A program made the translations under genes and the position numbers. Of a stretch of DNA of 64,000 nt, positions 1 to 64,000 are shown piece after piece. Numbering within the stretch: the first letter of the stretch is position 1; each line of letters begins with the position of its first letter. Source of the stretch: Burkholderiales bacterium (lineage in GTDB: Bacteria; Pseudomonadota; Gammaproteobacteria; Burkholderiales; Eutrophovitaceae); the NCBI GenBank assembly GCA_035560005.1, contig DATMAN010000092.1:1-64000 (forward strand), written 5' to 3'. The notes under the pieces were generated by a model. That model made no database searches. It was given only the letters and a program-made list of their open reading frames with translations, and was not told the origin of the DNA.

Positions 1-88
1 TTCCGCGCGCTGAACACTGCGCCCAGCGACCACCGGGGCCCGCCGCAGACGCGGAGAATCCGGTCATGAATCGTACAGTTGACGGCTG

Positions 89-1333
89 TCATTGTCTGAG
101 ACAGTGAAAGGCGCCGCCTTTCATGACGGCGATCCGGCGACGGCCATCGCGCAGCACCCCGATATCCTGCAGCGGATCGCCCTCGATGAGCAGCAGATCA
201 GCCAGGTAGCCCGGGCGGATCTGGCCGAGCCGGTCGCCCATCCCCATCAGCAGTGCGCCCAGGCGGGTCGCCGAGACGATGGCTTCCATGGGCGAGAAGC
301 CGAGCAGCCGGACGAAGTGCTCGAGATCGCGCGCGTTGCTTCCGTTGGGATTCCAGGCGAAGCCGTAATCCCCGCCCGGCAGGATGCGCACCCCGCGGCG
401 CTTCAGCTCGCGCATGTTCTCGATGGCGAGCTCCAGTTCGCGCTTCAGACCGCGTCGCGCCGCGATATCGGGCGTGATCCCCCACGGTCCGGCTTCGTGC
501 ACCGTCGTGTAGAGATGCCCGATCGCGGGCGCCACGAAGACGCGGTCCTTGCGCGCTTCGAGCAGGTCCTTGGCTTGCTCGTCGATCAGCGTGGCATGGT
601 AGATTACGTCGATGCCGTGCCGCAGGCACATCTTGACCGATTCGGCGCTGCGGGCATGTGCAGCCACGCGCTTGCCGTGGGCGGCAGCCACTTCGCACAC
701 TGCGGCGACCTCCGCGTCGGTCATGACAGTGGCCTCGGCGGGCGCGGACGGGCTTCCGGCGTCTCCCGAGACGTTGACCTTGAGCGTGTCCACGCCTTCA
801 CGGCACATCAGGCGCGCATAGCGGCGGAACTCCTCGGCACCGTCGCACACCACCGCGTAGCTTTCGCGGTACAGGTGCATGAGCCGCACGTCGCCCAGCC
901 CGGCCGTGACCGTCAACTCCGGGCTCGCGGCCAGCAGGCGCGGTCCTGGGATCTCGCCGGCATTGATGGCGTTGCGCACGACCACGTCGAGCCGCGGCTT
1001 GGCCGAAGCCGCGCTGAAGCAGCCGGTGAAACCCGCATCGAGCAGCCGGCGCGCGTTGCGCGCGGTGAGCAGCGTGTGTTCTTCGGGCGGAATGGAACCC
1101 AGCTCGATCGACGCGGCGACGTCGGTGAAGGAAAGATGCGCGTGGGCCTCGATCAGCCCCGGCATCAGCGTCGCCCCGCGGCCGTCCACCACGCGCGCCT
1201 CGCCACGCGGCAGCGATGTTCCCGCGGGCGCGAGTGCCGCGATGCGCTCGCCCTGCACCCGCACCTCGCCCGGGAACGGCGCCGCGCCGCTCCCGTCGAG
1301 CACGCGCACGTTGGTGAACAGCACTGCCTGCAT
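89..1333 (-). CDS. Metal-dependent amidohydrolase (imidazolonepropionase-like)
   Basis: This 414-residue protein is an amidohydrolase-superfamily enzyme, expected to hydrolyse an amide or cyclic C-N bond in the cytoplasm; the substrate is unknown. The N-terminal beta-sandwich strand (VLDG near residue 12) is followed by the metal-binding HAH at residues 64-66. Further on are a Lys in a TLKVN context, downstream His residues (AAHAR, YHATLID) and a late GGDYGF Asp, as in the Xaa-Pro dipeptidase/imidazolonepropionase-like group. The ATG at 1333 is chosen because the upstream in-frame extension runs into the preceding SDR gene, which stops only 11 bp away. It appears to be the last gene of a long minus-strand catabolic operon. 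The family call is firm; the substrate is not. Confidence 0.85.
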   Translation of the reverse strand: MQAVLFTNVRVLDGSGAAPFPGEVRVQGERIAALAPAGTSLPRGEARVVDGRGATLMPGLIEAHAHLSFTDVAASIELGSIPPEEHTLLTARNARRLLDAGFTGCFSAASAKPRLDVVVRNAINAGEIPGPRLLAASPELTVTAGLGDVRLMHLYRESYAVVCDGAEEFRRYARLMCREGVDTLKVNVSGDAGSPSAPAEATVMTDAEVAAVCEVAAAHGKRVAAHARSAESVKMCLRHGIDVIYHATLIDEQAKDLLEARKDRVFVAPAIGHLYTTVHEAGPWGITPDIAARRGLKRELELAIENMRELKRRGVRILPGGDYGFAWNPNGSNARDLEHFVRLLGFSPMEAIVSATRLGALLMGMGDRLGQIRPGYLADLLLIEGDPLQDIGVLRDGRRRIAVMKGGAFHCLRQ

Positions 1334-1344
1334 GGACCGACCGG

Positions 1345-2109
1345 TCAGTTGCGCGGAGTTTCCAGCCCGCCGACGTACATGCGATTCCAGGTCGGGCTGA
1401 CGATCAACTGATTGATGCACACGCGTGGTGGAAGCTCCGCCACGAAACGGATGACCGCGCCCAGATCCTCGGGTTGCAGCATCCGGGCACGATCCTCAGC
1501 GCTGGGAGGAACGGGGCGTTTCTCCATGATCGGCGTGGAGACCTCGGCCGGGCAGATGGCGCAGGCGCGGATGCCGTTGGCGCACTCTTCCATGTTGATG
1601 GTTTCGGTCATCGCGATCACGGCGTGTTTGGACGCGTTGTATGCCGCACCGGTCAGCTTGACGTGGTACACGCCCGACCAGGACGAGATATTGACGATGA
1701 GCCCGTCCTTGCGCGAGCGCATCCCCGGCAGCACGGCAAAGGTCGTGTAGAACGACCCGTCGAGGTTGACGCCGATGACTTCATCCCAGCCCTCCGGGGT
1801 CTGGTTCTTCCAGTAGCGGTTGGGCACGTTGAGTCCGGCGCTGTTGACGAGGATATCCACCCGCCCGTGGCGCTCGAGGATATGGCTCGCGGCGCGGCTC
1901 ACCGCCTTCTTGTCGGACACATCCAGTGCTTCGGTATCGACGCTGAAGCCGCGGATGCGAAGCTTCTCGGCTTCCGGATCGAGCACTTCCTTGCGCCGTC
2001 CGCTCATGATCACCGTCGCGCCCGCTTCCGCCAGCGCCTTTGCCGCCGCCAGCCCGATGCCCGTTCCTGCTCCCGTGATCCATGCGACCTTGCCCGTCAA
2101 AGTAGCCAT
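1345..2109 (-). CDS. SDR-family NAD(P)-dependent oxidoreductase
   Basis: A 254-residue classical short-chain dehydrogenase/reductase. It has the nucleotide-binding GAGTGIG motif near residue 12, an NSAG motif, and the catalytic Ser with YNASK (Tyr-x3-Lys). It should oxidise or reduce a hydroxyl/ketone group on a cytoplasmic intermediate. The ATG at 2109 gives the usual SDR N-terminus (MATLTGKVAWITG); a longer reading adds 11 residues with no SDR character. It lies 11 bp upstream of the amidohydrolase and probably shares its transcript. Its C-terminus is unusual for a FabG and closer to catabolic SDRs. Specificity cannot be read from the sequence. Confidence 0.85.
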   Translation of the reverse strand: MATLTGKVAWITGAGTGIGLAAAKALAEAGATVIMSGRRKEVLDPEAEKLRIRGFSVDTEALDVSDKKAVSRAASHILERHGRVDILVNSAGLNVPNRYWKNQTPEGWDEVIGVNLDGSFYTTFAVLPGMRSRKDGLIVNISSWSGVYHVKLTGAAYNASKHAVIAMTETINMEECANGIRACAICPAEVSTPIMEKRPVPPSAEDRARMLQPEDLGAVIRFVAELPPRVCINQLIVSPTWNRMYVGGLETPRN

Positions 2110-2247
2110 GTCAGCGCCTTTCTGCGACTTGCCTGTTCCCAATGCAAGGAAAAGAGAACCTTCAAGGACACCAGGAGAAACAGATACGGAATTTCCCGTT
2201 GCCGTGCGGACATGGCCGCAGTCCTCCTTGGGCTGTGCTTTTCGCGT

Positions 2248-3195
2248 TCAGCGAGGCCGCCTGAAAGCGTCGCGGAGCATTTCCGCAGACTCGTCCACGG
2301 CGCGCTTGGCGGCGTCGACCGCTCCGCCCATCAGATAGAAGCCGTGAATCATGCCCTCGTAGCTCGTCAGCCGCACGCGGTTGCCGGCCGCAATGAGCCG
2401 CTTTGCATACTCCACCCCTTCGTCGCGCAGCGGGTCATAGCCGGCCACCAGCACGAACGCGGGCGGCAGATCGGACAGATCGTCGGCCACCAGCGGTGCG
2501 TAGCGGAAGTCGTTGGCATCTTTCGGGCTGCGCAGATAGTGCCGGTAGAACCAGGTGATCGTCCGGCGCGTGAGCAGGTAGCCTTCGGCAAATCGATGGT
2601 GCGAATCCGTCTCCGGCTCCGGCGCCACGGCGGGATAGACGAGAAGCTGAAAGGCGAGCTTCGGATGACCGGCGTTTCGCGCCAGGATCGCGACCACGGC
2701 GGCGAGGTTGCCGCCCGCGCTGTCTCCGCCCACCGCGATGCGCTGCGCATCGCCGCCGAACTCCACGGCATGCAGCGCGATCCACTTGAGCGCGGCTTCG
2801 CTGTCCTCCACCGCAGCGGGAAACTTGAACTCGGGCGCCAGACGATAGTCCACCGCGACCACGATGCATTCGGCACGGTTCGCCAGCATGCGGCAGGCCG
2901 AGTCGTGGGTCTCCAGATCGCCGATCACGAAACCGCCGCCGTGATACCAGACCAGCACCGGCAGTTTCTCTCCGGCCTTGAGCTCGCGCGGGGTGTAGAT
3001 GCGGATCGGAAGATGGCTGCCCGGGCCGGGAATGCGCCGGTCCTCGGTGCGATGGATGTCCTCGCGGACCTTGAGCTTGTCCACGCGCAGGCGGTATTGC
3101 TCGCGCGCCTGGTCGGGCGTGAGTTGCCAGAACTCCGGGGCGTTGGCCTTTCTGACCAGATCGATGACGCGCTGTGCTTGCGGATCCAGCGGCAT
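2248..3195 (-). CDS. Alpha/beta hydrolase, hormone-sensitive-lipase family
   Basis: A 315-residue esterase of the HSL (bacterial family IV) type. The oxyanion-hole motif HGGG occurs in WYHGGGFVIGD, the nucleophile elbow is GDSAGG, and a plausible acid (GYDPLRDEG) and His (IHGFYLM) follow in the expected order. It should hydrolyse short- to medium-chain esters or lactones. The start at 3195 (MPLDPQAQ) is preferred because the 37 upstream codons translate the intergenic palindromic element. Its place between SDR and thioesterase genes suggests it opens or releases an ester intermediate of the cluster's substrate. Confidence 0.87.
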   Translation of the reverse strand: MPLDPQAQRVIDLVRKANAPEFWQLTPDQAREQYRLRVDKLKVREDIHRTEDRRIPGPGSHLPIRIYTPRELKAGEKLPVLVWYHGGGFVIGDLETHDSACRMLANRAECIVVAVDYRLAPEFKFPAAVEDSEAALKWIALHAVEFGGDAQRIAVGGDSAGGNLAAVVAILARNAGHPKLAFQLLVYPAVAPEPETDSHHRFAEGYLLTRRTITWFYRHYLRSPKDANDFRYAPLVADDLSDLPPAFVLVAGYDPLRDEGVEYAKRLIAAGNRVRLTSYEGMIHGFYLMGGAVDAAKRAVDESAEMLRDAFRRPR

Positions 3196-3209
3196 GTTTC
3201 GCGGCCTAC

Positions 3210-3402
3210 GAATCAACCACCAGGGCGCCAAAACGCGTTGAACTCCGGGATCCCAAAACGGGCCCTGTGCGCGCCGACGGATCCGTCTGCGACCTGCGCT
3301 CGTCAATGTCCGCCCGCGGATTGCTCATGTGACCTCTCGTGTCCTCTGTAGTGGCGTCTCGTCCGGATTCCCCTGGTGTCCTGCTGCCTTGGTGGTCAAT
3401 CC
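3210..3402. repeat. Intergenic palindromic repeat element, copy 1
   Basis: The left arm (AATCAACCACCAGGGCGCC, from 3211) is an imperfect inverted complement of the right arm (GCCTTGGTGGTCAATCC, 3385-3402). Inner segments such as CTCGTGTCCTCTG resemble the other elements listed in this window. It fills the gap between the thioesterase and esterase genes, and the thioesterase stop codon lies in its right arm. Confidence 0.55.
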
Positions 3403-3806
3403 CTGTTTTCCGAGGGGTACAGGAGTTTGAACGTGCCGGTGGCCTTGGCGAGCAGGGTACCGTCCTCGCTGCGCAGTTCTCCCTCGGAAAAGATGAGCGA
3501 ACGGCCGGCACGCTGGGCTCTGCCTTCCCCGAGCACCGGTCCCTTCGCCGCCGTGATGAAGTTGACCTTGATCTCCACCGTCAGCGCGCCGTTGCAGCGC
3601 TCGTCCAGCGAACGGCCGGCGCTGGCCAGCGCCACGTCGAGCATGGTCATCAGCACGCCGCCGTGCACCGAGCCCCAGCTGTTGTCGAACTCGGCGCGCG
3701 GCTCGAGTCGCAGCCGAACCATGCCCGGCTGCTTGTCCGTGATGCGGATTCCCAGGTGCTCGACGAAGGGAACATGAATGTCGAACCCGGCCTTCTGCGC
3801 GCACAC
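3396..3806 (-). CDS. PaaI-family hotdog-fold thioesterase
   Basis: A 136-residue hotdog-fold protein of the PaaI/DUF4442 type. The characteristic segment SVHGGVLMTMLDVA is followed by a strand with TVEIKVNF, the usual second strand signature. It should hydrolyse acyl-CoA or aryl-CoA thioesters, possibly freeing CoA from dead-end intermediates of this pathway. Its length is typical for the family. It begins 24 bp downstream of the stop of the preceding SDR gene. Context, not sequence, links it to the catabolic cluster. Confidence 0.85.
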   Translation of the reverse strand: MCAQKAGFDIHVPFVEHLGIRITDKQPGMVRLRLEPRAEFDNSWGSVHGGVLMTMLDVALASAGRSLDERCNGALTVEIKVNFITAAKGPVLGEGRAQRAGRSLIFSEGELRSEDGTLLAKATGTFKLLYPSENRD

Positions 3807-3830
3807 GACGCCGCTTCCTCCAGTGCTGCT

Positions 3831-4607
3831 TCAGATCGCGGTATATCCGCCATCCACGGCGATGGTCTGGCCGGTGATGTAGGCCGATGCGTCGGAGGCG
3901 AGCAACACCGCCACGCCCTTGAGGTCTTCCGGGCCGCCCAGGCGCTTCAACGGCGTCTGTTGCACGATGTACTGCTGCGAGTGGTCGATCATGACCTGCG
4001 ACATCTTCGACGGAAAGACTCCGGGCGCGATGGCGTTGACCGTGATGTTGTAGCGCGCCCACTCCGCCGCGAGCGAGCGGGTGAAGTTCACCACGCCGCC
4101 TTTGCTGGAGTTGTAGGCGATCGTGGGCATGAAGCCGGGCTCGGTGCCGACCAGCCCCGCGATCGATGCGATGTTGACGATCCTGCCGTAGCGGCGCGGG
4201 ATCATCGACAGCTTTCCCACCGTCTGGCTCAGCAAGAAGATCGCCGTGAGGTTCAGATTGAGCACCTTGTGCCAGGCGTCCAGCGGATGGTCTTCGGCCG
4301 GCGCGCCCCAGGCCGCGCCGGCGTTGTTGATCAGGATGTCGATCTTCTCCAGGCGCTGGAGAACTTGCTCGACCATGGGCCTGACCGCGTCGGTGCTTTG
4401 CAGATCGTTGACCACGGTCAGCGCCTCGATGCCCAGCGCGGCCAGATGAGCCTTGGCTTCCTCCAGCTCGGGCGCCTTGCGCGCGGTAATCGCGACCCGG
4501 GCACCCATTTCACCGAGGGCTTCGGCCATCTGCAGCCCCAGGCCGCGGGAGCCGCCGGTGATCAACGCGACCTTGCCGGACAGATCGAACAGTTTCTTGA
4601 CGCTCAT
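3831..4607 (-). CDS. SDR-family oxidoreductase (FabG-like)
   Basis: A 258-residue classical SDR. The cofactor motif GGSRGLG is near residue 16, followed by NNAG and then the catalytic Ser with YNSSK. The C-terminus (ITGQTIAVDGGYTAI) is the standard end of 3-oxoacyl reductase-like SDRs, which bind the cofactor with this region. The ATG at 4607 has a GAGGG Shine-Dalgarno sequence about 7 bp upstream; the longer reading adds 29 non-SDR residues. It lies just downstream of the thiolase gene, so a 3-hydroxyacyl or hydroxy-ring dehydrogenase role is likely. Confidence 0.87.
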   Translation of the reverse strand: MSVKKLFDLSGKVALITGGSRGLGLQMAEALGEMGARVAITARKAPELEEAKAHLAALGIEALTVVNDLQSTDAVRPMVEQVLQRLEKIDILINNAGAAWGAPAEDHPLDAWHKVLNLNLTAIFLLSQTVGKLSMIPRRYGRIVNIASIAGLVGTEPGFMPTIAYNSSKGGVVNFTRSLAAEWARYNITVNAIAPGVFPSKMSQVMIDHSQQYIVQQTPLKRLGGPEDLKGVAVLLASDASAYITGQTIAVDGGYTAI

Positions 4608-4628
4608 CGTTAAGCCCTCGTGAACCTC

Positions 4629-4796
4629 AGTGGCACAGCGGCGCAGAGAATGACGAACCCCACGACGGACCTCCCGAAACGCCAAGCGCACCACGGAAGG
4701 ACGTCGCGAAACAATGCGTTCTTCTCGGTGTTCTCGGTGACCCGGGGATTCGATCTTGCTTCGGGATTGTCTATGGCTCCTTGTCTGCGTGGCAAA
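4629..4796. repeat. Intergenic palindromic repeat element, copy 2
   Basis: Between the thiolase and the SDR lies a segment with the family signatures GGCACAGCGGCGCAGAGAA on the left and, inverted, GTCTGCGTGGC on the right. Inner segments include GCCAAGCGCACCACGGA and TTCTCGGTGTTCTCGGTGA. The palindrome is more degenerate than in copies 4-6. Confidence 0.4.
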
Positions 4797-4804
4797 TCAG
4801 ACCG

Positions 4805-5983
4805 TCAGGCGACCTCGAAAAGGCCGGCCGCACCCATCCCGCCGCCGATGCACATGGTGACGACCACGTACTTCACGCCGCGGCGCTTGCCCTCGATGAG
4901 CGCGTGGCCCACGAGACGGCTGCCCGTCATGCCGTAGGGATGCCCCAGCGCGATCGAGCCGCCGTTGACGTTGAGCCGCTCGTCGGGAATCCCCAGGCGG
5001 TCACGGCAGTAGAGGACCTGCACCGCGAACGCCTCGTTCAGCTCCCACAGTCCGACATCCTCGAGCTTCAGCCCGGCCTGCCTGAGCAGCTTCGGCACCG
5101 CAAATACCGGCCCGATGCCCATCTCATCGGGTTCGCAGCCCGCGACGGCAAATCCGCGGAACGCACCCATCGGCTCGAGACCCTTGCGCGCCGCGACCCG
5201 ATCGCTCATCACGACCTGTGCCGAAGCGCCGTCGGAGAACTGGCTGGCATTGCCGGCCGCGATCACTCCACCCTCCAGCGCCGGCTTGATCTGGGATACC
5301 CCTTCGTAGGTGGTATCCGGGCGGATGCCTTCGTCCTGGCTGACCGTGACCTCCTTGATCGACTCGCGGCCGGTCTCCTTGTCCACGACCTTCATGCGCG
5401 TGGAGATGGGAACGATCTCGTCGTGGAACCTGCCGGCGGCGCGCGCGGCCGCGGCACGCTGCTGGCTGCGCACTCCGTAGCGGTCCTGCGCCTCGCGCGC
5501 GATCTTGTAGCGCCTGGACACGTTCTCGGCCGTCTGCAACATCGTCCAGTAGATTTCCGGCTTGTTCCTGGCGAGCCATTCTTCCTCCAGCATGTGCCTG
5601 TTCATCTCGTTTTGCACGCAGGAGATCGACTCCACGCCGCCGGCCACGAAGATCTCGGCTTCGCCCGTCATGATCCGCTGCGAAGCCAGCGCCACGGCCT
5701 GCAGCCCGGAGGAGCAGAAGCGGTTGACGGTCATGCCCGAAACAGTCACCGGCAGTCCCGCGCGAAGCGCGATCTGGCGGGCGATGTTCATCCCCGTGGC
5801 GCCCTCGGGATTGGCGCAGCCCATGATCACATCGTCCACTTCGGCGGGCTCGAGCTTCGCGCGCTCGATCGCCACCTTGACGACGTGCCCGCCCATGGTG
5901 GCGCCATGGGTCATGTTCAGCGCGCCTTTCCAGCTCTTGCACAGCGGCGTGCGCGCCGTCGAAACAATCACTGCCTCTGTCAT
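4805..5983 (-). CDS. Acetyl-CoA acyltransferase (thiolase)
   Basis: A 392-residue thiolase, the standard length for the family. The acylated Cys is at residue 90 (NRFCSSG), the catalytic His is in GHPYGMTG, and the second Cys is in [10 protein letters not shown] near the C-terminus. It should cleave a 3-oxoacyl-CoA with CoA, completing beta-oxidation. The FadB-like gene is immediately upstream on the same strand, giving a fadB-fadA-like pair separated by a repeat element. It cannot be decided from sequence whether the substrate is a fatty acyl-CoA or a ring-derived acyl-CoA. Confidence 0.93.
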
Positions 5984-6003
5984 AAGACCACCTCTGCATC
6001 GAC

Positions 6004-6165
6004 CGCCAGGGACGCGGAGGAAGACCGCAACAGCGAAACACAGGACACGAAGGCAAGAAGAGGGTGCGCTACGGCGGGTATTGCGACCCTCTTCCGGGTC
6101 CGTCGTCTTCTGACGAAGTTTCGCCTCTTGCTGGCATTCCTTCCCGTGCGTCCTCCGCGGTGAGC
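6004..6165. repeat. Intergenic palindromic repeat element, copy 3
   Basis: The left arm CGCCAGGGACGCGGAGGAA (about 6004-6023) is an imperfect inverted complement of the right arm TTCCCGTGCGTCCTCCGCGGT (about 6141-6161). Inner segments ACACAGGACACGAAGGC and GCCTCTTGCTGGC extend the fold. It occupies most of the gap between the FadB-like gene and the thiolase. Confidence 0.5.
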
Positions 6166-6168
6166 GCT

Positions 6169-8268
6169 TCAGTTATTGAACTTTCCGCCGCTGGCGGCGA
6201 GCCGCGCGAGCAGCGGCGCAGCCACCCAGTGTTCCGCCCGGTATCCCCGGCGATAACGCTCGATCGCCGCCAGGACCTTGTCCAGGCCGATGGTATCGGC
6301 ATGGAACATCGGACCGCCGCGGTAGCGCGGGAAGCCGTAGCCGAAGGCGTAGATTACGTCGATATCGGACGCGCGCTGGGCGATGCGCTCCTCCAGTATT
6401 CTCGCGCCTTCGTTGACGAGCTGATAGAGCAACCGCTCGACGATCTCCTGGTCCGGGATCTTGCGCCGCTCGACGCCGACCTCGCGCGAAGCCTGGACGA
6501 TGAGCTGCTCGATCTGCGGATCGGGAATCGGCTCCCGGCTGCCTTTTTCGTAGCGGTAGTAGCCGGCCCCGGTCTTCTGGCCGAAGCGGCCCATCTCGCA
6601 GATCCGGTCCGCGATCTTCGAATAGCGCTCGGTGGGCGGGCGCGTGGCCGCCTGTCGCTTGCGGATATACCAACCCACGTCGAGACCGGCGAGGTCGCTC
6701 ATCCGGAACGGCCCCATCGCGAAACCGAAGGCCTCGATCGCGGCGTCGACCTGCTGGGGCAGCGCACCCTCCTCCAGGAGGAAAGCGGCCTCGTTGAGGT
6801 AGCGGTGGATCATCCGGTTGCCGACGAATCCGTCGCACACGCCCACGCATACCGGCACCTTTCTGATCTGCTTGCCGAGCTTCATCGCCGTGGCCAGCGT
6901 CTCTTTCGAGGTGCGCGCGCCGCGCACCACTTCGAGCAGGCGCATGACGTTCGCCGGACTGAAGAAGTGCAGGCCGAGCACCGACTCGGGCCGCCGGGTC
7001 GTCGACGCGATTTCATCGACGTCGAGCGTCGAAGTATTGGTCGCAAGAATGGCCGTCGCCTTGGCGATGTCATCGAGCTTCGCGAACACTTCCTTCTTCA
7101 GCGCCATGTCCTCGAACACCGCTTCGATGACGATGTCGGCGTCCTTGACCGCTGCGATGTCGAGCGTGCCGCGGATGAGGCCCACGCGCCGGTCCATCTC
7201 CTCCTGAGCGAGCCGGCCTTTCGACACCGTGCCGGCATAGTTGCGGCGGATGGTCTCCAGCCCCTTGTCCAGCGCCTCCTGCCGGGCTTCCACCACGACG
7301 ACCGGAATGCCCACGTTGGCGAAATTCATGGCGATTCCGCCACCCATCGTGCCGGCGCCGATCACCGCGGCCTTCCGGATCTCCCGGGTCGGCGTATCGG
7401 CAGGGACGTCATCGATCTTGGCGGCGGCGCGTTCGGCGAAGAACAGATGGCGCAGCGCGCGCGATTCGTCGCTCTTCACCAGCTTCTCGAATTCCTGCCG
7501 CTCGAAGGCCACACCCTTGGCGAACGGCATCGTCACCGCCGCTTCCACGCAGGCGACGATCGCGAGCGGCGCCGGATAGCCGCGCCACTCCCTGTTTACG
7601 CGCGCTTTCGCGCCGGCGAAGAATTCCGCCGACGGGCTTCCGAGCTGGACGCTCAACTGGCTGGTGCGGCGCACGCCCCTGCCGTCCTGGATGGCCCTGC
7701 GCGTCCAGGCCAGAGCGCCCTGGCGCAGGTCGCCGGTGATGATCTCGTCGACGATGCCCAGCTCCCTGGCGCGCGCGGCGTCGATCGGCTCACCACTGAC
7801 CATCATGTCCAGTGCGCGCTCCACCCCGATCAGGCGCGGAAGCCGTTGCGTGCCCCCCGCGCCGGGGAGAATGCCGAGCTTGACTTCCGGCAGCGCGAGC
7901 TGGGTCTGCGGCGCGGCGAGCCGATAGTGGCAGGCGAGCGCCAGCTCGAGGCCGCCACCCATCGTCGCGCCCGACAGCGCGGCCACCACCGGCTTGGTGA
8001 CCGTGTCCAGATAGGCGAGCACGTCGGGCAGCGTGGCCAGGTTCGGATCGCGCGGCTTGCCGAACTCGCTGATGTCCGCGCCGCCGCAGAAGTTCTTCCC
8101 GGCGCCGATCAGCAGAAAGGCGCGCACATGGGGATCGTGCTCGCCCTGCTTGACGGCGTCGAGAATGGCCTGCGGCACGCCCTTGTTGACCGCCAGGGCG
8201 TTGACCGGCGGGTTGTCCAGCGTGATCACGCCGATCGCGCCCTGCGTTTGGTAGTCGACTAGCGCCAT
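6169..8268 (-). CDS. Bifunctional enoyl-CoA hydratase / 3-hydroxyacyl-CoA dehydrogenase
   Basis: A 699-residue FadB/FadJ-type protein. The N-terminal crotonase half (about 1-190) has the oxyanion segment [11 protein letters not shown] and [15 protein letters not shown]. The NAD-binding half starts near residue 295 ([12 protein letters not shown]), and the C-terminal 3HCDH domains follow. It should hydrate enoyl-CoA and oxidise the resulting 3-hydroxyacyl-CoA. The start at 8268 (MALVDYQ) is chosen over one 19 codons upstream because it begins the crotonase fold directly. It lies 25 bp downstream of livF, so transporter and beta-oxidation genes probably form one transcription unit. Confidence 0.93.
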
Positions 8269-8293
8269 AAGATCCTTCGTGTGAAAAGCCTTT

Positions 8294-8989
8294 CTACACC
8301 TCCAGCCACTCCTTGCGCACGGCATCGTTGGCGCGCAGGTCGTCCGGCGTGCCTTCGAACACGATGTGGCCGTGGCCCATCACGTAGACCCGCTGCGAGA
8401 TGCGCAGCGCGATAGTGAGCTTCTGCTCCACGAGCAGGATCGAGGCTCCGCGGTTCTTGATCTCCTGAAAGAGCCCCGCCACCTGCTCCACGATCTTCGG
8501 CGCAAGCCCCTCGGTCGGCTCGTCGATCATCACCAGGTCCGGATCTCCCATCAGCGTGCGGCACAGGGTCAGCATCTGCTGTTCCCCGCCGGACATGACA
8601 CCCGCGGGAGCGCCGTCGCGCGCCTTAAGCTGCGGGAAGAGCGCGTACATGTCGTCGATCGACCAGCGCCCCTTGCGGCGCGCAGCCTTCATCCCCAACA
8701 GCAGGTTCTGGCGCACCGTGAGCGTGGGGAAGATCTCCCGGTTCTCGGGCACGTAACCCAGGCCGCGCCGCGCGATGACATAGGTCGCCAGCCCGCTGAT
8801 CTCCTCGTCCCTGAAACGGATGGAGCCGGTGTGCCGGACCTGGCCCATGATCGCCTTGATGGTCGTGGAGCGCCCCACGCCGTTGCGCCCGAGCAGCGAC
8901 ACGATCTCGCCCCGCCGCACGTTCATATGAACGCCGTGCAGGATGTGGCTCTTGCCGTAATACGCGTGCAGGTCCTTGACTTCCAGCAT
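8294..8989 (-). CDS. livF: Branched-chain-type ABC transporter ATPase LivF
   Basis: A 231-residue HAAT-family ATPase, the smaller of the two Liv ATPases. The signature MSGGEQQML and Walker B LVMIDEPTEGL are intact. The Walker A sequence reads GRNGVGRST, so the usual Lys is Arg at residue 40 (codon CGC). I recall this variant from other proteobacterial LivF proteins, but it deserves a check. The start at 8989 (MLEVKDLHAYYG) matches the family; the longer reading runs into livG. The stop of livG is only 13 bp upstream, consistent with one operon. Confidence 0.92.
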   Translation of the reverse strand: MLEVKDLHAYYGKSHILHGVHMNVRRGEIVSLLGRNGVGRSTTIKAIMGQVRHTGSIRFRDEEISGLATYVIARRGLGYVPENREIFPTLTVRQNLLLGMKAARRKGRWSIDDMYALFPQLKARDGAPAGVMSGGEQQMLTLCRTLMGDPDLVMIDEPTEGLAPKIVEQVAGLFQEIKNRGASILLVEQKLTIALRISQRVYVMGHGHIVFEGTPDDLRANDAVRKEWLEV

Positions 8990-9002
8990 GCCGCTTTCGC
9001 CG

Positions 9003-9755
9003 TCAGTGCTGCTCGGTGCCGAGATAGGCTTCCTGCACCGTCTTGCTGGCGCGGATTTCTTCCGGCGAGCCCGTGGCGACGACTTCGCCATATACCAGCA
9101 CCGAGATCCGGTCGGCGAGATTGAACACCACGCTCATGTCGTGCTCGACCATGACCAGCGTCTTTCCCTGAGTGACGGCGCGGATCAGCTCGACGGCGTC
9201 GTCGGTTTCGCTGCGACTCATGCCGGCGGTGGGCTCGTCGAGCAGGATCACGTCGGCGCCGGTGGCGAGCGTGATGCCGATCTCCAGCGCGCGCTGTTCG
9301 GCGTAGGTCAGCATGCCGGCGGGCCGGTCGCGTCGCCGGGCCATGCCGATTCTCTCCACGATCTCGTCGGTGCGCTGCTTCACCGACTTCAGGCTTCCGA
9401 CCGGGTGCCAGAACGAATACCGGTAGCCGGTCGCCCAGAGCACGGCGCAACGCACGTTTTCGTAGACCGAGAGCCGGGGGAAGATATTGGTGATCTGGAA
9501 GCTGCGCGACAGACCCTTGCGGTTGATGATGTGCGGTTCCAGGTTGGTGATGTCTTCGCCCTTGAGCTCAATGCGCCCCGAGGACACGGGGAAGCGGCCG
9601 CTGATCAGATTGAACAACGTGGACTTCCCGGCTCCGTTGGGACCGATCATCGCGTGCCGCTCGCCGCGGGCGATGTCGAGCGTCACACCGTTGATGATCG
9701 ACGTGCGCCCGAAACTCTTGCGCACATCGACGAGCCTGAGGACCGCGTCGTTCAT
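9003..9755 (-). CDS. livG: Branched-chain-type ABC transporter ATPase LivG
   Basis: A 250-residue HAAT-family ATPase with an intact Walker A (GPNGAGKST near residue 38), a LivG-style signature (LTYAEQRALEI) and Walker B (VILLDEPTAGM). With LivF it powers uptake through the LivH/LivM pore. Its ATG overlaps the stop codon of livM by 4 bp (ATGA), which implies translational coupling. In this cluster the cargo is more likely an aromatic, cyclic or fatty acid-like compound than an amino acid, but that is inference from the neighbours. Confidence 0.92.
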   Translation of the reverse strand: MNDAVLRLVDVRKSFGRTSIINGVTLDIARGERHAMIGPNGAGKSTLFNLISGRFPVSSGRIELKGEDITNLEPHIINRKGLSRSFQITNIFPRLSVYENVRCAVLWATGYRYSFWHPVGSLKSVKQRTDEIVERIGMARRRDRPAGMLTYAEQRALEIGITLATGADVILLDEPTAGMSRSETDDAVELIRAVTQGKTLVMVEHDMSVVFNLADRISVLVYGEVVATGSPEEIRASKTVQEAYLGTEQH

Positions 9756-11044
9756 GCGGCCTCCCTGGCCTGCAACTGCGGCGTGATGTCGTCCCAGGCG
9801 CGCCGGACCGAGCGCGCGGCCCGGCTGAACAGCGCGAGCCCCACGGCGAGCAGCGCGAGAATCGCCAGCCAGGAGCCGATCCGTCCCGGATCGAGCGCGA
9901 TGCCGAGGAAGCGGAAGGTGCGCGTCGCCGCCTCGTGGGCCTCGACGTGGTAGATCATCTCCACGAGCCCGACAAGGCCCGCCAGCATCACCGCGCCCGT
10001 GGCCGCCCCCAGCGCATACGACGGCAGCAGCCGCTTGATCAGTCCCGCCGTCCACACCGGACGGTGCATCGTGATCAGGTTGGCGATCCCGCCCGGCGAG
10101 AACAGGATGATGACCAGGAACAGCAGCCCGAAGTACAGCAGCCAGGCCTGGGTGTAGGTCGACAGCGCCGACTGCAGGAAGGTCACCAGCACGGCGCCCA
10201 GGATCGGCCCCCAGAAGTGGCCGATCCCGCCGATGAAGGCCATCAGCACGGCGTTGCCCGAGGCCACCACGCCCAGCGTCTCGGCAGTCACGATTTCATA
10301 GTTGATCGCAGCCAGTCCTCCCGCGATGCCGGCGAAGAAGCCGGCCAGCGTCAGCATCAGCCAGCGCACGCGCGTGGGGTTGTAGCCGACGAACTGGGCG
10401 CGCTCCGGGTTGTCGCGTACCGCGTTGGCCATGCGGCCCAGCGGCGTACGCGTCAGCGCGTACATGAGCAGCATGCACACCAGGCACCAGGCGGCGATCA
10501 GATAGTAGACCTCGATCTGCGGCCCGTAGCTCACGCCGAGCATCGGACCGCCCGCCGTGCGGTTGGTGGCAATGCCGCCCTCGCCGCCGAAGAACGCCGT
10601 GAACATGAGCGCGCTGGCAGCCACCATTTCCGCGATGCCGAGCGAGATCATGGCGAACGGAGTCCCGGCGCGCCGCGTGGTCACGAAGCCGAGGATCAGA
10701 CCGAAGAACAGCCCCGCCGCACCGCCCACCAGGGGCATGAACGTGATGGGGAACCACAGCTTCCCGGCGCCGACCCAGTTGATCGCGTGCGCGGTGAAGA
10801 AAGCGCCGAGCCCGAAATAGACGGCGTGGCCGAAGGAGAGCAGCCCGGTCTGTCCCAGCAGCATGTTGTAGGACAGCGCAAAGATGATGGCGATGCCCAT
10901 CTGCGAGAGCATCGAGAGCGCGAAGCTCTGGCGGAACGCCATCGGCAGCAGCGCGAACAGCGCCGCCACCCCCAGCCAGAACAGCGGCCGCCGCCAGCGC
11001 AGAACGGGCGCGGCCACACCGGAAAGCGCGATCGAACGCTGCAT
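9752..11044 (-). CDS. livM: Branched-chain-type ABC transporter permease LivM
   Basis: A 430-residue inner-membrane permease of the LivM type, with about ten hydrophobic segments. The conserved LLGQTGLLSFGHAVYFGLGA is near residues 60-85, and GHFWGPILGA is in the middle. The C-terminal part carries an additional hydrophobic region, making it longer than a typical 320-360-residue LivM. It starts 1 bp after the livH stop and overlaps livG by 4 bp. Confidence 0.9.
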   Translation of the reverse strand: MQRSIALSGVAAPVLRWRRPLFWLGVAALFALLPMAFRQSFALSMLSQMGIAIIFALSYNMLLGQTGLLSFGHAVYFGLGAFFTAHAINWVGAGKLWFPITFMPLVGGAAGLFFGLILGFVTTRRAGTPFAMISLGIAEMVAASALMFTAFFGGEGGIATNRTAGGPMLGVSYGPQIEVYYLIAAWCLVCMLLMYALTRTPLGRMANAVRDNPERAQFVGYNPTRVRWLMLTLAGFFAGIAGGLAAINYEIVTAETLGVVASGNAVLMAFIGGIGHFWGPILGAVLVTFLQSALSTYTQAWLLYFGLLFLVIILFSPGGIANLITMHRPVWTAGLIKRLLPSYALGAATGAVMLAGLVGLVEMIYHVEAHEAATRTFRFLGIALDPGRIGSWLAILALLAVGLALFSRAARSVRRAWDDITPQLQAREAA

Positions 11045-11045
11045 C

Positions 11046-11993
11046 TCAGGTCTCCCGCGTCCCCATCAGGCCGCGCGGGCGCACGATCAGCATGAGCACC
11101 ATCAGCAGGTACGGCAACACGGGCGCGGTCTGGGAGATGGTGATCGTCGCCAATCCGTGCCAGGCGGAATCCGCGCCGACTTCGATTCCCATGGCGCGGA
11201 GCACATGCGCGACCGAATAATCGAGCGCCACCGAAAAGGTCTGCAGCGCGCCGATCAGCAGCGAAGCGATGAAGGCTCCGGTGAGCGAGCCCATGCCGCC
11301 GAACACCACGACGACGAACACGATGGTGCCGACGGCGGCCGCCATCCCGGGCTCGGTGATGAACATGTTGCCGCCCAGCACACCGGCCAGGCCGGCGAGC
11401 GCCGCGCCGCCCGCGAACACGAACATGAAGACCCGCGGCACGTTGTGGCCGAGCGCCTCGACCATGTCCGGATGGGTGAGCGAAGCTTGCACGATCATCC
11501 CGATGCGCGTGCGCGTGAGCAGCAGCCATAACGCGATCAGCATTCCCACCGACACCAGCATCATGAACCCGCGATAGGCCGGATATTGGGTGGTAAACAG
11601 CGTGAACAAGGTGAAATCGAGGGACGCCGGGATGCGATAATCCACCGGCGCGCGGCCCCAGATGAGGTGGACGATCTCCTCGATGACGTAGGCCAGTCCG
11701 AAGGTGAAGAGCAGCTCGGCGACGTGGCCGAACTTGTGAACCGTGCGCAGGCCGTAGCGCTCGGTGAGTGCACCGATCGCGCCCACGGCAAGCGGCGACA
11801 GGAACAGCGCGGCCCAGAACCCCACATGCAGGCCCATCTGGTACGCGAAATAGGCCCCCAGCATGTAGAAGCTGGCGTGAGCGAAGTTCAGCACGCCCAT
11901 CATGCTGAAGATGAGCGTCAGGCCCGAAGAGAGCATGAACAGCAGCAGCCCGTAGGACAGGCTGTTCAGCAGGGTGACGAGGAAGAATTCCAT
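11046..11993 (-). CDS. livH: Branched-chain-type ABC transporter permease LivH
   Basis: A 315-residue LivH-type permease with about eight membrane segments. The N-terminal SLSYGLLLFMLSSGLTLIFS followed by GVLNFAHASFYMLGAY is diagnostic for the family. It is the first gene of the minus-strand cluster and is transcribed away from the acyl-CoA ligase at 12411. No periplasmic binding protein (LivK) gene accompanies it in this window, so the receptor must be encoded elsewhere. Confidence 0.92.
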   Translation of the reverse strand: MEFFLVTLLNSLSYGLLLFMLSSGLTLIFSMMGVLNFAHASFYMLGAYFAYQMGLHVGFWAALFLSPLAVGAIGALTERYGLRTVHKFGHVAELLFTFGLAYVIEEIVHLIWGRAPVDYRIPASLDFTLFTLFTTQYPAYRGFMMLVSVGMLIALWLLLTRTRIGMIVQASLTHPDMVEALGHNVPRVFMFVFAGGAALAGLAGVLGGNMFITEPGMAAAVGTIVFVVVVFGGMGSLTGAFIASLLIGALQTFSVALDYSVAHVLRAMGIEVGADSAWHGLATITISQTAPVLPYLLMVLMLIVRPRGLMGTRET

Positions 11994-12410
11994 GGCGTGC
12001 GCGGTTCAGCGGGCGCTATCGCGCGCGACGGCGCGGGGGCAGGCAACACCGCCCACGGCACAGGCCTTCACGGCGAGCATTCCCCCACTCATCGCTGCGG
12101 ATGCCGGCCACTCACCGGCAATCGCCAATGGCGCGAGCTCGCCGGCCATCCTTTCGATGGTCACCATTGCCGAAGGGAGCACGTCGTCCTCTGGTTTTGT
12201 CTTGTGGTTGCGCCGACCGCACGCACCGCCGCGGCGCCGGGATCCCGGAATGGCTGTTGTTATGGGCCCGCAGGCCGCTCGATTCTATTCGGAGCGCGGC
12301 GGCGTTGTAAACGCCGGGCGCGGCCCGCGGCGTGAGCCGCCCCGGCGTGACCCTGGCGCGCGGAGGTTCTAGAATCGCCCGCCAAGAAAACCATCGAGGA
12401 GGAGCGCGCC
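11994..12410. promoter_or_regulatory. Divergent promoter region livH / acyl-CoA ligase
   Basis: This 417-bp gap contains no supportable gene and must hold the promoters for both divergent units. A perfect 15-bp palindrome, GGCGTT-GTA-AACGCC, lies at 12301-12315 and is a candidate operator. A -10-like TAGAAT is at 12370-12375, with GTGACC 17 bp upstream as a weak -35. The ligase has a strong Shine-Dalgarno sequence, GAGGAG, at 12396-12401. No regulator gene is adjacent. Confidence 0.5.
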
Positions 12411-14051
12411 ATGCAGGGCCTGATGATGGACATCCCGCTGCTGGTCTCGTCGCTGATCACGCACGCGGACCGGTTTCACGGCGACACCGAGATCGTCACG
12501 CGCACGGTCGAGGGACCGATTCACCGCTACACCTACCGCGAAGCCCACCGCCGCAGCCGGCAGCTGGCCAATGCGCTTGTCGCCCTCGGCGTGAGGCCGG
12601 GAGACCGGGTCGCCACGCTGGCATGGAACACCCATCGCCACTTCGAGATCTACTATGCGGTCTCCGGTATGGGGGCGGTCTGCCACACGATCAACCCGCG
12701 GCTGTTCCCGGAACAAATCGCCTACATCGCCAACCACGCCGAGGATCGCCATTTCTTCTTCGACCTCACGTTCGCCCCGCTGGTGGAGAAGCTTCTGCCG
12801 CACCTGAAGACAGTCAAGGGCTTCGTGCTGCTGACCGATCGCGCCCACCTGCCAAGCAGTGCAATCGCCGACCTGGCGTGCTACGAGGATCTGATCAACG
12901 CGCATTCCGACCAGTACCGGTGGCCGCAGTTCGACGAACGCACCGCCTCGTCGCTGTGCTACACCTCGGGCACGACCGGCAATCCCAAGGGCGTACTCTA
13001 TCAGCACCGCACCACCATCCTGCACTCCTACGCCGCGGCGCTGCCCGACGCGCTGAACCTGTCGGCCCGCGATGTCGTGCTTCCGGTCGTGCCGATGTTC
13101 CATGTCAACGCCTGGGGCCTGCCCTACGCCTGCGCGCTGACCGGCGCGAAGCTCGTGTTTCCCGGCGCCGGCATGGACGGTGCGAGCCTGTACGAACTGT
13201 TCGAGAACGAGAAGGTCACGGTCTCGGCAGGCGTTCCGACCATCTGGATGGGACTGCTCGCCTACATGAAGACCAACAAGCTGCGGTTTTCCACCCTCAG
13301 CCGGACGGTGATCGGCGGCTCGGCGTGCCCGCCGGCGATGATCCGCACCTTTCAGGAAGAATACGGGGTGCAGGTGCTGCACGCCTGGGGCATGACCGAG
13401 ATGAGCCCGCTCGGGACCGTCTGCACGTTCAAGGCCAAGCACCTCGACCTGCCCGCGGAGCAGCGCTACGCATTGCAGAACAAACAGGGCCGGCCGATCT
13501 ACGGCGTGGACATGAAGATCGTCGACGGCGAAGGCAAGGATCTTCCGTGGGACGGCAAGGCGTTCGGCGATCTGCTGGTGCGCGGCCCGTGGGTACTGAA
13601 AGAGTACTTCCGGGGGGAAGGCGGCGACCCGCTGCGGCGCGACGAACAGGATCGTGGATGGTTTCCGACCGGCGACGTCGCCACGATCGATCCCGATGGC
13701 TACATGCAGATCACCGACCGTTCCAAGGATGTCATCAAGTCCGGCGGCGAATGGATCAGTTCGATCGATCTGGAGAACACGGCGGTGGCGCATCCGGCGG
13801 TCGCCGAAGCCGCCGTGGTGGCGGTGCGCCATCCGAAGTGGGACGAACGGCCGCTGCTGATCGTGGTCAGGAAGCCGGGCGCCAGCGTCAGCAAGCAGGA
13901 CCTGCTCGCCTTCTTCGAGGGCAAGGTCGCGAAATGGTGGATTCCCGATGACGTGGTGTTCGTCGATCAGTTGCCGCACACCGCGACCGGGAAGCTGCTC
14001 AAGACCAAGCTGCGCGAGGACTTCAAGGACTACAAACTGCCCACCGCCTGA
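12411..14051 (+). CDS. Acyl-CoA synthetase (AMP-binding, DmdB/long-chain ligase type)
   Basis: A 546-residue ANL-family ligase. The P-loop-like motif is [12 protein letters not shown] near residues 183-194, the ATP-binding [15 protein letters not shown] region is intact, the hinge is [21 protein letters not shown], and the C-terminal catalytic Lys is in TATGKLLKT. The N-terminus ([11 protein letters not shown]) and overall length resemble 3-(methylthio)propionyl-CoA ligases and related medium-chain ligases. It should activate a carboxylic acid to its CoA thioester, feeding the divergent beta-oxidation-like cluster. The start is fixed by a strong ribosome binding site. Confidence 0.92.
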
Positions 14052-14094
14052 GGGCAAAGCGGCGCACAGGCACAGGGAAAAGCCAGACACAGGT

Positions 14095-14234
14095 TGAACC
14101 GACCACGGCGCCAAGGGGCCCAAGAACTGCCAGAAAAGCAAAATCAGGGGCCGGCTTCCTGGAGGTCTTGGTGTCCTCGGGTGCCTCGCTTCAAGCTTCG
14201 GGTTTCCTCCGCGCCTTCGTCGCTCCGTGGTTCA
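14095..14234. repeat. Intergenic palindromic repeat element, copy 4
   Basis: The left arm TGAACCGACCACGGCGCCAA (14095-14114) is an imperfect inverted complement of the right arm TCGTCGCTCCGTGGTTCA (about 14217-14234). Inner segments CCAAGGGGCCCAAGAAC and GGTCTTGGTGTCCTCGG also pair. It lies between two converging genes (ligase and hydroxypyruvate reductase), so it could also act as a terminator, though no T-run follows. Confidence 0.6.
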
Positions 14235-15164
14235 TCAGTATCCCCTCGCGAGATCGACGATGCCCATGGGCGGGTCGCCGCGCTCCAGCCGCCGGATGTT
14301 GTCGATCACCTGCGCCTGGACTTCCGAGCCGACGGTGGGCGCGGCCACGTGCGGCGTGATCATGATCTTCGGGTGGCGCCAGAAGGGATGCGAAGCCGGC
14401 AGCGGCTCCTCGCGAAACACGTCCAGGAACGCGCCTTCCAGTTGGCGGCGATCGAGCGCGTCGATCAGGTCCTGGTCGACGAGGTGCGCGCCGCGGCCGA
14501 TGTTGACCACATAGCTTCCTCGCGGCATGGCGGCGAATGCGCGGGCGTCGAGGATGTTCTCGGTCTGCGGCGTGAGCGGCAGCACGTTCACCACCACGCG
14601 CGAGCGTGAGAGGAAGCGCTCGAAGCTCTCGGGGCCCGAGAAGGTCTCCACTGCGTCCAGGCGCCTGGGCGTCCTCGCCCATCCCGCCACTGCGTAGCCG
14701 AGCCCCGCCAGCCGCTGCGCCACGACCCGGCCGATGACGCCCAGCCCCATGACGCCGACCGGGAAATCGCGCGCCAGGAACGGGTCGAGCTGCACCCAGC
14801 GCGCCTGGCGCTGCAAGGCTTCCAGTTCGCCCATGCGGCGCTGGAAACGCAGCACGGCGTAGACGGCGTATTCGGCCATCTGGGCCGGAAACCCCACGTC
14901 GACCAGGCGTACCAGGGGCACGCCGCGCGGCAGTTCCGGATCGGTCGGGATCGGATCGACCCCCGCGCCCAGGGCGAGGATCGCACGCAGGTTCGGGAAC
15001 TGCGCAAAGAACCCGGGCGGCGGTTTCCAAACCAGCGCATAACGCACTTCGTGCGCCGACCCGGTGTCCGGCCAGACTCGAAACGCAAGATGAGGCAGCT
15101 CGCGTGCAAAGGCCTCGCGCCAGGGCTGCGGATCGTCGGCCGGGTTGTAGAACAGGATGGTCAC
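14235..15164 (-). CDS. ghrA: Glyoxylate/hydroxypyruvate reductase A-type D-2-hydroxyacid dehydrogenase
   Basis: A 309-residue D-isomer-specific 2-hydroxyacid dehydrogenase of the GhrA type. The NAD(P)-binding motif is GLGVIGRVVA, followed by the catalytic Arg segment VVNIGRGAHLVDQDLI, a Glu (FREEPLPASHPFW) and a His (MITPHVAAPT). It should reduce glyoxylate or hydroxypyruvate in the cytoplasm. The length matches the family. It lies 75 bp downstream of panC on the same strand; a functional link to pantothenate synthesis is not evident. Confidence 0.9.
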   Translation of the reverse strand: MTILFYNPADDPQPWREAFARELPHLAFRVWPDTGSAHEVRYALVWKPPPGFFAQFPNLRAILALGAGVDPIPTDPELPRGVPLVRLVDVGFPAQMAEYAVYAVLRFQRRMGELEALQRQARWVQLDPFLARDFPVGVMGLGVIGRVVAQRLAGLGYAVAGWARTPRRLDAVETFSGPESFERFLSRSRVVVNVLPLTPQTENILDARAFAAMPRGSYVVNIGRGAHLVDQDLIDALDRRQLEGAFLDVFREEPLPASHPFWRHPKIMITPHVAAPTVGSEVQAQVIDNIRRLERGDPPMGIVDLARGY

Positions 15165-15239
15165 GGGACGGAAACTCGCATCCGCGTCGCGCCCTTGCTC
15201 CGCACCCGCGGTGCGCGCGGTTGCATCGGAACGCGACAG

Positions 15240-16079
15240 CTACGGCGCGCTGACCTCGAGATTGTCGATCAGCCGCGTCTGGCCCAGCCGGGCGGCACCG
15301 AGCACCACCAGCTCCTTTGCCTGTGCGTCCGGACGCAGCAGGCCGCGCTGGGTGCGAACGACCACATAATCGACCTGCCAGCCGTGTCGCGCGAGCAGCG
15401 CGCCCGCGGCGTACTCCATGGCAACGAAGTTGCGGTCACCGGCTTCGATCGCTTCCTTGATCTGCAGCATCGCCTGGCGCAGCCGCGGCGCCTCCTTGCG
15501 CTCCTCGGCCGACAGATAGCGATTGCGCGACGAAAGCGCCAGGCCGTCCGGTGCGCGCACCGTCTCGGCCGGAATGATGCGGATGGGCAGCGCGAACTGA
15601 TCGACCATGTGACGCACGATCGCGAGCTGCTGATAGTCCTTCTTGCCGAACACCGCGACGTCCGGCTGCACGATGTTGAACAACTTCAGCACGACCGTGC
15701 ACACCCCCCGGAAGTGCCCCGGGCGGAAGCGCCCCTCCAGCTTGTTAGCGACCTTCGGCGGGTCGACGAAGAACATCTGCGGCTCGGGATACATCTCCTT
15801 TTCGTCCGGATGGAAGACGATGGTGTTGCCGACGGCCGCGAGTTTCTCGCAGTCCTCCGCCAGGGTGCGGGGATACTTGTCGAAGTCTTCGCCCGCCCCG
15901 AACTGCAGCCGGTTGACGAAGATCGTCGTGACGGTCACGGGCGCGTGTGCCTGGGCGATCTTCACCAGGCTCAGGTGCCCGTCGTGGATGTTGCCCATGG
16001 TCGGCACGCAGCCGATGCGGGGCTCCCCCTTCAGCCGCTGGCGCAGTTCCTTGATCGTTCCTATGACTTCCATCTTCAT
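15240..16079 (-). CDS. panC: Pantothenate synthetase PanC
   Basis: A 279-residue pantoate-beta-alanine ligase, which condenses pantoate and beta-alanine with ATP to form pantothenate. The HIGH-like nucleotide-binding motif appears as [13 protein letters not shown], followed by [18 protein letters not shown], the FGKKDYQQL segment and the KMSKS-like SSRNRYLS. The Asn-Ile in place of the usual Ala-Leu in the first motif is a mild deviation. It follows panB with a 144-bp spacer containing a repeat element, and the two remain co-directional. Confidence 0.95.
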
Positions 16080-16100
16080 TCACCCCAGAACCAGAGTCAT

Positions 16101-16216
16101 CCCGCCAAGGGCACCACGGCACCGAGAAACGAAAAGTTCTTTCTTGGCGCTCTGATGTGCTCGGCAGTTCGTTGTTGTTTGCGAACTTCTCTGTGTCCCT
16201 GTGCCCTTGGGGCGAG
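16101..16216. repeat. Intergenic palindromic repeat element, copy 5
   Basis: This is one of the clearest copies. The left arm CGCCAAGGGCACCACGGCAC with CGAGAA (16103-16128) is an inverted complement, with mismatches, of the right arm TTCTCTGTGTCCC-TGTGCCCTTGGGGCG (16185-16213). It separates panB from panC within the same transcription direction. Confidence 0.65.
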
Positions 16217-16223
16217 ATTCGCG

Positions 16224-17015
16224 TCAAAAACTGTGCTCGGGGCCGGGGAAGGTGCCGGCCTTCACCTCGGCCACGAAGTTCGCGATCGCCTGCTGCACCG
16301 AGCCGGCACCTTGCATGAAGTTCTTGACAAAGCGCGGCTTCTTGCCGGGATAGACGTCGAGCATGTCGTAGAGGTTGAGGATCTGGCCGTCGCAGTGCGG
16401 GCCGGCGCCGATGCCCATGACCGGAATCTCCAGCGCTTCGCTCAGCGCCCGGCCCACGGGTGCCGGCACCAGCTCGACGACCATCAGGCTGGCGCCCGCT
16501 TCCTGCAGGGTTTTACCCGATCGAATCAGCGCCTGCACCGCGTCTTCGGTCTTGCCCTGAACCCTGTATCCGCCGAGCGCGTGCACCGACTGCGGCGTGA
16601 GACCGATGTGACCGCAGACCGGGATCCCCCGCGGCACCAGGAAGGCCACCGTCTCGGCCATGATCTCGCCCCCTTCGAGCTTGATCATCTGCGCCCCCGC
16701 GCTCATCAGTCTCGCCGCGTTCTCGAACGCCTGTTGCGGGCTTTTCTGGTAGCTGCCGAACGGCATGTCGCCGATGATCAGCGCGCGCTGGGTTCTTCGC
16801 GCCACGCAGCGCGTGTGGTAGATCATGTCCTCCATGGAGACCGGGAGCGTCGAGTCGTGGCCCTGGATCACCATGCCCAGAGAGTCGCCGACCAGAAAGG
16901 TGTCCACACCCGCGGCGTCGAGCAGTGCGGCGAAGCTTGCGTCCGTGCAGGTGAGCATCGTGATGCGATCGCCCTCCTCGACCATCTTGCGCAATGTGCT
17001 TGTCGTGACTTTCAT
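16224..17015 (-). CDS. panB: 3-methyl-2-oxobutanoate hydroxymethyltransferase PanB
   Basis: A 263-residue ketopantoate hydroxymethyltransferase, the first committed enzyme of pantothenate synthesis. It has the Mg-binding GDSLGMV, GHDSTLPV followed by HTRCV, the GDMPFGSYQ segment, the KLEGG motif and the C-terminal GIGAGPHCDGQ with catalytic residues in the usual order. The start at 17015 (MKVTTSTL) is typical; 18 upstream codons translate a repeat element and are rejected. It lies downstream of a decayed deoxynucleoside kinase and folK. Confidence 0.95.
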   Translation of the reverse strand: MKVTTSTLRKMVEEGDRITMLTCTDASFAALLDAAGVDTFLVGDSLGMVIQGHDSTLPVSMEDMIYHTRCVARRTQRALIIGDMPFGSYQKSPQQAFENAARLMSAGAQMIKLEGGEIMAETVAFLVPRGIPVCGHIGLTPQSVHALGGYRVQGKTEDAVQALIRSGKTLQEAGASLMVVELVPAPVGRALSEALEIPVMGIGAGPHCDGQILNLYDMLDVYPGKKPRFVKNFMQGAGSVQQAIANFVAEVKAGTFPGPEHSF

Positions 17016-17033
17016 GGGTCTTGACCTCCAGCC

Positions 17034-17181
17034 CCGCGGACACAGAGGCACGGAGAAACCCCGAACCACCCACCAGGAACCTCGAGGCGATCGGGAAGTT
17101 CGGGATGCCGATCCGTGCCTTCTGGTGCTGTCGGGTCGTTGTTCTCCATAGCGGTGCTCTGTGTCTGGAGCCTCTGTGGCG
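17034..17181. repeat. Intergenic palindromic repeat element, copy 6
   Basis: The left arm CCGCGGACACAGAGGCACGG with AGAA (17034-17057) pairs imperfectly with the right arm TTCTCCATAGCGGTGCTCTG followed by TGTCTGGAGCCTCTGTGGC (17142-17180). It lies between panB and the kinase pseudogene and is close in sequence to copy 5. Confidence 0.6.
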
Positions 17182-17192
17182 AATGCCTATCG

Positions 17193-17622
17193 TTATTGCC
17201 CCCGGCTGAACAACTCGCGCAGGTCGTGCATTTCCGTGACGCGGCGCAACAATAAATCATAATCCGCGTCGCCATCAACAAAACTCAGCGTCGCTGCCGA
17301 CGATCGACAACGGGGCAAGATCGAAGCGATAAAGAACCTGCGGTTCTGCTCCGCCACCGCGCCAGGCAGTGGTCGTCAATCGCGCCGTCGTAGAGCACGC
17401 CCCGGCGCCTGACGAGGTCGAGCAGCGTGTCTGGCCTCGCCTGCAGATGCCGGGGCGCGAGCGCGGGGCGCTTCGGGTCGCGCTAGAAACGGATTGACAT
17501 CCGGCTTGCTCGAGCATCGATTCGCGCCCGAGCCGCCCGGGGGGCTTGCGAGCCAGGCTGGTCTTCGCCGCCCCGATCGGGCCTTTTACTACGCGGCAGC
17601 GTAAGCGCTCAAGCAGGCCCAA
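17193..17622 (-). pseudogene. Decayed deoxynucleoside kinase (dNK family)
   Basis: A broken gene of about 143 codons whose intact relatives are about 210-220 residues. In one frame from a TTG at 17622 I read a P-loop, GPIGAAKTSLAR (canonical GPIGAGKTSLAR), then ESMLEQA. A second frame gives DVNPFLARP, a third gives PDTLLDLVRRRGVLYDGAID, the first returns with LYRFDLAPLSIVGSDAEF, and a last shift gives DYDLLLRRVTEMHDLRELFS ending at 17193. These are the expected kinase segments in the correct order, with roughly 70-80 middle codons missing and at least three frameshifts. The position between folK and panB matches where intact dNK genes occur in related bacteria. Loss of function is clear; the exact number of lesions is approximate. 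Confidence 0.8.
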
Positions 17623-18118
17623 CGAGCGTCACTCCATGCCGGGCGACCCTGGCCGCCAGCTCGGCCGCCGACCCGTGTCCGGGAATCGACGCGTGCGGGG
17701 CAATCTCGGCCAGGGGAACCAGCACGAAGGCGCGCTCGTGCATGCGCGGATGCGGAACGCTCAGCTCGGGCTCTGTCAGGATGCGATCGCCGAACAGCAG
17801 CACATCCAGGTCGAGCGTGCGCGGCGCGTTGCGCGCCCCGCGCACGCGACCATGTCGCGCCTCGATCGCGAGCAGCATGTCCAGCAGTTGCCGCGGCTCC
17901 AGTTCGGTGAGGACTTCGGCGACCGCGTTGATGAACTCCGGCTGGTCGTTGTAACCGACCGGCGCCGTGCGATAGAGGGAAGATCTGCGCACGACGCGGG
18001 TGGCGGGCAACCGATCGATCTCGTTGAGCGCGATCCTGACCTTGCCGATCGGGTCGTCGAGGTTGGCGCCGATACCGATGAAGGCCACTACCGCATTGCG
18101 CGGGGGCGTCGCGCTCAT
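17609..18118 (-). CDS. folK: 2-amino-4-hydroxy-6-hydroxymethyldihydropteridine pyrophosphokinase FolK
   Basis: A 169-residue HPPK, which transfers pyrophosphate from ATP to the pterin in folate synthesis. It has the N-terminal FIGIGANLDDP, the SSLYRTAPVG loop, the QPEFINAV segment and the signature APRTLDLDVLLFGD followed by VPHPRMHERAFVLVPL. The ATG at 18118 overlaps the pcnB stop codon by 4 bp, implying coupling. The gene ends just inside the start of the kinase pseudogene. Confidence 0.95.
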   Translation of the reverse strand: MSATPPRNAVVAFIGIGANLDDPIGKVRIALNEIDRLPATRVVRRSSLYRTAPVGYNDQPEFINAVAEVLTELEPRQLLDMLLAIEARHGRVRGARNAPRTLDLDVLLFGDRILTEPELSVPHPRMHERAFVLVPLAEIAPHASIPGHGSAAELAARVARHGVTLVGPA

Positions 18119-19464
18119 GGCGCGTCCGGCACCGGGGTAGCTTGCGGCAGGGCCGATTTGCGGCGGCGCCTGCGCCGCCGTGCGCTGGGGGCGGCGGGCA
18201 ACAGCATCGCATGGCGTTCCTGGTCGCCCGCGTCCTGGAATCGCGCCCACCACCGGCCCACCTCGGGGTCGACTTCGCCGCTGTCGCAGCGAAGCAGCAG
18301 AAAGTCGTACGCCGCGCGGAAGCGCGGGTTGCCGAGCAGCGCGAAGGGGCGTCTGCCCGATCGCTGCAGCAGCCGCGGCTGCAGCAGCCAGATCTCCTTC
18401 ATGTCGGCAGTGAAACGGCGCGGAATCGCGAGGTTTCCGGCAAGCTCGTTGACGACTTCATCGATGGCCCTGAACAGCGCAGGCGCCGGCTTCAGACCGG
18501 CCTCCTCGCCACGCTTCCAGGCGGCGAGCACCTCGTGCCACAGCAGTGCCGCGAACAGAAATCCGGGAGACACCGGCCTGTCGGCGCGCACGCGCTCGTC
18601 GGTGCGCTGCAAGGCGAGCATCACGAAGCGCTCGCCCAGGGGTTGCTCCAGAATCACATCGAGCATCGGCAGCAGGCCGTGGTGCAGTCCTTCCTCGCGC
18701 AACTGCAGCACGCACTGGACCGAATGGCCGGACAGCAGAAGCTTGAGCATTTCCTCGAACACGCGCGGCGCGGGAACGTTTTTGAGCAGCGGCGCGAGCT
18801 TGCGGATCGGTGCGCGCGTGCGCGGCTCGATCTTCAGTCCGAGCTTGGCGGCAAGGCGCACCGCGCGCAGCAGCCTGACCGGATCTTCGCGATAGCGCGC
18901 TTCCGGCTTGCCGATCATGCGCAGGCGCCGCGCCCTGAGATCGGCCAGCCCGCCGCAGTAGTCGAGGATGCGCTCGGTGGTCGGATCGTAGAACAGGGCG
19001 TTGACCGTGAAGTCGCGCCGCGTTGCATCCTCCGCCTCTGTGCCGAACACGTTGTCGCGCAGGATCCGGCCGTGCTGGTCGGTGAGCGCCTCTTCGCTGT
19101 CGGCCACGACATGCTTCGCGCGAAACGTGGATACCTCCACCACCTCCTGCCCGCAGAGGACGTGCACCAGCCGGAAGCGGCGGCCGATGATACGCGAGCG
19201 CCGGAAGGCACCGCGCACCTGCTCGGGCGTGGCGCTGGTGGCCACGTCGAAATCCTTGGGCTGCAGTCCGAGCAGCAGATCGCGTACCGCGCCACCGACC
19301 ACGTAGGCGGTATGCCCTTCGTTCTGCAGGGTGGAGACCACGCGCCGGGCGCAAGCGCTGATGCTGTCCCGGGAAATGCCATGCCTGGATTTCGGAATGA
19401 CGACGGGCTCGGCGGCGCGCGATGACCGGCCGGAGAGTATCCGGCGAAGCAGCTTCCGAATCAT
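18115..19464 (-). CDS. pcnB: Poly(A) polymerase I PcnB
   Basis: A 449-residue nucleotidyltransferase of the PcnB type, which adds 3-prime poly(A) tails that promote RNA decay. It has the Pol-beta-type GGAVRDLLLG followed by KDFDVATSA (metal-binding DxD), the RRF motif in GRRFRLVHV, and FTVNALFYD. The C-terminus has the basic Arg-rich tail (about residues 433-440) common in proteobacterial PcnB, which distinguishes it from CCA-adding enzymes. The ATG at 19464 (MIRKLLRRIL) gives the usual basic N-terminus. Confidence 0.93.
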   Translation of the reverse strand: MIRKLLRRILSGRSSRAAEPVVIPKSRHGISRDSISACARRVVSTLQNEGHTAYVVGGAVRDLLLGLQPKDFDVATSATPEQVRGAFRRSRIIGRRFRLVHVLCGQEVVEVSTFRAKHVVADSEEALTDQHGRILRDNVFGTEAEDATRRDFTVNALFYDPTTERILDYCGGLADLRARRLRMIGKPEARYREDPVRLLRAVRLAAKLGLKIEPRTRAPIRKLAPLLKNVPAPRVFEEMLKLLLSGHSVQCVLQLREEGLHHGLLPMLDVILEQPLGERFVMLALQRTDERVRADRPVSPGFLFAALLWHEVLAAWKRGEEAGLKPAPALFRAIDEVVNELAGNLAIPRRFTADMKEIWLLQPRLLQRSGRRPFALLGNPRFRAAYDFLLLRCDSGEVDPEVGRWWARFQDAGDQERHAMLLPAAPSARRRRRRRKSALPQATPVPDAP

Positions 19465-19492
19465 CCAGCAATGGAGCGTAGAAGGAGCTGCA

Positions 19493-20275
19493 TTATACCC
19501 GCGGGCTGCCGTGCACCCGTGCGGGCAGGAGCACGTTTTCCTCTCCCAGCCGGTAGGCCTGCAAGGGAAAGCGATACAACTCGCCCAGCAGCCGCGGTTG
19601 GAGGATCTCCTGTGCGCTGCCGTGCGCATGACGGCCGTCTCCGTAGAGCAGCAGCGCGTGATCGCAGTAGCGCGAAGCGAACAGCAGGTCGTGCAACACG
19701 AGCACGATCAGCGCCCCGTTTGCAGCCTCCTCGCTCAAGCGCTCGAGCAGTGCGACCTGGTGCGCGAGATCCAGGTGCTGCAGCGGTTCGTCGAGCAGGA
19801 ACACGGCCGGCTCCTGCGCCAGCAGCGCGGCGAGCCGTGCCCGCTGCCGTTCTCCACCCGACAGTGAGCGGTAGGCGCGCCCCGAAAGCGCCCGCAGGTC
19901 GAGGGCGTCCAGCGCCCGCAGGGCAATCTCGCGGTCCGCATCGGTCGGGCCGAACAGGCTGCGTGTGCGGGCGTAGCGACCCAGCATGACGAAATCATGG
20001 ACGCTGCCCCAGTACTCGCGCGCTTCTTCCTGCAACAGCACACCGAGTTCCCGGGCAAGGCGCTTTCGCGGCTGCCCTTCGACGGGCACGCCGCCCAGTC
20101 TGACCAGGCCGCCGCTGGGCGCAGTCAGGCCGGCCAGCGCGTGCAGCAGCGTGGACTTGCCCGCGCCATTGACGCCCAGGATCGCCCAGCGCTCGCCGCG
20201 CCTGAACTCGACGGTCAGGCCGTCCACCAGGCTGCGGCCGGGCTGCTTGAGCGACAGCGACTCAGCGCGCAGCAT
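19493..20275 (-). CDS. ABC transporter ATPase, siderophore/cobalamin type (BtuD-like)
   Basis: A 260-residue ATPase of the FecE/BtuD/HmuV group. Walker A is GVNGAGKST, the signature is LSGGERQRA, Walker B is VFLLDEPLQHLD and the switch His is in VLHDLLFA. It overlaps the permease gene by 14 bp. Together they make a BtuCD-type importer for cobalamin, haem or a ferric chelate. No TonB-dependent receptor or periplasmic binding protein is present in this window, so the cargo is undecided. Confidence 0.88.
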   Translation of the reverse strand: MLRAESLSLKQPGRSLVDGLTVEFRRGERWAILGVNGAGKSTLLHALAGLTAPSGGLVRLGGVPVEGQPRKRLARELGVLLQEEAREYWGSVHDFVMLGRYARTRSLFGPTDADREIALRALDALDLRALSGRAYRSLSGGERQRARLAALLAQEPAVFLLDEPLQHLDLAHQVALLERLSEEAANGALIVLVLHDLLFASRYCDHALLLYGDGRHAHGSAQEILQPRLLGELYRFPLQAYRLGEENVLLPARVHGSPRV

Positions 20276-21236
20276 CGCTTCGGGCGGACACGAGCAGCAG
20301 CAGGACCGGCACGCCGATCAGCGCCGTCAGGATTCCGGTCGGCAGCTGGATCGGGGCCCAGACGCTGCGCGCGGCGGTATCGGCAAGCGTCAGCAGGCTG
20401 CCCCCCACAACGGCCGAGAGCGGCACCAGCGCGCGGTAGTCGTGCACACCGACAAGCCGCACCAGGTGCGGCACGATGAGCCCCACGAAACCGATCGTGC
20501 CGCCGAGCAACACCGCGCCGGTGGTGGCCGCGGCGGCGCCGGCGTAGAGGGCAAGCTCCAGCCGGTTGACCTCGACGCCCAGCGATGCGGCTTTGAGACG
20601 CCCCAGCCCGAGCACGTTGATCGCTTGTCCGGCCGCGCCGCCGAGCAGCACCAGCCCGAGCAGCAGCGCGGCCTCGACGCCCGGCACTCGCGCATAGGTG
20701 AGATCGCCCATCAACCAGAAGAGCATGCCCTTGACCGCGCTGCCCGGCGCGAGCGTGAGCAGCAGGCTGATGAGGGCATTGAGGCCGGCAGCCACGACCA
20801 CGCCGACCAGCAGCAAGCGAAACGGATTCCAGTCTCCGGCACGGTAGGCCAACAGCGCCACGAGCAACGCCATGGAGGCGGCGCCGGCGAAACCGAGCCC
20901 CGCGCCCGCCCCACTGCCCAGGCCGAGCACCATGGCCAGCAGCACGCCCAGCGCCGCGCCGCCGGACACGCCGAAGATGTAGGGATCGGCCAGTGGATTG
21001 CGCAGCAGCGCCTGCATGAAGGCCCCGGCCACGGCGAGCAGCCCGCCGGCGCAGAACGCGGCGGCCACCCGTGGCGCGCGCAGGCCCCAGACGATATCGG
21101 ATGCAAGACCCGGTTCGAGCTGCAACGCCGACCACAGCTCGGAGGCCGACAGGCGCACGCTGCCGATGGCAAGCCCCGCGGCCCACGCGGCCACAGGGAG
21201 CGCGAGGACAATCACCGCACGCAACTGGCGCCGCAT
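20262..21236 (-). CDS. FecCD-family ABC permease (BtuC-like)
   Basis: A 324-residue permease of the FecCD/BtuC family with about nine to ten membrane segments. RAPRVAAAFCAGGLLAVAGAFMQ with RNPLADPYIFGVSGGAALG at about residues 53-95 is the family signature, and GTIGFVGLIVPHLVRL is the conserved late loop. It starts 12 bp after the stop of the HAD phosphatase gene and may share its transcript. The gene pair sits between hda/HAD and pcnB. Confidence 0.88.
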   Translation of the reverse strand: MRRQLRAVIVLALPVAAWAAGLAIGSVRLSASELWSALQLEPGLASDIVWGLRAPRVAAAFCAGGLLAVAGAFMQALLRNPLADPYIFGVSGGAALGVLLAMVLGLGSGAGAGLGFAGAASMALLVALLAYRAGDWNPFRLLLVGVVVAAGLNALISLLLTLAPGSAVKGMLFWLMGDLTYARVPGVEAALLLGLVLLGGAAGQAINVLGLGRLKAASLGVEVNRLELALYAGAAAATTGAVLLGGTIGFVGLIVPHLVRLVGVHDYRALVPLSAVVGGSLLTLADTAARSVWAPIQLPTGILTALIGVPVLLLLVSARSDAAR

Positions 21237-21248
21237 CGCTTCGGGCTT

Positions 21249-21905
21249 TCAGCGAAGGCTGATCACCTGCCAGTCGTTGGCCAGCGCGTGCTCCTTGAGC
21301 GTTTCGTCGGGATCGACCGCAACCGGATGACTGACCATGGACAGCAGCGGCAGATCGTTCAGCGAGTCGCTGTAGAACCAGGTCTCCTCGAACGCGCTCC
21401 AGGCGATGCCGTGCTCTGCCAGCCACTGCTTGAGGCGCGCGACCTTGCCCTCGCGAAAGGCGGGAACCCCCTCGACGCGGCCGGTGAACTGGCCGCCGAC
21501 CTCTTCGGGTTGCGTCGCGATCAGATTCTCGATGCCGAACTCGCGCGCGATCGGCCAGGTCACGAAGCTGTTGGTCGCGGTGATCACGACCCTAGCGTCC
21601 GCCTTGTGGCTGTCCACCAGATCGCGCGCCTTCTGGGTGATCAGCGGCCGGATCTTGCGTTCCATGAACTCGGCATGCCAGGCGTCGAGCTGGGCGCGCG
21701 GATGCCGCGACAGTGGCTTGAGCTGGAAGTCGAGGAACTTGTGAATATCGAGCGTTCCCGCCTTGTAGGCCTCGTAGAACTCCCTGTTGCGCGCCTCGTA
21801 CACTTCGCGGTCCAGCACGCCCTTCTCGATCAGGAACTGGGCCCACTCGAAATCGCTGTCGCCGGCCAGCAACGTGTTATCGAGGTCGAACAATGCCAGT
21901 CGCAT
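21249..21905 (-). CDS. HAD-superfamily phosphatase (SerB-like, HAD-IB)
   Basis: A 218-residue HAD-IB hydrolase. Motif I is DLDNTLL at residues 7-13, motif II is in VVITATNS, the Lys is in FREGKVARL, and motif III is YSDSLNDLPLL. The cap region resembles PSP/SerB-like proteins annotated as phosphoserine or histidinol-phosphate phosphatase homologues. It lies 90 bp downstream of hda, a position commonly held by this family in betaproteobacteria. The true substrate is unknown. Confidence 0.85.
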   Translation of the reverse strand: MRLALFDLDNTLLAGDSDFEWAQFLIEKGVLDREVYEARNREFYEAYKAGTLDIHKFLDFQLKPLSRHPRAQLDAWHAEFMERKIRPLITQKARDLVDSHKADARVVITATNSFVTWPIAREFGIENLIATQPEEVGGQFTGRVEGVPAFREGKVARLKQWLAEHGIAWSAFEETWFYSDSLNDLPLLSMVSHPVAVDPDETLKEHALANDWQVISLR

Positions 21906-21995
21906 GAGGAGCCGCGAGTTGTGGTGCGTGAATCGTGAACGGTGAAAGCGGCGCGCCCGAGTATAGCCGAGTTCCCGAGCACGAACGGACGCGGT

Positions 21996-22682
21996 CTACG
22001 GGCGCCCGTTGGCCCGGGCCAGCAGTTCGCGCAGCAGCGGCACGGTGACCGCGCGCTTGGTCTCGAGCGAATAGCGATCCAGCGCGTCGAGCAGCGCCAC
22101 CAGATAAGGAAGATCGCGGCGCTGGCGGGTCAAGGCGTAGTCGATCACTTCCTCGGGCACGCTCAGGCCGCGGCTTCGCGCGTGCTGCGCGAGCGCCGCC
22201 GCCTTCTCCTCGTCGGACAGCGGGTACACCTGATAGACCAGTCCCCAGGCCAGCCGTGTCAGGAGATCCGCTCGCAGACCCAGCCTGGCTGGCGCGGCAT
22301 CGCCGGCGGCGATCAGCACCCCGCCCGCCTCGCGCACCGCGTTGCAATGGTTGAACAGCGCGATCTGACCGGCCTCCGACAACAGATGCACGTCGTCGAC
22401 GGCCAGTCCGCTCGAGACGGTCTGCGCGTCGATGGCACGGAAGGTCTGCTCGTCGACCGCGAAAGCGATCCGCCGCCCGGCCAGTTCGAGGGCGCGCACC
22501 GTGGCGGCGAGCAGATGGCTCTTGCCGCAGCCTGCCGGTCCCCACAGATAAACGAAGCGCTCGCCCGAGCTGTCCCGCGTCAGCATGCGCAGGACGGACA
22601 GCAGCTCAGCGTTGCGCCCTGCAACGAAGTTGTCCAGGGTGGGTGCCGGCGGCGCGGCGAGTTCCAGTGCGAGCTGGCGCAT
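21996..22682 (-). CDS. hda: DnaA-homologue regulator Hda
   Basis: A 228-residue AAA+ protein related to DnaA domain III, which with the loaded sliding clamp stimulates DnaA-ATP hydrolysis after initiation. The N-terminal clamp-binding motif QLALEL starts at residue 3, Walker A is [11 protein letters not shown], and the Walker B/sensor region is LAVDDVHLL. There is no DNA-binding domain IV, which distinguishes it from DnaA. The ATG at 22682 places the clamp motif at the N-terminus; the longer reading adds 62 unrelated residues. It is divergent from purM, a widely conserved arrangement. Confidence 0.93.
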
Positions 22683-22781
22683 CAGCGGGACGGCGGCGCG
22701 ATGCCCGCCAGCGGATGCGACGAGCCGTGGCCCGGGCAGCATCGAAGCGCGGGGCGACGAAGAAAGACACTCATTTTTCTG

Positions 22782-22787
22782 TAGAAT
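22782..22787 (+). promoter_or_regulatory. Putative -10 element for purM
   Basis: TAGAAT within TGTAGAATTCGCG lies 59 bp upstream of the TTG chosen for purM. The same TAGAAT-CGCG-type string precedes three other plus-strand genes in this window. Its position rules out the GTG at 22792 as a translation start, since that codon would fall at or before the transcript start. Confidence 0.45.
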
Positions 22788-22845
22788 TCGCGTGCGCTTG
22801 CGCGCCATCGCCTGCAATGTATCCGGAAGCAACACGCCGCTCAAC

Positions 22846-23892
22846 TTGACCTCCGACCGCTCTTCCAACCCGCTTACCTATCGCGAGGCCGGCGTGGACA
22901 TCGATGCCGGCGACCGGCTGGTCGAGAACATCGAGCCGCTGGCTCGCGCAACATTGCGCGAAGGCGTGCTCGCCGGAATCGGCGGATTCGGGGCGTTGTT
23001 CGAGCTGCCCAGGCGCTTCAAGGAACCGGTGCTGGTCTCTGGAACCGACGGTGTGGGTACCAAGCTGAAGCTCGCCTTTCAGCTCGACAGGCACGACACC
23101 GTGGGCATCGACCTCGTGGCGATGAGCGTCAACGACATTCTGGTACAAGGCGCCGAGCCGTTGTTCTTCCTCGATTACTTCGCGTGCGGAAAACTCGACG
23201 TCGCGACTGCCACCGCGGTCGTGCGCGGCATTGCGCGCGGCTGCGAAACGGCCGGCTGCGCGTTGATCGGAGGAGAGACGGCCGAGATGCCCGGCATGTA
23301 CCCGCCGGGCGAATACGACCTCGCGGGCTTCGCGGTGGGCGTGGTGGAGAAAGCCGACATCATCGACGGGCGCGACGTGCAAGCCGGCGACGCGGTGCTC
23401 GGGCTCGCGAGCAGCGGCCTGCATTCCAACGGCTATTCGCTGGTCCGGCGCATTCTCGAGGCCAGCGGGGCCGACCTGTCATCCGCATTCGAAGGACAGA
23501 CGTTAGGAGACGCATTGCTCGCGCCGACACGCATCTATGTCAAACCCGTGCTGACGGCGCTGCGGCAGACGCGGATCAAGGCGCTGGCGCACATCACGGG
23601 CGGGGGCCTGGTGGAGAACGTGCCGCGGGTGCTGCCCGAAAACCTGACCGCCAGACTGGATCGAACCGCGTGGAAACGGCCGGCAATCTTCGACTGGCTG
23701 CAGCAGCGAGGCAACGTCTCGGACGCGGAGATGTACCGCGTCTTCAACTGCGGGATCGGGATGGTGGCCATCGTGGCGCCTCGGGATGCCGATGCGGCGC
23801 TCCGGGCGCTGACGCAGGCAGGCGAGACGGTCCATCGAATCGGAGAGATCCAGCCCCGTCGCGGCGCCGAGCCGCAGACCGTGCTCGCCTGA
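22846..23892 (+). CDS. purM: Phosphoribosylformylglycinamidine cyclo-ligase PurM
   Basis: A 348-residue AIR synthetase of purine biosynthesis. It has the N-terminal [14 protein letters not shown], the ATP-binding glycine-rich [35 protein letters not shown], and [11 protein letters not shown]. No ATG is available near the conserved N-terminus. The TTG at 22846 gives a normal 11-residue lead-in, although only a weak GGAAG lies upstream. The frame is open for 87 more codons upstream, but these overlap the divergent hda gene and its promoter region. Confidence 0.93.
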
Positions 23893-23904
23893 CGCAAGAG
23901 CGCA

Positions 23905-24543
23905 ATGAAGCGGGTGGTCATCCTCATTTCCGGGCGTGGCAGCAACATGCAGGCGATCCTGGAAGCCGGTCTTCCGGCGCACTTCGCTGCCGTGGTCAGC
24001 AACAACCCGCAAGCCAGGGGACTGGAGATCGCGCGCGCGCGGGGCGTAGAAACGGCGGTGGTCGACCACCGCGCGCATGCCGACCGGCAGAGCTTCGACG
24101 CCGCGCTCGCGCAGAAAGTCGAAAGCTACCGACCGGACCTGGTGGCACTGGGCGGCTTCATGCGGATTCTCACCGACGTGTTCGTCAGCCGATTCGCCGG
24201 CCGGATCCTGAACATCCATCCCTCTTTGTTGCCGGCCTTTCCCGGGGTCGACACGCATCGGCGCGCGCTCGAAGAGGGTGTGCGGCTGCACGGCTGTACG
24301 GTGCACTTCGTTACGGCAGCGCTCGATCACGGCCCGATCGTGATTCAGGCAGCCGTGCCTGTGCTGCCCGAGGACGACCCGGATACGCTCGCCGCCAGAG
24401 TCCTGGAACAGGAGCACCGCATCTACCCGCAGGCGATTCGCTGGTTCCTGGAAGACAAGCTTTCCATCGAGGGGGGCCGCGTGAGAATCGCGCAGCCGTG
24501 CCGCTTTCCCCCCGGGATCGCCTCGCCGATGGTCGGCGCATGA
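23905..24543 (+). CDS. purN: Phosphoribosylglycinamide formyltransferase PurN
   Basis: A 212-residue GAR transformylase using 10-formyl-tetrahydrofolate. The phosphate-binding SGRGSNMQAI is near residues 9-18, the catalytic Asn-His pair is in ILNIHPSLLPAFPG, and the catalytic Asp is in FVTAALDHGPIV. It starts 12 bp after purM, the normal purM-purN arrangement, and its stop overlaps the next gene by 4 bp (ATGA). Confidence 0.95.
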   Translation: MKRVVILISGRGSNMQAILEAGLPAHFAAVVSNNPQARGLEIARARGVETAVVDHRAHADRQSFDAALAQKVESYRPDLVALGGFMRILTDVFVSRFAGRILNIHPSLLPAFPGVDTHRRALEEGVRLHGCTVHFVTAALDHGPIVIQAAVPVLPEDDPDTLAARVLEQEHRIYPQAIRWFLEDKLSIEGGRVRIAQPCRFPPGIASPMVGA

Positions 24544-25229
24544 GACGGATCGCGTTCTGCTTGTCGCTCGCCCTGATCTGCCTTGCGAGCCCGGCACAGG
24601 CCGCGCGCATCGAACTCACCTTCGAGATCCTGTTTGGCGACATCAAGCTCGGCGAGGGGCGCGACGTGCTGGAGCACGACGGCACGCGTTATTCCGTGGT
24701 AAGCGTTTCCGAACCGCAGGGTCTCGCGGCGCTGTTCATCAACGACATCCGGCGGGAGAGCAGAGGCCTTGTCACCGCCAACGGACTGAGGCCCGAGCGC
24801 TTCGAAGAAAGCGGGCGCAAAGACGGCAGCCGCAACGCGCGGTTCGACTGGGCGGCGGGCACACTGGTGCTCAGCAGTGCGGGCCAGGTTCAGACCGTGA
24901 AGCTGCCACCCAATACGTTCGATCAGGCCAGCCTCCCGTATGCGTTCATGTTCGCTCCGCCTCCGACCGGCGAGAGCTTTCAGGTCAACGTCACCGATGG
25001 CCGGCGGCTGACGCAGTACCGCTACCGGCTGGTGGGCCGGGAACGGATCAAGACGGCGGTGGGTGAGATCGACACGCTGCACTTCGAGAAGGTGCGCGAT
25101 CCGGACGACAAGCGCGGCTTCGAGTTCTGGGTGGCGATCGATCGCCAGCATCTGCCGGTGCGGCTGCGCTACTCCGACAAGAACAGCCGGGTCTTCGACT
25201 CGGTGGTCACCCGCATCAAAATCCAGTGA
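24540..25229 (+). CDS. DUF3108 periplasmic protein
   Basis: A 229-residue DUF3108 protein of unknown function. A cleavable signal peptide is clear: MRRIAFCLSLALICLASPAQA, with cleavage before ARIEL. The mature region is beta-rich, with alternating hydrophobics typical of a soluble barrel-like fold (for example TFEILFGDIKLGEG). The ATG overlaps the purN stop (ATGA), so the two are translationally coupled. Location after purN is common for this family in betaproteobacteria. No catalytic motif is seen. Confidence 0.82.
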   Translation: MRRIAFCLSLALICLASPAQAARIELTFEILFGDIKLGEGRDVLEHDGTRYSVVSVSEPQGLAALFINDIRRESRGLVTANGLRPERFEESGRKDGSRNARFDWAAGTLVLSSAGQVQTVKLPPNTFDQASLPYAFMFAPPPTGESFQVNVTDGRRLTQYRYRLVGRERIKTAVGEIDTLHFEKVRDPDDKRGFEFWVAIDRQHLPVRLRYSDKNSRVFDSVVTRIKIQ

Positions 25230-25285
25230 CGGCGGGCAACAGAGCGCGAACGCGCCCTGACCTGCCTGCGGAGCCGGGGCACGGC

Positions 25286-26542
25286 ATGCGCCTGAACGCC
25301 TCCAACCTGCGAGAGACGAGTGCGGCGCTGGATCTCGCCTGCCGGCTGACGCATCCGGCGGATGCGGTGCTGCGGGAGTTCTTCCGGGCCCGCCGCGAGC
25401 TGGGCAGCCACGACCGCGCCTTCATCGCCGACACCGTCTTCGCGGTGCTGCGCCACAAGCGCCTGCTGGAGGCGATCGTGCCCGATCCGACTCCGCGCAG
25501 GCTCGCGATCGCCAGCCTGGTGAAGCTTCAGGGCATGAGCATCGGATCGCTGCAACCCCTGCTTGCCGCAGAGGACCGCGACTGGCTGCTGCAAGTCAGG
25601 ACGGCGGATACCGAATCTCTGCCGCCGGCGGTGCGGCTGTCTCTGCCCGACTGGCTGTGGGAGCGGCTCGTAACACAGTACGGTGAGGCCGAAGCCGTCG
25701 CGCTCGGCCGCGCGTTGCTGCAGCCGGCGCCCCTGGATTTGCGGGTCAACACGCTGATCGCCACTCGCGACGAAGTGCTCCAGGCGCTGGCGCGCGACGG
25801 TATCCAGGCGCGGCCCACACCGTACTCTCCGGTTGGTATTCGGCTCGCCGGCAAGCCGGCGATCAATCGGCACCCGCTGTTTACCCGCGGCGCCATCGAG
25901 GTACAGGACGAAGCCAGTCAGTTGCTCGGCTTCCTCCTCGCGCCGCGCCGGCGCGAGATGGTGGTCGACTTCTGCGCGGGAGCGGGCGGCAAAACCCTGC
26001 TGCTCGGCGCATTGATGCACAATCAGGGGCGAGTCTACGCATTCGACGTCTCGGACAAGCGGCTCAACAGTCTCAAGCCGCGGCTCAAGCGCTCACAACT
26101 GTCCAATGTCCACCCTCAGCGCCTGGCGAGCGAGAACGACACCCGGGTCAGGCGGCTGGCCGGCAAGATCGACCGCATCCTGGTGGACGCGCCGTGCAGC
26201 GGACTGGGCACGCTGCGCAGGAACCCGGACATGAAGTGGCGTCAGTCGCCGCAGGCGGTCGCTGAATTGAAGGCCAAGCAGCGCCTCATCCTGTGGTCCG
26301 CGGCGACACTGGCGAAGCCAGGCGCACGCCTGGTCTACGCGACCTGCAGCCTGCTGCGCGAGGAAAACGAGGATATCGTGGAGGAGTTCCTGGCGACGCA
26401 CCCCGGGTTTCGCAGCGTGGACTGCCAGGAGGTGCTCGACGCGCAGCGCATCGACCTGCCCACCGGGCCGCTGTTTCGCACCTATCCTCACCGTCACGGC
26501 ACCGACGCCTTTTTCGCGGCGGTGATCGAGCGCCAGGCTTGA
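25286..26542 (+). CDS. RsmB/NOP2-family rRNA (cytosine-5) methyltransferase
   Basis: A 418-residue class I SAM-dependent RNA m5C methyltransferase. The N-terminal NusB-like helical region is followed by the SAM site DFCAGAGGKTLLL, then VDAPCSGLGTLRRNPD (motif IV, PCSG) and YATCSLLREENE, which has the catalytic motif VI Cys. The ATG at 25286 (MRLNASNLRE) matches relatives; a GTG at 25226 overlapping the upstream stop would add 20 low-complexity residues and cannot be fully excluded. Confidence 0.9.
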   Translation: MRLNASNLRETSAALDLACRLTHPADAVLREFFRARRELGSHDRAFIADTVFAVLRHKRLLEAIVPDPTPRRLAIASLVKLQGMSIGSLQPLLAAEDRDWLLQVRTADTESLPPAVRLSLPDWLWERLVTQYGEAEAVALGRALLQPAPLDLRVNTLIATRDEVLQALARDGIQARPTPYSPVGIRLAGKPAINRHPLFTRGAIEVQDEASQLLGFLLAPRRREMVVDFCAGAGGKTLLLGALMHNQGRVYAFDVSDKRLNSLKPRLKRSQLSNVHPQRLASENDTRVRRLAGKIDRILVDAPCSGLGTLRRNPDMKWRQSPQAVAELKAKQRLILWSAATLAKPGARLVYATCSLLREENEDIVEEFLATHPGFRSVDCQEVLDAQRIDLPTGPLFRTYPHRHGTDAFFAAVIERQA

Positions 26543-26544
26543 CG

Positions 26545-27123
26545 ATGCGCGCCCGTCGCCTCGCGTTCGCCGCAGCCGTGTTGCTCGGACTGTCGCTCGG
26601 GCCGGCCTGGATCCAGGCCCGCGAGACCTACGATGCGATACCGGGCAGCGGCCTGATCGAATACGCGTTCACGCCGGGAAGCGACGCCGCCGGGCTCATC
26701 ATCCGCACGCTGCGCGGCGCACGCAATGCCGTCTACGTCCAGGCGTTCAGCTTCACGCACGTGGACATCGCCCGGGCGCTGATCGAAGCCCATCGGCGCG
26801 GCGTCGAAGTCCAGGTCATCGCCGATGCCGGCCAGACCGAGAAGATCGAGCACAACGTCATCTCGCGCCTGGTGCGCGCCGGCGTGCCGGTCATGCTCGA
26901 CGCGGAACATGTGTCCGCGCACAACAAGGTGATGGTAATCGATCCCGACGGCGAACAGCCAGTGGTCATTACCGGCAGCTTCAACTTCACGTTCGCTGCG
27001 CAGTACCGGAATGCCGAGAACCTGCTGGTGCTGCGCGGCAATCGGGAGCTCGCGCGCGCTTATCTGGACAACTGGCAGCGCCATCGCGAGCACGCCCGTC
27101 GTTATCACGACGGCCAGGAATAG
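26545..27123 (+). CDS. Secreted phospholipase D-like nuclease
   Basis: A 192-residue PLD-superfamily protein of the Nuc/endonuclease type. It has an N-terminal signal sequence (about residues 1-26, ending near IQAR) and a single HKD motif HNKVMVID followed by TGSFNFTFAAQYRN, which carries the conserved Ser/Asn. One HKD per chain means it must dimerise to form the active site. It probably acts on nucleic acid in the periplasm or outside the cell. It starts 2 bp after the methyltransferase stop codon. Confidence 0.87.
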   Translation: MRARRLAFAAAVLLGLSLGPAWIQARETYDAIPGSGLIEYAFTPGSDAAGLIIRTLRGARNAVYVQAFSFTHVDIARALIEAHRRGVEVQVIADAGQTEKIEHNVISRLVRAGVPVMLDAEHVSAHNKVMVIDPDGEQPVVITGSFNFTFAAQYRNAENLLVLRGNRELARAYLDNWQRHREHARRYHDGQE

Positions 27124-27126
27124 AAT
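27121..27126 (+). promoter_or_regulatory. Putative -10 element for the MscS gene
   Basis: TAGAAT followed by CGCGC overlaps the TAG stop codon of the nuclease gene and lies 27 bp upstream of the MscS start codon. It matches the TAGAAT-CGCG strings before purM, the desaturase and the acyl-CoA ligase. No clear -35 is visible. Confidence 0.35.
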
Positions 27127-27153
27127 CGCGCCTCGCACCGGGAGAACTCCGAC

Positions 27154-28470
27154 ATGGCCGCCAAACAGACCGAAGTCGGCCGGCTGATCAGTGATCTGCT
27201 GGACGACCTGCAACAGGGGGTGATCCTCTGGCAGCTCGTGGTGCTGGCCGTCAGCCTGGCGGGCGGCTGGTTCTTCGCCCGCCGCGTCCAGCGGCGGCTG
27301 ATCCGCAACCTGGCGAAAGACCCCGAAGCCACGGTGCGCATCAGCGTCGGGGGAATCAGTCGCGCGGCGTTGCCGGTCACGGCACTCGCCCTGCTGGTGC
27401 TCGGCCGCTGGATCCTCCACTACTTCCAGCCGGTGCACCTGCTCAACGTCGCGGTGCCGCTGCTGGCAGCTCTGGTAATCATCCGGGCCCTGGTCTATCT
27501 GCTGCGGCACACCTTCGCGCCGGGCGGCCTGCTGCGTTCCTGGGAAATGATCATCACCTGGCTGGTCTGGCTCGCGGTAGCGTTGCACATCACGGGCCTG
27601 CTCCCCCAGCTCGTGGCGTTTCTCGAGACCACCGGATTCACCCTGGGCAAGCAGCACGTGTCGTTCATGCTGGTACTCCAGGCCCTGTTCACGGTGGCTC
27701 TGCTGCTGCTGGGCGCGCTGTGGATCGGCAAACTGATCGAGGCGCGCATCATGGCGCTCAGCCACGTCGAGGTGAACCTGCGCCTGGCGATGTCCAAGAT
27801 CGTGCGCACGGCCATGGCGATCGTCGCGGTGCTGATCGCACTGCCGCTGGTGGGCATCGACATCACCGCGCTGTCGGTATTTGGCGGCGCGCTCGGGGTG
27901 GGAATCGGTCTGGGCCTGCAGAAGGTCGCGGCCAATTACATGGCGGGTTTCACCATCCTGCTGGATCGTTCCGTGAGCCCTGGCGACCTGATCACGGTGG
28001 ACGGCTTCTACGGTGAAGTAACGCAGCTCACCTCGCGTTGCATCGTCGTGCGGGGCACGGACGGCACGGAGGCGATCATCCCGAACGAGACCCTGGTGAC
28101 CTCCACGGTGATCAACCACTCCTACTCGAACCGCCGGGTGCTGATGCGCCTGCCCGTCCAGATCGGCTATTCGAGCGACCTCAAAAAGGCTCTCGAGCTG
28201 ATGCTGCACGCCGCGCAGTCTCATCCGCGCGTTCTGCGGGATCCCGCTCCCGCGGCGCTCGTCGCCGGCTTCGGTGCCGACGGCGTCAATCTCGAACTGA
28301 TGGCGTGGATCGAGGACCCGGAGCGCGGGAAAATGAACCTCCAGTCCGACCTCTATCTGGCGCTGCACGAGGCGTTTCGCGCCGGCGGCATCGAGATCCC
28401 GTACCCGCAGCGCGACATCCGAATCCTCAATCCGGTCCAGATCGACTCCACCGGTGCGCGCACCCGCTGA
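27154..28470 (+). CDS. MscS-family mechanosensitive channel
   Basis: A 438-residue inner-membrane channel that should open on hypo-osmotic tension. About five to six hydrophobic segments precede the MscS pore helix and beta domain. The pore-lining, Gly/Ala-rich sequence FGGALGVGIGLGLQKVAANY is near residues 246-265, followed by LLDRSVSPGDLI and the beta-domain VVRGTDGTEAIIPN. The extra N-terminal segments make it longer than E. coli MscS (286). A GGGAGA Shine-Dalgarno sequence precedes the ATG. Confidence 0.9.
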   Translation: MAAKQTEVGRLISDLLDDLQQGVILWQLVVLAVSLAGGWFFARRVQRRLIRNLAKDPEATVRISVGGISRAALPVTALALLVLGRWILHYFQPVHLLNVAVPLLAALVIIRALVYLLRHTFAPGGLLRSWEMIITWLVWLAVALHITGLLPQLVAFLETTGFTLGKQHVSFMLVLQALFTVALLLLGALWIGKLIEARIMALSHVEVNLRLAMSKIVRTAMAIVAVLIALPLVGIDITALSVFGGALGVGIGLGLQKVAANYMAGFTILLDRSVSPGDLITVDGFYGEVTQLTSRCIVVRGTDGTEAIIPNETLVTSTVINHSYSNRRVLMRLPVQIGYSSDLKKALELMLHAAQSHPRVLRDPAPAALVAGFGADGVNLELMAWIEDPERGKMNLQSDLYLALHEAFRAGGIEIPYPQRDIRILNPVQIDSTGARTR

Positions 28471-28566
28471 AGGCCGCCACGCGCCCCCTGCCCGCGCGGC
28501 ATGCCACCTGCTTGGCAAGGTCACAAGTCCTTACAAAAATAGTCGCTCAGGGGGTTGGCGTTCCTG

Positions 28567-28572
28567 TAGAAT
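28567..28572 (+). promoter_or_regulatory. Putative -10 element for the desaturase
   Basis: TAGAAT in CTGTAGAATCGCGCTCG lies 38 bp upstream of the desaturase ATG. The 140-bp gap before the gene has no other coding signal. The -35 region is unclear. Confidence 0.4.
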
Positions 28573-28610
28573 CGCGCTCGCTTCCTTTCCTTGACTTAGA
28601 GGTTTTTTTG

Positions 28611-29813
28611 ATGAATATCAGTGGGTTAATGGACTTCCCCTGGTGGGCGCGAGGCCTTGTCGACCTGCCCTGGTGGGGTTATGTCCTCGCAACGCTCGTG
28701 CTGACCCATATCACCATCGCTGCCGTCACCATTTACCTGCACCGGCATTCCGCGCACCGCGCGCTGGACCTGCACCCGGCGGTGTCGCACTTCTTCCGTT
28801 TCTGGCTGTGGCTCACCACCGGCATGGTCACCAAACAGTGGACCGCAATCCACCGCAAGCACCACGCCAAGTGCGAGACTGAGGAAGATCCGCACAGCCC
28901 GCAGATATTGACTCTGAGAAAGGTGTTGCTGGAGGGCAGCGAGCTGTACCGCCGCGAAGCCCTCAACCAGGAAACGCTCGACAAGTACGGGCACGGGACG
29001 CCCGACGACTGGCTGGAGCGCAACCTCTATTCGCGCAGCGACAAGAGTGGCGTTTCCCTGATGCTGATCATCGATGTGCTGCTGTTCGGGCCGATCGGGC
29101 TGACGGTCTGGGCGGTTCAGATGCTCTGGATTCCGGTGATGGCCGCCGGCGTCATCAATGGCGTGGGCCACGCACTCGGGTACCGCAACTTCCAGGTGGA
29201 AGACGCCAGCACCAATATCGTACCGTGGGGCATTCTGATCGGCGGGGAGGAGCTGCACAACAACCACCACGCGTACGCCTCTTCGGCCCGGCTTTCGTCC
29301 AAGTGGTATGAATTCGACATCGGCTGGCTCTATATCCGGATCATGGAGGCGCTCGGTCTGGCCCAGGTCAGGAAACTCGCTCCCAGGGTACGTATCGAGC
29401 GCATGAAGCCCGCGTGCGACCTGCAGACCCTGCAGGCCGTCATCACCCATCGCTATGACGTGCTGGCCCGGTTCACGCGCTCGCTGAAATCGACCTGGGG
29501 CGAGGAACTGCGCCAGTTGCGCTCGCGACACCGGCTGCACGGCATCGACTTCGGCAAGGTGAAGACGTGGCTGCACCTGGACGAGAAGCGGGTTCCGGCA
29601 CAGGAGAAGGCAAAACTGGAAAAAGTGCTGGAGACGAGCCGGGTTCTAAAGACCATCTACACGATGCGCCAGGAACTGATCGGATTGTGGCAACGGTCCT
29701 CCGCTACCAAGGAACAGCTGGTCAGCCAGCTCGAGGACTGGTGCCGCCGCGCCGAGCGCAGCGGGATTGTGTCACTGCAGGACTTCTCGCGGACGCTGCG
29801 CTCCTACGCCTAG
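28611..29813 (+). CDS. Membrane fatty acid desaturase with C-terminal helical extension
   Basis: A 400-residue acyl-lipid/acyl-CoA desaturase with the three di-iron histidine boxes: HRHSAH near residue 44, HRKHH near residue 81, and HNNHH near residue 220. Hydrophobic pairs flank the first boxes, as expected for an inner-membrane enzyme. Classical DesC-like desaturases end soon after box three; here about 150 extra residues follow, charged and helical, with LW, DWCRRAERSGI and LQDFSRTLRSY near the end. That tail looks to me like the C-terminal part of ISL3-type transposases, but this is from memory. It should introduce a double bond into membrane fatty acids. Confidence 0.88.
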   Translation: MNISGLMDFPWWARGLVDLPWWGYVLATLVLTHITIAAVTIYLHRHSAHRALDLHPAVSHFFRFWLWLTTGMVTKQWTAIHRKHHAKCETEEDPHSPQILTLRKVLLEGSELYRREALNQETLDKYGHGTPDDWLERNLYSRSDKSGVSLMLIIDVLLFGPIGLTVWAVQMLWIPVMAAGVINGVGHALGYRNFQVEDASTNIVPWGILIGGEELHNNHHAYASSARLSSKWYEFDIGWLYIRIMEALGLAQVRKLAPRVRIERMKPACDLQTLQAVITHRYDVLARFTRSLKSTWGEELRQLRSRHRLHGIDFGKVKTWLHLDEKRVPAQEKAKLEKVLETSRVLKTIYTMRQELIGLWQRSSATKEQLVSQLEDWCRRAERSGIVSLQDFSRTLRSYA

Positions 29814-29837
29814 CGCCGCAAGCAGGAAGCCAAACAG

Positions 29838-29864
29838 AAAAGCCCGCCGATGGCGGGCTTTTTT
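29838..29864. terminator. Bidirectional rho-independent terminator (desaturase / rpmG)
   Basis: AAAAGCCCGCC-GATG-GCGGGCTTTTTT forms a GC stem flanked by an A-run and a T-run. It can therefore end both the plus-strand desaturase and the minus-strand rpmB-rpmG transcripts, which converge here. Confidence 0.9.
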
Positions 29865-29882
29865 CGTGCACTGAAACGACGT

Positions 29883-30038
29883 CTACTTGAGTTTCGTTTC
29901 TTTATAGAGCACGTGCTTGCGGGCCACCGGATCGAATTTCTTCAGTTCCAGCTTGTCGGGCATCGTGCGCTTGTTCTTCGTCGTGGTGTAGAAGTGCCCG
30001 GTTCCGGCGGTCGATTCCAGCTTGATCTTTTCCCTCAT
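29883..30038 (-). CDS. rpmG: 50S ribosomal protein L33
   Basis: A 51-residue L33. It begins [10 protein letters not shown] with [12 protein letters not shown] and [13 protein letters not shown], and ends [10 protein letters not shown]. This is the cysteine-free form of L33, without the two CxxC pairs of zinc-binding paralogues. The gene lies 19 bp downstream of rpmB, in the standard rpmB-rpmG operon, and ends at a bidirectional terminator. Confidence 0.96.
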
Positions 30039-30057
30039 GGCCTGGCCTCCTTAGACT

Positions 30058-30294
30058 TCACGCCGCTTCGCCGCGAGCCCGCAGGTCGGCCAGCACGGCT
30101 TCGATTCCCTTCTTGTCGATGATGCGTAACCCCGCCTGGCTCACCCGCAGGCGCACCCAGCGATTCTCGCTTTCGACCCAGAACCGGCGGTACTGGAGGT
30201 TCGGCAGGAACCGCCGCTTGGTCTTGTTGTTGGCGTGGGACACGTTGTGCCCCCCCATCGGCTTCTTGCCGGTGACTTGGCAGACTCGGGCCAT
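30058..30294 (-). CDS. rpmB: 50S ribosomal protein L28
   Basis: A 78-residue L28 with the conserved N-terminus [12 protein letters not shown] followed by [15 protein letters not shown] and LPNLQ, and the late [16 protein letters not shown]. The start at 30294 is fixed by this N-terminus. It is first in the rpmB-rpmG operon, with a good promoter upstream. The radC gene usually found next to it is 5 kb away, beyond a block of plus-strand genes. Confidence 0.96.
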
Positions 30295-30327
30295 CGAATA
30301 GGTACCGAAATGCTCGAAAAGGGGCGC

Positions 30328-30357
30328 TTTATAGCATGCCGCGGCGCCATGGGGCAA
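30328..30357 (-). promoter_or_regulatory. Promoter of rpmB-rpmG
   Basis: On the minus strand, TTGCCC (30352-30357) and TATAAA (30328-30333) are separated by 18 bp and followed by a GCGCC discriminator. The transcript would start about 25 bp upstream of the rpmB ATG. Confidence 0.6.
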
Positions 30358-30440
30358 GCGAGCCCGAAATGTTCCGGCCCACAGCGAGTCCGGCCATTCG
30401 CTGCGGGCGCTTGTGGGTGCGGAGCGCCTTGCACTGCGAC

Positions 30441-30470
30441 TTGACGCCCCCATGGCGCCCCGTGTATTAA
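30441..30470 (+). promoter_or_regulatory. Promoter of the secreted MBL-fold gene
   Basis: TTGACG (30441-30446) and TATTAA (30465-30470) are separated by 18 bp. The predicted start of transcription is about 80 bp before the ATG at 30559. It is back-to-back with the rpmB promoter in the same 264-bp gap. Confidence 0.55.
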
Positions 30471-30558
30471 GTCGTTTGACGCTGGATTCGCTTGATCCGG
30501 CCTCACGCCTCGAAAAAGCCGGCCCGCTCGACGGGCTCAACCATCCATGGAGGGGAGC

Positions 30559-31428
30559 ATGAAAAAGTTGTGGCAGTCATTCACGGCCCTGGCGCTTGGT
30601 ACGCTTTGCCTGGCCGCCTCTTCTGCCGCGTTTGCGCAGGCAGACATGAAAGCGTACTGGGCCACCAGCGGCATGTTCGGCCCGTTCGACATCCGCGGGC
30701 TGATCCCAAGCCTTCCGCAGGAACGATCGCGCATGATCACGATCGGCGTTCCGATGTGGATCATCGATCACCCGAAAGGGCTGGTCGTGTTCGATACCGG
30801 CAACAACGTGGCGATCGTCGACAACTGCAAGTCACATTGGCTGCCGGCAAACTGCGACTTCTTGAAACCCAGCCAGAAGCGCGCTGACGTGATCGACATG
30901 CAGCTGAAGAAGCTTGGCTACTCCGTCGATCAGGTCAAGGCGGTCATTACCTCCCACTCGCACCTGGATCACATCGGCAACATCGAAATGTTCCCCAAGG
31001 CGCTGCACGTGGTGCAGAAGCGGGAACTCTATCAGGCCTGGTGGCCCGAGAAGTTCCAGCGGCCGGGTGGCGCCCATGTCATGGCGGACTACGACGATGC
31101 GCGCGATTTCAACTATCTGGAGCTCGATGGCGATTACGATCTGTTCGGCGACGGATCGATCATCGTTCTGTCCACCCCGGGTCATACGCTGGGCAATCAG
31201 TCGCTGAAGCTGCGCTTCAAGTCCGGGCAGACTTTCGTGATCGCGCAGGACGCCATCTGGATGCGGGAGAACCTCGAGGGCTATCCGGCGGGCCTGAACT
31301 ACAGCGTCAAGGACTACTTCGCGTCGGTCAACCGGCTTAAGGCCATGCGTGACCTCGAGAATGGCGAACTGTTCTTCGGCCACGACGAGCAGCAGTGGAA
31401 GGAAAAGGGCAACAAGTGGTATAGGTAA
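30559..31428 (+). CDS. Secreted metallo-beta-lactamase-fold hydrolase (AHL lactonase-like)
   Basis: A 289-residue MBL-fold protein with a signal peptide (cleavage near AAFA-QA, about residue 26). The zinc ligand motif is [10 protein letters not shown], with the second His in [10 protein letters not shown] and the bridging Asp in AQDAIW. The spacing and the [10 protein letters not shown] segment resemble N-acyl-homoserine lactonases (AttM/AiiA-like). Most of those are cytoplasmic, so a periplasmic enzyme could have another substrate. The ATG at 30559 has a GGAGGGGAG Shine-Dalgarno sequence. A strong terminator follows, so it is probably a monocistronic gene. Confidence 0.85.
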
Positions 31429-31453
31429 CTCGGAAGAAGCGGTTGTTCCTCGG

Positions 31454-31484
31454 GAAGCCCCCCCTAGCGGGGGGCTTCTTTTTG
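31454..31484 (+). terminator. Rho-independent terminator after the MBL-fold gene
   Basis: GAAGCCCCCC-CTAGC-GGGGGGCTTC followed by TTTTT lies 25 bp beyond the stop codon and just before the next gene starts at 31498. This separates the MBL-fold gene from the Gld-type ABC operon. Confidence 0.9.
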
Positions 31485-31497
31485 CAGGCGTCTGTCC

Positions 31498-32469
31498 ATG
31501 TCTTCTCCCGCTGCAATCACCCTGGAATCTGTTTCCAAGCGCTACGGCTCCAAGCTCATCATCGACGACGTTTCCTTCGCCGTCGAAAAGGGTGAAATCG
31601 TGGGGTTTCTGGGTCCGAATGGGGCCGGGAAAACCACGACCATGCGGATGATCGCCGGATTCACGACTCCGACGAGCGGCCGAATCACGGTCGCGGGCTA
31701 CGACATGGCGACGCAGAACACGGAAGCCGCTCGCCACATTGGCTATCTGCCCGAGCGCCCTCCCTTGTACGACACGCTGGACGTGGCGCAGTACCTGCGC
31801 TTCGTGGCCAAAGTCAAGGGCATTCCCCGCTCGCAAATCGCCTCCGAGCTGGAACGTGTGTCCGCCGCCTGCCACCTGGAGGCGGTGTTCAGGCGTGAGA
31901 TCTACAAGCTCTCCAAGGGCTACCGCCAGCGTCTGGGGCTGGCTCAGGCGCTGCTGGGCAAGCCCACGGTCCTCTTGCTCGATGAACCGACCGCAGGGCT
32001 CGATCCGGGGCAGATCCAGGAAACCCGCGAGGTGATTCGGTCGTTCGGCGAGACCAATGCGGTCCTGCTGAGCACACACATTTTGCACGAGGTCACCCTG
32101 ATCTGTCGCCGCGTCGCGATCCTCAACCACGGCCGTCTGCTGGCCATCGATTCCCCGGCCGGGCTGCAGCGCGCATCGGAGCAGACCAATCGGGTCGTAT
32201 TGCAGGTCACTGCCCCCGCGGCACAGCTGCGCGAGGAGTTGCTCGGCGTGAACGGAGTCCGCAGCATCGAGATCGATAGCGGGCGCGACAACGGCGTGCT
32301 CAGCGTAGCCTGCCAAGTGGATGCGCACGACGGAGTGGAAGCCGCGATCGCCAGAGCTGTCGCCGTGCGCTGGAACCTGCACCGGCTGGAGCGCCAGCAG
32401 CCGACGCTGGAGAACGTCTTCTTGCGCTACGTGAGCGGACCTGCCACCGAGAAGGAACCGCAAGCATGA
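31498..32469 (+). CDS. ABC transporter ATPase (GldA-like)
   Basis: A 323-residue ABC ATPase with Walker A GPNGAGKTTTM, signature LSKGYRQRLGLA, Walker B VLLLDEPTAGLDP and switch His STHIL. The signature Lys-Gly-Tyr variant and the roughly 100-residue C-terminal extension fit GldA/NosF-type exporters. With the next three genes it forms the widespread GldA-GldF-GldG-DUF4340 set. In non-gliding proteobacteria the role of this set is not established. It overlaps the permease gene by 4 bp. Confidence 0.9.
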   Translation: MSSPAAITLESVSKRYGSKLIIDDVSFAVEKGEIVGFLGPNGAGKTTTMRMIAGFTTPTSGRITVAGYDMATQNTEAARHIGYLPERPPLYDTLDVAQYLRFVAKVKGIPRSQIASELERVSAACHLEAVFRREIYKLSKGYRQRLGLAQALLGKPTVLLLDEPTAGLDPGQIQETREVIRSFGETNAVLLSTHILHEVTLICRRVAILNHGRLLAIDSPAGLQRASEQTNRVVLQVTAPAAQLREELLGVNGVRSIEIDSGRDNGVLSVACQVDAHDGVEAAIARAVAVRWNLHRLERQQPTLENVFLRYVSGPATEKEPQA

Positions 32470-33173
32470 ATGGCGCGCTGGCGGTGTACCAGAAGGAGGT
32501 GCTGACCTACTTTCGCTCTCCGATCGCTTACTTCGTCGTTGCGGTGTTCCTGGTCGGGACGGGGTACTTCTTCCTGTACAACGTGTTTCTGACCGGCAAT
32601 GCCACCATGGACGACACTTTCCAGAGCATGGGAGTGTTGCTGATAACGCTCGCGCCGGTGGTGTCGATGCGGCTGTTCTCGGCAGAGTACAGCGCGCAAA
32701 CCATGGAGCTGCTGATGACCTTGCCGCTCAAACCATGGCAGATCGTGTTGGGCAAGTATCTTGGGGCAGTGACGATACTACTGCTCATGGCCGCCGGCAC
32801 GCTCATCAACCTCGTGCCGTTGTATCTGTTCGGCAATCCGGAGACCATCACCATCCTTTCCGGTTACATCGGCTTCGTCCTGCTCGGAATGGCCTGCCTT
32901 GCAGTCGGCCAGTTCTTCTCCGCGCTGACGCACAATCAGATCATCGCCGCCTTGATCACCGTGTCCGTACTTTTGGGATTCTGGTTCATCGGCCACCTGC
33001 AGAACTTTCAATCCTCGTATGTCATCCGCGATCTGGTCGCCTATCTTTCGTTTTCCTTGCACTACGGTGACTTCATTCGCGGGCTGCTGCGCAGCGAGGC
33101 GGTCTTCTTCTACTTGGTAGTCATCGCGATCTCGCTGGTGCTCACTTCGGGTTACCTGCAGTGGAAACGCTAG
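32466..33173 (+). CDS. ABC-2-type permease (GldF-like)
   Basis: A 235-residue ABC-2 permease with about six membrane segments. The N-terminal MNGALAVYQKEVLTYFRSPI and the following YFVVAVFLVGTGYFF helix match the GldF/NosY group, as does the conserved LRLFSAEY-like segment MRLFSAEYSAQTMELLMTLP. The ATGA overlap with the ATPase gene and a 13-bp overlap with the next gene indicate a tightly coupled operon. Confidence 0.88.
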   Translation: MNGALAVYQKEVLTYFRSPIAYFVVAVFLVGTGYFFLYNVFLTGNATMDDTFQSMGVLLITLAPVVSMRLFSAEYSAQTMELLMTLPLKPWQIVLGKYLGAVTILLLMAAGTLINLVPLYLFGNPETITILSGYIGFVLLGMACLAVGQFFSALTHNQIIAALITVSVLLGFWFIGHLQNFQSSYVIRDLVAYLSFSLHYGDFIRGLLRSEAVFFYLVVIAISLVLTSGYLQWKR

Positions 33174-34813
33174 TGGAAAAGTCGAAGTCAGGCCGGACCT
33201 TCAGCGCCGGGTTGATCCTGCTCGCCGGCATCAGCCTGCTCGCCACCGCCGGCGCCATTCACGCGATCCTGCTCGAACCAGCCGCCTGGATCCTGCTGCT
33301 GGCCGTCGTCGGTGCGGGACTCACCGGATGGGGAGTCTACCGGCTGCGCAGCGAGCTGAGCGCGATGGTACGCGGCCGCCGAGGCGAAATTGCCGCCTAC
33401 ACGCTGGGAATCATCGGTGTGCTCCTTGCCCTTGCCTACCTGTCGGTCCGTTTCCCGCTTCGCATCGACATGACCGAAGCGAAGCTTTACTCGCTGTCCG
33501 AGCAGACCGTCACGATGCTTCAGAGGCTGGAGAGTCCTGTGCACATCGTGTTTTTCCACGACCCGCTGATGCGGGAAACGGTCGAACTGTATGAGCTGAT
33601 CGCGCGACAGACCGACAAGGTCACGGTCGAGTTCTACGATCCGATGACCAATCCGGCGCAGGCGCGCATGCTCGGCGTACAGTTCGCCGGCACGGCCGTG
33701 ATGCAGAGCGAGGGACGCAAGCTGCAGATCCACGGTGGCAACGAGACCGATATCGCAAACGGCATTCTCCGTGTATCACGCGGTGCAACGCAGCTCATTT
33801 GCTTCCTCGACGGACACGGCGAGGCCGATCCGTTCAGCTTGGAATCGCACGATCATCTGGAAGGCGCCGCCGGGCATACGCACGGTATCGGCGCCAAAGT
33901 AGTCGTGCATGAACGCCACGGCATGGCAAAAGCCCGCAACGCGCTCGAAACCATGAACTATCAGGTCGAGAAAGTGGCGCTTCCGCGCAACGCCGAGGCG
34001 TTTTCCCGCTGCGACCTGCTGGTCGTCGCCGGCCCGAAAACCGCATTGCTGGAAACGGAGGTAGAAGCCATCCGCGGTTATCTGTCAGCCGGCGGAAATG
34101 CGCTGTTCATGCTCGACCCATTCGTCCAGACGGGGCTCGAACCGGTCGCCCGGGAGTTCGGTGTGGTGCTGGACGAGGATATCGTGATCGATCCGGCCAG
34201 CCACTTCTGGGCGGATCCGTCTTCGCCTGCCGTGACGGAGTACAACCGACATCAGGTTACACGCCAACTGCCGCTGACTTTCTTTCCGGGTGCACGCTCG
34301 CTGTCGCCCACCCCGCAGCGGGTGCCCGGGGTCTCCATCCTTCCACTGGTCAACAGTTCCAAGAGCAGCTTTGGGGAAACATCGCCGGATCGCGCGCGAT
34401 TCGAGGAGGGGAAAGACCTGTCCGGGCCGAGGACGCTCATGGTCGTTGTCAACCGCAGGCCGGTAGACGCGGAACAGGCAATGTTCGGCACGAACTCGGC
34501 GTCCGCGGCAAACGCCGGAGACGGAGAAGGAGGTGCAGGTGGCGCGCGCCGGTCGAGGATCATCGTGATCGGAGACTCGGACTTCGCGACCAACTCCTTC
34601 TTCCATATCATGGGAAACGGCAATCTTTTCCTCAACGCCGTCAACTATCTCGCCGCCCAGGAGAACCTCATTGGCATAGAGCCAAGGACCTACGACGTTC
34701 CAAGAGTCAATCTGACCAATCGTCAGATGAAAGGAACGTTCTTTCTGTCGATCGTGCTCATCCCGGGTCTGCTTGCGATCATCGGAACCGCAGTATGGTG
34801 GAAGCAGCGGTGA
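33161..34813 (+). CDS. GldG-type ABC transporter auxiliary protein
   Basis: A 550-residue GldG-family protein. Two or three N-terminal membrane helices and a large periplasmic domain are followed by a final C-terminal membrane helix (LIPGLLAIIGTAVW). The periplasmic part has the segment YDPMTNPAQ and later DGHGEADPF, as in the ABC_transp_aux family. The function is unknown beyond association with the GldA/GldF transporter. It overlaps both neighbours. Confidence 0.85.
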   Translation: METLVEKSKSGRTFSAGLILLAGISLLATAGAIHAILLEPAAWILLLAVVGAGLTGWGVYRLRSELSAMVRGRRGEIAAYTLGIIGVLLALAYLSVRFPLRIDMTEAKLYSLSEQTVTMLQRLESPVHIVFFHDPLMRETVELYELIARQTDKVTVEFYDPMTNPAQARMLGVQFAGTAVMQSEGRKLQIHGGNETDIANGILRVSRGATQLICFLDGHGEADPFSLESHDHLEGAAGHTHGIGAKVVVHERHGMAKARNALETMNYQVEKVALPRNAEAFSRCDLLVVAGPKTALLETEVEAIRGYLSAGGNALFMLDPFVQTGLEPVAREFGVVLDEDIVIDPASHFWADPSSPAVTEYNRHQVTRQLPLTFFPGARSLSPTPQRVPGVSILPLVNSSKSSFGETSPDRARFEEGKDLSGPRTLMVVVNRRPVDAEQAMFGTNSASAANAGDGEGGAGGARRSRIIVIGDSDFATNSFFHIMGNGNLFLNAVNYLAAQENLIGIEPRTYDVPRVNLTNRQMKGTFFLSIVLIPGLLAIIGTAVWWKQR

Positions 34814-35409
34814 GCGCCCGCCCCATGCGCCGAAGATTGGCTGCGGTGTGGGCGATCTTGCTGTTACTCGTGGGCGTGATCTCGGTTCTCGAGTGGTCGG
34901 AGAGAAATACGTCCGACGAGGGTGGCTACGCGAACCGCATGCTGCTGCCCGCACCGATAGAGGAACTGTCGGCGATCGAGATCGCGGTGGCCGGCGGCGT
35001 GCACCGCTTCGAGCGTGACCGCTCGGGCATCTGGTTCTACCATGGAGTTCACACCGGGGCGGAAGGTTCTCACGAACACGCGATCGAGCCCGACACGGCA
35101 CAACGCATCGCAAAGGCCTTTGCCGCTTTTGGGCGTACGAAGATCGAGCGCGAATTCGCGATAAGCGACCAGGAAGCGGCGTTCGGAACCAGGACTCCGA
35201 CGATGATCATTCTGGTCTATGGACCGGGCAATTCCGCGCCACTGATGCAATACGCAATCGGCGACATCGCCCCCGACACGATCAGCCGTTACGTACGCCC
35301 GGTCGGAAGATCGAACGTGGTAACCATACCCAACTACCAGATCGAAAACCTGCTCGGCCTGCTCGAGGCGGTGGGCGGCACGCCGGCGGCGCGTGTGCAG
35401 GCACGCTAG
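34810..35409 (+). CDS. DUF4340-like membrane-anchored protein
   Basis: A 199-residue protein with one N-terminal membrane anchor (LAAVWAILLLLVGVISVL) and a soluble periplasmic region with repeated FERD/FEISD-like strands, resembling DUF4340 proteins that close Gld-type operons. Three starts are possible: ATG 34795, GTG 34810 and ATG 34825. GTG 34810 is preferred because it overlaps the upstream TGA (GTGA) and has GGAAG five bases before it. Function unknown. Confidence 0.7.
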   Translation: MSARPMRRRLAAVWAILLLLVGVISVLEWSERNTSDEGGYANRMLLPAPIEELSAIEIAVAGGVHRFERDRSGIWFYHGVHTGAEGSHEHAIEPDTAQRIAKAFAAFGRTKIEREFAISDQEAAFGTRTPTMIILVYGPGNSAPLMQYAIGDIAPDTISRYVRPVGRSNVVTIPNYQIENLLGLLEAVGGTPAARVQAR

Positions 35410-35416
35410 AGGCCCG

Positions 35417-36091
35417 TCACAGCAAACCGCGTTCAGCAAAGGAAAGCGCCAAGCCGTTGCCGACGATGAAGTGGTCGAGAACGCGCACATCGACCAGCTC
35501 GAGTGCACGCTTGAGCGCCTGCGTGAGCACTTCGTCCGCGCGGCTGGGTTCGGCAAGGCCGGATGGATGGTTGTGGGCAAAGATCACGGACGCGGCGTTG
35601 TGCTTGAGCGCAGTCTTGACGACTTCGCGCGGATAGACGCTGGTCTGCGTCAGCGTTCCGGAAAATAGCGCGTCGGCTGCGATGACGCGGTTTTGCGCGT
35701 CGAGGAAGATCCCCATGAAGACCTCGACCGGCTTGTGCTGCAGCGTGAGCCGAAGATAGTCGCGCACGGCCTGCGGCGAGCCGAGATTGACCCCGGATTT
35801 CAGTTCCTGCGCCAGCGCGCGCCGCGCCATCTCCATGGCTGCCTGTAGCTGGACGTACTTCGCTTCACCGAGCCCCTTGATGCCGCAGAACGTCTCGCGC
35901 TGCGCAGCGGTGATCGCGGCGAGCGAGCCCAAGCGCTTCAGCAAATCGCGAGACAACTCCACGGCGCTCCTGCCTCTGATGCCGGTGCGCAGAAAGATGG
36001 CCAGCAATTCCGCGTCGGACAGCGATGCCGGACCCCTGGCGAGAAGTTTCTCTCTCGGCCGGTCATCTTCAGGCCAGTCCTTGATCGCCAT
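35417..36091 (-). CDS. radC: RadC-family JAB domain protein
   Basis: A 224-residue RadC. The N-terminal helix-hairpin-helix-like half ([10 protein letters not shown], then [11 protein letters not shown]) precedes a JAMM/MPN+ domain with HNHPSG, Ser and Asp ([14 protein letters not shown]), so the zinc-binding residues are intact. The cellular role of RadC is uncertain despite the name. The start at 36091 ([17 protein letters not shown]) fits the family; 22 upstream codons are rejected. It is divergent from coaBC and converges on the Gld-type operon with a 7-bp gap. Confidence 0.93.
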
Positions 36092-36238
36092 TTCACCTCC
36101 CAGTGCGGCTGCCGTTCGCGGGATCCTCGCCGCCAGTCCAGAATCGCTGCACGGCACAGGATGGCCACGGCGGGCTCTTTCTGCCTTCAGGCCGGGAGTC
36201 TACACTGCCGGCTGGCGACATCCTGTAAGCTTGAATAC

Positions 36239-37447
36239 ATGGCCGAATTGAGCAATCGACGCATCCTCCTCGGCGTGACGGGCGGCATCGCCGCCTACAA
36301 GGCGGCAGAACTCGCACGGCTGCTGATCAAGGAAGGCGCGGACCTGCAAGTCGTCATGACCGAAGCCGCGTGCCGGTTCGTGACGCCGCTCACGATGCAA
36401 GCCCTGTCCGGAAAGCCGGTGCCGACCGGCATGTGGGACGCGGCCGGCAACGGCATGCCGCATATCGAATTGTCGCGTGATCGCGATCTGATCGTGGTCG
36501 CGCCCGCCACTGCCGATTTCATGGCGAAACTGGCGCATGGCGGCGCCGACGACCTGCTCTGTGCGTTGTGTCTGGCACGCGAATGCCCGCTGATGATCGC
36601 CCCGGCGATGAACCGGCAGATGTGGGAGCACCCGGCGACGCAGCGCAATGCGGCGCAGCTGCGCCAGGACGGGGTAATCGTAGTCGGCCCCGCAGCCGGC
36701 GATCAGGCCTGTGGCGAAGTGGGCATGGGACGGATGTCCGAAGCCCAGGAAATCCTGGAGGCAATCGTTTCGTGGTTTCAACCCAAGCTGCTTTCGGGCA
36801 CGCGCGTAATCGTCACGGCCGGACCGACCTTCGAGGCCATCGATCCGGTGCGCGGGATAACCAATCTCAGCTCGGGCCGCATGGGTTATGCAGTAGCCCG
36901 CGCCGCACTCGAAGCGGGCGCCCAAGTGACGCTGATCACGGGCAGAACGCAGTTGACTCCCCCCGTGGGGGCGCAGGTCGTGCCGGTAGTCAGTGCGCGG
37001 GAAATGCTGGAAGCGGTGATGAAACGGATCGAAGGCTGCGACATCTTCATCGCGGTCGCCGCGGTCGCCGACTACCACGTCGTGAACCGCCAGGAACACA
37101 AGATCAAGAAGGGAAACCGGCCGCCGACGATCGAGCTGGCTCCCAATCCTGACATCCTGGAGGCGGTCGCCAGCCGCCAGGATGCCCCCTTCTGCGTCGG
37201 ATTCGCGGCCGAGAGTCGCGATCTGGAAGCCAACGCGGAGGCAAAACGTCGCAAGAAGAAGTTGCCCCTGCTCGCTGCCAACGTCGCTCAGAGCGCCCTT
37301 GGCGCCGAGGACAACGAGCTGGTGCTGCTGGACGACGCCGGCGCACACCGGCTCCCGCGCAGCTCCAAGCTCGAACAGGCGCGGGGGCTAATCCGGCACA
37401 TCGCCAAGCTGTACAAGCCCGCGCGCGCGGCCTTGCCCGCGCACTGA
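36239..37447 (+). CDS. coaBC: Bifunctional phosphopantothenoylcysteine decarboxylase / PPC synthetase CoaBC
   Basis: A 402-residue CoaBC, which converts 4-phosphopantothenate to 4-phosphopantetheine. The flavin-binding CoaC half has [11 protein letters not shown], the PxMNxxMW motif ([16 protein letters not shown]) and an active-site Cys-containing ACGEVG. The CoaB half begins near residue 188 with [14 protein letters not shown] and [10 protein letters not shown]. The ATG at 36239 gives the standard N-terminus, but I see no Shine-Dalgarno sequence in the preceding 30 bases. Together with panB and panC it provides part of CoA synthesis. Confidence 0.95.
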
Positions 37448-37463
37448 GGTCGGGCGCCATCCC

Positions 37464-37913
37464 ATGAGACAAATCGACATTCGTATCCTGGACATGCGCC
37501 TCAAGGACCACATGCCGGATTACGCCACCCCCGGCTCGGCAGGGCTCGACCTGCGCGCCTGCATCGAGCGGCCGCTCGATCTGCAGCCGGGGCAGACCGA
37601 ACTGGTTCCCAGCGGCTTGGCGATTCATCTGGCCGATCCCGGATTGGCCGCGATCGTGCTGCCCCGGTCGGGTCTCGGACACAGGCACGGCATCGTGCTG
37701 GGCAACCTGGTGGGCCTGATCGATTCGGATTATCAGGGCCAGGTGTTCGTTTCGTTGTGGAACCGCGGCACGCAGACCTTCACGCTCAGGCCGATGGAGC
37801 GTATCGCGCAACTGGTGGTCGTGCCGGTCCTGAGAGTGGGCTTCAACCTCGTTGACCAGTTCGAATGCAGCAGCCGGGGATCCGGCGGGTTCGGCAGCAC
37901 CGGCAATCACTGA
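37464..37913 (+). CDS. dut: dUTP diphosphatase Dut
   Basis: A 149-residue trimeric dUTPase with all five motifs: [39 protein letters not shown] and the C-terminal [10 protein letters not shown]. It removes dUTP and supplies dUMP. It follows coaBC by 16 bp, the usual arrangement, and is followed by a bidirectional terminator facing the cytochrome gene. Confidence 0.96.
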
Positions 37914-37934
37914 ACCCGGATCCTGTCGTGCAAA

Positions 37935-37966
37935 GCAAAAAGGCCGGGGCAACCCGGCCTTTTTGC
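37935..37966. terminator. Bidirectional rho-independent terminator (dut / cytochrome c)
   Basis: CAAAAAGGCCGGG-GCAA-CCCGGCCTTTTTG is a symmetric stem with an A-run and a T-run, placed between converging dut and the PQQ-dehydrogenase operon. Confidence 0.92.
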
Positions 37967-37981
37967 GTCCCGTCTGGCTTC

Positions 37982-38473
37982 TCAGTTGGTCACGGGGAAC
38001 ACCGGCAACTGGTCGCTCTTGATCTTGTAAGGGTCTGGAATCTCGCCTTTTTCGATGCGACGCTTCTCTTCCCAGCGCAGGAAGGCGATCACGCTGATGA
38101 TCTCCTCCGGCGTCATCGTCGTGCCAAAGGCGCCCATGGTGCCGCCAAGATTGCGTGGTACGCCAACCGCGATCGTCGCGTAGATCTCGGCATTGGTATT
38201 GCCGGTGAATTTGAAAGTGCCGCACGACAGACAGGGTCCCTTGCCGCCATGGCCATCGCCGCCGTGGCAGAAGGAACAGCGCTGGGCGTACTTGGCACGC
38301 CCCATTTCGACCACTTTCATGTCATGAGCAGGCACTTCCATGTCGTTCGGATTCGCTTTGTGCTGCGCCGCCGCCTGCTCGACCCAGAGTCCTCCCGAAC
38401 CGATCCCGAGCGCGAGCACCGCCGCGGCTAGAGTGCCCGCCCTGCCAATCACCGTCCGCCACTGACCGCTCAT
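37982..38473 (-). CDS. Periplasmic c-type cytochrome (XoxG-like)
   Basis: A 163-residue periplasmic cytochrome c. The signal peptide ends near EQAAAQ, and the single haem site is CSFCHGG. A later CLSCG pair lacks His and probably does not hold haem. A Met-containing segment GTTMTPEEI could supply the sixth ligand. The ATG at 38473 is chosen because GGAGG lies about ten bases upstream; an in-frame ATG three codons earlier would leave no spacer. It is the third gene of the PQQ-dehydrogenase operon and the likely electron acceptor. Confidence 0.85.
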   Translation of the reverse strand: MSGQWRTVIGRAGTLAAAVLALGIGSGGLWVEQAAAQHKANPNDMEVPAHDMKVVEMGRAKYAQRCSFCHGGDGHGGKGPCLSCGTFKFTGNTNAEIYATIAVGVPRNLGGTMGAFGTTMTPEEIISVIAFLRWEEKRRIEKGEIPDPYKIKSDQLPVFPVTN

Positions 38474-38495
38474 TGCAACCATCCTCCGAAAACTC

Positions 38496-39341
38496 TCAAG
38501 ATGAAAAGGGTGGATAAAACGGAACGCCGTACGATTCCACGATCTGCTTGATCCTTCCGTTGGACAGCAACTCGCTGATGCTCTCGTTGAGGAAATCGAT
38601 CAGGGACTCGTCCTGTTTGCGCACCACGTACTTCAGGTTCCAGCGCTGCCCTTCGGGAGGCACGTAGCCGTCGACCATCCCGAAGCGGCCATCGGGAAAC
38701 TCGCGCTTCGCGACGGCGACCGCTGTTGCCCACACCAGGGCGGCATCGACCTCGCCCTCGGCCATCGCCTTCATGATGCGCCGGTTGTCGAGATACAGCC
38801 CGCGCGGGATATTGTGGGTGAACAGGTAGTCATCGATGGGCGTGGACATCGACACGCCGACCTTGATATTGGCGTCCTTGAGTTCCTGGAGCGAGCGCTT
38901 GTCCGCCGCCCTTCCCTGGACCACGAGCACGTAACCCAGCCCGAGGTAGGGCTTGGTGAAGGTGAGCTTCCCCATCAGCTGATCGTCGTCGCCGGAATCG
39001 GAGATGCCCATGAAGACGTCGCAGCGCCCTCGCATGATGGAGTTGCGAAAAGCGCGCGAAGTTCCCCCGCGCGTACCGGTATCGGCCCAGTACATCTCCA
39101 GTCGCATGCCGCCGCGCCTGGCGATCTCCTGCATGATTTCCACATCGAAGCCAGGCGGATTGGTGTTCTGGCTCGAATACGGGTAGTCATAGGGATCGGC
39201 GCAGGCGACCAGCTTGCCTCTGGCCTTGGATCGTTCCAGAACGTCGGCGATCTCATCGGGATCGGACGTGCCCTGCGCCCAGGTCGCCATGCTTCCAATC
39301 GTCAGCAGGCCCACACAGGCGCTCATCAACAGCTTCTTCAA
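38496..39341 (-). CDS. Quinoprotein dehydrogenase-associated periplasmic binding protein (XoxJ/MxaJ-like)
   Basis: A 281-residue periplasmic solute-binding-fold protein. A TTG start at 39341 is supported by GAGGAG upstream and yields a standard signal peptide (MKKLLMSACVG to WAQG). The mature domain has LVACADPYDYPYSS, PGFDVEIMQEIA and WADTGTRGG, typical of the SBP family found beside PQQ alcohol dehydrogenases. MxaJ/XoxJ are thought to assist maturation or activation of the dehydrogenase rather than transport. It lies between the dehydrogenase and the cytochrome gene. Confidence 0.85.
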   Translation of the reverse strand: MKKLLMSACVGLLTIGSMATWAQGTSDPDEIADVLERSKARGKLVACADPYDYPYSSQNTNPPGFDVEIMQEIARRGGMRLEMYWADTGTRGGTSRAFRNSIMRGRCDVFMGISDSGDDDQLMGKLTFTKPYLGLGYVLVVQGRAADKRSLQELKDANIKVGVSMSTPIDDYLFTHNIPRGLYLDNRRIMKAMAEGEVDAALVWATAVAVAKREFPDGRFGMVDGYVPPEGQRWNLKYVVRKQDESLIDFLNESISELLSNGRIKQIVESYGVPFYPPFSS

Positions 39342-39449
39342 GGCTCTCTCCTCATTCCAGGTCCCCTTCCACTCTTCTCCCTTGGTTTCAGAAACGCACA
39401 GCTCGAGGCGGTGTTTACCGCCTCTGCGCCGGCGCGTTGCGCTACCGCG

Positions 39450-39482
39450 CAAAAAACAAGGGAGGGCTGCTAGCCCCCCCTC
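39450..39482 (-). terminator. Attenuating terminator after the PQQ dehydrogenase gene
   Basis: On the minus strand, AGGGGGGGCT-AGC-AGCCCTCCCT pairs over ten positions (one G-T) and is followed by TGTTTTTTG. It lies between the dehydrogenase and xoxJ-like genes, so it may lower expression of the two accessory genes relative to the dehydrogenase. Confidence 0.8.
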
Positions 39483-39542
39483 GGGTCTCAACCGCCAATA
39501 CCTCTACCTCCAGCGTTGGCGGATGTCTTGCGGCGGACGGAG

Positions 39543-41294
39543 TCAGTCCACCGTAAAGACCATCAGGGCACCGCCCTTCTGGTTCTTCTTGTACCACTCG
39601 GAGAAGTACAGCGGCCAGATACCGCCGCCGCCAGCACCGTAGACGATCGCGACGTACTGCTTGCCGTTCGCGGCAGTATAGGTCGTCGGGTTGCCGTGCA
39701 CGCCCGAACCGACCTGGAACGACCACAGCAGTTCGCCGGTCTCGTCGTTGACGGCATTGAACATGCCTTCCGGATCACCGTAGAACGCCAGGCCGCCACC
39801 GGTCGCCAGCAGCCCGCTGGTCGCCGGCCAGCTCTGGGACTTGGACCACACCAGCTTGCCGGTGGCCGCGTCAAAGCTCTTGATCAGGCCCGCTCCGGCA
39901 TTGAAGGTGATGACCTTCGCGCCCAGGTACCACTCACCGCGCTTCCACTCCATCTTCTTGGCCTGCAGGTCCATGGCGAAGTCATAGATCGGCACGTAGA
40001 CCATCTTGGTGCGATGGCTGTATGCGGCCGGGTGCCATTCCTTGCCGCCGTCCAAGGACGGAGCGATGTCCGTGGTCACCTTGTCGTAGACCACGTCCTT
40101 CTCCGGCCAGTTGTAGATCGGCTTGCAGTTGTTGGCCGGGGTGATCGGCTTGGTCCAGTTCACCCGCTGCATGGCCGTGACCCAGATGCACTTGTGCTCG
40201 TTTCCGGCCTTGGTCCTGACCGTGCTGGCGCGGTCGATGCCGTAGACGTGGCCGTTGCGCGAAGCGTGGATCCACATCTTCTTGCCGCCAAGATCGACGA
40301 GGATGTTCTCGTTCACGCCGTCATAGTCATACGGATCGTTCGGCGTGTAGTTGAAGTAGCTCTTGATCTTGCCGGTATCGGCGTCGAGCACGATCGTGCT
40401 GTTGGTGAACAGGTTGTCGCCCAGACGCACGTGACGGTCGAAGTCCGGGCCCGGGTTGCCGATCGGCCAGAACAGCGAGTTCGTCTCCTTGTCGTAGGAT
40501 CCGGTGATCCAGGCCGAGCCACCACCGTACTTCCACGACTCGCCAGCCCAGGTGTCGTTACCCGGCTCGCCCGGACCCGGAATCGAGTAGGTCTTCCACA
40601 CCGGAGCGCCGGTGTCGGCGTCGATCGCCGCCACCCAGCCGCGCACCCCGTACTCGGCGCCCGCGGTGCCGAACACGATCTTGTTGCGGACTGCCAGAGG
40701 CATGATGGTGAAGGTCTCGGCGTAGGTGTAGTCACCCATCTTCTTGTCCCAGACCACCTTGCCGGTCGCGTTGTCCAGCGCGACGATGTGCGCGTCAAGC
40801 GTGGCGAGGTAGACCTTGTTCTTGTACACGGCCACGCCGCGGTTCACGACGTCGCAGCACAGCTTCGGGAACACGTCGCCCGGCAGCTCGCGCTCGTACT
40901 TCCAGTTCACCTTGCCCGTGATCGCATCGACCGACAGCACCTTGTTGAACGACGTAGTGACGTAGATCGTACCGTTGACCGCCACGGCCTGGCTGTCCTG
41001 TCCCTCGAGCACGCCGAACGACAGGTTCCAGGCGGGCTTGAGCCGCTTGACGTTGTCCCGGTTGATCTGGGACAGCGGGCTGTAGCGCGTCATCTGGTAG
41101 TCCTTACCGTAATGCAGCCAGTTCTGCGCGTCCTTGTCGGCGTTCAGAAGCATGTCATCCGTCACGTAGTTTGGATACAGCGTGGAGCTCAGCGTATCCA
41201 CACCCTGCGCGGAGACGAGTCCGGAAGCGCCGATCGCCGCGACAGCGGCGACGGACACCGCAGCACGTTTGATGTGCAACGATTGCTTCACCAT
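39543..41294 (-). CDS. PQQ-dependent alcohol dehydrogenase, lanthanide-type (methanol/ethanol family)
   Basis: A 583-residue periplasmic quinoprotein with a signal peptide ending near GLVSAQ. The vicinal disulfide is Cys146-Cys147 (KLCCDVVNRG). Candidate metal ligands are Glu214 (GAEYGVRG), Asn280 (IGNPGPDFD) and the catalytic Asp323, with Asp325 in DYDGVNE. The second Asp is the hallmark of lanthanide-using enzymes (XoxF, ExaF, PedH). Glu214 to Asn280 is 66 residues, shorter than about 84 in MxaF/XoxF, and GEPGNDTW with GGGSAW resembles other alcohol dehydrogenases, so xoxF is not assigned. The start at 41294 has GGGAGG ten bases upstream. It oxidises a primary alcohol and passes electrons to the cytochrome. 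Confidence 0.9.
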   Translation of the reverse strand: MVKQSLHIKRAAVSVAAVAAIGASGLVSAQGVDTLSSTLYPNYVTDDMLLNADKDAQNWLHYGKDYQMTRYSPLSQINRDNVKRLKPAWNLSFGVLEGQDSQAVAVNGTIYVTTSFNKVLSVDAITGKVNWKYERELPGDVFPKLCCDVVNRGVAVYKNKVYLATLDAHIVALDNATGKVVWDKKMGDYTYAETFTIMPLAVRNKIVFGTAGAEYGVRGWVAAIDADTGAPVWKTYSIPGPGEPGNDTWAGESWKYGGGSAWITGSYDKETNSLFWPIGNPGPDFDRHVRLGDNLFTNSTIVLDADTGKIKSYFNYTPNDPYDYDGVNENILVDLGGKKMWIHASRNGHVYGIDRASTVRTKAGNEHKCIWVTAMQRVNWTKPITPANNCKPIYNWPEKDVVYDKVTTDIAPSLDGGKEWHPAAYSHRTKMVYVPIYDFAMDLQAKKMEWKRGEWYLGAKVITFNAGAGLIKSFDAATGKLVWSKSQSWPATSGLLATGGGLAFYGDPEGMFNAVNDETGELLWSFQVGSGVHGNPTTYTAANGKQYVAIVYGAGGGGIWPLYFSEWYKKNQKGGALMVFTVD

Positions 41295-41645
41295 TAGAGA
41301 CACCTCCCGAAGAATTGCGCGGCACCTGTGTCGCGATACCGCACTTTAAGGTTTTTGATTTACTGCTTGGCGCGTAAAGCAAGAAAACAGCTTGGAATGA
41401 AATCAAGCTGGAGAAGCTTTACTGCGAAGGAGAAGTTAGTGGAACCCCCTGGGGTTGTCAACTGAAACCTGCCGGAAGCCCGCGACAACATTGGATTTCG
41501 CGAATGATGCGTTGCATCAATCGAGCGTCCACAAGGGCTCTACAAGACAGTCCGCAGCGACCCACTTGCGGGCACCTCGATACCTGTGAATTCCGAACCG
41601 TGTTACCGTTGCAAATGTTCGGCAGCCCCCCGTCCGAGCTTCCCG
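41295..41645. promoter_or_regulatory. Upstream region of the PQQ dehydrogenase with inverted repeats
   Basis: This 351-bp divergent gap holds no gene. It contains CAGCTTG-N9-CAAGCTG (41388-41410), TGCTT-N8-AAGCA (41364-41381), a direct repeat of TTTACTGC (41359-41366 and 41418-41425), and TGATGC-GTT-GCATCA (41505-41519). The first three lie 65-130 bp upstream of the dehydrogenase start, where a regulator would bind. I cannot place -35/-10 boxes confidently. Confidence 0.45.
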
Positions 41646-42101
41646 ATGAAACCACTCGCTGCCACTGCCGCGTTGCTGCTTGCCATCGGCTTGTGTTGCC
41701 CCGCTCCGGCAGGGCGCGCCGATCCGCTGCTCACCTACCCGCTCAAGATTGCCGGCCACAGCTTGCGGGCCGAGGTGGCCCATACCGAGCCAGCGCGGCT
41801 GCGCGGGCTGATGTACCGCAAGCACCTGCCCGAGAATCAAGGCATGGTCTTCATCTACCCGGAGGCCGGCCGGCAGGCGATGTGGATGAAGAACACCTTC
41901 ATCCCCCTTTCGGTGGCGTTTATCGACGCTGAAGGGCGCATCCTGAATATCGAAGAGATGAGCCCGCACTCGGAGCACGCGCACGCCTCCGCCGGCAGAG
42001 CGGCCTATGCGCTGGAAATGAATCGCGGCTGGTTCGCGAAACGCGGCATCAGACCCGGCGACCGCGTCGAGGGACTGGAACGGTTGCCCAAGGCCCGATA
42101 G
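41646..42101 (+). CDS. DUF192 secreted protein
   Basis: A 151-residue DUF192 protein. The signal peptide runs to about residue 25 (ending AGRADP). The family core is LRGLMYRKHLPENQGMVFIYP, followed by MWMKNTFIPLSVAFID and the late GWFAKRGIRPGDRV. Function unknown. The ATG at 41646 is chosen because it starts the signal peptide directly; a longer reading adds 20 residues. A hairpin terminator follows. Confidence 0.88.
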   Translation: MKPLAATAALLLAIGLCCPAPAGRADPLLTYPLKIAGHSLRAEVAHTEPARLRGLMYRKHLPENQGMVFIYPEAGRQAMWMKNTFIPLSVAFIDAEGRILNIEEMSPHSEHAHASAGRAAYALEMNRGWFAKRGIRPGDRVEGLERLPKAR

Positions 42102-42104
42102 GAA

Positions 42105-42129
42105 CGCGGGGCAGCGCCCCGCGCTCTTT
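42105..42129. terminator. Hairpin terminator between DUF192 and the PuuD-like gene
   Basis: CGCGGGGC-AGC-GCCCCGCG is a perfect 8-bp stem followed by a short CTCTTT tract. It lies between two converging genes. Confidence 0.6.
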
Positions 42130-42142
42130 CCAAGCCTCGGAC

Positions 42143-42631
42143 CTATCCGAAAAAGATGGCGCTATGGCCTCCGGCGCCCATGAAGAACAGCATCGGGATC
42201 GACAACATGGTGTTGGTGCGGGACGCCAGGAAAGCCACGCGACGCGCCTTGTTCTTCTCCTCGTCGCTCGCCTGCACCAGGCCAAGGATCTTCTTCTGGT
42301 TCGGCCAGATCAGGACCCAGACGTTGAACAGCATGATGGTGCCGAGCCAGGCGCCCATGCCAATCGCGGCGTGGCTGGGGCGCAGAAGGAACGCGTCGTC
42401 GAAATTCGCACCGAGCAGCGCCGCCCCGGCGAGCCAGGTCACTACGGCGGCCCAGCGGAAGAACAGCAGCGCGCGCGGAGCCACATGCTTGCTGATACCC
42501 GCAGCGGTGCCGTCGGCCTGTGCGGCCTTGAGCGCCGCCACCTGAACGAAGTTGAAGTAGTACAGCAGTCCGATCCACATGACGCCCGCGAGCAAGTGGA
42601 TCCAGCGCGAGATGGCAGGTATGAAATCCAT
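42143..42631 (-). CDS. PuuD-like (DUF989) membrane protein lacking the cytochrome domain
   Basis: A 162-residue integral membrane protein with four to five hydrophobic segments and conserved His residues (SRWIHLLAGVMWIG, PSHAAIGMGAW). It resembles the membrane half of PuuD-type urate hydroxylase. PuuD proteins carry a C-terminal cytochrome c domain with CxxCH, and none is present here, so urate oxidation should not be assumed. The gene starts 4 bp after a 32-residue membrane protein gene, and the two are probably co-translated. Confidence 0.75.
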   Translation of the reverse strand: MDFIPAISRWIHLLAGVMWIGLLYYFNFVQVAALKAAQADGTAAGISKHVAPRALLFFRWAAVVTWLAGAALLGANFDDAFLLRPSHAAIGMGAWLGTIMLFNVWVLIWPNQKKILGLVQASDEEKNKARRVAFLASRTNTMLSIPMLFFMGAGGHSAIFFG

Positions 42632-42635
42632 GGCT

Positions 42636-42734
42636 TCAGGCTCCGATCAGCGCCTTCACGACGTAATAAAGGATGACGGTGAGAATGACCCCGCTGATCA
42701 CCGTCCCCCACAGAGAATCGAGTGGATTTTGCAT
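42636..42734 (-). CDS. 32-residue single-span membrane protein
   Basis: A short gene encoding MQNPLDSLWGTVISG followed by a hydrophobic helix (VILTVILYYVVKALIGA). A GGGGGA Shine-Dalgarno sequence lies six bases upstream of the ATG, the spacing to the next gene is 4 bp, and the composition fits one membrane span. It would be missed by length cut-offs. It may be a subunit or stabiliser of the following PuuD-like protein; that is inference. Confidence 0.65.
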   Translation of the reverse strand: MQNPLDSLWGTVISGVILTVILYYVVKALIGA

Positions 42735-42909
42735 GGCGACTCCCCCTTTCGTGGGCGGTTGGAAACGGCGGTAGTGTAGAGAACGCCTCCGGGCGCGGCA
42801 ATAGTCGCGCGGCATACGCCGACCCCGGATTGCACGCGACCTCAATCGCGGCACGGCTCGAGGACATCGCCGCGGACCAAGGTCCCGGGCGTGTCGAGCC
42901 GCCCACTAA

Positions 42910-43920
42910 CTAAACCGGCAGCCCGCGTGCATTCGACATCCCGAAAGAAGTGCGCACGCCCGCCTCCACAGCGGCGATCGCCTTGGCCTGATTGAACTCC
43001 TCGGCATACCCGGACAGGTAGAGGCAGCAGGCGAACTGGTTGACCAGCGGCTGCGGCACGGGAACCCGACCACTGATCGCCTGGCGTATCCACCGCGCCG
43101 TGGTCGCGGCATCGCAAACCTCTACAAGGTTCGCCATCCTCCGCGCGGGCATCGTTTCCTCCTCGAACAGCCTGCGGGTCATCGCATCGCGCACGTGGAG
43201 CATGCGAGGACGACGCCTCGGATCGGCGAATGGCTCGCCTTCGGGTCCGCGCAGGAGCAAAGCCTGGGCGCCCGTCGATGCGAGCACCATTTCGAACCGG
43301 GCCAGCTCGCACTCGCTTTGAGCGCCGACGACCCTGATGCACTCACCGTGGAAAGGATCGATCAGCTTGACCAGCGTGTGCGCGACATTGGGGACGCCCA
43401 GTCGATAGCGCAGGGCGAGCAGCGACGCGAGCGCCGGACACAGCACCGCGGCGGGAACGAAGGCCAACCGACTCTCCTCGAGCGCCCGCTGGGCGTGCGC
43501 CAGACTCGTGCAAGGCAGGATGCCGAGTTCACGCAAAACGTAGGCGCAGGCCACGCCGGCGGCAACTTCCAGGCTGCCGTGAATCAGCACCGGTACCCCG
43601 AGCCGCTGCAGCATGAGGGCGAGCAGCGGCAACAGGTTGGGCTGGGTTTTCGCTCCGCCGTAGGTGCCGAATACGAGCGGTCTGGGCGACGGCCACGGCG
43701 ATCGCAACGCGTGGACCCGGCTCCTCGCGGCACGGTCGAATCCTGCCATTTCCGAAACCGACTCGCGTCTGACGGCGAACGCCGTGAGCACGGCGCCGAT
43801 TTCGAGCTCGGACGCGCCACCGTCGAGGATCGCCGCGAAGAGATCATGCGCATCCTCAGCGTCGAGCGCGCGATGATCCTCCGAAGCGGCGATCAGCTTG
43901 ATATAGCGCGAGAGGCTCAT
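42910..43920 (-). CDS. TrpD2/YbiB-type glycosyltransferase-family protein
   Basis: A 336-residue paralogue of anthranilate phosphoribosyltransferase. The N-terminal helical domain ([15 protein letters not shown]) is typical. The PRPP loop GTGGD of true TrpD is replaced by [19 protein letters not shown], which is characteristic of the YbiB/TrpD2 group; members are reported to bind nucleic acid rather than make tryptophan. It is divergent from a TrpB2-type gene, with 291 bp between them. I would not call it a biosynthetic TrpD. Confidence 0.85.
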
Positions 43921-44211
43921 GTCACCGGCAAACCGGAAGTCGAAGAGCGTGGAGCCCGACAGTTGCGTAGCGCCGGTTCAGCAACGCGTGTGCCAAGAAC
44001 TTTGCGCGGCGAATCGCTGCCCCGCGCGGGGTACGCAACGCGTACGCCGCGCCATGGTGCACCGTGCGTCGCGTTTGCCTTGAAGTGGTGCGTCGGCTAC
44101 GCTGCTTTCTGCAAGGAGGCGACGCTGGATGGCCCGTCCTTCAGGTCGCAGCACCTAGTCACGGCGCCCGGCTTTCGCCGAGCCGGCCGATTGCAACTCT
44201 GGGAGGAAGTC

Positions 44212-45576
44212 ATGGCCGACACAATCAAGTATCTGCTGCCCGAAGAGCAGATCCCGAAACACTGGTACAACCTGATGGCGGACCTGCCTTCGCCGCCGCC
44301 ACCACCGCTGCACCCGGCGACTCTGAAGCCGATCGGTCCCGACGACCTGGCTCCGCTGTTCCCGATGTCGTTGATCCAGCAGGAAGTGGCCAGGGAACGC
44401 GAGATCCCGATTCCCGAGCCGGTGCGCGAAATCTACAAGCAGTGGCGCCCCAGCCCACTGTATCGCGCTCGCCGCCTGGAGAAGATGCTCGATACGCCAG
44501 CCAGGATCTACTACAAGTACGAGGGCGTGAGCCCAGCGGGCAGCCACAAGCCCAATACCGCGGTGGCGCAGGCGTTCTTCAACCGGGAAGCCGGTGTCAG
44601 AAAGATCACGACCGAGACCGGCGCCGGACAGTGGGGATCGTCGCTCGCCTTTGCCGGGGCACTGTTCGGCATCGAGATCCAGGTGTTCATGGTCAAGGTC
44701 TCCTATCAGCAAAAGCCGTATCGACGCGCGCTGATGGAGACTTACGGAGCGCGCTGCATCGCCAGTCCGTCCAGTGAGACCAACGTCGGCCGCGCGATTC
44801 TCGCCAAGACGCCCGACAACACCGGTTCGCTCGGCATCGCGATCTCCGAGGCAGTGGAAGTCGCCGCCACGCGGGAAGACACCAAGTATGCGTTGGGAAG
44901 CGTGCTCAACCACGTGCTGATGCACCAAACCGTCGTCGGGCAGGAAGCGATGAAACAGATGGAAATGGCCGGCGACTACCCGGACATCCTCATCGGCTGC
45001 ACCGGTGGAGGCTCGAACTTCGCGGGGATCGTGTTCCCGTTTCTCGGCGCGCAGCTGCGCGGGGGCCGCAAAGTCCGCATCATCGCCATCGAGCCGGCGG
45101 CCTGCCCCAGCCTGACCAAAGGCAAATATGCCTACGATTTCGGAGACACCGGCCACCTCACGCCGCTGGTGAAGATGCACACGCTGGGATCGACTTTCAT
45201 TCCCCCGGCGGTACACGCTGGCGGCTTGCGCTACCACGGGATGGCCCCCCTGGTGTCGCACATCAAACAGCTCGGTTTGATCGAAGCACGCGCCTACAAG
45301 CAGACCGAAGTGTTCGAGGCCGGCGTGCTGTTCGCGCGCGCGGAAGGCATCGTCCCTGCGCCCGAGGCGAATCATGCAATCAAGGGGGCGATCGACGAAG
45401 CGATCCAGTGCAAGCAGGAGGGCAAGGGTCGCACGATCCTGTTCAACTTGTGCGGCCATGGGCACTTCGACATGCAGGCCTACATGGACTACTTCTCCGG
45501 CAAGCTCGGCGACCAGCACTACGACGAGCGGGAAGTCGCGCTGGCGCTGGCGGGGCTGCCCGCGGTGCCCGCCTAG
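44212..45576 (+). CDS. trpB: Tryptophan synthase beta chain-like PLP enzyme, TrpB2 type
   Basis: A 454-residue PLP-dependent TrpB2-class protein. The PLP Lys is in [11 protein letters not shown] near residue 112, followed by [13 protein letters not shown], the phosphate-binding [10 protein letters not shown] and the late HAIKGA with CGHGHFD. Length and the extended N-terminus distinguish it from about 400-residue TrpB1. No trpA is nearby, and TrpB2 enzymes usually work without TrpA, possibly salvaging indole. The ATG at 44212 has a GGGAGG ribosome binding site. Confidence 0.9.
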
Positions 45577-45596
45577 ACAGCGTTTCGCGCGACCGC

Positions 45597-45622
45597 AGCG
45601 GCCGCCGAGCGCGGCGGCCGCT
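45597..45622. terminator. GC-rich hairpin after trpB (terminator-like)
   Basis: AGCGGCCGCCG-AGCG-CGGCGGCCGCT is a perfect 11-bp stem 21 bp beyond the trpB stop. No T-run follows, so termination may be inefficient or the structure may protect the 3-prime end. Confidence 0.55.
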
Positions 45623-45822
45623 GCCGTGCTGTCGAATCCACCCCACACCCCGTTAGAGCACGACGCCGTGGGCGCATTTCACGGCGCCCGCTACCTTGCA
45701 GCGTCATTTGACGCTCGAGGAGCATCCTTGACAGCCTTGGTCACAGCCAATCAAGACTCTGTTTATAAAACTCTTTTTCTCGACCGCCGAGACATTTCAC
45801 ACGACCGCTCAGGGCCTGGCAC

Positions 45823-45837
45823 TGGCACAGCACTTGC
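45823..45837 (+). promoter_or_regulatory. Sigma-54 promoter of the pilin gene
   Basis: TGGCAC-AGCAC-TTGC matches the -24/-12 consensus with exact spacing and is immediately preceded by another TGGCAC. The predicted transcript starts near 45849, about 50 bp before the ATG. Pilin genes in Pseudomonas are driven by sigma-54 with PilR, which fits. No other promoter in the 325-bp gap (45577-45901) is convincing. Confidence 0.8.
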
Positions 45838-45901
45838 CGAAAGCCCTTCAAGCGTCCGGCAGACTCCCCTGCCGTGAAAGCCATCGCGAGAGGAAATTCA
45901 A

Positions 45902-46423
45902 ATGAACCGCCTGCATCAAGGCTTCACGTTGATCGAGCTGATGATCGTCGTGGCGATCATCGGCCTGCTGGCTGCGGTCGCCTTGCCCGCGTACCAGAAC
46001 TACGCCGCGCGCGCGAAGGTCTCCGAAGTGCTCTTTGCAGCCAGCCAGTGCCGCGCCACGATCTCTGAAAACGTTCAGGTCGCGGATATTCTCCCGGCCG
46101 CCGGCCAATGGGGCTGCGAGTCGAAAGTCAGTGACCCCGTGTTCTCGCAGTACGTCACTTCGATCCAGACCAGCGCGGAAGGCGCAGTGCGTGTGGTCCT
46201 GCGCAACATCAATTCGGACCTGAACGGACAGGCGATCGTCATGCGCCCGTGGCCCGATGTCGCTCGTTCCGCGGCCGTACAGCCCGGCGACTACGTGGCG
46301 CTGTGGGACTGCGGCCCCGACCCCAGCAACTCGATCGACATCTCCACCAGCGTGCCTTCGACCTGCCGCGCCACGCCGGCGCAGATCGGCGCACTCACGG
46401 CATTCGCCGAAAGCCCGAGCTGA
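45902..46423 (+). CDS. pilA: Type IV major pilin-like protein
   Basis: A 173-residue type IVa pilin. The leader MNRLHQG is cleaved before [22 protein letters not shown], with the conserved Glu at mature position 5. The prepilin peptidase PilD would cleave and N-methylate it. Two Cys pairs are present (SQCR and WGCE; WDCG and STCR), and the C-terminal pair could form the D-loop disulfide. It stands alone, not in a pil biogenesis cluster, and has its own sigma-54 promoter and terminator. Confidence 0.9.
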
Positions 46424-46460
46424 CGCCAGCCGTCAGTCTTCCGAAGTTGCCGACAAATTG

Positions 46461-46490
46461 CGGCCGCCGCGACCGGGCGGCCGTTTTGTT
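46461..46490 (+). terminator. Rho-independent terminator after pilA
   Basis: CGGCCGCC-GCGACCG-GGCGGCCG forms an 8-bp GC stem followed by TTTTGTTTT, 38 bp beyond the pilin stop codon. Confidence 0.85.
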
Positions 46491-46627
46491 TTCCCTTGCT
46501 GCCCGCCAAGTCCTGCATCGAATCCGCGCAAACGCCTTCGCGACTGCCCGCGCGTCGCCCGCTGCGGCGCTTGGAAGACCCGCGGCAATGCTCGGCTACC
46601 ACTACGGAACATCGGCGGCCGCGCGGT

Positions 46628-47566
46628 TCAAGACACAAACGCGGAGAGCACGGCGGACCAGGCGCGGCCCAGGTTCAGCCGGTTGTAGCCTCCGCCGCCG
46701 AAAGCCATGATGCGGCCGCGAGCGTACTTCTCCGCCAGCGAACGCAGCCTGCGTGCGGAATGCGCATGCGCCGCGGGCGTGTATTCGAGGTTGGCCAGCG
46801 GATCGCCCTTCAGGCCGTCGGCACCGCACTGAAACAGGATGAACTCCGGGCGGAATCTCTCGAGATGCGCTTCGACTTTCTCCCACGCCTGCAGGAATTC
46901 CTGATCACCGGAATAGGGATCGAGCGGAAGGTTGAGCTTGGTCCCCTGCGCCCTGCCTCTGCCGGTTTCGTGTGCGTGCCCGGCCCCCGGATACAGCGTA
47001 CGGCCGTCCTGATGGATGTCCGCAAATATCAGATCGGCATCTTGCTCGAAGGCGTAGTACACGCCGTCCCCGAAGTGCACGTCGATGTCCACATAGCCGA
47101 TGCGCGCGACGCCGTACTGGCGTCGCAGCGTCTCGATGACCACGCCCAGATCGTTGAAGACGCAGAATCCCGCGGCATGGTCACGCCCCGCGTGGTGCAG
47201 CCCTCCGATGGGTTGCAAAGTGCGCTGGCATGCTCCCGACATGACGGCCTGCACGCCTTCCAGCGCCGCGCCCACCACGTAGGCCGAGATTTCGTACATT
47301 CCCGGGAACACTGGCGTGTCGCCCTGGTCAAGGAGGTCCAGCCCCTTGCTCTCGGCATTGGCTACGAGGTCGACGTAATCCCGGGTATGGAACCGCTCGA
47401 TCTCCTCGCGGCCGGCGACGCGCCCGCCGCGCACATGGACCTTTTCCAGGAGTCCCTGTAATCGGGCCTCGCGCAGAAAGGCGCCTTGGCGGTCGATTCC
47501 CAGCGGATGGCCCTCCGGGAATCCGTACCTGCCCAGCGCCTCGTCGACATAGAGGCAAGGACTCAT
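46628..47566 (-). CDS. Histone deacetylase-family (AcuC/HdaH-like) deacetylase
   Basis: A 312-residue HDAC-fold protein, expected to be a zinc-dependent deacetylase of acetylated protein or polyamine. It has LHHAGRDHAAGFCVFND with the catalytic His pair, DIDVHFGDG with the zinc-binding Asp and His, the second zinc Asp in GADGLKGDPLANL, and the late GGGGYN with the catalytic glycine loop. The ATG at 47566 starts directly in the fold (CLYVDEALGRYGFPEGHP); a longer in-frame reading upstream lacks family character. Confidence 0.85.
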   Translation of the reverse strand: MSPCLYVDEALGRYGFPEGHPLGIDRQGAFLREARLQGLLEKVHVRGGRVAGREEIERFHTRDYVDLVANAESKGLDLLDQGDTPVFPGMYEISAYVVGAALEGVQAVMSGACQRTLQPIGGLHHAGRDHAAGFCVFNDLGVVIETLRRQYGVARIGYVDIDVHFGDGVYYAFEQDADLIFADIHQDGRTLYPGAGHAHETGRGRAQGTKLNLPLDPYSGDQEFLQAWEKVEAHLERFRPEFILFQCGADGLKGDPLANLEYTPAAHAHSARRLRSLAEKYARGRIMAFGGGGYNRLNLGRAWSAVLSAFVS

Positions 47567-47660
47567 CGCCCGGCGCGCCCCCTGCACAGGCACGGCCAGC
47601 CACAGCGCGGCTGCGCCAGCACATCGCAGAGCCGACCGGCGTGACGCCTCGACATCGGTT

Positions 47661-47963
47661 TCAAATCTGCGCACCGCAGTTCCAGCACAGCTGGAAGGTC
47701 GACGGACTCGATTCTCCGCACGCGCCACAGACCACTTGCCTGCGGGTGTCGGCATGCTCCAGGGAGCGGATCACCTTCCGCGCACGTTCGGCATCGCGTT
47801 CTTCGACCACCCATACCTCCGGCCAGGCGTGCATGAACGGAATCTCCCCCAGCCCGCCCTGCGCGTTCTCGTTGAACACCCGTGCCTCGATGCCTTCCTG
47901 GGCGAGCAGTGCAGCGATCAGGTGGGCGTCAGGCAGCGTGGGCGCCGAATAGACTTTGACCAT
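47661..47963 (-). CDS. DUF2007 protein with C-terminal zinc ribbon
   Basis: A 100-residue protein. The N-terminal DUF2007 domain (VYSAPTLPDAHLIAALLAQEGIEARVFN) resembles a GlnB-like signalling fold. The C-terminal CGACGESSPSTFQLCWNCG has two CxxC pairs for a zinc ribbon. The function is unknown; the family is labelled putative signal-transducing. It is 94 bp upstream of the deacetylase and co-directional. Confidence 0.82.
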   Translation of the reverse strand: MVKVYSAPTLPDAHLIAALLAQEGIEARVFNENAQGGLGEIPFMHAWPEVWVVEERDAERARKVIRSLEHADTRRQVVCGACGESSPSTFQLCWNCGAQI

Positions 47964-48092
47964 CCGGGTAGCTTACTTCAGACGGGGATGATACGAACGC
48001 GGCGTAGCGGCTCCGTGATGACTTCAAACCGCAGTTCATGCGGCCCGAAGACCAGTCGCCGCCTCCTCCGCGGTGAACGCCGGGGACACCGC

Positions 48093-49184
48093 TCAGAAAA
48101 GGTCCAACTGGCCGTCCAGCCGCGGTGGCTTGAACTGCGAGCAATCCAGTAGCCGCCGGCTGCGATTGAGCCCCAAGCGCTTGCAAGCTTTCTGAAAGCG
48201 CAGGCGCAACAACTCGGCAAACTCGCCGCTTCCGCGCATGCGCGAGCCGAATTCCGGATCGTTTTCTCGTCCGTTGCGCATTGCCCGCACCCGGCTCATG
48301 ACGTGCGCCGCCTTGAGCGGGAAATGCCGCTTCAGCCAGTCCTTGAAGAGATCTCTTACCTCGAAGGGCAACCTCAGCAGGATGTAGCCGGCTTGAGTCG
48401 CGCCGGCATCTTGAGCCGCTTGCAGAATACGTTCCAGCTCGGAGTCGGTGAGAAAAGGGATCACCGGCGCCACCATCACGCCGACCGGCACTGCGGCCCG
48501 GCTCAGGTTACGGATCGCCTCGATCCGGCGCGCGGGCGCCGACGCACGGGGCTCCATTCTTCGGGCAATCTCGTGATCGAGGGTCGTGACCGACACGAAA
48601 ACCGCGGCGAGGCCCTTTCGCGCCATTGGCGCGAGCAAGTCCAGATCGCGCTCGACCAGGGCGTTCTTGGTCACGATACTGACCGGCTGGTTGCATTCGT
48701 TCGCCACTTGCAGAATCGCGCGCGTGATGTTCCAGTCGCGCTCCGCCGGCTGGTAGGGATCGGTGTTGGCGCCGATCGATATGGTCTCGCAACGATAGCC
48801 GGGACGCGCGAGCTCCACCCGCAGCAGCTCCGCGGCATTGACCTTTGCGAAAATCCGCGTTTCAAAGTCCAGCCCCGGCGAAAGATTCAGATAGGCGTGC
48901 GTCGGCCGGGCATAGCAATAGATGCAGCCGTGCTCGCAGCCCCGATAGGGGTTGATCGAGTAAGTGAAAGGAATGTCGGGCGAGTCATTTCTGGAGAGGA
49001 TGCTGCTCGCCCGTTCCGCGGTGACGATGGTTCTGGGCCGTCCCCGCTGTTCCGTGTCCGGGACGCCCCACCCGTCGTCGACCGCCTCGCGCACCCCGCG
49101 CTCGAAGCGGCCCTCGGGGTTCAGAGCGGCGCCTCTGCCCTTGTGCAGGTCGCCGTAGTCGCCTGTGACGGTCTTGAGCGGCAT
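48093..49184 (-). CDS. PA0069-family radical SAM protein
   Basis: A 363-residue radical SAM protein of the PA0069/SplB-like group. The cluster motif is CEHGCIYCYAR near residue 83, followed by the barrel segments ISIGANTDPYQPAE and SIVTKNALVERD. The final residues (LDGQLDLF) are typical of the family. The reaction is unknown; resemblance to spore photoproduct lyase gave some members that label, but the function is unproven. The 129-bp gap to the DUF2007 gene shows nothing I can assign. Confidence 0.9.
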   Translation of the reverse strand: MPLKTVTGDYGDLHKGRGAALNPEGRFERGVREAVDDGWGVPDTEQRGRPRTIVTAERASSILSRNDSPDIPFTYSINPYRGCEHGCIYCYARPTHAYLNLSPGLDFETRIFAKVNAAELLRVELARPGYRCETISIGANTDPYQPAERDWNITRAILQVANECNQPVSIVTKNALVERDLDLLAPMARKGLAAVFVSVTTLDHEIARRMEPRASAPARRIEAIRNLSRAAVPVGVMVAPVIPFLTDSELERILQAAQDAGATQAGYILLRLPFEVRDLFKDWLKRHFPLKAAHVMSRVRAMRNGRENDPEFGSRMRGSGEFAELLRLRFQKACKRLGLNRSRRLLDCSQFKPPRLDGQLDLF

Positions 49185-49312
49185 ACTGGGTATTTAACCA
49201 GTAAGCCGCAGGAAAGAAAAGCGCCGGCGCGAGCGTGCCCAATCCCTGCTGCCAGGCGAGCCATGGATGCGCTCCCGGCAAAGTGCCTCGTGTGGCGCTT
49301 CGAACGTTGCGC

Positions 49313-50161
49313 CTACTCCAGGTCCATCATGCGCAGCGCGGCCTTGAACAACTCGGATTGCGGGTCCGCCAGTCGGTCCAGGATGCTGAAATGATGGTCG
49401 CTCGGGCAGGGGATGTCCGCGCCGATCACTTTGCGCCACGACTGCGCGATGATGCGATGCTGGTCCTTGAACCCACCGATCTCCTGCCCTCCGACCGAGA
49501 TGTAGAGAGGAGCATTGGTCGGCGGCGTCATCAACGCAGGACTCAGCTTCACGGCGGACTCTTCCGTCAATCTCAGATCGACGTTGAGGAACGGCACCTT
49601 CGTGAGCGGGCGCAGATCGTAGAGCCCGCTGACCGACAGCCCACCCTGAAACACCTTCTGCGGCAGACCCGGCGCTGCCAGTTTCCACAGGCAGGCGAGC
49701 GCCATCGCCGTCAGGTGTCCGCCGGCCGAATGCCCGGCGACGAACATGCGCTTGCGCGGCGCCTCGAAGTCGGCCGCGTTCTTGTACAAGAAGCTGCCCG
49801 CTGCGATCGTCTGCTTGACGATGTGCTCTATCGTCACGTTGGGACACAACGAGTAGTTGATCGCCGCGACCGTCACGCCCGCATTGACAAAGGGCACCGC
49901 GACGAAGGAATGGTCCTTCTTGTCCAGCGAGCGCCAGTAGCCGCCGTGAATGAACATCAGGATCGCCCTGGACTCGCCCTTCGGCAGAAAGACATCCATC
50001 GTCTCCATGATGTCGTCGCCGTACGGAACGTCGATTTCGCAGTTCAGCAAGCGGCGCGCCTCGGCGGATTTCTCGGCCCAGCGATCGAAGTAGCTCTGGA
50101 AGTCGGGGACCGCGGCGCGGTTGTTGTAGAGCGATTCCAGATAGGCGGTGTCGTTGTCCAT
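49313..50161 (-). CDS. Alpha/beta hydrolase (kynurenine formamidase/esterase-like)
   Basis: A 282-residue alpha/beta hydrolase. The oxyanion motif HGGYW near residue 72, the nucleophile GHSAGGH, a late Asp (VGGQE region) and HHFSILD match the esterase group that includes arylformamidases. The ATG at 50161 (MDNDTAYLESLYNNRAAVPD) fits relatives; a longer reading adds 46 unlikely residues. The substrate is unknown. It is divergent from the outer-membrane protein gene with 268 bp between. Confidence 0.85.
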   Translation of the reverse strand: MDNDTAYLESLYNNRAAVPDFQSYFDRWAEKSAEARRLLNCEIDVPYGDDIMETMDVFLPKGESRAILMFIHGGYWRSLDKKDHSFVAVPFVNAGVTVAAINYSLCPNVTIEHIVKQTIAAGSFLYKNAADFEAPRKRMFVAGHSAGGHLTAMALACLWKLAAPGLPQKVFQGGLSVSGLYDLRPLTKVPFLNVDLRLTEESAVKLSPALMTPPTNAPLYISVGGQEIGGFKDQHRIIAQSWRKVIGADIPCPSDHHFSILDRLADPQSELFKAALRMMDLE

Positions 50162-50429
50162 GTTCCGGTTTCCGGCCTTGTTATGCAGACGGGATGCCAC
50201 CGAAGGTCCAATCATGCAACATTCGCGGGGTGCGGCGAAAGCCCTTTGCGCGCTTCGCTCGCCCGATTTCTGGTAGCCTTCGCAACTTCCGCAAAACAAA
50301 AGAGTTTTCGGATCTTTCCGGCCATGGCCGCGTTGCGTCGGCGCTGCGCCTGCGTCGTGGACAAGCCGGCCGAGCGCGGCCCTGGGCCACCGACTGCTTC
50401 ATCTCAACTTCTTCTGCGGGAGCAACACC

Positions 50430-51065
50430 ATGCGCTTCCTCTCCTCATTCACTCGACACGGCGTCGGGCTTCTGGCGCTGATTCTTGCGGCATTGCCGGC
50501 CTGTGTTCTGGCTCAGCCAGGGGAGTCCCGTGCCGCACGCTGGTACATCGGGGGCGGGCTCGGCGGCTTCTCCGAGGAAGACAACGCCCAGATCAGCGGC
50601 CAGGACGCCGAATACGCCAGCTTCTTTTCCGGGGGCTATCGGGTCGCTCCCAACGTGGCCGTCGAAGCGACGGCCATGCACTGGGCACAGGATTTCGCCA
50701 CGCCGTCCTCGATTTCGGGTTCACTGCCGGGAGCGCAGGCGCGCACGGATCTGCAGACCTTCGGCGTGGGCGGGCTCGTCAAGTTCATCCTGCCGCTCGA
50801 CAGCGTGGACGTGTTCGCCGGCGCCGGGGTGGGTCTCTACACCACGAATCTGAGAGTGGAGGGCGGTACGGCGGAAATCGACGAGAACGACACCGATCTG
50901 GGCCTGCAGGCCGTAGTGGGTGCAGACGTGTTCGTCACGCGGCGCATCTCGGTTGGCCTGGAGTACCGCTGGCTCAAGCTCGATGCCAACTTCGAGCCGC
51001 TCATCGCGAACGATCTGGATGTCGGCGGTCAGTTCTTCTTCGGCACGGTGCGCGGCTACTTCTGA
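50430..51065 (+). CDS. Outer-membrane beta-barrel protein (porin-like)
   Basis: A 211-residue protein with a signal peptide (cleavage near VLA-QP, about residue 29) and alternating amphipathic strands ending in Phe (GTVRGYF), as expected for an eight-stranded OmpA/OmpW-like barrel inserted by BAM. The repeated YIGGGLGGF, VGGLVKF, GAGVGLY and GADVFVTRR strands are barrel-like. No periplasmic domain is present. Function unknown. Confidence 0.82.
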   Translation: MRFLSSFTRHGVGLLALILAALPACVLAQPGESRAARWYIGGGLGGFSEEDNAQISGQDAEYASFFSGGYRVAPNVAVEATAMHWAQDFATPSSISGSLPGAQARTDLQTFGVGGLVKFILPLDSVDVFAGAGVGLYTTNLRVEGGTAEIDENDTDLGLQAVVGADVFVTRRISVGLEYRWLKLDANFEPLIANDLDVGGQFFFGTVRGYF

Positions 51066-51135
51066 GCCGAGATCCGCCTTTCCTCGGTTGCCGATAGCCG
51101 GCCCATCCACTGTCTACCAGGAGCTTGCCGAAACG

Positions 51136-52104
51136 ATGTTCAAGAAATTCAAGATCGATGGTCGCAATTTCGACGGTCCGGTCCTGGTGACCGGCGCAGG
51201 CGGATGCATCGGCAGCTGGACGCTCGCGCTGCTCACCGACGCCGGCGTGCCCGTGATTGCCTTCGATCTCACCGACGACAAGCACCGGCCCAGGCTGCTG
51301 ATGGCGGAATCCGAGCTCGCGCTGGTGCAGTGGCGGACCGGCGACATCAGCGATCCGGCCGCGGTGATGAACGCCGTCGAGGCGAGCGGCGCAACCGCGA
51401 TCATCCATCTCGCCGCGCTGCAGGTTCCGTTCTGCAAGGCCGACCCGGTCGCCGGGGCTCGCGTCAACGTCGTCGGAACGGTCAATGTCTTCGAGGCGGC
51501 CCGCAAGCGCTCGATCAGGCGCCTCGCCTACGCCAGCTCGATCGCCGCCCACGGCGTGTTCGACACGCACACGATGCCCACGCTCTATGGGGCCTACAAG
51601 CACTGCAACGAGCAGACGGCGCGCGTCTACATGCAGGATTGGCGGGTGCCCAGCGTGGGGCTGCGCCCGGGCGTGGTGTACGGCGTCGGGCGCGATCAGG
51701 GCATGTCATCCAAGACCACGGTCGCGATCCTGGCGGCTGCCGCCCGAAAAGCCTATGCCATTCCTTTTACCGGTCCGGTGTCGTGGCTGCACGCCGGCGA
51801 GGTCGCCAGTGCCTTCATCAAGGCCGTCTCCAGACCGCGAAGCGAAGCCGTCGTGTTCGACATCAATGGAGTGGCCTCGACTGTGGAGAAATCGTTGGAG
51901 ATCCTCAAGCGGGTGGCGCCCGACAACCAGGTCACCGCGACCGGCGGCCCGCTGCCTTTTCCGATGAACCTTTCGGATACCCCGCTGCGCAACTATCTCG
52001 GCGACTACGGTCAGATACCGCTGGAAGAGGGTATCGCCGAAACTTACAAGATGTTCTGCGCGCTGCTGGAAAAAGGCCTGCTGAACGCAGCGGACGTCGC
52101 GTAA
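51136..52104 (+). CDS. NAD-dependent epimerase/dehydratase
   Basis: A 322-residue extended SDR. The Rossmann motif is TGAGGCIGS near residue 20, and the catalytic region is ASSIAAHG followed by YGAYKHCNEQ (Tyr-x3-Lys). It should act on a nucleotide sugar or a related hydroxy/keto compound. No sugar biosynthesis genes are adjacent, so specificity is open. The ATG at 51136 starts with a short charged lead and then the Rossmann strand. Confidence 0.85.
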   Translation: MFKKFKIDGRNFDGPVLVTGAGGCIGSWTLALLTDAGVPVIAFDLTDDKHRPRLLMAESELALVQWRTGDISDPAAVMNAVEASGATAIIHLAALQVPFCKADPVAGARVNVVGTVNVFEAARKRSIRRLAYASSIAAHGVFDTHTMPTLYGAYKHCNEQTARVYMQDWRVPSVGLRPGVVYGVGRDQGMSSKTTVAILAAAARKAYAIPFTGPVSWLHAGEVASAFIKAVSRPRSEAVVFDINGVASTVEKSLEILKRVAPDNQVTATGGPLPFPMNLSDTPLRNYLGDYGQIPLEEGIAETYKMFCALLEKGLLNAADVA

Positions 52105-52189
52105 GCCTATTGTTTTGGTCTGCGTTCGCCGACGATCGGACGTCGCATCGGCCTGGCCTGCGGAAGGAACGGCGCTGCCGAGCGCGCGG

Positions 52190-52474
52190 TCAGTCGCGCG
52201 GCTGCTTGCGCCGTTCCGCGACCGGATGCGCTTGGAGATAGTTCCTGCACACCAGTTTGAGGGCGAGCGCGCGCGTGCGATCCCCCTTCGCCTCGGCTTC
52301 CCGGATGTCGTCGACGATGATCGCCCGCAGGCGCATTTCCCCGTCCGGGGACTGAATTAGATAGTTGCCCATCTCCGCCGCAGCGATCTCCGGAATGTGC
52401 TCGTGCTGCGCGATCGCCAGAATCTCCGCTTCACTCAGTTCCGACAGCGCAATGCAGTCCTCGATCGACAGCAT
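52190..52474 (-). CDS. Conserved hypothetical protein, 94 residues
   Basis: A small acidic helical protein. It starts MLSIEDCIALSELSEAEI, has IAQHEHIPEIAAAEMGNYL in the middle, and ends with a basic tail (ERRKQPRD). I recognise it as the type of hypothetical protein common in betaproteobacteria but cannot name a function. There is no signal peptide or membrane segment. It is divergent from the TlpA-like gene, with 79 bp between that contain three GATAC repeats. Confidence 0.65.
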   Translation of the reverse strand: MLSIEDCIALSELSEAEILAIAQHEHIPEIAAAEMGNYLIQSPDGEMRLRAIIVDDIREAEAKGDRTRALALKLVCRNYLQAHPVAERRKQPRD

Positions 52475-52553
52475 GGTCCGCTCCTTGAATCTGCCTGTTT
52501 CGCGATACGATACAGCGCACGATACGGACGGAATTGACCTGGATTAAGCAACG

Positions 52554-53045
52554 ATGCGGCTGCGTCTGCTGGGCCTTCTTCTGATCTGCCTGCCCGGCGT
52601 GCCTTTGCACGCCGCGCCCGAGATCGGCACTCCCGCCCCGGCGCTGCGAGGCACCCTGTTCTCCGGCGAGGAATTCGACCTTGCAAGAATGCGTGGGCAG
52701 GTCGTGCTCGTCAATTTCTTTTCCAGTTATTGCAAGCACTGCGCCTACGAGATCGGCAACGTGGAGACCTTTCTCGAGCAGAATCGCGACCGGGGTTTCG
52801 TCGTCCTCGTCATCGGCGTGGACCGGCCGGAGGACCGCGGGCGGGTGGAAAGGATGGTCGGGCTCTACAATCTCAAAGGCATCATGGTGCAGGACCTCGC
52901 CGAGAACGGCTTCGGCACCGGCTATCGGACGCCGACCGCCTTCGTGGTCGACCGCAAGGGTGTCCTGCGCTCCATGCAATGGGGCGGAAAGACCCCGCTC
53001 TATTTCCGGGAAACGGTGCTTCCCCTGCTCGCGGAGCCGCACTAG
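52554..53045 (+). CDS. TlpA-like periplasmic thioredoxin
   Basis: A 163-residue TlpA/ResA-family thiol-disulfide protein. The signal peptide ends near LHAAP (about residue 21). The redox motif is CKHC in FSSYCKHCAYEIGN, and the cis-Pro is in RTPTAFVVD. It probably reduces or isomerises disulfides in the periplasm, for example in cytochrome c maturation. The Lys-His dipeptide between the Cys residues differs from the usual PP or EP of TlpA/ResA. Confidence 0.87.
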   Translation: MRLRLLGLLLICLPGVPLHAAPEIGTPAPALRGTLFSGEEFDLARMRGQVVLVNFFSSYCKHCAYEIGNVETFLEQNRDRGFVVLVIGVDRPEDRGRVERMVGLYNLKGIMVQDLAENGFGTGYRTPTAFVVDRKGVLRSMQWGGKTPLYFRETVLPLLAEPH

Positions 53046-53111
53046 CGACCGCGGCGGATGGCCCGCGTACCGGTCCGTTACCAAATACTTGGCCGGTTGA
53101 CCGGGGGCTGG

Positions 53112-54005
53112 TCAAGCGGCCCGCCGGGGCGTCACGCCGAACACGCGCTTGAAGTGCCGGGTGAGGTGGCTCTGATCGGCAAACCCCACGGCCGCGGCGA
53201 TCTCCGCCAGAGAACCGCGTCCGCCTCCCGCTGTCAACAGCGAGCGCGCGCCGTGAACCCGGGCCCGGATCAGATACTGGTAAGGAGCGAGCCCGGTCGC
53301 GCGTTTGAACAACCGGGTAAGGTGATACGGGCTGACCCGCGCCGCAGCGGCTATGTCCTTGAGGCCGATACCCTGCGCGTAGTTCGCCTGGATGAACGCC
53401 AGCGCCCGGCTCACCGCCCGCGGCACGGCAGCCGCCTCCGGATGCCGATCGGGCTCGGTCGTGCGCGACGAGTAGGCTCTCAGCAGATGGACCGCGAGGA
53501 TGCCTGCCAGCGACTCGGCGTAGACCCGGCTGCCGGCATCGCCCCTGAGCGCTTCGCGCGCAAGCGCCCCCGCGATCGTCAAGACGGCGGCGTCCTGTTC
53601 CCTTTCGGCGAATTGGAGTTCGAATTCATCCGGACCGAGCCCGAGATCGCGCCGCGCCACGGCTTCCAAGAACGCGGGGGCGAGCGCGAGCACTGAAAAG
53701 TGAATGGGTGTGCTCCACGACCAGCGCACCGCATGGCCCCTGGGCAGCACAGTGATGAATCCGGGTGCAAGCGCATGGCGCACCCGCTCGCCATTGGCTT
53801 CGCGCCATAGCGTTCCTTCCCCCAGGCTGACGAACACGAGGTGCTCGGACGGGCCATTGGGGAGCTGGCGGGACGATGGGCCCGATTCGTATCGCTCGAA
53901 ATTGAGCACCCGCCAGCCCAGTGGACGGCTGCTGAGTCGCGGCTCCGGGACCCGTGCGCTTGCGGGCGCGGAGGCACCGCCCGCCCCGCCAGAAATCAGG
54001 CGCAC
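53112..54005 (-). CDS. AraC-family transcriptional regulator
   Basis: A 297-residue AraC-type regulator. The N-terminal cupin-like sensing half (about 1-150) is followed by two helix-turn-helix motifs, LKDIAAAARVSPYHLTRLFKR and LAEIAAAVGFADQSHLTRHFKR, with the second ending in the typical FGVTPRRAA. A GTG at 54005 is the only long start; it overlaps the end of the small secreted-protein gene, so a later start is possible. The target is unknown; it could control that small gene or the TPR gene next to it. Confidence 0.85.
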   Translation of the reverse strand: MRLISGGAGGASAPASARVPEPRLSSRPLGWRVLNFERYESGPSSRQLPNGPSEHLVFVSLGEGTLWREANGERVRHALAPGFITVLPRGHAVRWSWSTPIHFSVLALAPAFLEAVARRDLGLGPDEFELQFAEREQDAAVLTIAGALAREALRGDAGSRVYAESLAGILAVHLLRAYSSRTTEPDRHPEAAAVPRAVSRALAFIQANYAQGIGLKDIAAAARVSPYHLTRLFKRATGLAPYQYLIRARVHGARSLLTAGGGRGSLAEIAAAVGFADQSHLTRHFKRVFGVTPRRAA

Positions 54006-54196
54006 GCCCGCTCTCCGGCGCGATCAGGATCGACTTCGCCGCTCGACGCCCTGCCGGCGCCACGCTGCTTGTGCGGCGAGGCATACGCCAGCGTGTCACT
54101 TTCCCAGGCGATGTCGTCTGGCAGCCGGCTGCCGATCAGGGTCGCTGCCGTGAATCCTGCGGCCAGCAACAGGCTTTTCATGAGCTTGCCTTTCAT
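53996..54196 (-). CDS. Small secreted hypothetical protein
   Basis: A 66-residue open frame with a signal-like N-terminus (KLMKSLLLAAGFTAATLIGS) and a polar remainder containing HKQRGAGRASSGEVDPDR. GGAG lies about ten bases before the ATG at 54196; a second ATG five codons later is possible. It overlaps the AraC gene start by 10 bp. I do not recognise a family. Confidence 0.5.
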   Translation of the reverse strand: MKGKLMKSLLLAAGFTAATLIGSRLPDDIAWESDTLAYASPHKQRGAGRASSGEVDPDRAGERACA

Positions 54197-54284
54197 CGTT
54201 TTCCCGCTCCTGTTTGCGCCGTGTGCTGCCGCGCACGGCAAAAATGATCACTGCGCTTCCGACCACGATTGTCCCCTGCGCTGC

Positions 54285-55700
54285 CTACGCCGCCGGGGCC
54301 AACTGCCCCTCCGGCCGCGGCCTGCGCTGGAGCTGTTCACTGCGCAGCCGCGCGCGTTCCGCTTCCTCGATCTGGCCCAGCAGGTCCAGGGTCCGGGTCA
54401 TCGTCTGCCAGTTGTACACGCTGTCGGGCTTGAGCGCCGTGCGCTCGGCAAGCAGTGCGCGCGCCAATGACAGGCGACGTCCGCGAATGGCCGCCTCAAC
54501 CAGGGTCAGATGGATCAGATCGCGCTGCGCGTGGCTGCCGCCGAAGCGATGTGCGGTCACGCGCAACGGCTGGAGCAGCTCCACGACCGTTGCGTAGTCC
54601 TCGTTGCCGAACGCTTCCAGCGCGCGGCACAGCGGCAGCCCCACTTCCCAGGTCATGCGAGCGTTGGTGCCGCCTCCGGTCACGCGGCGCTCCAGGACGC
54701 GCAGCAGGGCGCGCGCCGAAGCCCGGCGTCCCGCGCCCGCAAAAGCCATCATGGCGTGTGCGTCGTTGAACGCGTAGTACCCCTCGTCGATGCGCGTTTC
54801 CCAGACGTCGGCGAGCCTCTGCCAGCGCGTACCCGGGTCGGCACCGCGCAGATGCAGCCTCCACAACAACGCGGAGGCATCGATCAGCTCCAGCACCACG
54901 TTCGAATCACGGCGGTGGATCGCACAGTCGTAGAGCTCGAGCACGCGGGCGATCTCGCCGCGATCGAGGTGAAACAGCGCCAGATGCCACCAGTTATGGA
55001 AGGCGAATGCGTTGTCCGGCGCCCAGTCCTTCGCCCGCGAACCGAGCCACTCGATACCCTCCTCGACCCGCCCCTGCATTTCCATCACGTGCGCACCCGC
55101 ATGCACGGCCCAGGGGTCGCGCGGGTTCAGGTCGAGGGCACGGCGCGCGGTGCGCTCCGCTTGCGCGTAAGAACCTGTCTCCTCCAGGCCAAAGGCATAC
55201 ATGCCGAGCACGTAGCCGAAGCCCGGGATGCCTTCGCCCCAACGCGGCAGCACCTGCGCCACGCGATCGCGCAGCATCGCGCTCTGCCCGAGATAGAAGT
55301 CGCCCAGGTGTGCGACCTGCAGCGCCAGCGTGTCGCGCGGATAGTCGAGCAGGATCTGCCCGTAGCGCTGAACCGAGCGCTCGAAACGGCCTTCGAGCCA
55401 GTCGCGCGCCGCAGCCAGGTGCGCGCGCTCGCGCTCGTTGGCTTGGTGCGCCAGTTTCTCTCCGGCTTGCACGCTTTCGCACAGCGCGGGCTGCGCGGAT
55501 TTCTCGGTGGTCGTCACGAGCAGCGCCGCGCGCACGCAATGCCCCATCACGAATTCGGGGTCCTCGGCCAGCGCCTTGTCGACCACGGCGAGCGGATCGC
55601 CGTAGTAGCCGTGGAACAGCTCGACCGCCAGCTCGTAGCGCTGGAGCGAGAGGCGATGGTCGGTCGATACCGGCATGCCCCGCGAATCCTTCAGTCCCAT
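54285..55700 (-). CDS. TTC38-like tetratricopeptide repeat protein
   Basis: A 471-residue all-helical TPR protein resembling the TTC38 family. The N-terminal YELAVELFHGYYGDPL and VDKALAEDPEFVMGHC are typical of that family, and TPR-like helices such as YAQAERTARRALDLNPRDPWAVHA follow. It has no signal peptide or membrane segment, so it is cytoplasmic. The function of bacterial members is unknown. A GGAG Shine-Dalgarno sequence lies six bases before the ATG. An array of CGTGA heptamers begins 63 bp upstream and suggests control by the SARP-type regulator at 56506. Confidence 0.82.
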   Translation of the reverse strand: MGLKDSRGMPVSTDHRLSLQRYELAVELFHGYYGDPLAVVDKALAEDPEFVMGHCVRAALLVTTTEKSAQPALCESVQAGEKLAHQANERERAHLAAARDWLEGRFERSVQRYGQILLDYPRDTLALQVAHLGDFYLGQSAMLRDRVAQVLPRWGEGIPGFGYVLGMYAFGLEETGSYAQAERTARRALDLNPRDPWAVHAGAHVMEMQGRVEEGIEWLGSRAKDWAPDNAFAFHNWWHLALFHLDRGEIARVLELYDCAIHRRDSNVVLELIDASALLWRLHLRGADPGTRWQRLADVWETRIDEGYYAFNDAHAMMAFAGAGRRASARALLRVLERRVTGGGTNARMTWEVGLPLCRALEAFGNEDYATVVELLQPLRVTAHRFGGSHAQRDLIHLTLVEAAIRGRRLSLARALLAERTALKPDSVYNWQTMTRTLDLLGQIEEAERARLRSEQLQRRPRPEGQLAPAA

Positions 55701-55762
55701 CTCCGTCTCCGTGGTATTCCCGTCCGGCGGCAGCCGGCGATGAGGGCATCTTCCGGGGACAG

Positions 55763-55803
55763 CGTGACGGGCCCGTGACGCGCAACGTGAAAATCGCGTG
55801 AAA
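55763..55803. promoter_or_regulatory. Heptamer array 1, candidate SARP-type operator
   Basis: Four heptamers read CGTGACG (55763), CGTGACG (55774), CGTGAAA (55786) and CGTGAAA (55797), spaced 11, 12 and 11 bp. SARP activators bind heptameric direct repeats at 11-bp spacing. The array lies 63-103 bp upstream of the TPR gene. The last two boxes with their spacer (CGTGAAAATCGCGTGAAAG) recur identically in array 2. Confidence 0.65.
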
Positions 55804-55816
55804 GCGCGCGTGCGAA

Positions 55817-56287
55817 TCAGCGGCGCAGCAGTCGAATCAGAGCCCGGCGGGAGTTGTCCGGGCCGTAACGCACCTCGATTCCGGTAGGTTGGAATCCCAG
55901 CTTGGCATAGAGCAGCAGGCCGGCGGTGTTGTCGCTGGGACAGTCCGTTTCGATTTCGGCCGCCTGATAGCGCTCCCGCGCGAGGCGCAACATCGCCTCG
56001 ATCAGGTAGCGGCCGACTCCCCGGCCCCGGAACTCCGAGGCGACGATCACGTTGCCCAGGGCGCAGCGGCCTTCACGCTCGACCCGCGTGAAGTTGGCGA
56101 AACCGGCGATGCGCCTGTCCATGAGCACTACGGTGGGATCATGGCTTTGCGCCATGGCGTGCCGAACCTGCTCGGGGGTCAGCGGGAAGCGGGCGCGCGG
56201 ATGAAAGTAATAGAGTTCCTGCGCGGAACCGACCAGGCGGCAGATGCCCGGCAGATCGGCTTCCTCGGCGGGACGATGGCTCAACAT
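55817..56287 (-). CDS. GNAT-family N-acetyltransferase
   Basis: A 156-residue GNAT. The acetyl-CoA-binding motif A is VIVASEFRGRGVGRYLIEAML with the R-x-x-G-x-G loop, and motif B has LLLYAKLGFQPTG. The target is unknown (small molecule or protein N-terminus/Lys). A GGGAGAGCG ribosome binding site precedes the ATG at 56287. It sits between the TPR gene and the SARP-type regulator, bracketed by the two heptamer arrays. Confidence 0.87.
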   Translation of the reverse strand: MLSHRPAEEADLPGICRLVGSAQELYYFHPRARFPLTPEQVRHAMAQSHDPTVVLMDRRIAGFANFTRVEREGRCALGNVIVASEFRGRGVGRYLIEAMLRLARERYQAAEIETDCPSDNTAGLLLYAKLGFQPTGIEVRYGPDNSRRALIRLLRR

Positions 56288-56432
56288 AAATCGCTCTCCC
56301 TTGGTTGTCCTGGCGGCTTGTCGCTCGTTGGCGGCGCAGCAGGTGGCCGACCCGCCGAACGGTGAAATACAATTTGACGACATATGCCGGCGGCGGACGA
56401 AGTGCAAGCCACTTACCATCCTGAACCGCGGG

Positions 56433-56473
56433 CGTGAAGAAACCGGCGATCCGCGCGTGAAAATCGCGTGAAA
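56433..56473. promoter_or_regulatory. Heptamer array 2, candidate SARP-type operator
   Basis: Heptamers CGTGAAG (56433), CGTGAAA (56456) and CGTGAAA (56467) sit at offsets 0, 23 and 34, exactly the offsets of boxes 1, 3 and 4 in array 1; the position of box 2 is degenerate (CGGCGAT at 56444). The array ends 32 bp before the GTG of the regulator and also lies 146 bp upstream of the divergent GNAT, so it could serve either or both. Confidence 0.65.
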
Positions 56474-56505
56474 GGGTCCGGTCCCATCCGGGAAACGAGC
56501 ATTCG

Positions 56506-59500
56506 GTGACATCCCTGCGCCTGAGCGTGCTGGGCGGCTTCGAGCTTCACTCGCACGCCGGCACGCCGATACAGCTGCCGCCCAAGAAGGCGCGGGCTCT
56601 GTTCGCCTATCTGGCGCTCACCGAGCCGCGCCCCCAACCGCGCGACAAGCTGGCTGCCCTGCTTTGGGAGGACAGCAGCGACTCCCAGGCGCGCACCAGC
56701 CTGCGGCAGGCCTTGAGCGCCATCCGCCGCGCACTGGCAGCGGCCGAGGTCTTGCTCGACGCCGATGCCGAGACTGTCTGGCTGAGGCGTGAAGGCCTGC
56801 TGATCGATGCCGACCAGTTCCAGCAATGCGCGGCCGGCGCCTCGGTCGAGCGCTTGCGCGAAGCGGTCGAGCTCTACCGCGGCTCGCTGCTGGACGGTTT
56901 TGACATCCGCGCCCCGGCTTTCGAAGACTGGCTGCGCGCCGAGCGTGAGCGGCTGCGCAACCTGGCGCTCGGTGCGCTCTCGGCGCTGGTCGACCATGAC
57001 ATGCGCGGCGCAAATCATGGCGAGGCGCTGTTCCACACGAGCCGGCTGCTCGCGCTCGATCCCCTGCGCGAAGAGGCGCATCGCGCCGTCATGCGCATCT
57101 ACGCCGCGCAGGGCCGGCATGCCCAGGCGATCGAACAATACCGCCGCTGCCGCGAGGCGCTGCGCCTGGATCTGGGTGTCAATCCCGGTCCGGAAACCGA
57201 ACAGCTCTATCGCGAAATCCTGGAACAGCGCCGCACGCCGGTCTCGGCGGCGCGCGAAGAGGCTCCCCCGCCCGTCGCCGTCGGGACGGCGCCCGCGGCG
57301 CAGACGGACGCCCGTCCGCGCCTGCGCCATGCGCAGGTGCTGCTGGTCGACATCGACGGATTCACCGCCCTGGCGGGCGCGACCGATCCGGAGGATCTGC
57401 ACGAATTCCTGACCCGTTACCGCCAGACCGTGCGCGGCAAAGTGCAGGAAGAAGGCGGCACGGTCACCAATTACATCCAGGCCCGGGTGATGGCCGTGTT
57501 CGGCGTCCCCGTAGCCTACGGCAACGATGCCGAACGCGCGGTGCGCGGTGCGCTGGCGGTGCGCGACGAGGTGCCGCAACTGGCCAACCCGTCCAGCGCC
57601 CCGCTCCAGGTCCGGCTTGGCGTGGCGAGCGGCCCGGTACTGGCCAGCCGCGACGAAGCCGGGCTGACGATCACCGGCGAGCCGGTCAGCGTGGCCGCGC
57701 GCATCATGGAAAGCGCGCACGCGGGCGAGCTGAGGCTCGCCGCCGACGTGCGCGAGGCGCTCGGCGAGCGGCTGGTCGCCGAGCCCATCGCGGAGGCGGT
57801 GGTACCGGCGCTGCACAAACCGCTGGGCCTGTGGCGTGCCATTGCGCTGAACTCGGAGGCAGGCGAGCGCGCAATCTTCGTCGGCCGGCAGGCGGAGCTG
57901 CGCCAGCTCGAAGACCTGCTTGCCGCGTGTGCGGCTTCCGGCACCGGGCGGGCCGTGCTGATCCGCGGCGAGGCGGGCATCGGCAAGAGCCGACTGGTCG
58001 AGGAGCTGGCGCGCCGTGCCCGGCAATCGACCTTCGCCACGCAGGTGATCGCCAACCTGGAGTTCGGCAGCACAACGAATCGCCCGATTGTTCAGCTAGC
58101 GCGTGGCCTGCTCGGGATCTCGCCGCGGGCCGATGCCGAAACCCTCTCCTTTGCCCTGCACCGCGCGGGAGAGGACCGGATCGTCGCGCCGGATCTGCGC
58201 CAGTGCCTGGCCGAGTTGCTGGATGCCGTGACGGTCGGCGAGGCGCGAAGAGCCGAGGAAACCGGGGACAGCATGGCCCGGGTGCGCGGCAGACACAGCG
58301 TGCTCTCCGCCCTGGTGGCGACCGCATCCAGGAAGAGACCCCTGCTGATCGCGGTTGAAGACCTGCAATGGGCCGACCCCGTCACGCTCGATTATCTGGC
58401 GAGCGTGGCCGCTGCGGCGCGCAGTGCTCCGGTGGTACTGGCGATGACCACGCGCAGCGAAAGCGACCCGATCGGAAGCGCCTGGCGGGCTGCGTCCGGA
58501 GGTTGCCCGCTCACGACCATCGACCTCGGCCCCCTCACGCAGAACGAGGCCATGCAGCTCGCGGCACGGCTCGCCCCGGATCCCGAATTCGCGCGGAACT
58601 GCGTGGCCCGCGCCAGCGGCCATCCGCTGTTTCTCGACCAGTTGCTGCGCGCTGGTTCGGCCTCCGGAGCGCTGCCCGGTTCCTTGCAGAGCCTGGTGCT
58701 CGCGCGCCTGGACCGGCTCGCGGTCCAGGACCGCGATGCCCTCCAGGCCGCGGCGGTGCTCGGACAGCGCTTCCCGGCCGAGGCGCTGCTTCACCTGATG
58801 GGCGACGAAGGCTATGCGCCCCACCGGCTGGTCGAGCGGGGTCTGCTGCGACCGGATGCCGGCGACTACGTATTCGTGCATGCGCTCATTCAGGAGGCGG
58901 TGTACGGATCGATCCTGAAGTCGCATCGTTTTGATCTGCATCTGCAGGCCGCGCGCTGGTTCTCCGAGCGCGATTCCATGCTGGAGGCACAGCACCTCGG
59001 GGCCGCCGGTCACCCGGGCGCGCCGGCCGCCTACCTGCGAGCGGCGAGGGAGCTGGCGGCGGGCTACCGAACGCGTCAGGCCCTGGATCTGATCTCGCGC
59101 GGACTCGGACTCGCTCCGCAGGAGAGCGAACGCTGCGACCTGCTGCTGGCGCGCGCGGATTGCCTGCGCGATCTGGGCGAAACCGAGCGGTCGGTGCAGG
59201 CCTGCGGAGAAGCGCTGCACGCGGCGCAGAACGACGCACAGCGTTGCCGCGCCTGGATCGGGATCGCCAGCGGGCTGCGCATCCTCGACCGCTACGACCG
59301 CGCGCTTGCGGCGCTCGACCACGCCCTGCCGCTGGCGCAGGCGTTGGGCGATACCCATGCCCTGATGCAGATCCATTCGCTGCGCGGCAACATCCACTTC
59401 CCGCGCGGTGACCTCGCCAACTGCCTCGCCGCGCACGAGGAGGCGCGCCGGCTCGCGCTCGAGATCGGCGCACCCGCGGAAGAGGCGCGTGCGCTGAGCG

Positions 59501-60348
59501 GGCTGGGCGATGCGCACTATCAGAGCGCTCGGGTGCGGAGCGCGCGCGACTACTACGGGCGCTGCGTCAAGCTGGCGCGCGCTCATGGCCTCACTCGCAT
59601 CGAAGCGACGAACCTGCCCATGGTGGCGATCGCCGCGTTCTACTGCGGGGAAACTGACACTGCAGTCGACCAATGCCGCGAGGGACTGGCGCAGTCCACC
59701 CGCATCGGCGATTTCCGCGCGCAGATGCTGGCTCACAACGTGCTCGCAAGCGTGCACTACTATCGCGGCGAACACCAGGCGTCTCTTGCCAGTGCCGAAC
59801 GCGCGCTGGAACTGTCGCAGCGACTGGGCACGCGGCGTTTCGAAGCCAGAGCATTGATGATGATTGCGGTCGCACGCCATGCGGGCGGCCACGCCGGAAC
59901 CGATGAGTCGCTGCTCGACTCGGCATGGAACATCGTGCAGGAGACCGGACCGAACTTCAGCGGACCGTGGATTCTGGGAGCGATGACGCTGGTGTTGCGC
60001 GACGAAGCGCGTCGCCGGCGGGCGCTCGCGGACGGCGAGGCCCTGCTCGCCAAAGGCTGCGTCAGCCACAACCATTTCCACTTCTATCAGTACGCGATCG
60101 ACTTTGCGCTGGAAACGGGCCAGTGGGACGAAGCCGAGCGCTATGCGGCGGCGCTGGAGAACTACACCGCTTCCGAGCCGCTGACTTGGACGGACTTGAT
60201 CGCGGCGCGCGGGCGCGTGCTGGCGCGCGCCGGCCGCGGCGAACGCTCCGAGTCACTGAGACAGGAAGCCCAGGCGCTCGCCGCGTCGCTCACGGCAATG
60301 GCGCTGGAACCCGCCGCGAAGGCCCTGGAACGCGCGTTCGCGGATTGA
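56506..60348 (+). CDS. SARP/BTAD regulator with pseudo-cyclase, ATPase and TPR domains
   Basis: A 1280-residue cytoplasmic multidomain regulator. Residues 1-90 form a winged-helix DNA-binding domain and about 91-245 a BTAD (SARP) helical domain (FEDWLRAERERLRNLALGALSAL). Residues 272-445 are a class III cyclase-like domain: the first metal Asp is present (D282 in VDIDGF), but the second is Ala326 in YIQARVMAVFG, and the usual Asn before AAR is Ser, so catalysis is unlikely. An AAA/STAND-type ATPase follows (Walker A RGEAGIGKSRLV near 490; Walker B AVEDLQWAD), then TPR-like helices from about 810. The start is GTG. It probably senses a ligand through the ATPase-TPR module and activates transcription. 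Confidence 0.88.
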   Translation: MTSLRLSVLGGFELHSHAGTPIQLPPKKARALFAYLALTEPRPQPRDKLAALLWEDSSDSQARTSLRQALSAIRRALAAAEVLLDADAETVWLRREGLLIDADQFQQCAAGASVERLREAVELYRGSLLDGFDIRAPAFEDWLRAERERLRNLALGALSALVDHDMRGANHGEALFHTSRLLALDPLREEAHRAVMRIYAAQGRHAQAIEQYRRCREALRLDLGVNPGPETEQLYREILEQRRTPVSAAREEAPPPVAVGTAPAAQTDARPRLRHAQVLLVDIDGFTALAGATDPEDLHEFLTRYRQTVRGKVQEEGGTVTNYIQARVMAVFGVPVAYGNDAERAVRGALAVRDEVPQLANPSSAPLQVRLGVASGPVLASRDEAGLTITGEPVSVAARIMESAHAGELRLAADVREALGERLVAEPIAEAVVPALHKPLGLWRAIALNSEAGERAIFVGRQAELRQLEDLLAACAASGTGRAVLIRGEAGIGKSRLVEELARRARQSTFATQVIANLEFGSTTNRPIVQLARGLLGISPRADAETLSFALHRAGEDRIVAPDLRQCLAELLDAVTVGEARRAEETGDSMARVRGRHSVLSALVATASRKRPLLIAVEDLQWADPVTLDYLASVAAAARSAPVVLAMTTRSESDPIGSAWRAASGGCPLTTIDLGPLTQNEAMQLAARLAPDPEFARNCVARASGHPLFLDQLLRAGSASGALPGSLQSLVLARLDRLAVQDRDALQAAAVLGQRFPAEALLHLMGDEGYAPHRLVERGLLRPDAGDYVFVHALIQEAVYGSILKSHRFDLHLQAARWFSERDSMLEAQHLGAAGHPGAPAAYLRAARELAAGYRTRQALDLISRGLGLAPQESERCDLLLARADCLRDLGETERSVQACGEALHAAQNDAQRCRAWIGIASGLRILDRYDRALAALDHALPLAQALGDTHALMQIHSLRGNIHFPRGDLANCLAAHEEARRLALEIGAPAEEARALSGLGDAHYQSARVRSARDYYGRCVKLARAHGLTRIEATNLPMVAIAAFYCGETDTAVDQCREGLAQSTRIGDFRAQMLAHNVLASVHYYRGEHQASLASAERALELSQRLGTRRFEARALMMIAVARHAGGHAGTDESLLDSAWNIVQETGPNFSGPWILGAMTLVLRDEARRRRALADGEALLAKGCVSHNHFHFYQYAIDFALETGQWDEAERYAAALENYTASEPLTWTDLIAARGRVLARAGRGERSESLRQEAQALAASLTAMALEPAAKALERAFAD

Positions 60349-60460
60349 CGGCGCTGCGCCGCGTTCCGGAAGTTCCTTTCCGGTTGCCGGTACGCAGGCA
60401 CGCATCGACCCCAGACGGATCATTCGCGCTGGTCTCCCCGATCCAGGTCGGCTTCTGTCG

Positions 60461-61300
60461 ATGGACTCTGAAATCGTCGCGGTCGTGCTGCTCGCGGCAT
60501 TGCTGCACGCGAGCTGGAACGTCGCGATCAAGTCCGGCGCGGACAAGGTCGCCGACGTCATCGCCATCTCCGCGGGTGCGGGCGCGCTCGCGTTGCCCGC
60601 GCTGCCTCTTCTTCCCCTGCCGGCGCCGGCCTGTGTACCCTGGCTCCTCGCTTCGGCCCTCATCCACGCCCTCTACTTCGCCTTGGTTGCCGCGATCTAC
60701 CAGCGCGGCGAGTTGAGCATTGCCTACCCGCTGATGCGCGGCTTGCCGCCGCTGCTCTCGGCGCTTTTCGCGACCGTAGTTGTCGGCGAGCGCCTGAGCA
60801 CGGCCGGCTGGGTGGCCGTGACGCTGCTCAGTGCCGGAGTCATCCTGCTCGGATTTCAAGCGCTGCGCACCGGCCTGCGCGGACTCAACATTGCGCTGCT
60901 TCTTCTGAACGTGTGCGCGATCGTGGCCTACACGATCGTCGACGGAATCGGCGTGCGCGCCTCGGGCTCCGCGGCAAGCTACGCGGCATGGATGTTCTGC
61001 GGGCTCGCGATCGTGATGGTCGCGGGCGGCACGACGCTGCTCGGCAAGAGCCTCCTGCGCGCCCTCGCACGGCGCGGGCGCACCGCGCTCGCGGGCGGAG
61101 CCGCCACGCTGAGCGCCTACGGGCTCGTGCTCTGGGCGATGACGCGCGCTCCGATCGGCCTGGTGGCCGCGCTGCGCGAGTCTTCGGTGATCTTCGGCAC
61201 GGCGTTCGCCGCCGTGCTGTTGCGCGAGCGCTTCGGCGCCTCGCGCTGGCTCGCTGCGGGACTGGTGACGCTCGGCGCTGTCGCGGCGCGGCTGGCATGA
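60461..61300 (+). CDS. EamA/DMT-family transporter
   Basis: A 279-residue inner-membrane protein with about ten hydrophobic segments arranged as two EamA repeats. It begins LLAALLHASWNVAIKSGADK, a typical first helix, with PLMRGLPPLLSALFATVVVGERLS closing repeat one and SVIFGTAFAAVLLRERFGASRWLAAGLV closing repeat two. The substrate is unknown (often amino acids or metabolites). It follows the regulator by 112 bp. Confidence 0.87.
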   Translation: MDSEIVAVVLLAALLHASWNVAIKSGADKVADVIAISAGAGALALPALPLLPLPAPACVPWLLASALIHALYFALVAAIYQRGELSIAYPLMRGLPPLLSALFATVVVGERLSTAGWVAVTLLSAGVILLGFQALRTGLRGLNIALLLLNVCAIVAYTIVDGIGVRASGSAASYAAWMFCGLAIVMVAGGTTLLGKSLLRALARRGRTALAGGAATLSAYGLVLWAMTRAPIGLVAALRESSVIFGTAFAAVLLRERFGASRWLAAGLVTLGAVAARLA

Positions 61301-61523
61301 GCCCGCGCACCCGCCCGGGAAACCGATGAGCGACCTGGCGATCGAGATCCGCGGCGCGGACAAGATCCATTCCCGCGGCGTTCAGACGGGGGCCGGGAAG
61401 GTCAAGCCCAACACCGACTGGACGAAAGCTTTCGTGTTGAGGTTTGTCCGGCAAGTCAAGATCTTGCCGCAAGGGGTCGGGCGCCTCGCGACGTTTCCAG
61501 GCAGGGCAGCCGCGCGCGGGCCT

Positions 61524-61553
61524 TTGGCAGTCGCGGCGCCTGCGTCCTATACT
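61524..61553 (+). promoter_or_regulatory. Promoter of the EF-G-like gene
   Basis: TTGGCA (61524-61529) and TATACT (61548-61553) are separated by 18 bp. The predicted start is near 61560, about 40 bp before the ATG, which has a strong GGGGGAGGAG Shine-Dalgarno sequence. The rest of the 299-bp gap shows no clear gene. Confidence 0.7.
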
Positions 61554-61599
61554 CCAGATTCGACCCTCGGCAGACAACAAGGGGGAGGAGACAGAAGCG

Positions 61600-63645
61600 A
61601 TGCCGCGCTTTGAAACCGAGCACATTCGGACCATTGCGCTTGCCGGACAGGGCGGCGCGGGGAAGACCTCCCTGATCGAGGCCCTCCTTGCCCGCACCGG
61701 CGCGCTGAGCACCGCGGGCACGGTCGAAAAAGGGACAACGGTCTGCGACTACGACCCGCGCGAAAAGGCGCACGGGCACTCCATCAAGCTCGCCTGCACC
61801 CACCTGGTGCACGACGGTACCCTGATCCATCTGCTGGACACGCCTGGCTACCCGGACTTTCTCGGCCAGTCGCTGCCGGCGCTCGCCGCGGTGGAAACCG
61901 CCGCCATCGTCGTCAATGCCCAGACCGGCATCGAACTGATGACGCGCCGGATGATGCAATGGGCCAGGGCGCGCGACCTGTGCCGGATCATCGTGATCAA
62001 CCGCATCGACGTCGAGGACGTCGACCTCGGCGCGCTGCTGGCGCAGATCCAGGAAGAGTTCGGGCCGGAGTGCCTGCCCATCAACCTGCCCGCGCAAGGC
62101 GGCAGCCAGGTGGTCGACTGCTTCTTCCGTCCGGACGCAGAGTCGGAGCTGATGTCGGTGGCCAAGGCGCACACGGCGCTGGTCGATCAGGTCGTCGAAG
62201 TCGACGAGGAGCTGATGGCGCTCTACCTCGATCAGGGACACGTGACGCCGGAGCAACTGCACGAACCGTTCGAGCGCGCGCTGCGCGAAGGACACCTCAT
62301 ACCGGTATGTTTCGTTTCGGCGCGTAGTGGCGCGGGTCTGGACCTTCTGCTCGAAATCTTCTCGCGGCTGATGCCCAATCCGCTCGAAGGCAATCCGCCG
62401 CATTTCCTGCGCGGTGAAGGCACCGAGGCCAAGCCGCTGCGGCCACAGCCCGACCCGGCGAAGCACGTGCTCGCGCACGTCTTCAAAGTGGAGATCGACC
62501 CGTTCATCGGCAAGCTCGGCGTGTTTCGCATCCATCAGGGAACGGTAACGCCCAACACGCAACTCTACGTCGGCGAAGCACGCAAGCCCTTCAAGGTCAG
62601 CCATCTGTACCGCCTGCTGGGCAAGACCCACATAGAGGTCAGCGAAGGATTGCCGGGCGACATCTGCGCGGTCGCCAAGGTCGACGACATCCACTACGAC
62701 GCGGTGTTGCACGACTCGCAGGAGGACAACCACATCCACCTCGAGCCGCTCGACTTTCCGCAGCCGGTGTTCGGGCTGGCCGTGGAGGCCACGCGCCACG
62801 GTGACGAGCAGAAGCTTGCCGACGTGCTGCACAAGGTGGCGGCGGAGGATCCCACGCTGCGCGTGGAGCACGACGCGGTTCTGAACGAAACCGTGATCCG
62901 AGGTCTGGGTGAGCTGCACCTGCGGCTCACCCTGGAGAAGATGGAGAAGCAATACGGGCTGCAACTGAAAACCCGCCCGCCCCGCATCCCTTATCGCGAA
63001 ACGCTCACCCTCAAGGCCGAAGGTCATAACCGGCACAAGAAGCAGACCGGCGGTGCCGGGCAGTTCGGAGAAGTGTTCCTGCGCGTCGAGCCCATGCCGC
63101 GCGGCAGCGGATTCGAGTTCGTGGACGAAGTCAAAGGCGGCGTCATTCCCAACCAGTTCATCCCGGCGGTCGAAAAAGGCGTGCGGCAGGTGCTCGCGGC
63201 CGGCCCGCTCTCCGGCTACCCGATGCAGGACGTGCGCGTGATCGTCTACGACGGAAAGAGCCATCCGGTGGACTCGAAGGAAGTCGCGTTCGTCGCCGCC
63301 GGACGCAAAGCCTTCCTCGACGCCTGCGCCAAGGCGCGCCCGATCGTGCTGGAGCCGATCGTCAACATCGAAGTCATCGCGCCGCAGAGCGCGATGGGCG
63401 ACATCACCGGCGATCTGTCGTCGCGACGCGGACAGGTCAACGGCACCGATTCGCTGTCCGGCGGGATGATCAAGCTCACCGGCCGCGTGCCCCTCGCCGA
63501 GCTGAACGGCTACGGCTCGCGGCTGAAGTCCCTGACCGGCGGAGCCGGCTCCTACACGATCGAGTTCAGCCACTACGAGCAGGCGCCGCCCAACGTGCAG
63601 CAGCAACTGGCCGCCGCGCACAAGCCGGTGCACGCCGAAGAGTAA
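61600..63645 (+). CDS. Elongation factor G-like translational GTPase
   Basis: A 681-residue EF-G paralogue. The P-loop is GQGGAGKTSLIEAL rather than the canonical GHVDAGKTT, the G3 motif is DTPGYPDF, and the G4 motif is NRID instead of NKxD. Domains II-V follow in order: FIGKLGVFRIHQG, IRGLGELHLRL, and late KQTGGAGQFGEV, GGVIPNQFIPAVEKGV. These differences match EF-G-like protein groups (FusA2-type) rather than housekeeping EF-G. Its role could be ribosome recycling, stress or specialised translation. It stands alone, without the str operon. Confidence 0.9.
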   Translation: MPRFETEHIRTIALAGQGGAGKTSLIEALLARTGALSTAGTVEKGTTVCDYDPREKAHGHSIKLACTHLVHDGTLIHLLDTPGYPDFLGQSLPALAAVETAAIVVNAQTGIELMTRRMMQWARARDLCRIIVINRIDVEDVDLGALLAQIQEEFGPECLPINLPAQGGSQVVDCFFRPDAESELMSVAKAHTALVDQVVEVDEELMALYLDQGHVTPEQLHEPFERALREGHLIPVCFVSARSGAGLDLLLEIFSRLMPNPLEGNPPHFLRGEGTEAKPLRPQPDPAKHVLAHVFKVEIDPFIGKLGVFRIHQGTVTPNTQLYVGEARKPFKVSHLYRLLGKTHIEVSEGLPGDICAVAKVDDIHYDAVLHDSQEDNHIHLEPLDFPQPVFGLAVEATRHGDEQKLADVLHKVAAEDPTLRVEHDAVLNETVIRGLGELHLRLTLEKMEKQYGLQLKTRPPRIPYRETLTLKAEGHNRHKKQTGGAGQFGEVFLRVEPMPRGSGFEFVDEVKGGVIPNQFIPAVEKGVRQVLAAGPLSGYPMQDVRVIVYDGKSHPVDSKEVAFVAAGRKAFLDACAKARPIVLEPIVNIEVIAPQSAMGDITGDLSSRRGQVNGTDSLSGGMIKLTGRVPLAELNGYGSRLKSLTGGAGSYTIEFSHYEQAPPNVQQQLAAAHKPVHAEE

Positions 63646-63654
63646 ACGCCGTCT

Positions 63655-63848
63655 CTAGCTCGCGCCGCGCGCTCCCTCTGCCGGTGCACTGCGATCCTCG
63701 CCACGGTCGGGCGCACTTGCTGCCGCGCCGAGACGAGCGCCTGCGAGTAGGCGTCGAGCAAGGATGCGTCCGATGGCGCGGAAGGCGATTGCGCGCGACC
63801 CGACGCGCCATCGTCCGCCGTGTGGATGAGCTTGATCCCCGGTTTCAT
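63655..63848 (-). pseudogene. N-terminal remnant of an HtrA/trypsin-like protease
   Basis: On the minus strand from an ATG at 63848 I read DASLLDAYSQALVSARQQVRPTVARI, which resembles the start of bacterial HtrA-like trypsin peptidases (LLDAYSQAV with VxPAVVxI). The similarity stops near 63660, where the frame runs into the antisense of the EF-G-like gene, and no protease domain follows. It looks like a truncated relic. The match is from memory and short. Confidence 0.4.
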
Positions 63849-63965
63849 GCCGTCCCTGCGTCGGACCCATGCTTCCCGGTGCGACCGGCGGCCGCCAACC
63901 ATGGGTTTGGCCGGCCCGTTCGGGCGATCAGGTAAGATTCCCGCTCGAACGCCGGTACCCACGCC

Positions 63966-64000
63966 ATGCATCTGGAACGCATCACGGTCGAGTTTGCAGC
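63966..64000 (+). CDS. Start of an unidentified gene truncated by the window edge
   Basis: An ATG at 63966 opens a frame reading MHLERITVEFA to the end of the window. A TAAGAT -10-like string lies at 63933-63938. There is no good ribosome binding site, so the call is tentative and no function can be given. Confidence 0.3.
   Translation, partial: MHLERITVEFA

Follow-up and report, generated by a model that had tools for sequence, protein, structure and literature searches.

Two phased heptamer arrays in the window, as we call the whole 64,000-nucleotide stretch of Burkholderiales DNA analysed here, are very probably four-box operators of the adjacent SARP-LAL regulator, serving a small regulon. 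The arrays are conserved and phased, they co-occur with the regulator, and they stand at a fixed spacing from a -10-like hexamer; the recognition helix of the regulators that own them is likewise conserved. From these patterns we infer that the regulator binds the arrays, that it activates its targets rather than repressing them, that two dimers are bound, and that the ATPase and TPR parts act as a gate.

Read directly on the plus strand, array 1 (55763..55803) is CGTGACG-GGCC-CGTGACG-CGCAA-CGTGAAA-ATCG-CGTGAAA, with offsets of 0/11/23/34, and array 2 (56433..56473) is CGTGAAG-AAAC-CGGCGAT-CCGCG-CGTGAAA-ATCG-CGTGAAA, with a degenerate box at +11. As putative operators both are assigned to the minus strand, where they read TTTCACG-4-TTTCACG-5-CGTCACG-4-CGTCACG and TTTCACG-4-TTTCACG-5-ATCGCCG-4-CTTCACG, respectively, and the 19-mer CGTGAAAATCGCGTGAAAG is common to the two, spacer included. 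The array coordinates, the 0/11/23/34 offsets, the identical 19-bp core, and the degenerate array 2 box at +11 are thus as given in the original prediction, which had also placed the regulator between the arrays; the gene that sits there is instead a minus-strand GNAT-family acetyltransferase, and the regulator comes after array 2, on its right, with 33 nt between the end of that array and the regulator start codon. A genome scan for CGTGAAA pairs at 11 bp, proposed at the same time, found the exact pair CGTGAAA-N4-CGTGAAA only at arrays 1 and 2, in the window and also in the 3.6-Mb genome, and not in many copies. With box 1 added (CGTGA-N18-CGTGAA-N5-CGTGAA), the genome holds three exact sites, namely both arrays and G000:C63:95338-95377, and none in the reversed-pattern control; the candidate regulon proposed earlier is thus supported as a small one. 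Pairs with three or fewer mismatches were not enriched in the window (3 found vs 3.7 expected), so the signal lies in the exact pair and its phase rather than in the loose motif. One other site in the same genome, C48:12207, is weak and without box 1, and was dropped.

The regulator gene (56506..60348, plus strand) encodes a protein of 1280 aa, whose domains were assigned with Pfam, comparison by sequence with AfsR structures, and alignments. A winged HTH (residues about 1-100) precedes a BTAD domain (111-239; PF03704, E 7e-28), a class III cyclase-like domain (276-420, window 57331-57765; PF00211), and an AAA_16 ATPase (458-644; PF13191), and Pfam places TPR repeats in the C-terminal part, where it finds no match to a LuxR-type HTH. 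By sequence, the AfsR structures 8hvr, 8k60, and 8jke align with residues 4-240, which span the winged HTH and BTAD (best E 8e-13); Pfam makes no report of Trans_reg_C for the window regulator itself, and places this domain above cut-off in the relative from G675. The BTAD domain, the winged HTH match, and the conserved arrays described below support the proposal of SARP-type operators beside a regulator of matching architecture. Among the matches listed, the best in Pseudomonadota are 50-40% identical over the DNA-binding part, versus 27-34% for Streptomyces. Active class III cyclases carry an IGD motif. Alignment shows IQA instead of IGD in the regulator, and its cyclase-like domain is therefore probably catalytically inactive; the Walker A motif of the ATPase is intact (GEAGIGKS). 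Among relatives, the catalytic residues of the cyclase-like domain have apparently been lost in different ways, and the ATPase Walker A is kept.

In nine aligned array-owning regulators the recognition helix conforms to (S/N)LRQA..(A/T)(I/L)R(R/K), with Q68 invariant and A or T at position 72 in all nine. The AfsR DNA-contact residues W74, R87, R94, and K95 (the last as K or R) are kept throughout this set, and the AfsR base-contact residue T88 is replaced by Q in every case and R92 by A or T. The shared altered helix would fit the shared altered heptamer.

An array lies just upstream of each of the 13 full-length regulators examined, one of them in the window, seven in genus g32 (same order as the window genome but a different family), and five in a second order. 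Full-length relatives of the regulator, 42-46% identical, occur in four g32 genomes, and the TPR gene, 61-63% identical and divergent from the regulator, in G348, G169, G131, and G397 of that genus, where one array with boxes at exactly 0/11/23/34 stands between the two divergent genes. The genome G675, in a further order, was reached by a class-level search with the TPR protein, and for all five full-length regulators of its genus the array likewise stands in the gap between the regulator gene and a divergent TPR gene. Upstream regions in the second order scored 18-21 of 22, whereas 10,000 resampled ones reached no more than 17. Across the two orders, boxes 1, 3, and 4 hold 1.57-2.0 bits per position versus 0.2-0.7 in the spacers, and the comparison of orthologous intergenic regions suggested with the original prediction thus finds the boxes conserved in both g32 and the second order. 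Four regulator relatives without the SARP DNA-binding domain have no array, nor do six TPR-gene homologues without a regulator; the array therefore follows the regulator and not the TPR gene. A contig scan returned mostly distant cyclase/ATPase relatives without a SARP domain.

As judged from these comparisons, the TPR gene, array, and regulator appear to form the ancestral arrangement. The GNAT gene lies between the TPR gene and the regulator in the window genome only, and no GNAT match was found at related loci in the g32 and second-order genomes examined. Because the two window arrays share an identical 19-mer that includes the spacer, the layout suggests that the operator was duplicated in this one genome and that the GNAT gene was thereby brought under control.

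Two scans made blind to gene content recovered the same association. A four-box scan allowing one mismatch gave eight matches in 399 genomes, the window and seven more, each upstream of a regulator relative, with none in the reversed control. An exact three-box scan of 296 second-order genomes, which made no reference to genes, gave 12 sites, all in the five regulator-encoding genomes (the reversed control gave 1 match); five of these are at TPR-regulator loci and seven elsewhere. The exact pattern had no site in the other 291 second-order genomes, including G801, which belongs to the same genus as the five and for which the regulator search listed none at its cut-off. An operator scan of viral contigs gave no match.

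On the strand that faces the TPR gene, GNAT gene, or other divergent gene, the operator reads TTTCACG-4-TTTCACG-5-nnnnnnn-4-nnTCACG, and a -10-like hexamer lies exactly 9 nt past the last box on that side in 15 of the 15 arrays scored. In the window genome these hexamers are GAAGAT at array 1 (55748..55753, minus strand; a putative TPR promoter), CAGGAT at array 2 (56418..56423, minus strand; a putative GNAT promoter), and GATGAT at the C63 site; the other 12 arrays have TTGAAT (three times), TTCAAT, GAGACT, CAGACT, CAAACT, TAGAAA, TAAAAA, and TACAAA (three times). Scored with an approximate matrix of E. coli type based on general knowledge, to which all -10 scores here refer, the first nine arrays averaged 3.8 bits at 9 nt versus at most -2.4 at the other offsets tried, and their regulator (CGTGAAA) side had no -10 peak at a fixed spacing. 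As the 9-nt rule was drawn from these nine, the remaining sets are genuine tests of it. The hold-out set (C63 and five second-order arrays) scored 5.03 bits at 9 nt and 0.26 at the next offset, and the seven blind sites elsewhere scored 4.10 and -2.05, a result reached in 0 of 300,000 random-offset draws, which overstate independence because sequences within a genus are related.

A fixed -10 at 9 nt on the TTTCACG side indicates that the TPR gene is the one faced by array 1, and the GNAT gene the one faced by array 2. It had been noted earlier, without explanation, that the boxes face opposite ways relative to the TPR and regulator genes; the opposite facing is seen, and it is explained by both arrays facing minus-strand genes. 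The autoregulation proposed on that occasion is not supported in the form of activation through array 2, as the regulator side has no constantly spaced -10 and the distance from array to regulator varies widely (about 70 to 440 nt). The regulator may still repress its own gene or affect it divergently.

The likely main target is the TPR-repeat protein gene (54285..55700, minus strand; 471 aa), in which Pfam finds TPR_17/TPR_19; the TPR part of the earlier label "TTC38-like TPR gene" is thereby supported, and the TTC38-like part was not confirmed. A paralogue, 38% identical, lies at L123:7677-9011 (G000:C16), with no regulator match in the surrounding stretch. The candidate second target is the GNAT gene (55817..56287, minus strand; 156 aa from the ATG at 56287; Pfam Acetyltransf_1). 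Its putative link to array 2 is the weakest of the set, with a poor -10 (CAGGAT is the weakest hexamer among the 15 arrays scored), a putative leader of about 125 nt, and a single genome. At the C63 site, the hexamer at 9 nt leads to an 86-aa secreted-type protein (L125/L126; the labels "secreted-type" and "TPR-like" denote sequences judged by eye). On the other side of that site starts a gene for a 204-aa protein with no Pfam match.

Target genes differ between genomes. Three of the array loci, in G234, G044, and G204, have no TPR gene. The G234 array faces a second BTAD protein of 511 aa (L118:9464-10996; BTAD at 344-486), which suggests a two-tier regulator circuit, and the G044 and G204 arrays (L119, L120) face, on the minus-strand side, secreted-type proteins that are homologous to each other and about 175 aa long (GEFGWFGVGKAYEIDKGHYYWVGEFSGTFF...), the G204 one having no Pfam match. 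Candidate operator targets in G675 and G981 include secreted-type proteins that are homologous between the two genomes (39% identical, E 9e-24). Another candidate in G981, an ABC_membrane transporter that we take to be type I secretion-like, has a 59.5% identical counterpart in G348 behind a two-mismatch site, and no operator support at the G977 orthologue. Further candidates are an HGSNAT-type membrane protein (G981), a TPR-like protein (G997), and a short secreted-type protein (G977). A small secreted-type protein (MDVCIDAFVAQQLP... / MDACIEAFVTDELP...) is conserved behind blind sites in two genomes (L172, L181), with no Pfam match for the one tested. A possible further target, the MQTLAI... 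protein of G348, G169, and G131, with its -10-like hexamer at 8 nt instead of 9, was excluded from the counts. Among the neighbours examined at this and related loci, none looks biosynthetic, in keeping with the expectation of a setting outside actinomycete antibiotic clusters.

A mechanism can be proposed in which four heptamer slots spaced at 11/12/11 bp would allow two protomer pairs to occupy one face of the DNA. The two distal boxes, which are nearly invariant, would anchor one pair; the proximal pair, on one good box and one degenerate box that covers the -35 position, would make AfsR-like contacts with sigma region 4 and RNA polymerase, next to a poor -10 that lies 9 nt past the operator. 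In this way the TPR gene would be driven from array 1, the GNAT gene from array 2, and the small secreted-type protein from the third site, on contig C63.

This geometry is close to that of AfsR at the afs box of Streptomyces coelicolor, with which it shares 11-bp direct repeats and a TTCA core (PMC10936776). AfsR contacts T-27 of its downstream repeat, together with the C that pairs with template position -25 (PMC10936776); with the -10 starting at -12, as inferred from the usual numbering and in agreement with the 8-bp figure in PMC7040171, this gives 13 nt from the C to the -10, equal to the distance found here. A poor -10 and several DNA-contact residues are also held in common, and one blind site has CACTGT, the -10 of afsS. 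AfsR differs in having two repeats, in carrying T88 and R92 where the window regulator has Q68 and A72, and in having NOD and TPR parts and no cyclase-like domain. PimR and other Streptomyces SARP-LALs (PMC5930380, PMC10972967) resemble the window regulator in following the SARP part with a cyclase-like and a large ATP-binding part and in being without a C-terminal LuxR HTH, and their sites are likewise heptamer direct repeats with 4-bp spacers, intergenic to a divergent target whose identity is not conserved. The PimR site is, however, a CGGCAAG triplet plus doublet, unlike the four 11/12/11 slots, TTTCACG heptamer, and degenerate third slot seen here, and the probable targets here include a TPR protein and small secreted-type proteins, among others.

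In an alternative scenario, the regulator would use the arrays as its operators chiefly to control its own gene, by autorepression or autoactivation. An array upstream of nearly every regulator examined, in three cases without a TPR gene, would fit this, as would, for autorepression, the mere 33 nt from array 2 to the start codon; nevertheless, a regulator distance ranging over hundreds of nucleotides contrasts with the constant 9 nt to the -10 on the opposite side, array 1 adjoins no regulator gene in the window, and the blind sites away from regulator loci retain the 9-nt geometry. We therefore regard mainly autoregulatory arrays as improbable.

PhoB and PhoP likewise have sites made of direct repeats, again at a pitch of 11 bp. 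Assignment of the arrays to such another OmpR-family protein draws some support from the overlap of AfsR and PhoP sites at Streptomyces afsS (PMC10972967), but it seems very unlikely given that exact sites in the 296-genome scan are confined to regulator-encoding genomes and that the window genome has three sites, where one would expect most genomes to have a phosphate regulon; the core and genomic distribution also differ from those of Pho boxes, and the arrays are tied to the regulator. The identical 19-mer of the two window copies hints at duplication or conversion, and could be read as a sign that the arrays are chance matches or non-functional remnants of local duplication; conserved boxes amid variable spacers across two orders and the specificity of both blind scans contradict this, leaving it a negligible likelihood. 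Operators of the adjacent regulator that face divergent target genes remain our favoured reading.

SARPs are known as actinomycete antibiotic switches. In one survey, matches in Proteobacteria were mostly without HTH or BTAD and may not be typical SARPs (PMC7040171). Two Skermanella regulators, 50% identical in the DNA-binding part, have no such array upstream, which shows that not every member of the wider family has the operator. It is conceivable, although we hold this only tentatively, that large SARPs of a non-actinobacterial branch work in general through a four-slot 11/12/11 operator, with a TPR partner, a secreted or export-related regulon, a constant four-slot phase, and a heptamer that drifts (CGTGAAA, CGTAAAA, CGTCAAA). 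When nine pitches were compared at 22 named Pseudomonadota plasmid loci, a middle pitch of 12 bp scored best (z 4.0), a 9-bp pitch also reached 3.1, and most single loci were not significant; four-box-like arrays were seen in Azospirillum ramasamyi, Sinorhizobium terangae, and Rhizobium etli, and for a four-slot phase with drifting heptamers this survey is only a lead. The Rhizobium etli IE4803 plasmid (L200) and the Sinorhizobium terangae plasmid (L192) share CGTCARN-4-TGTGAGR-5-YGTGATG-4-CGTAAAA upstream of SARP-domain genes.

The regulator described here combines HTH and BTAD domains with a conserved operator, a promoter geometry that matches AfsR, and a short list of targets. It makes possible direct tests of AfsR-type sigma adaptation outside actinobacteria and of the reason for four slots, and opens to the same approach the signals sensed by the STAND-like ATPase and the TPR partner; wherever a genome carries the regulator, its regulon can be predicted from the operator pattern.
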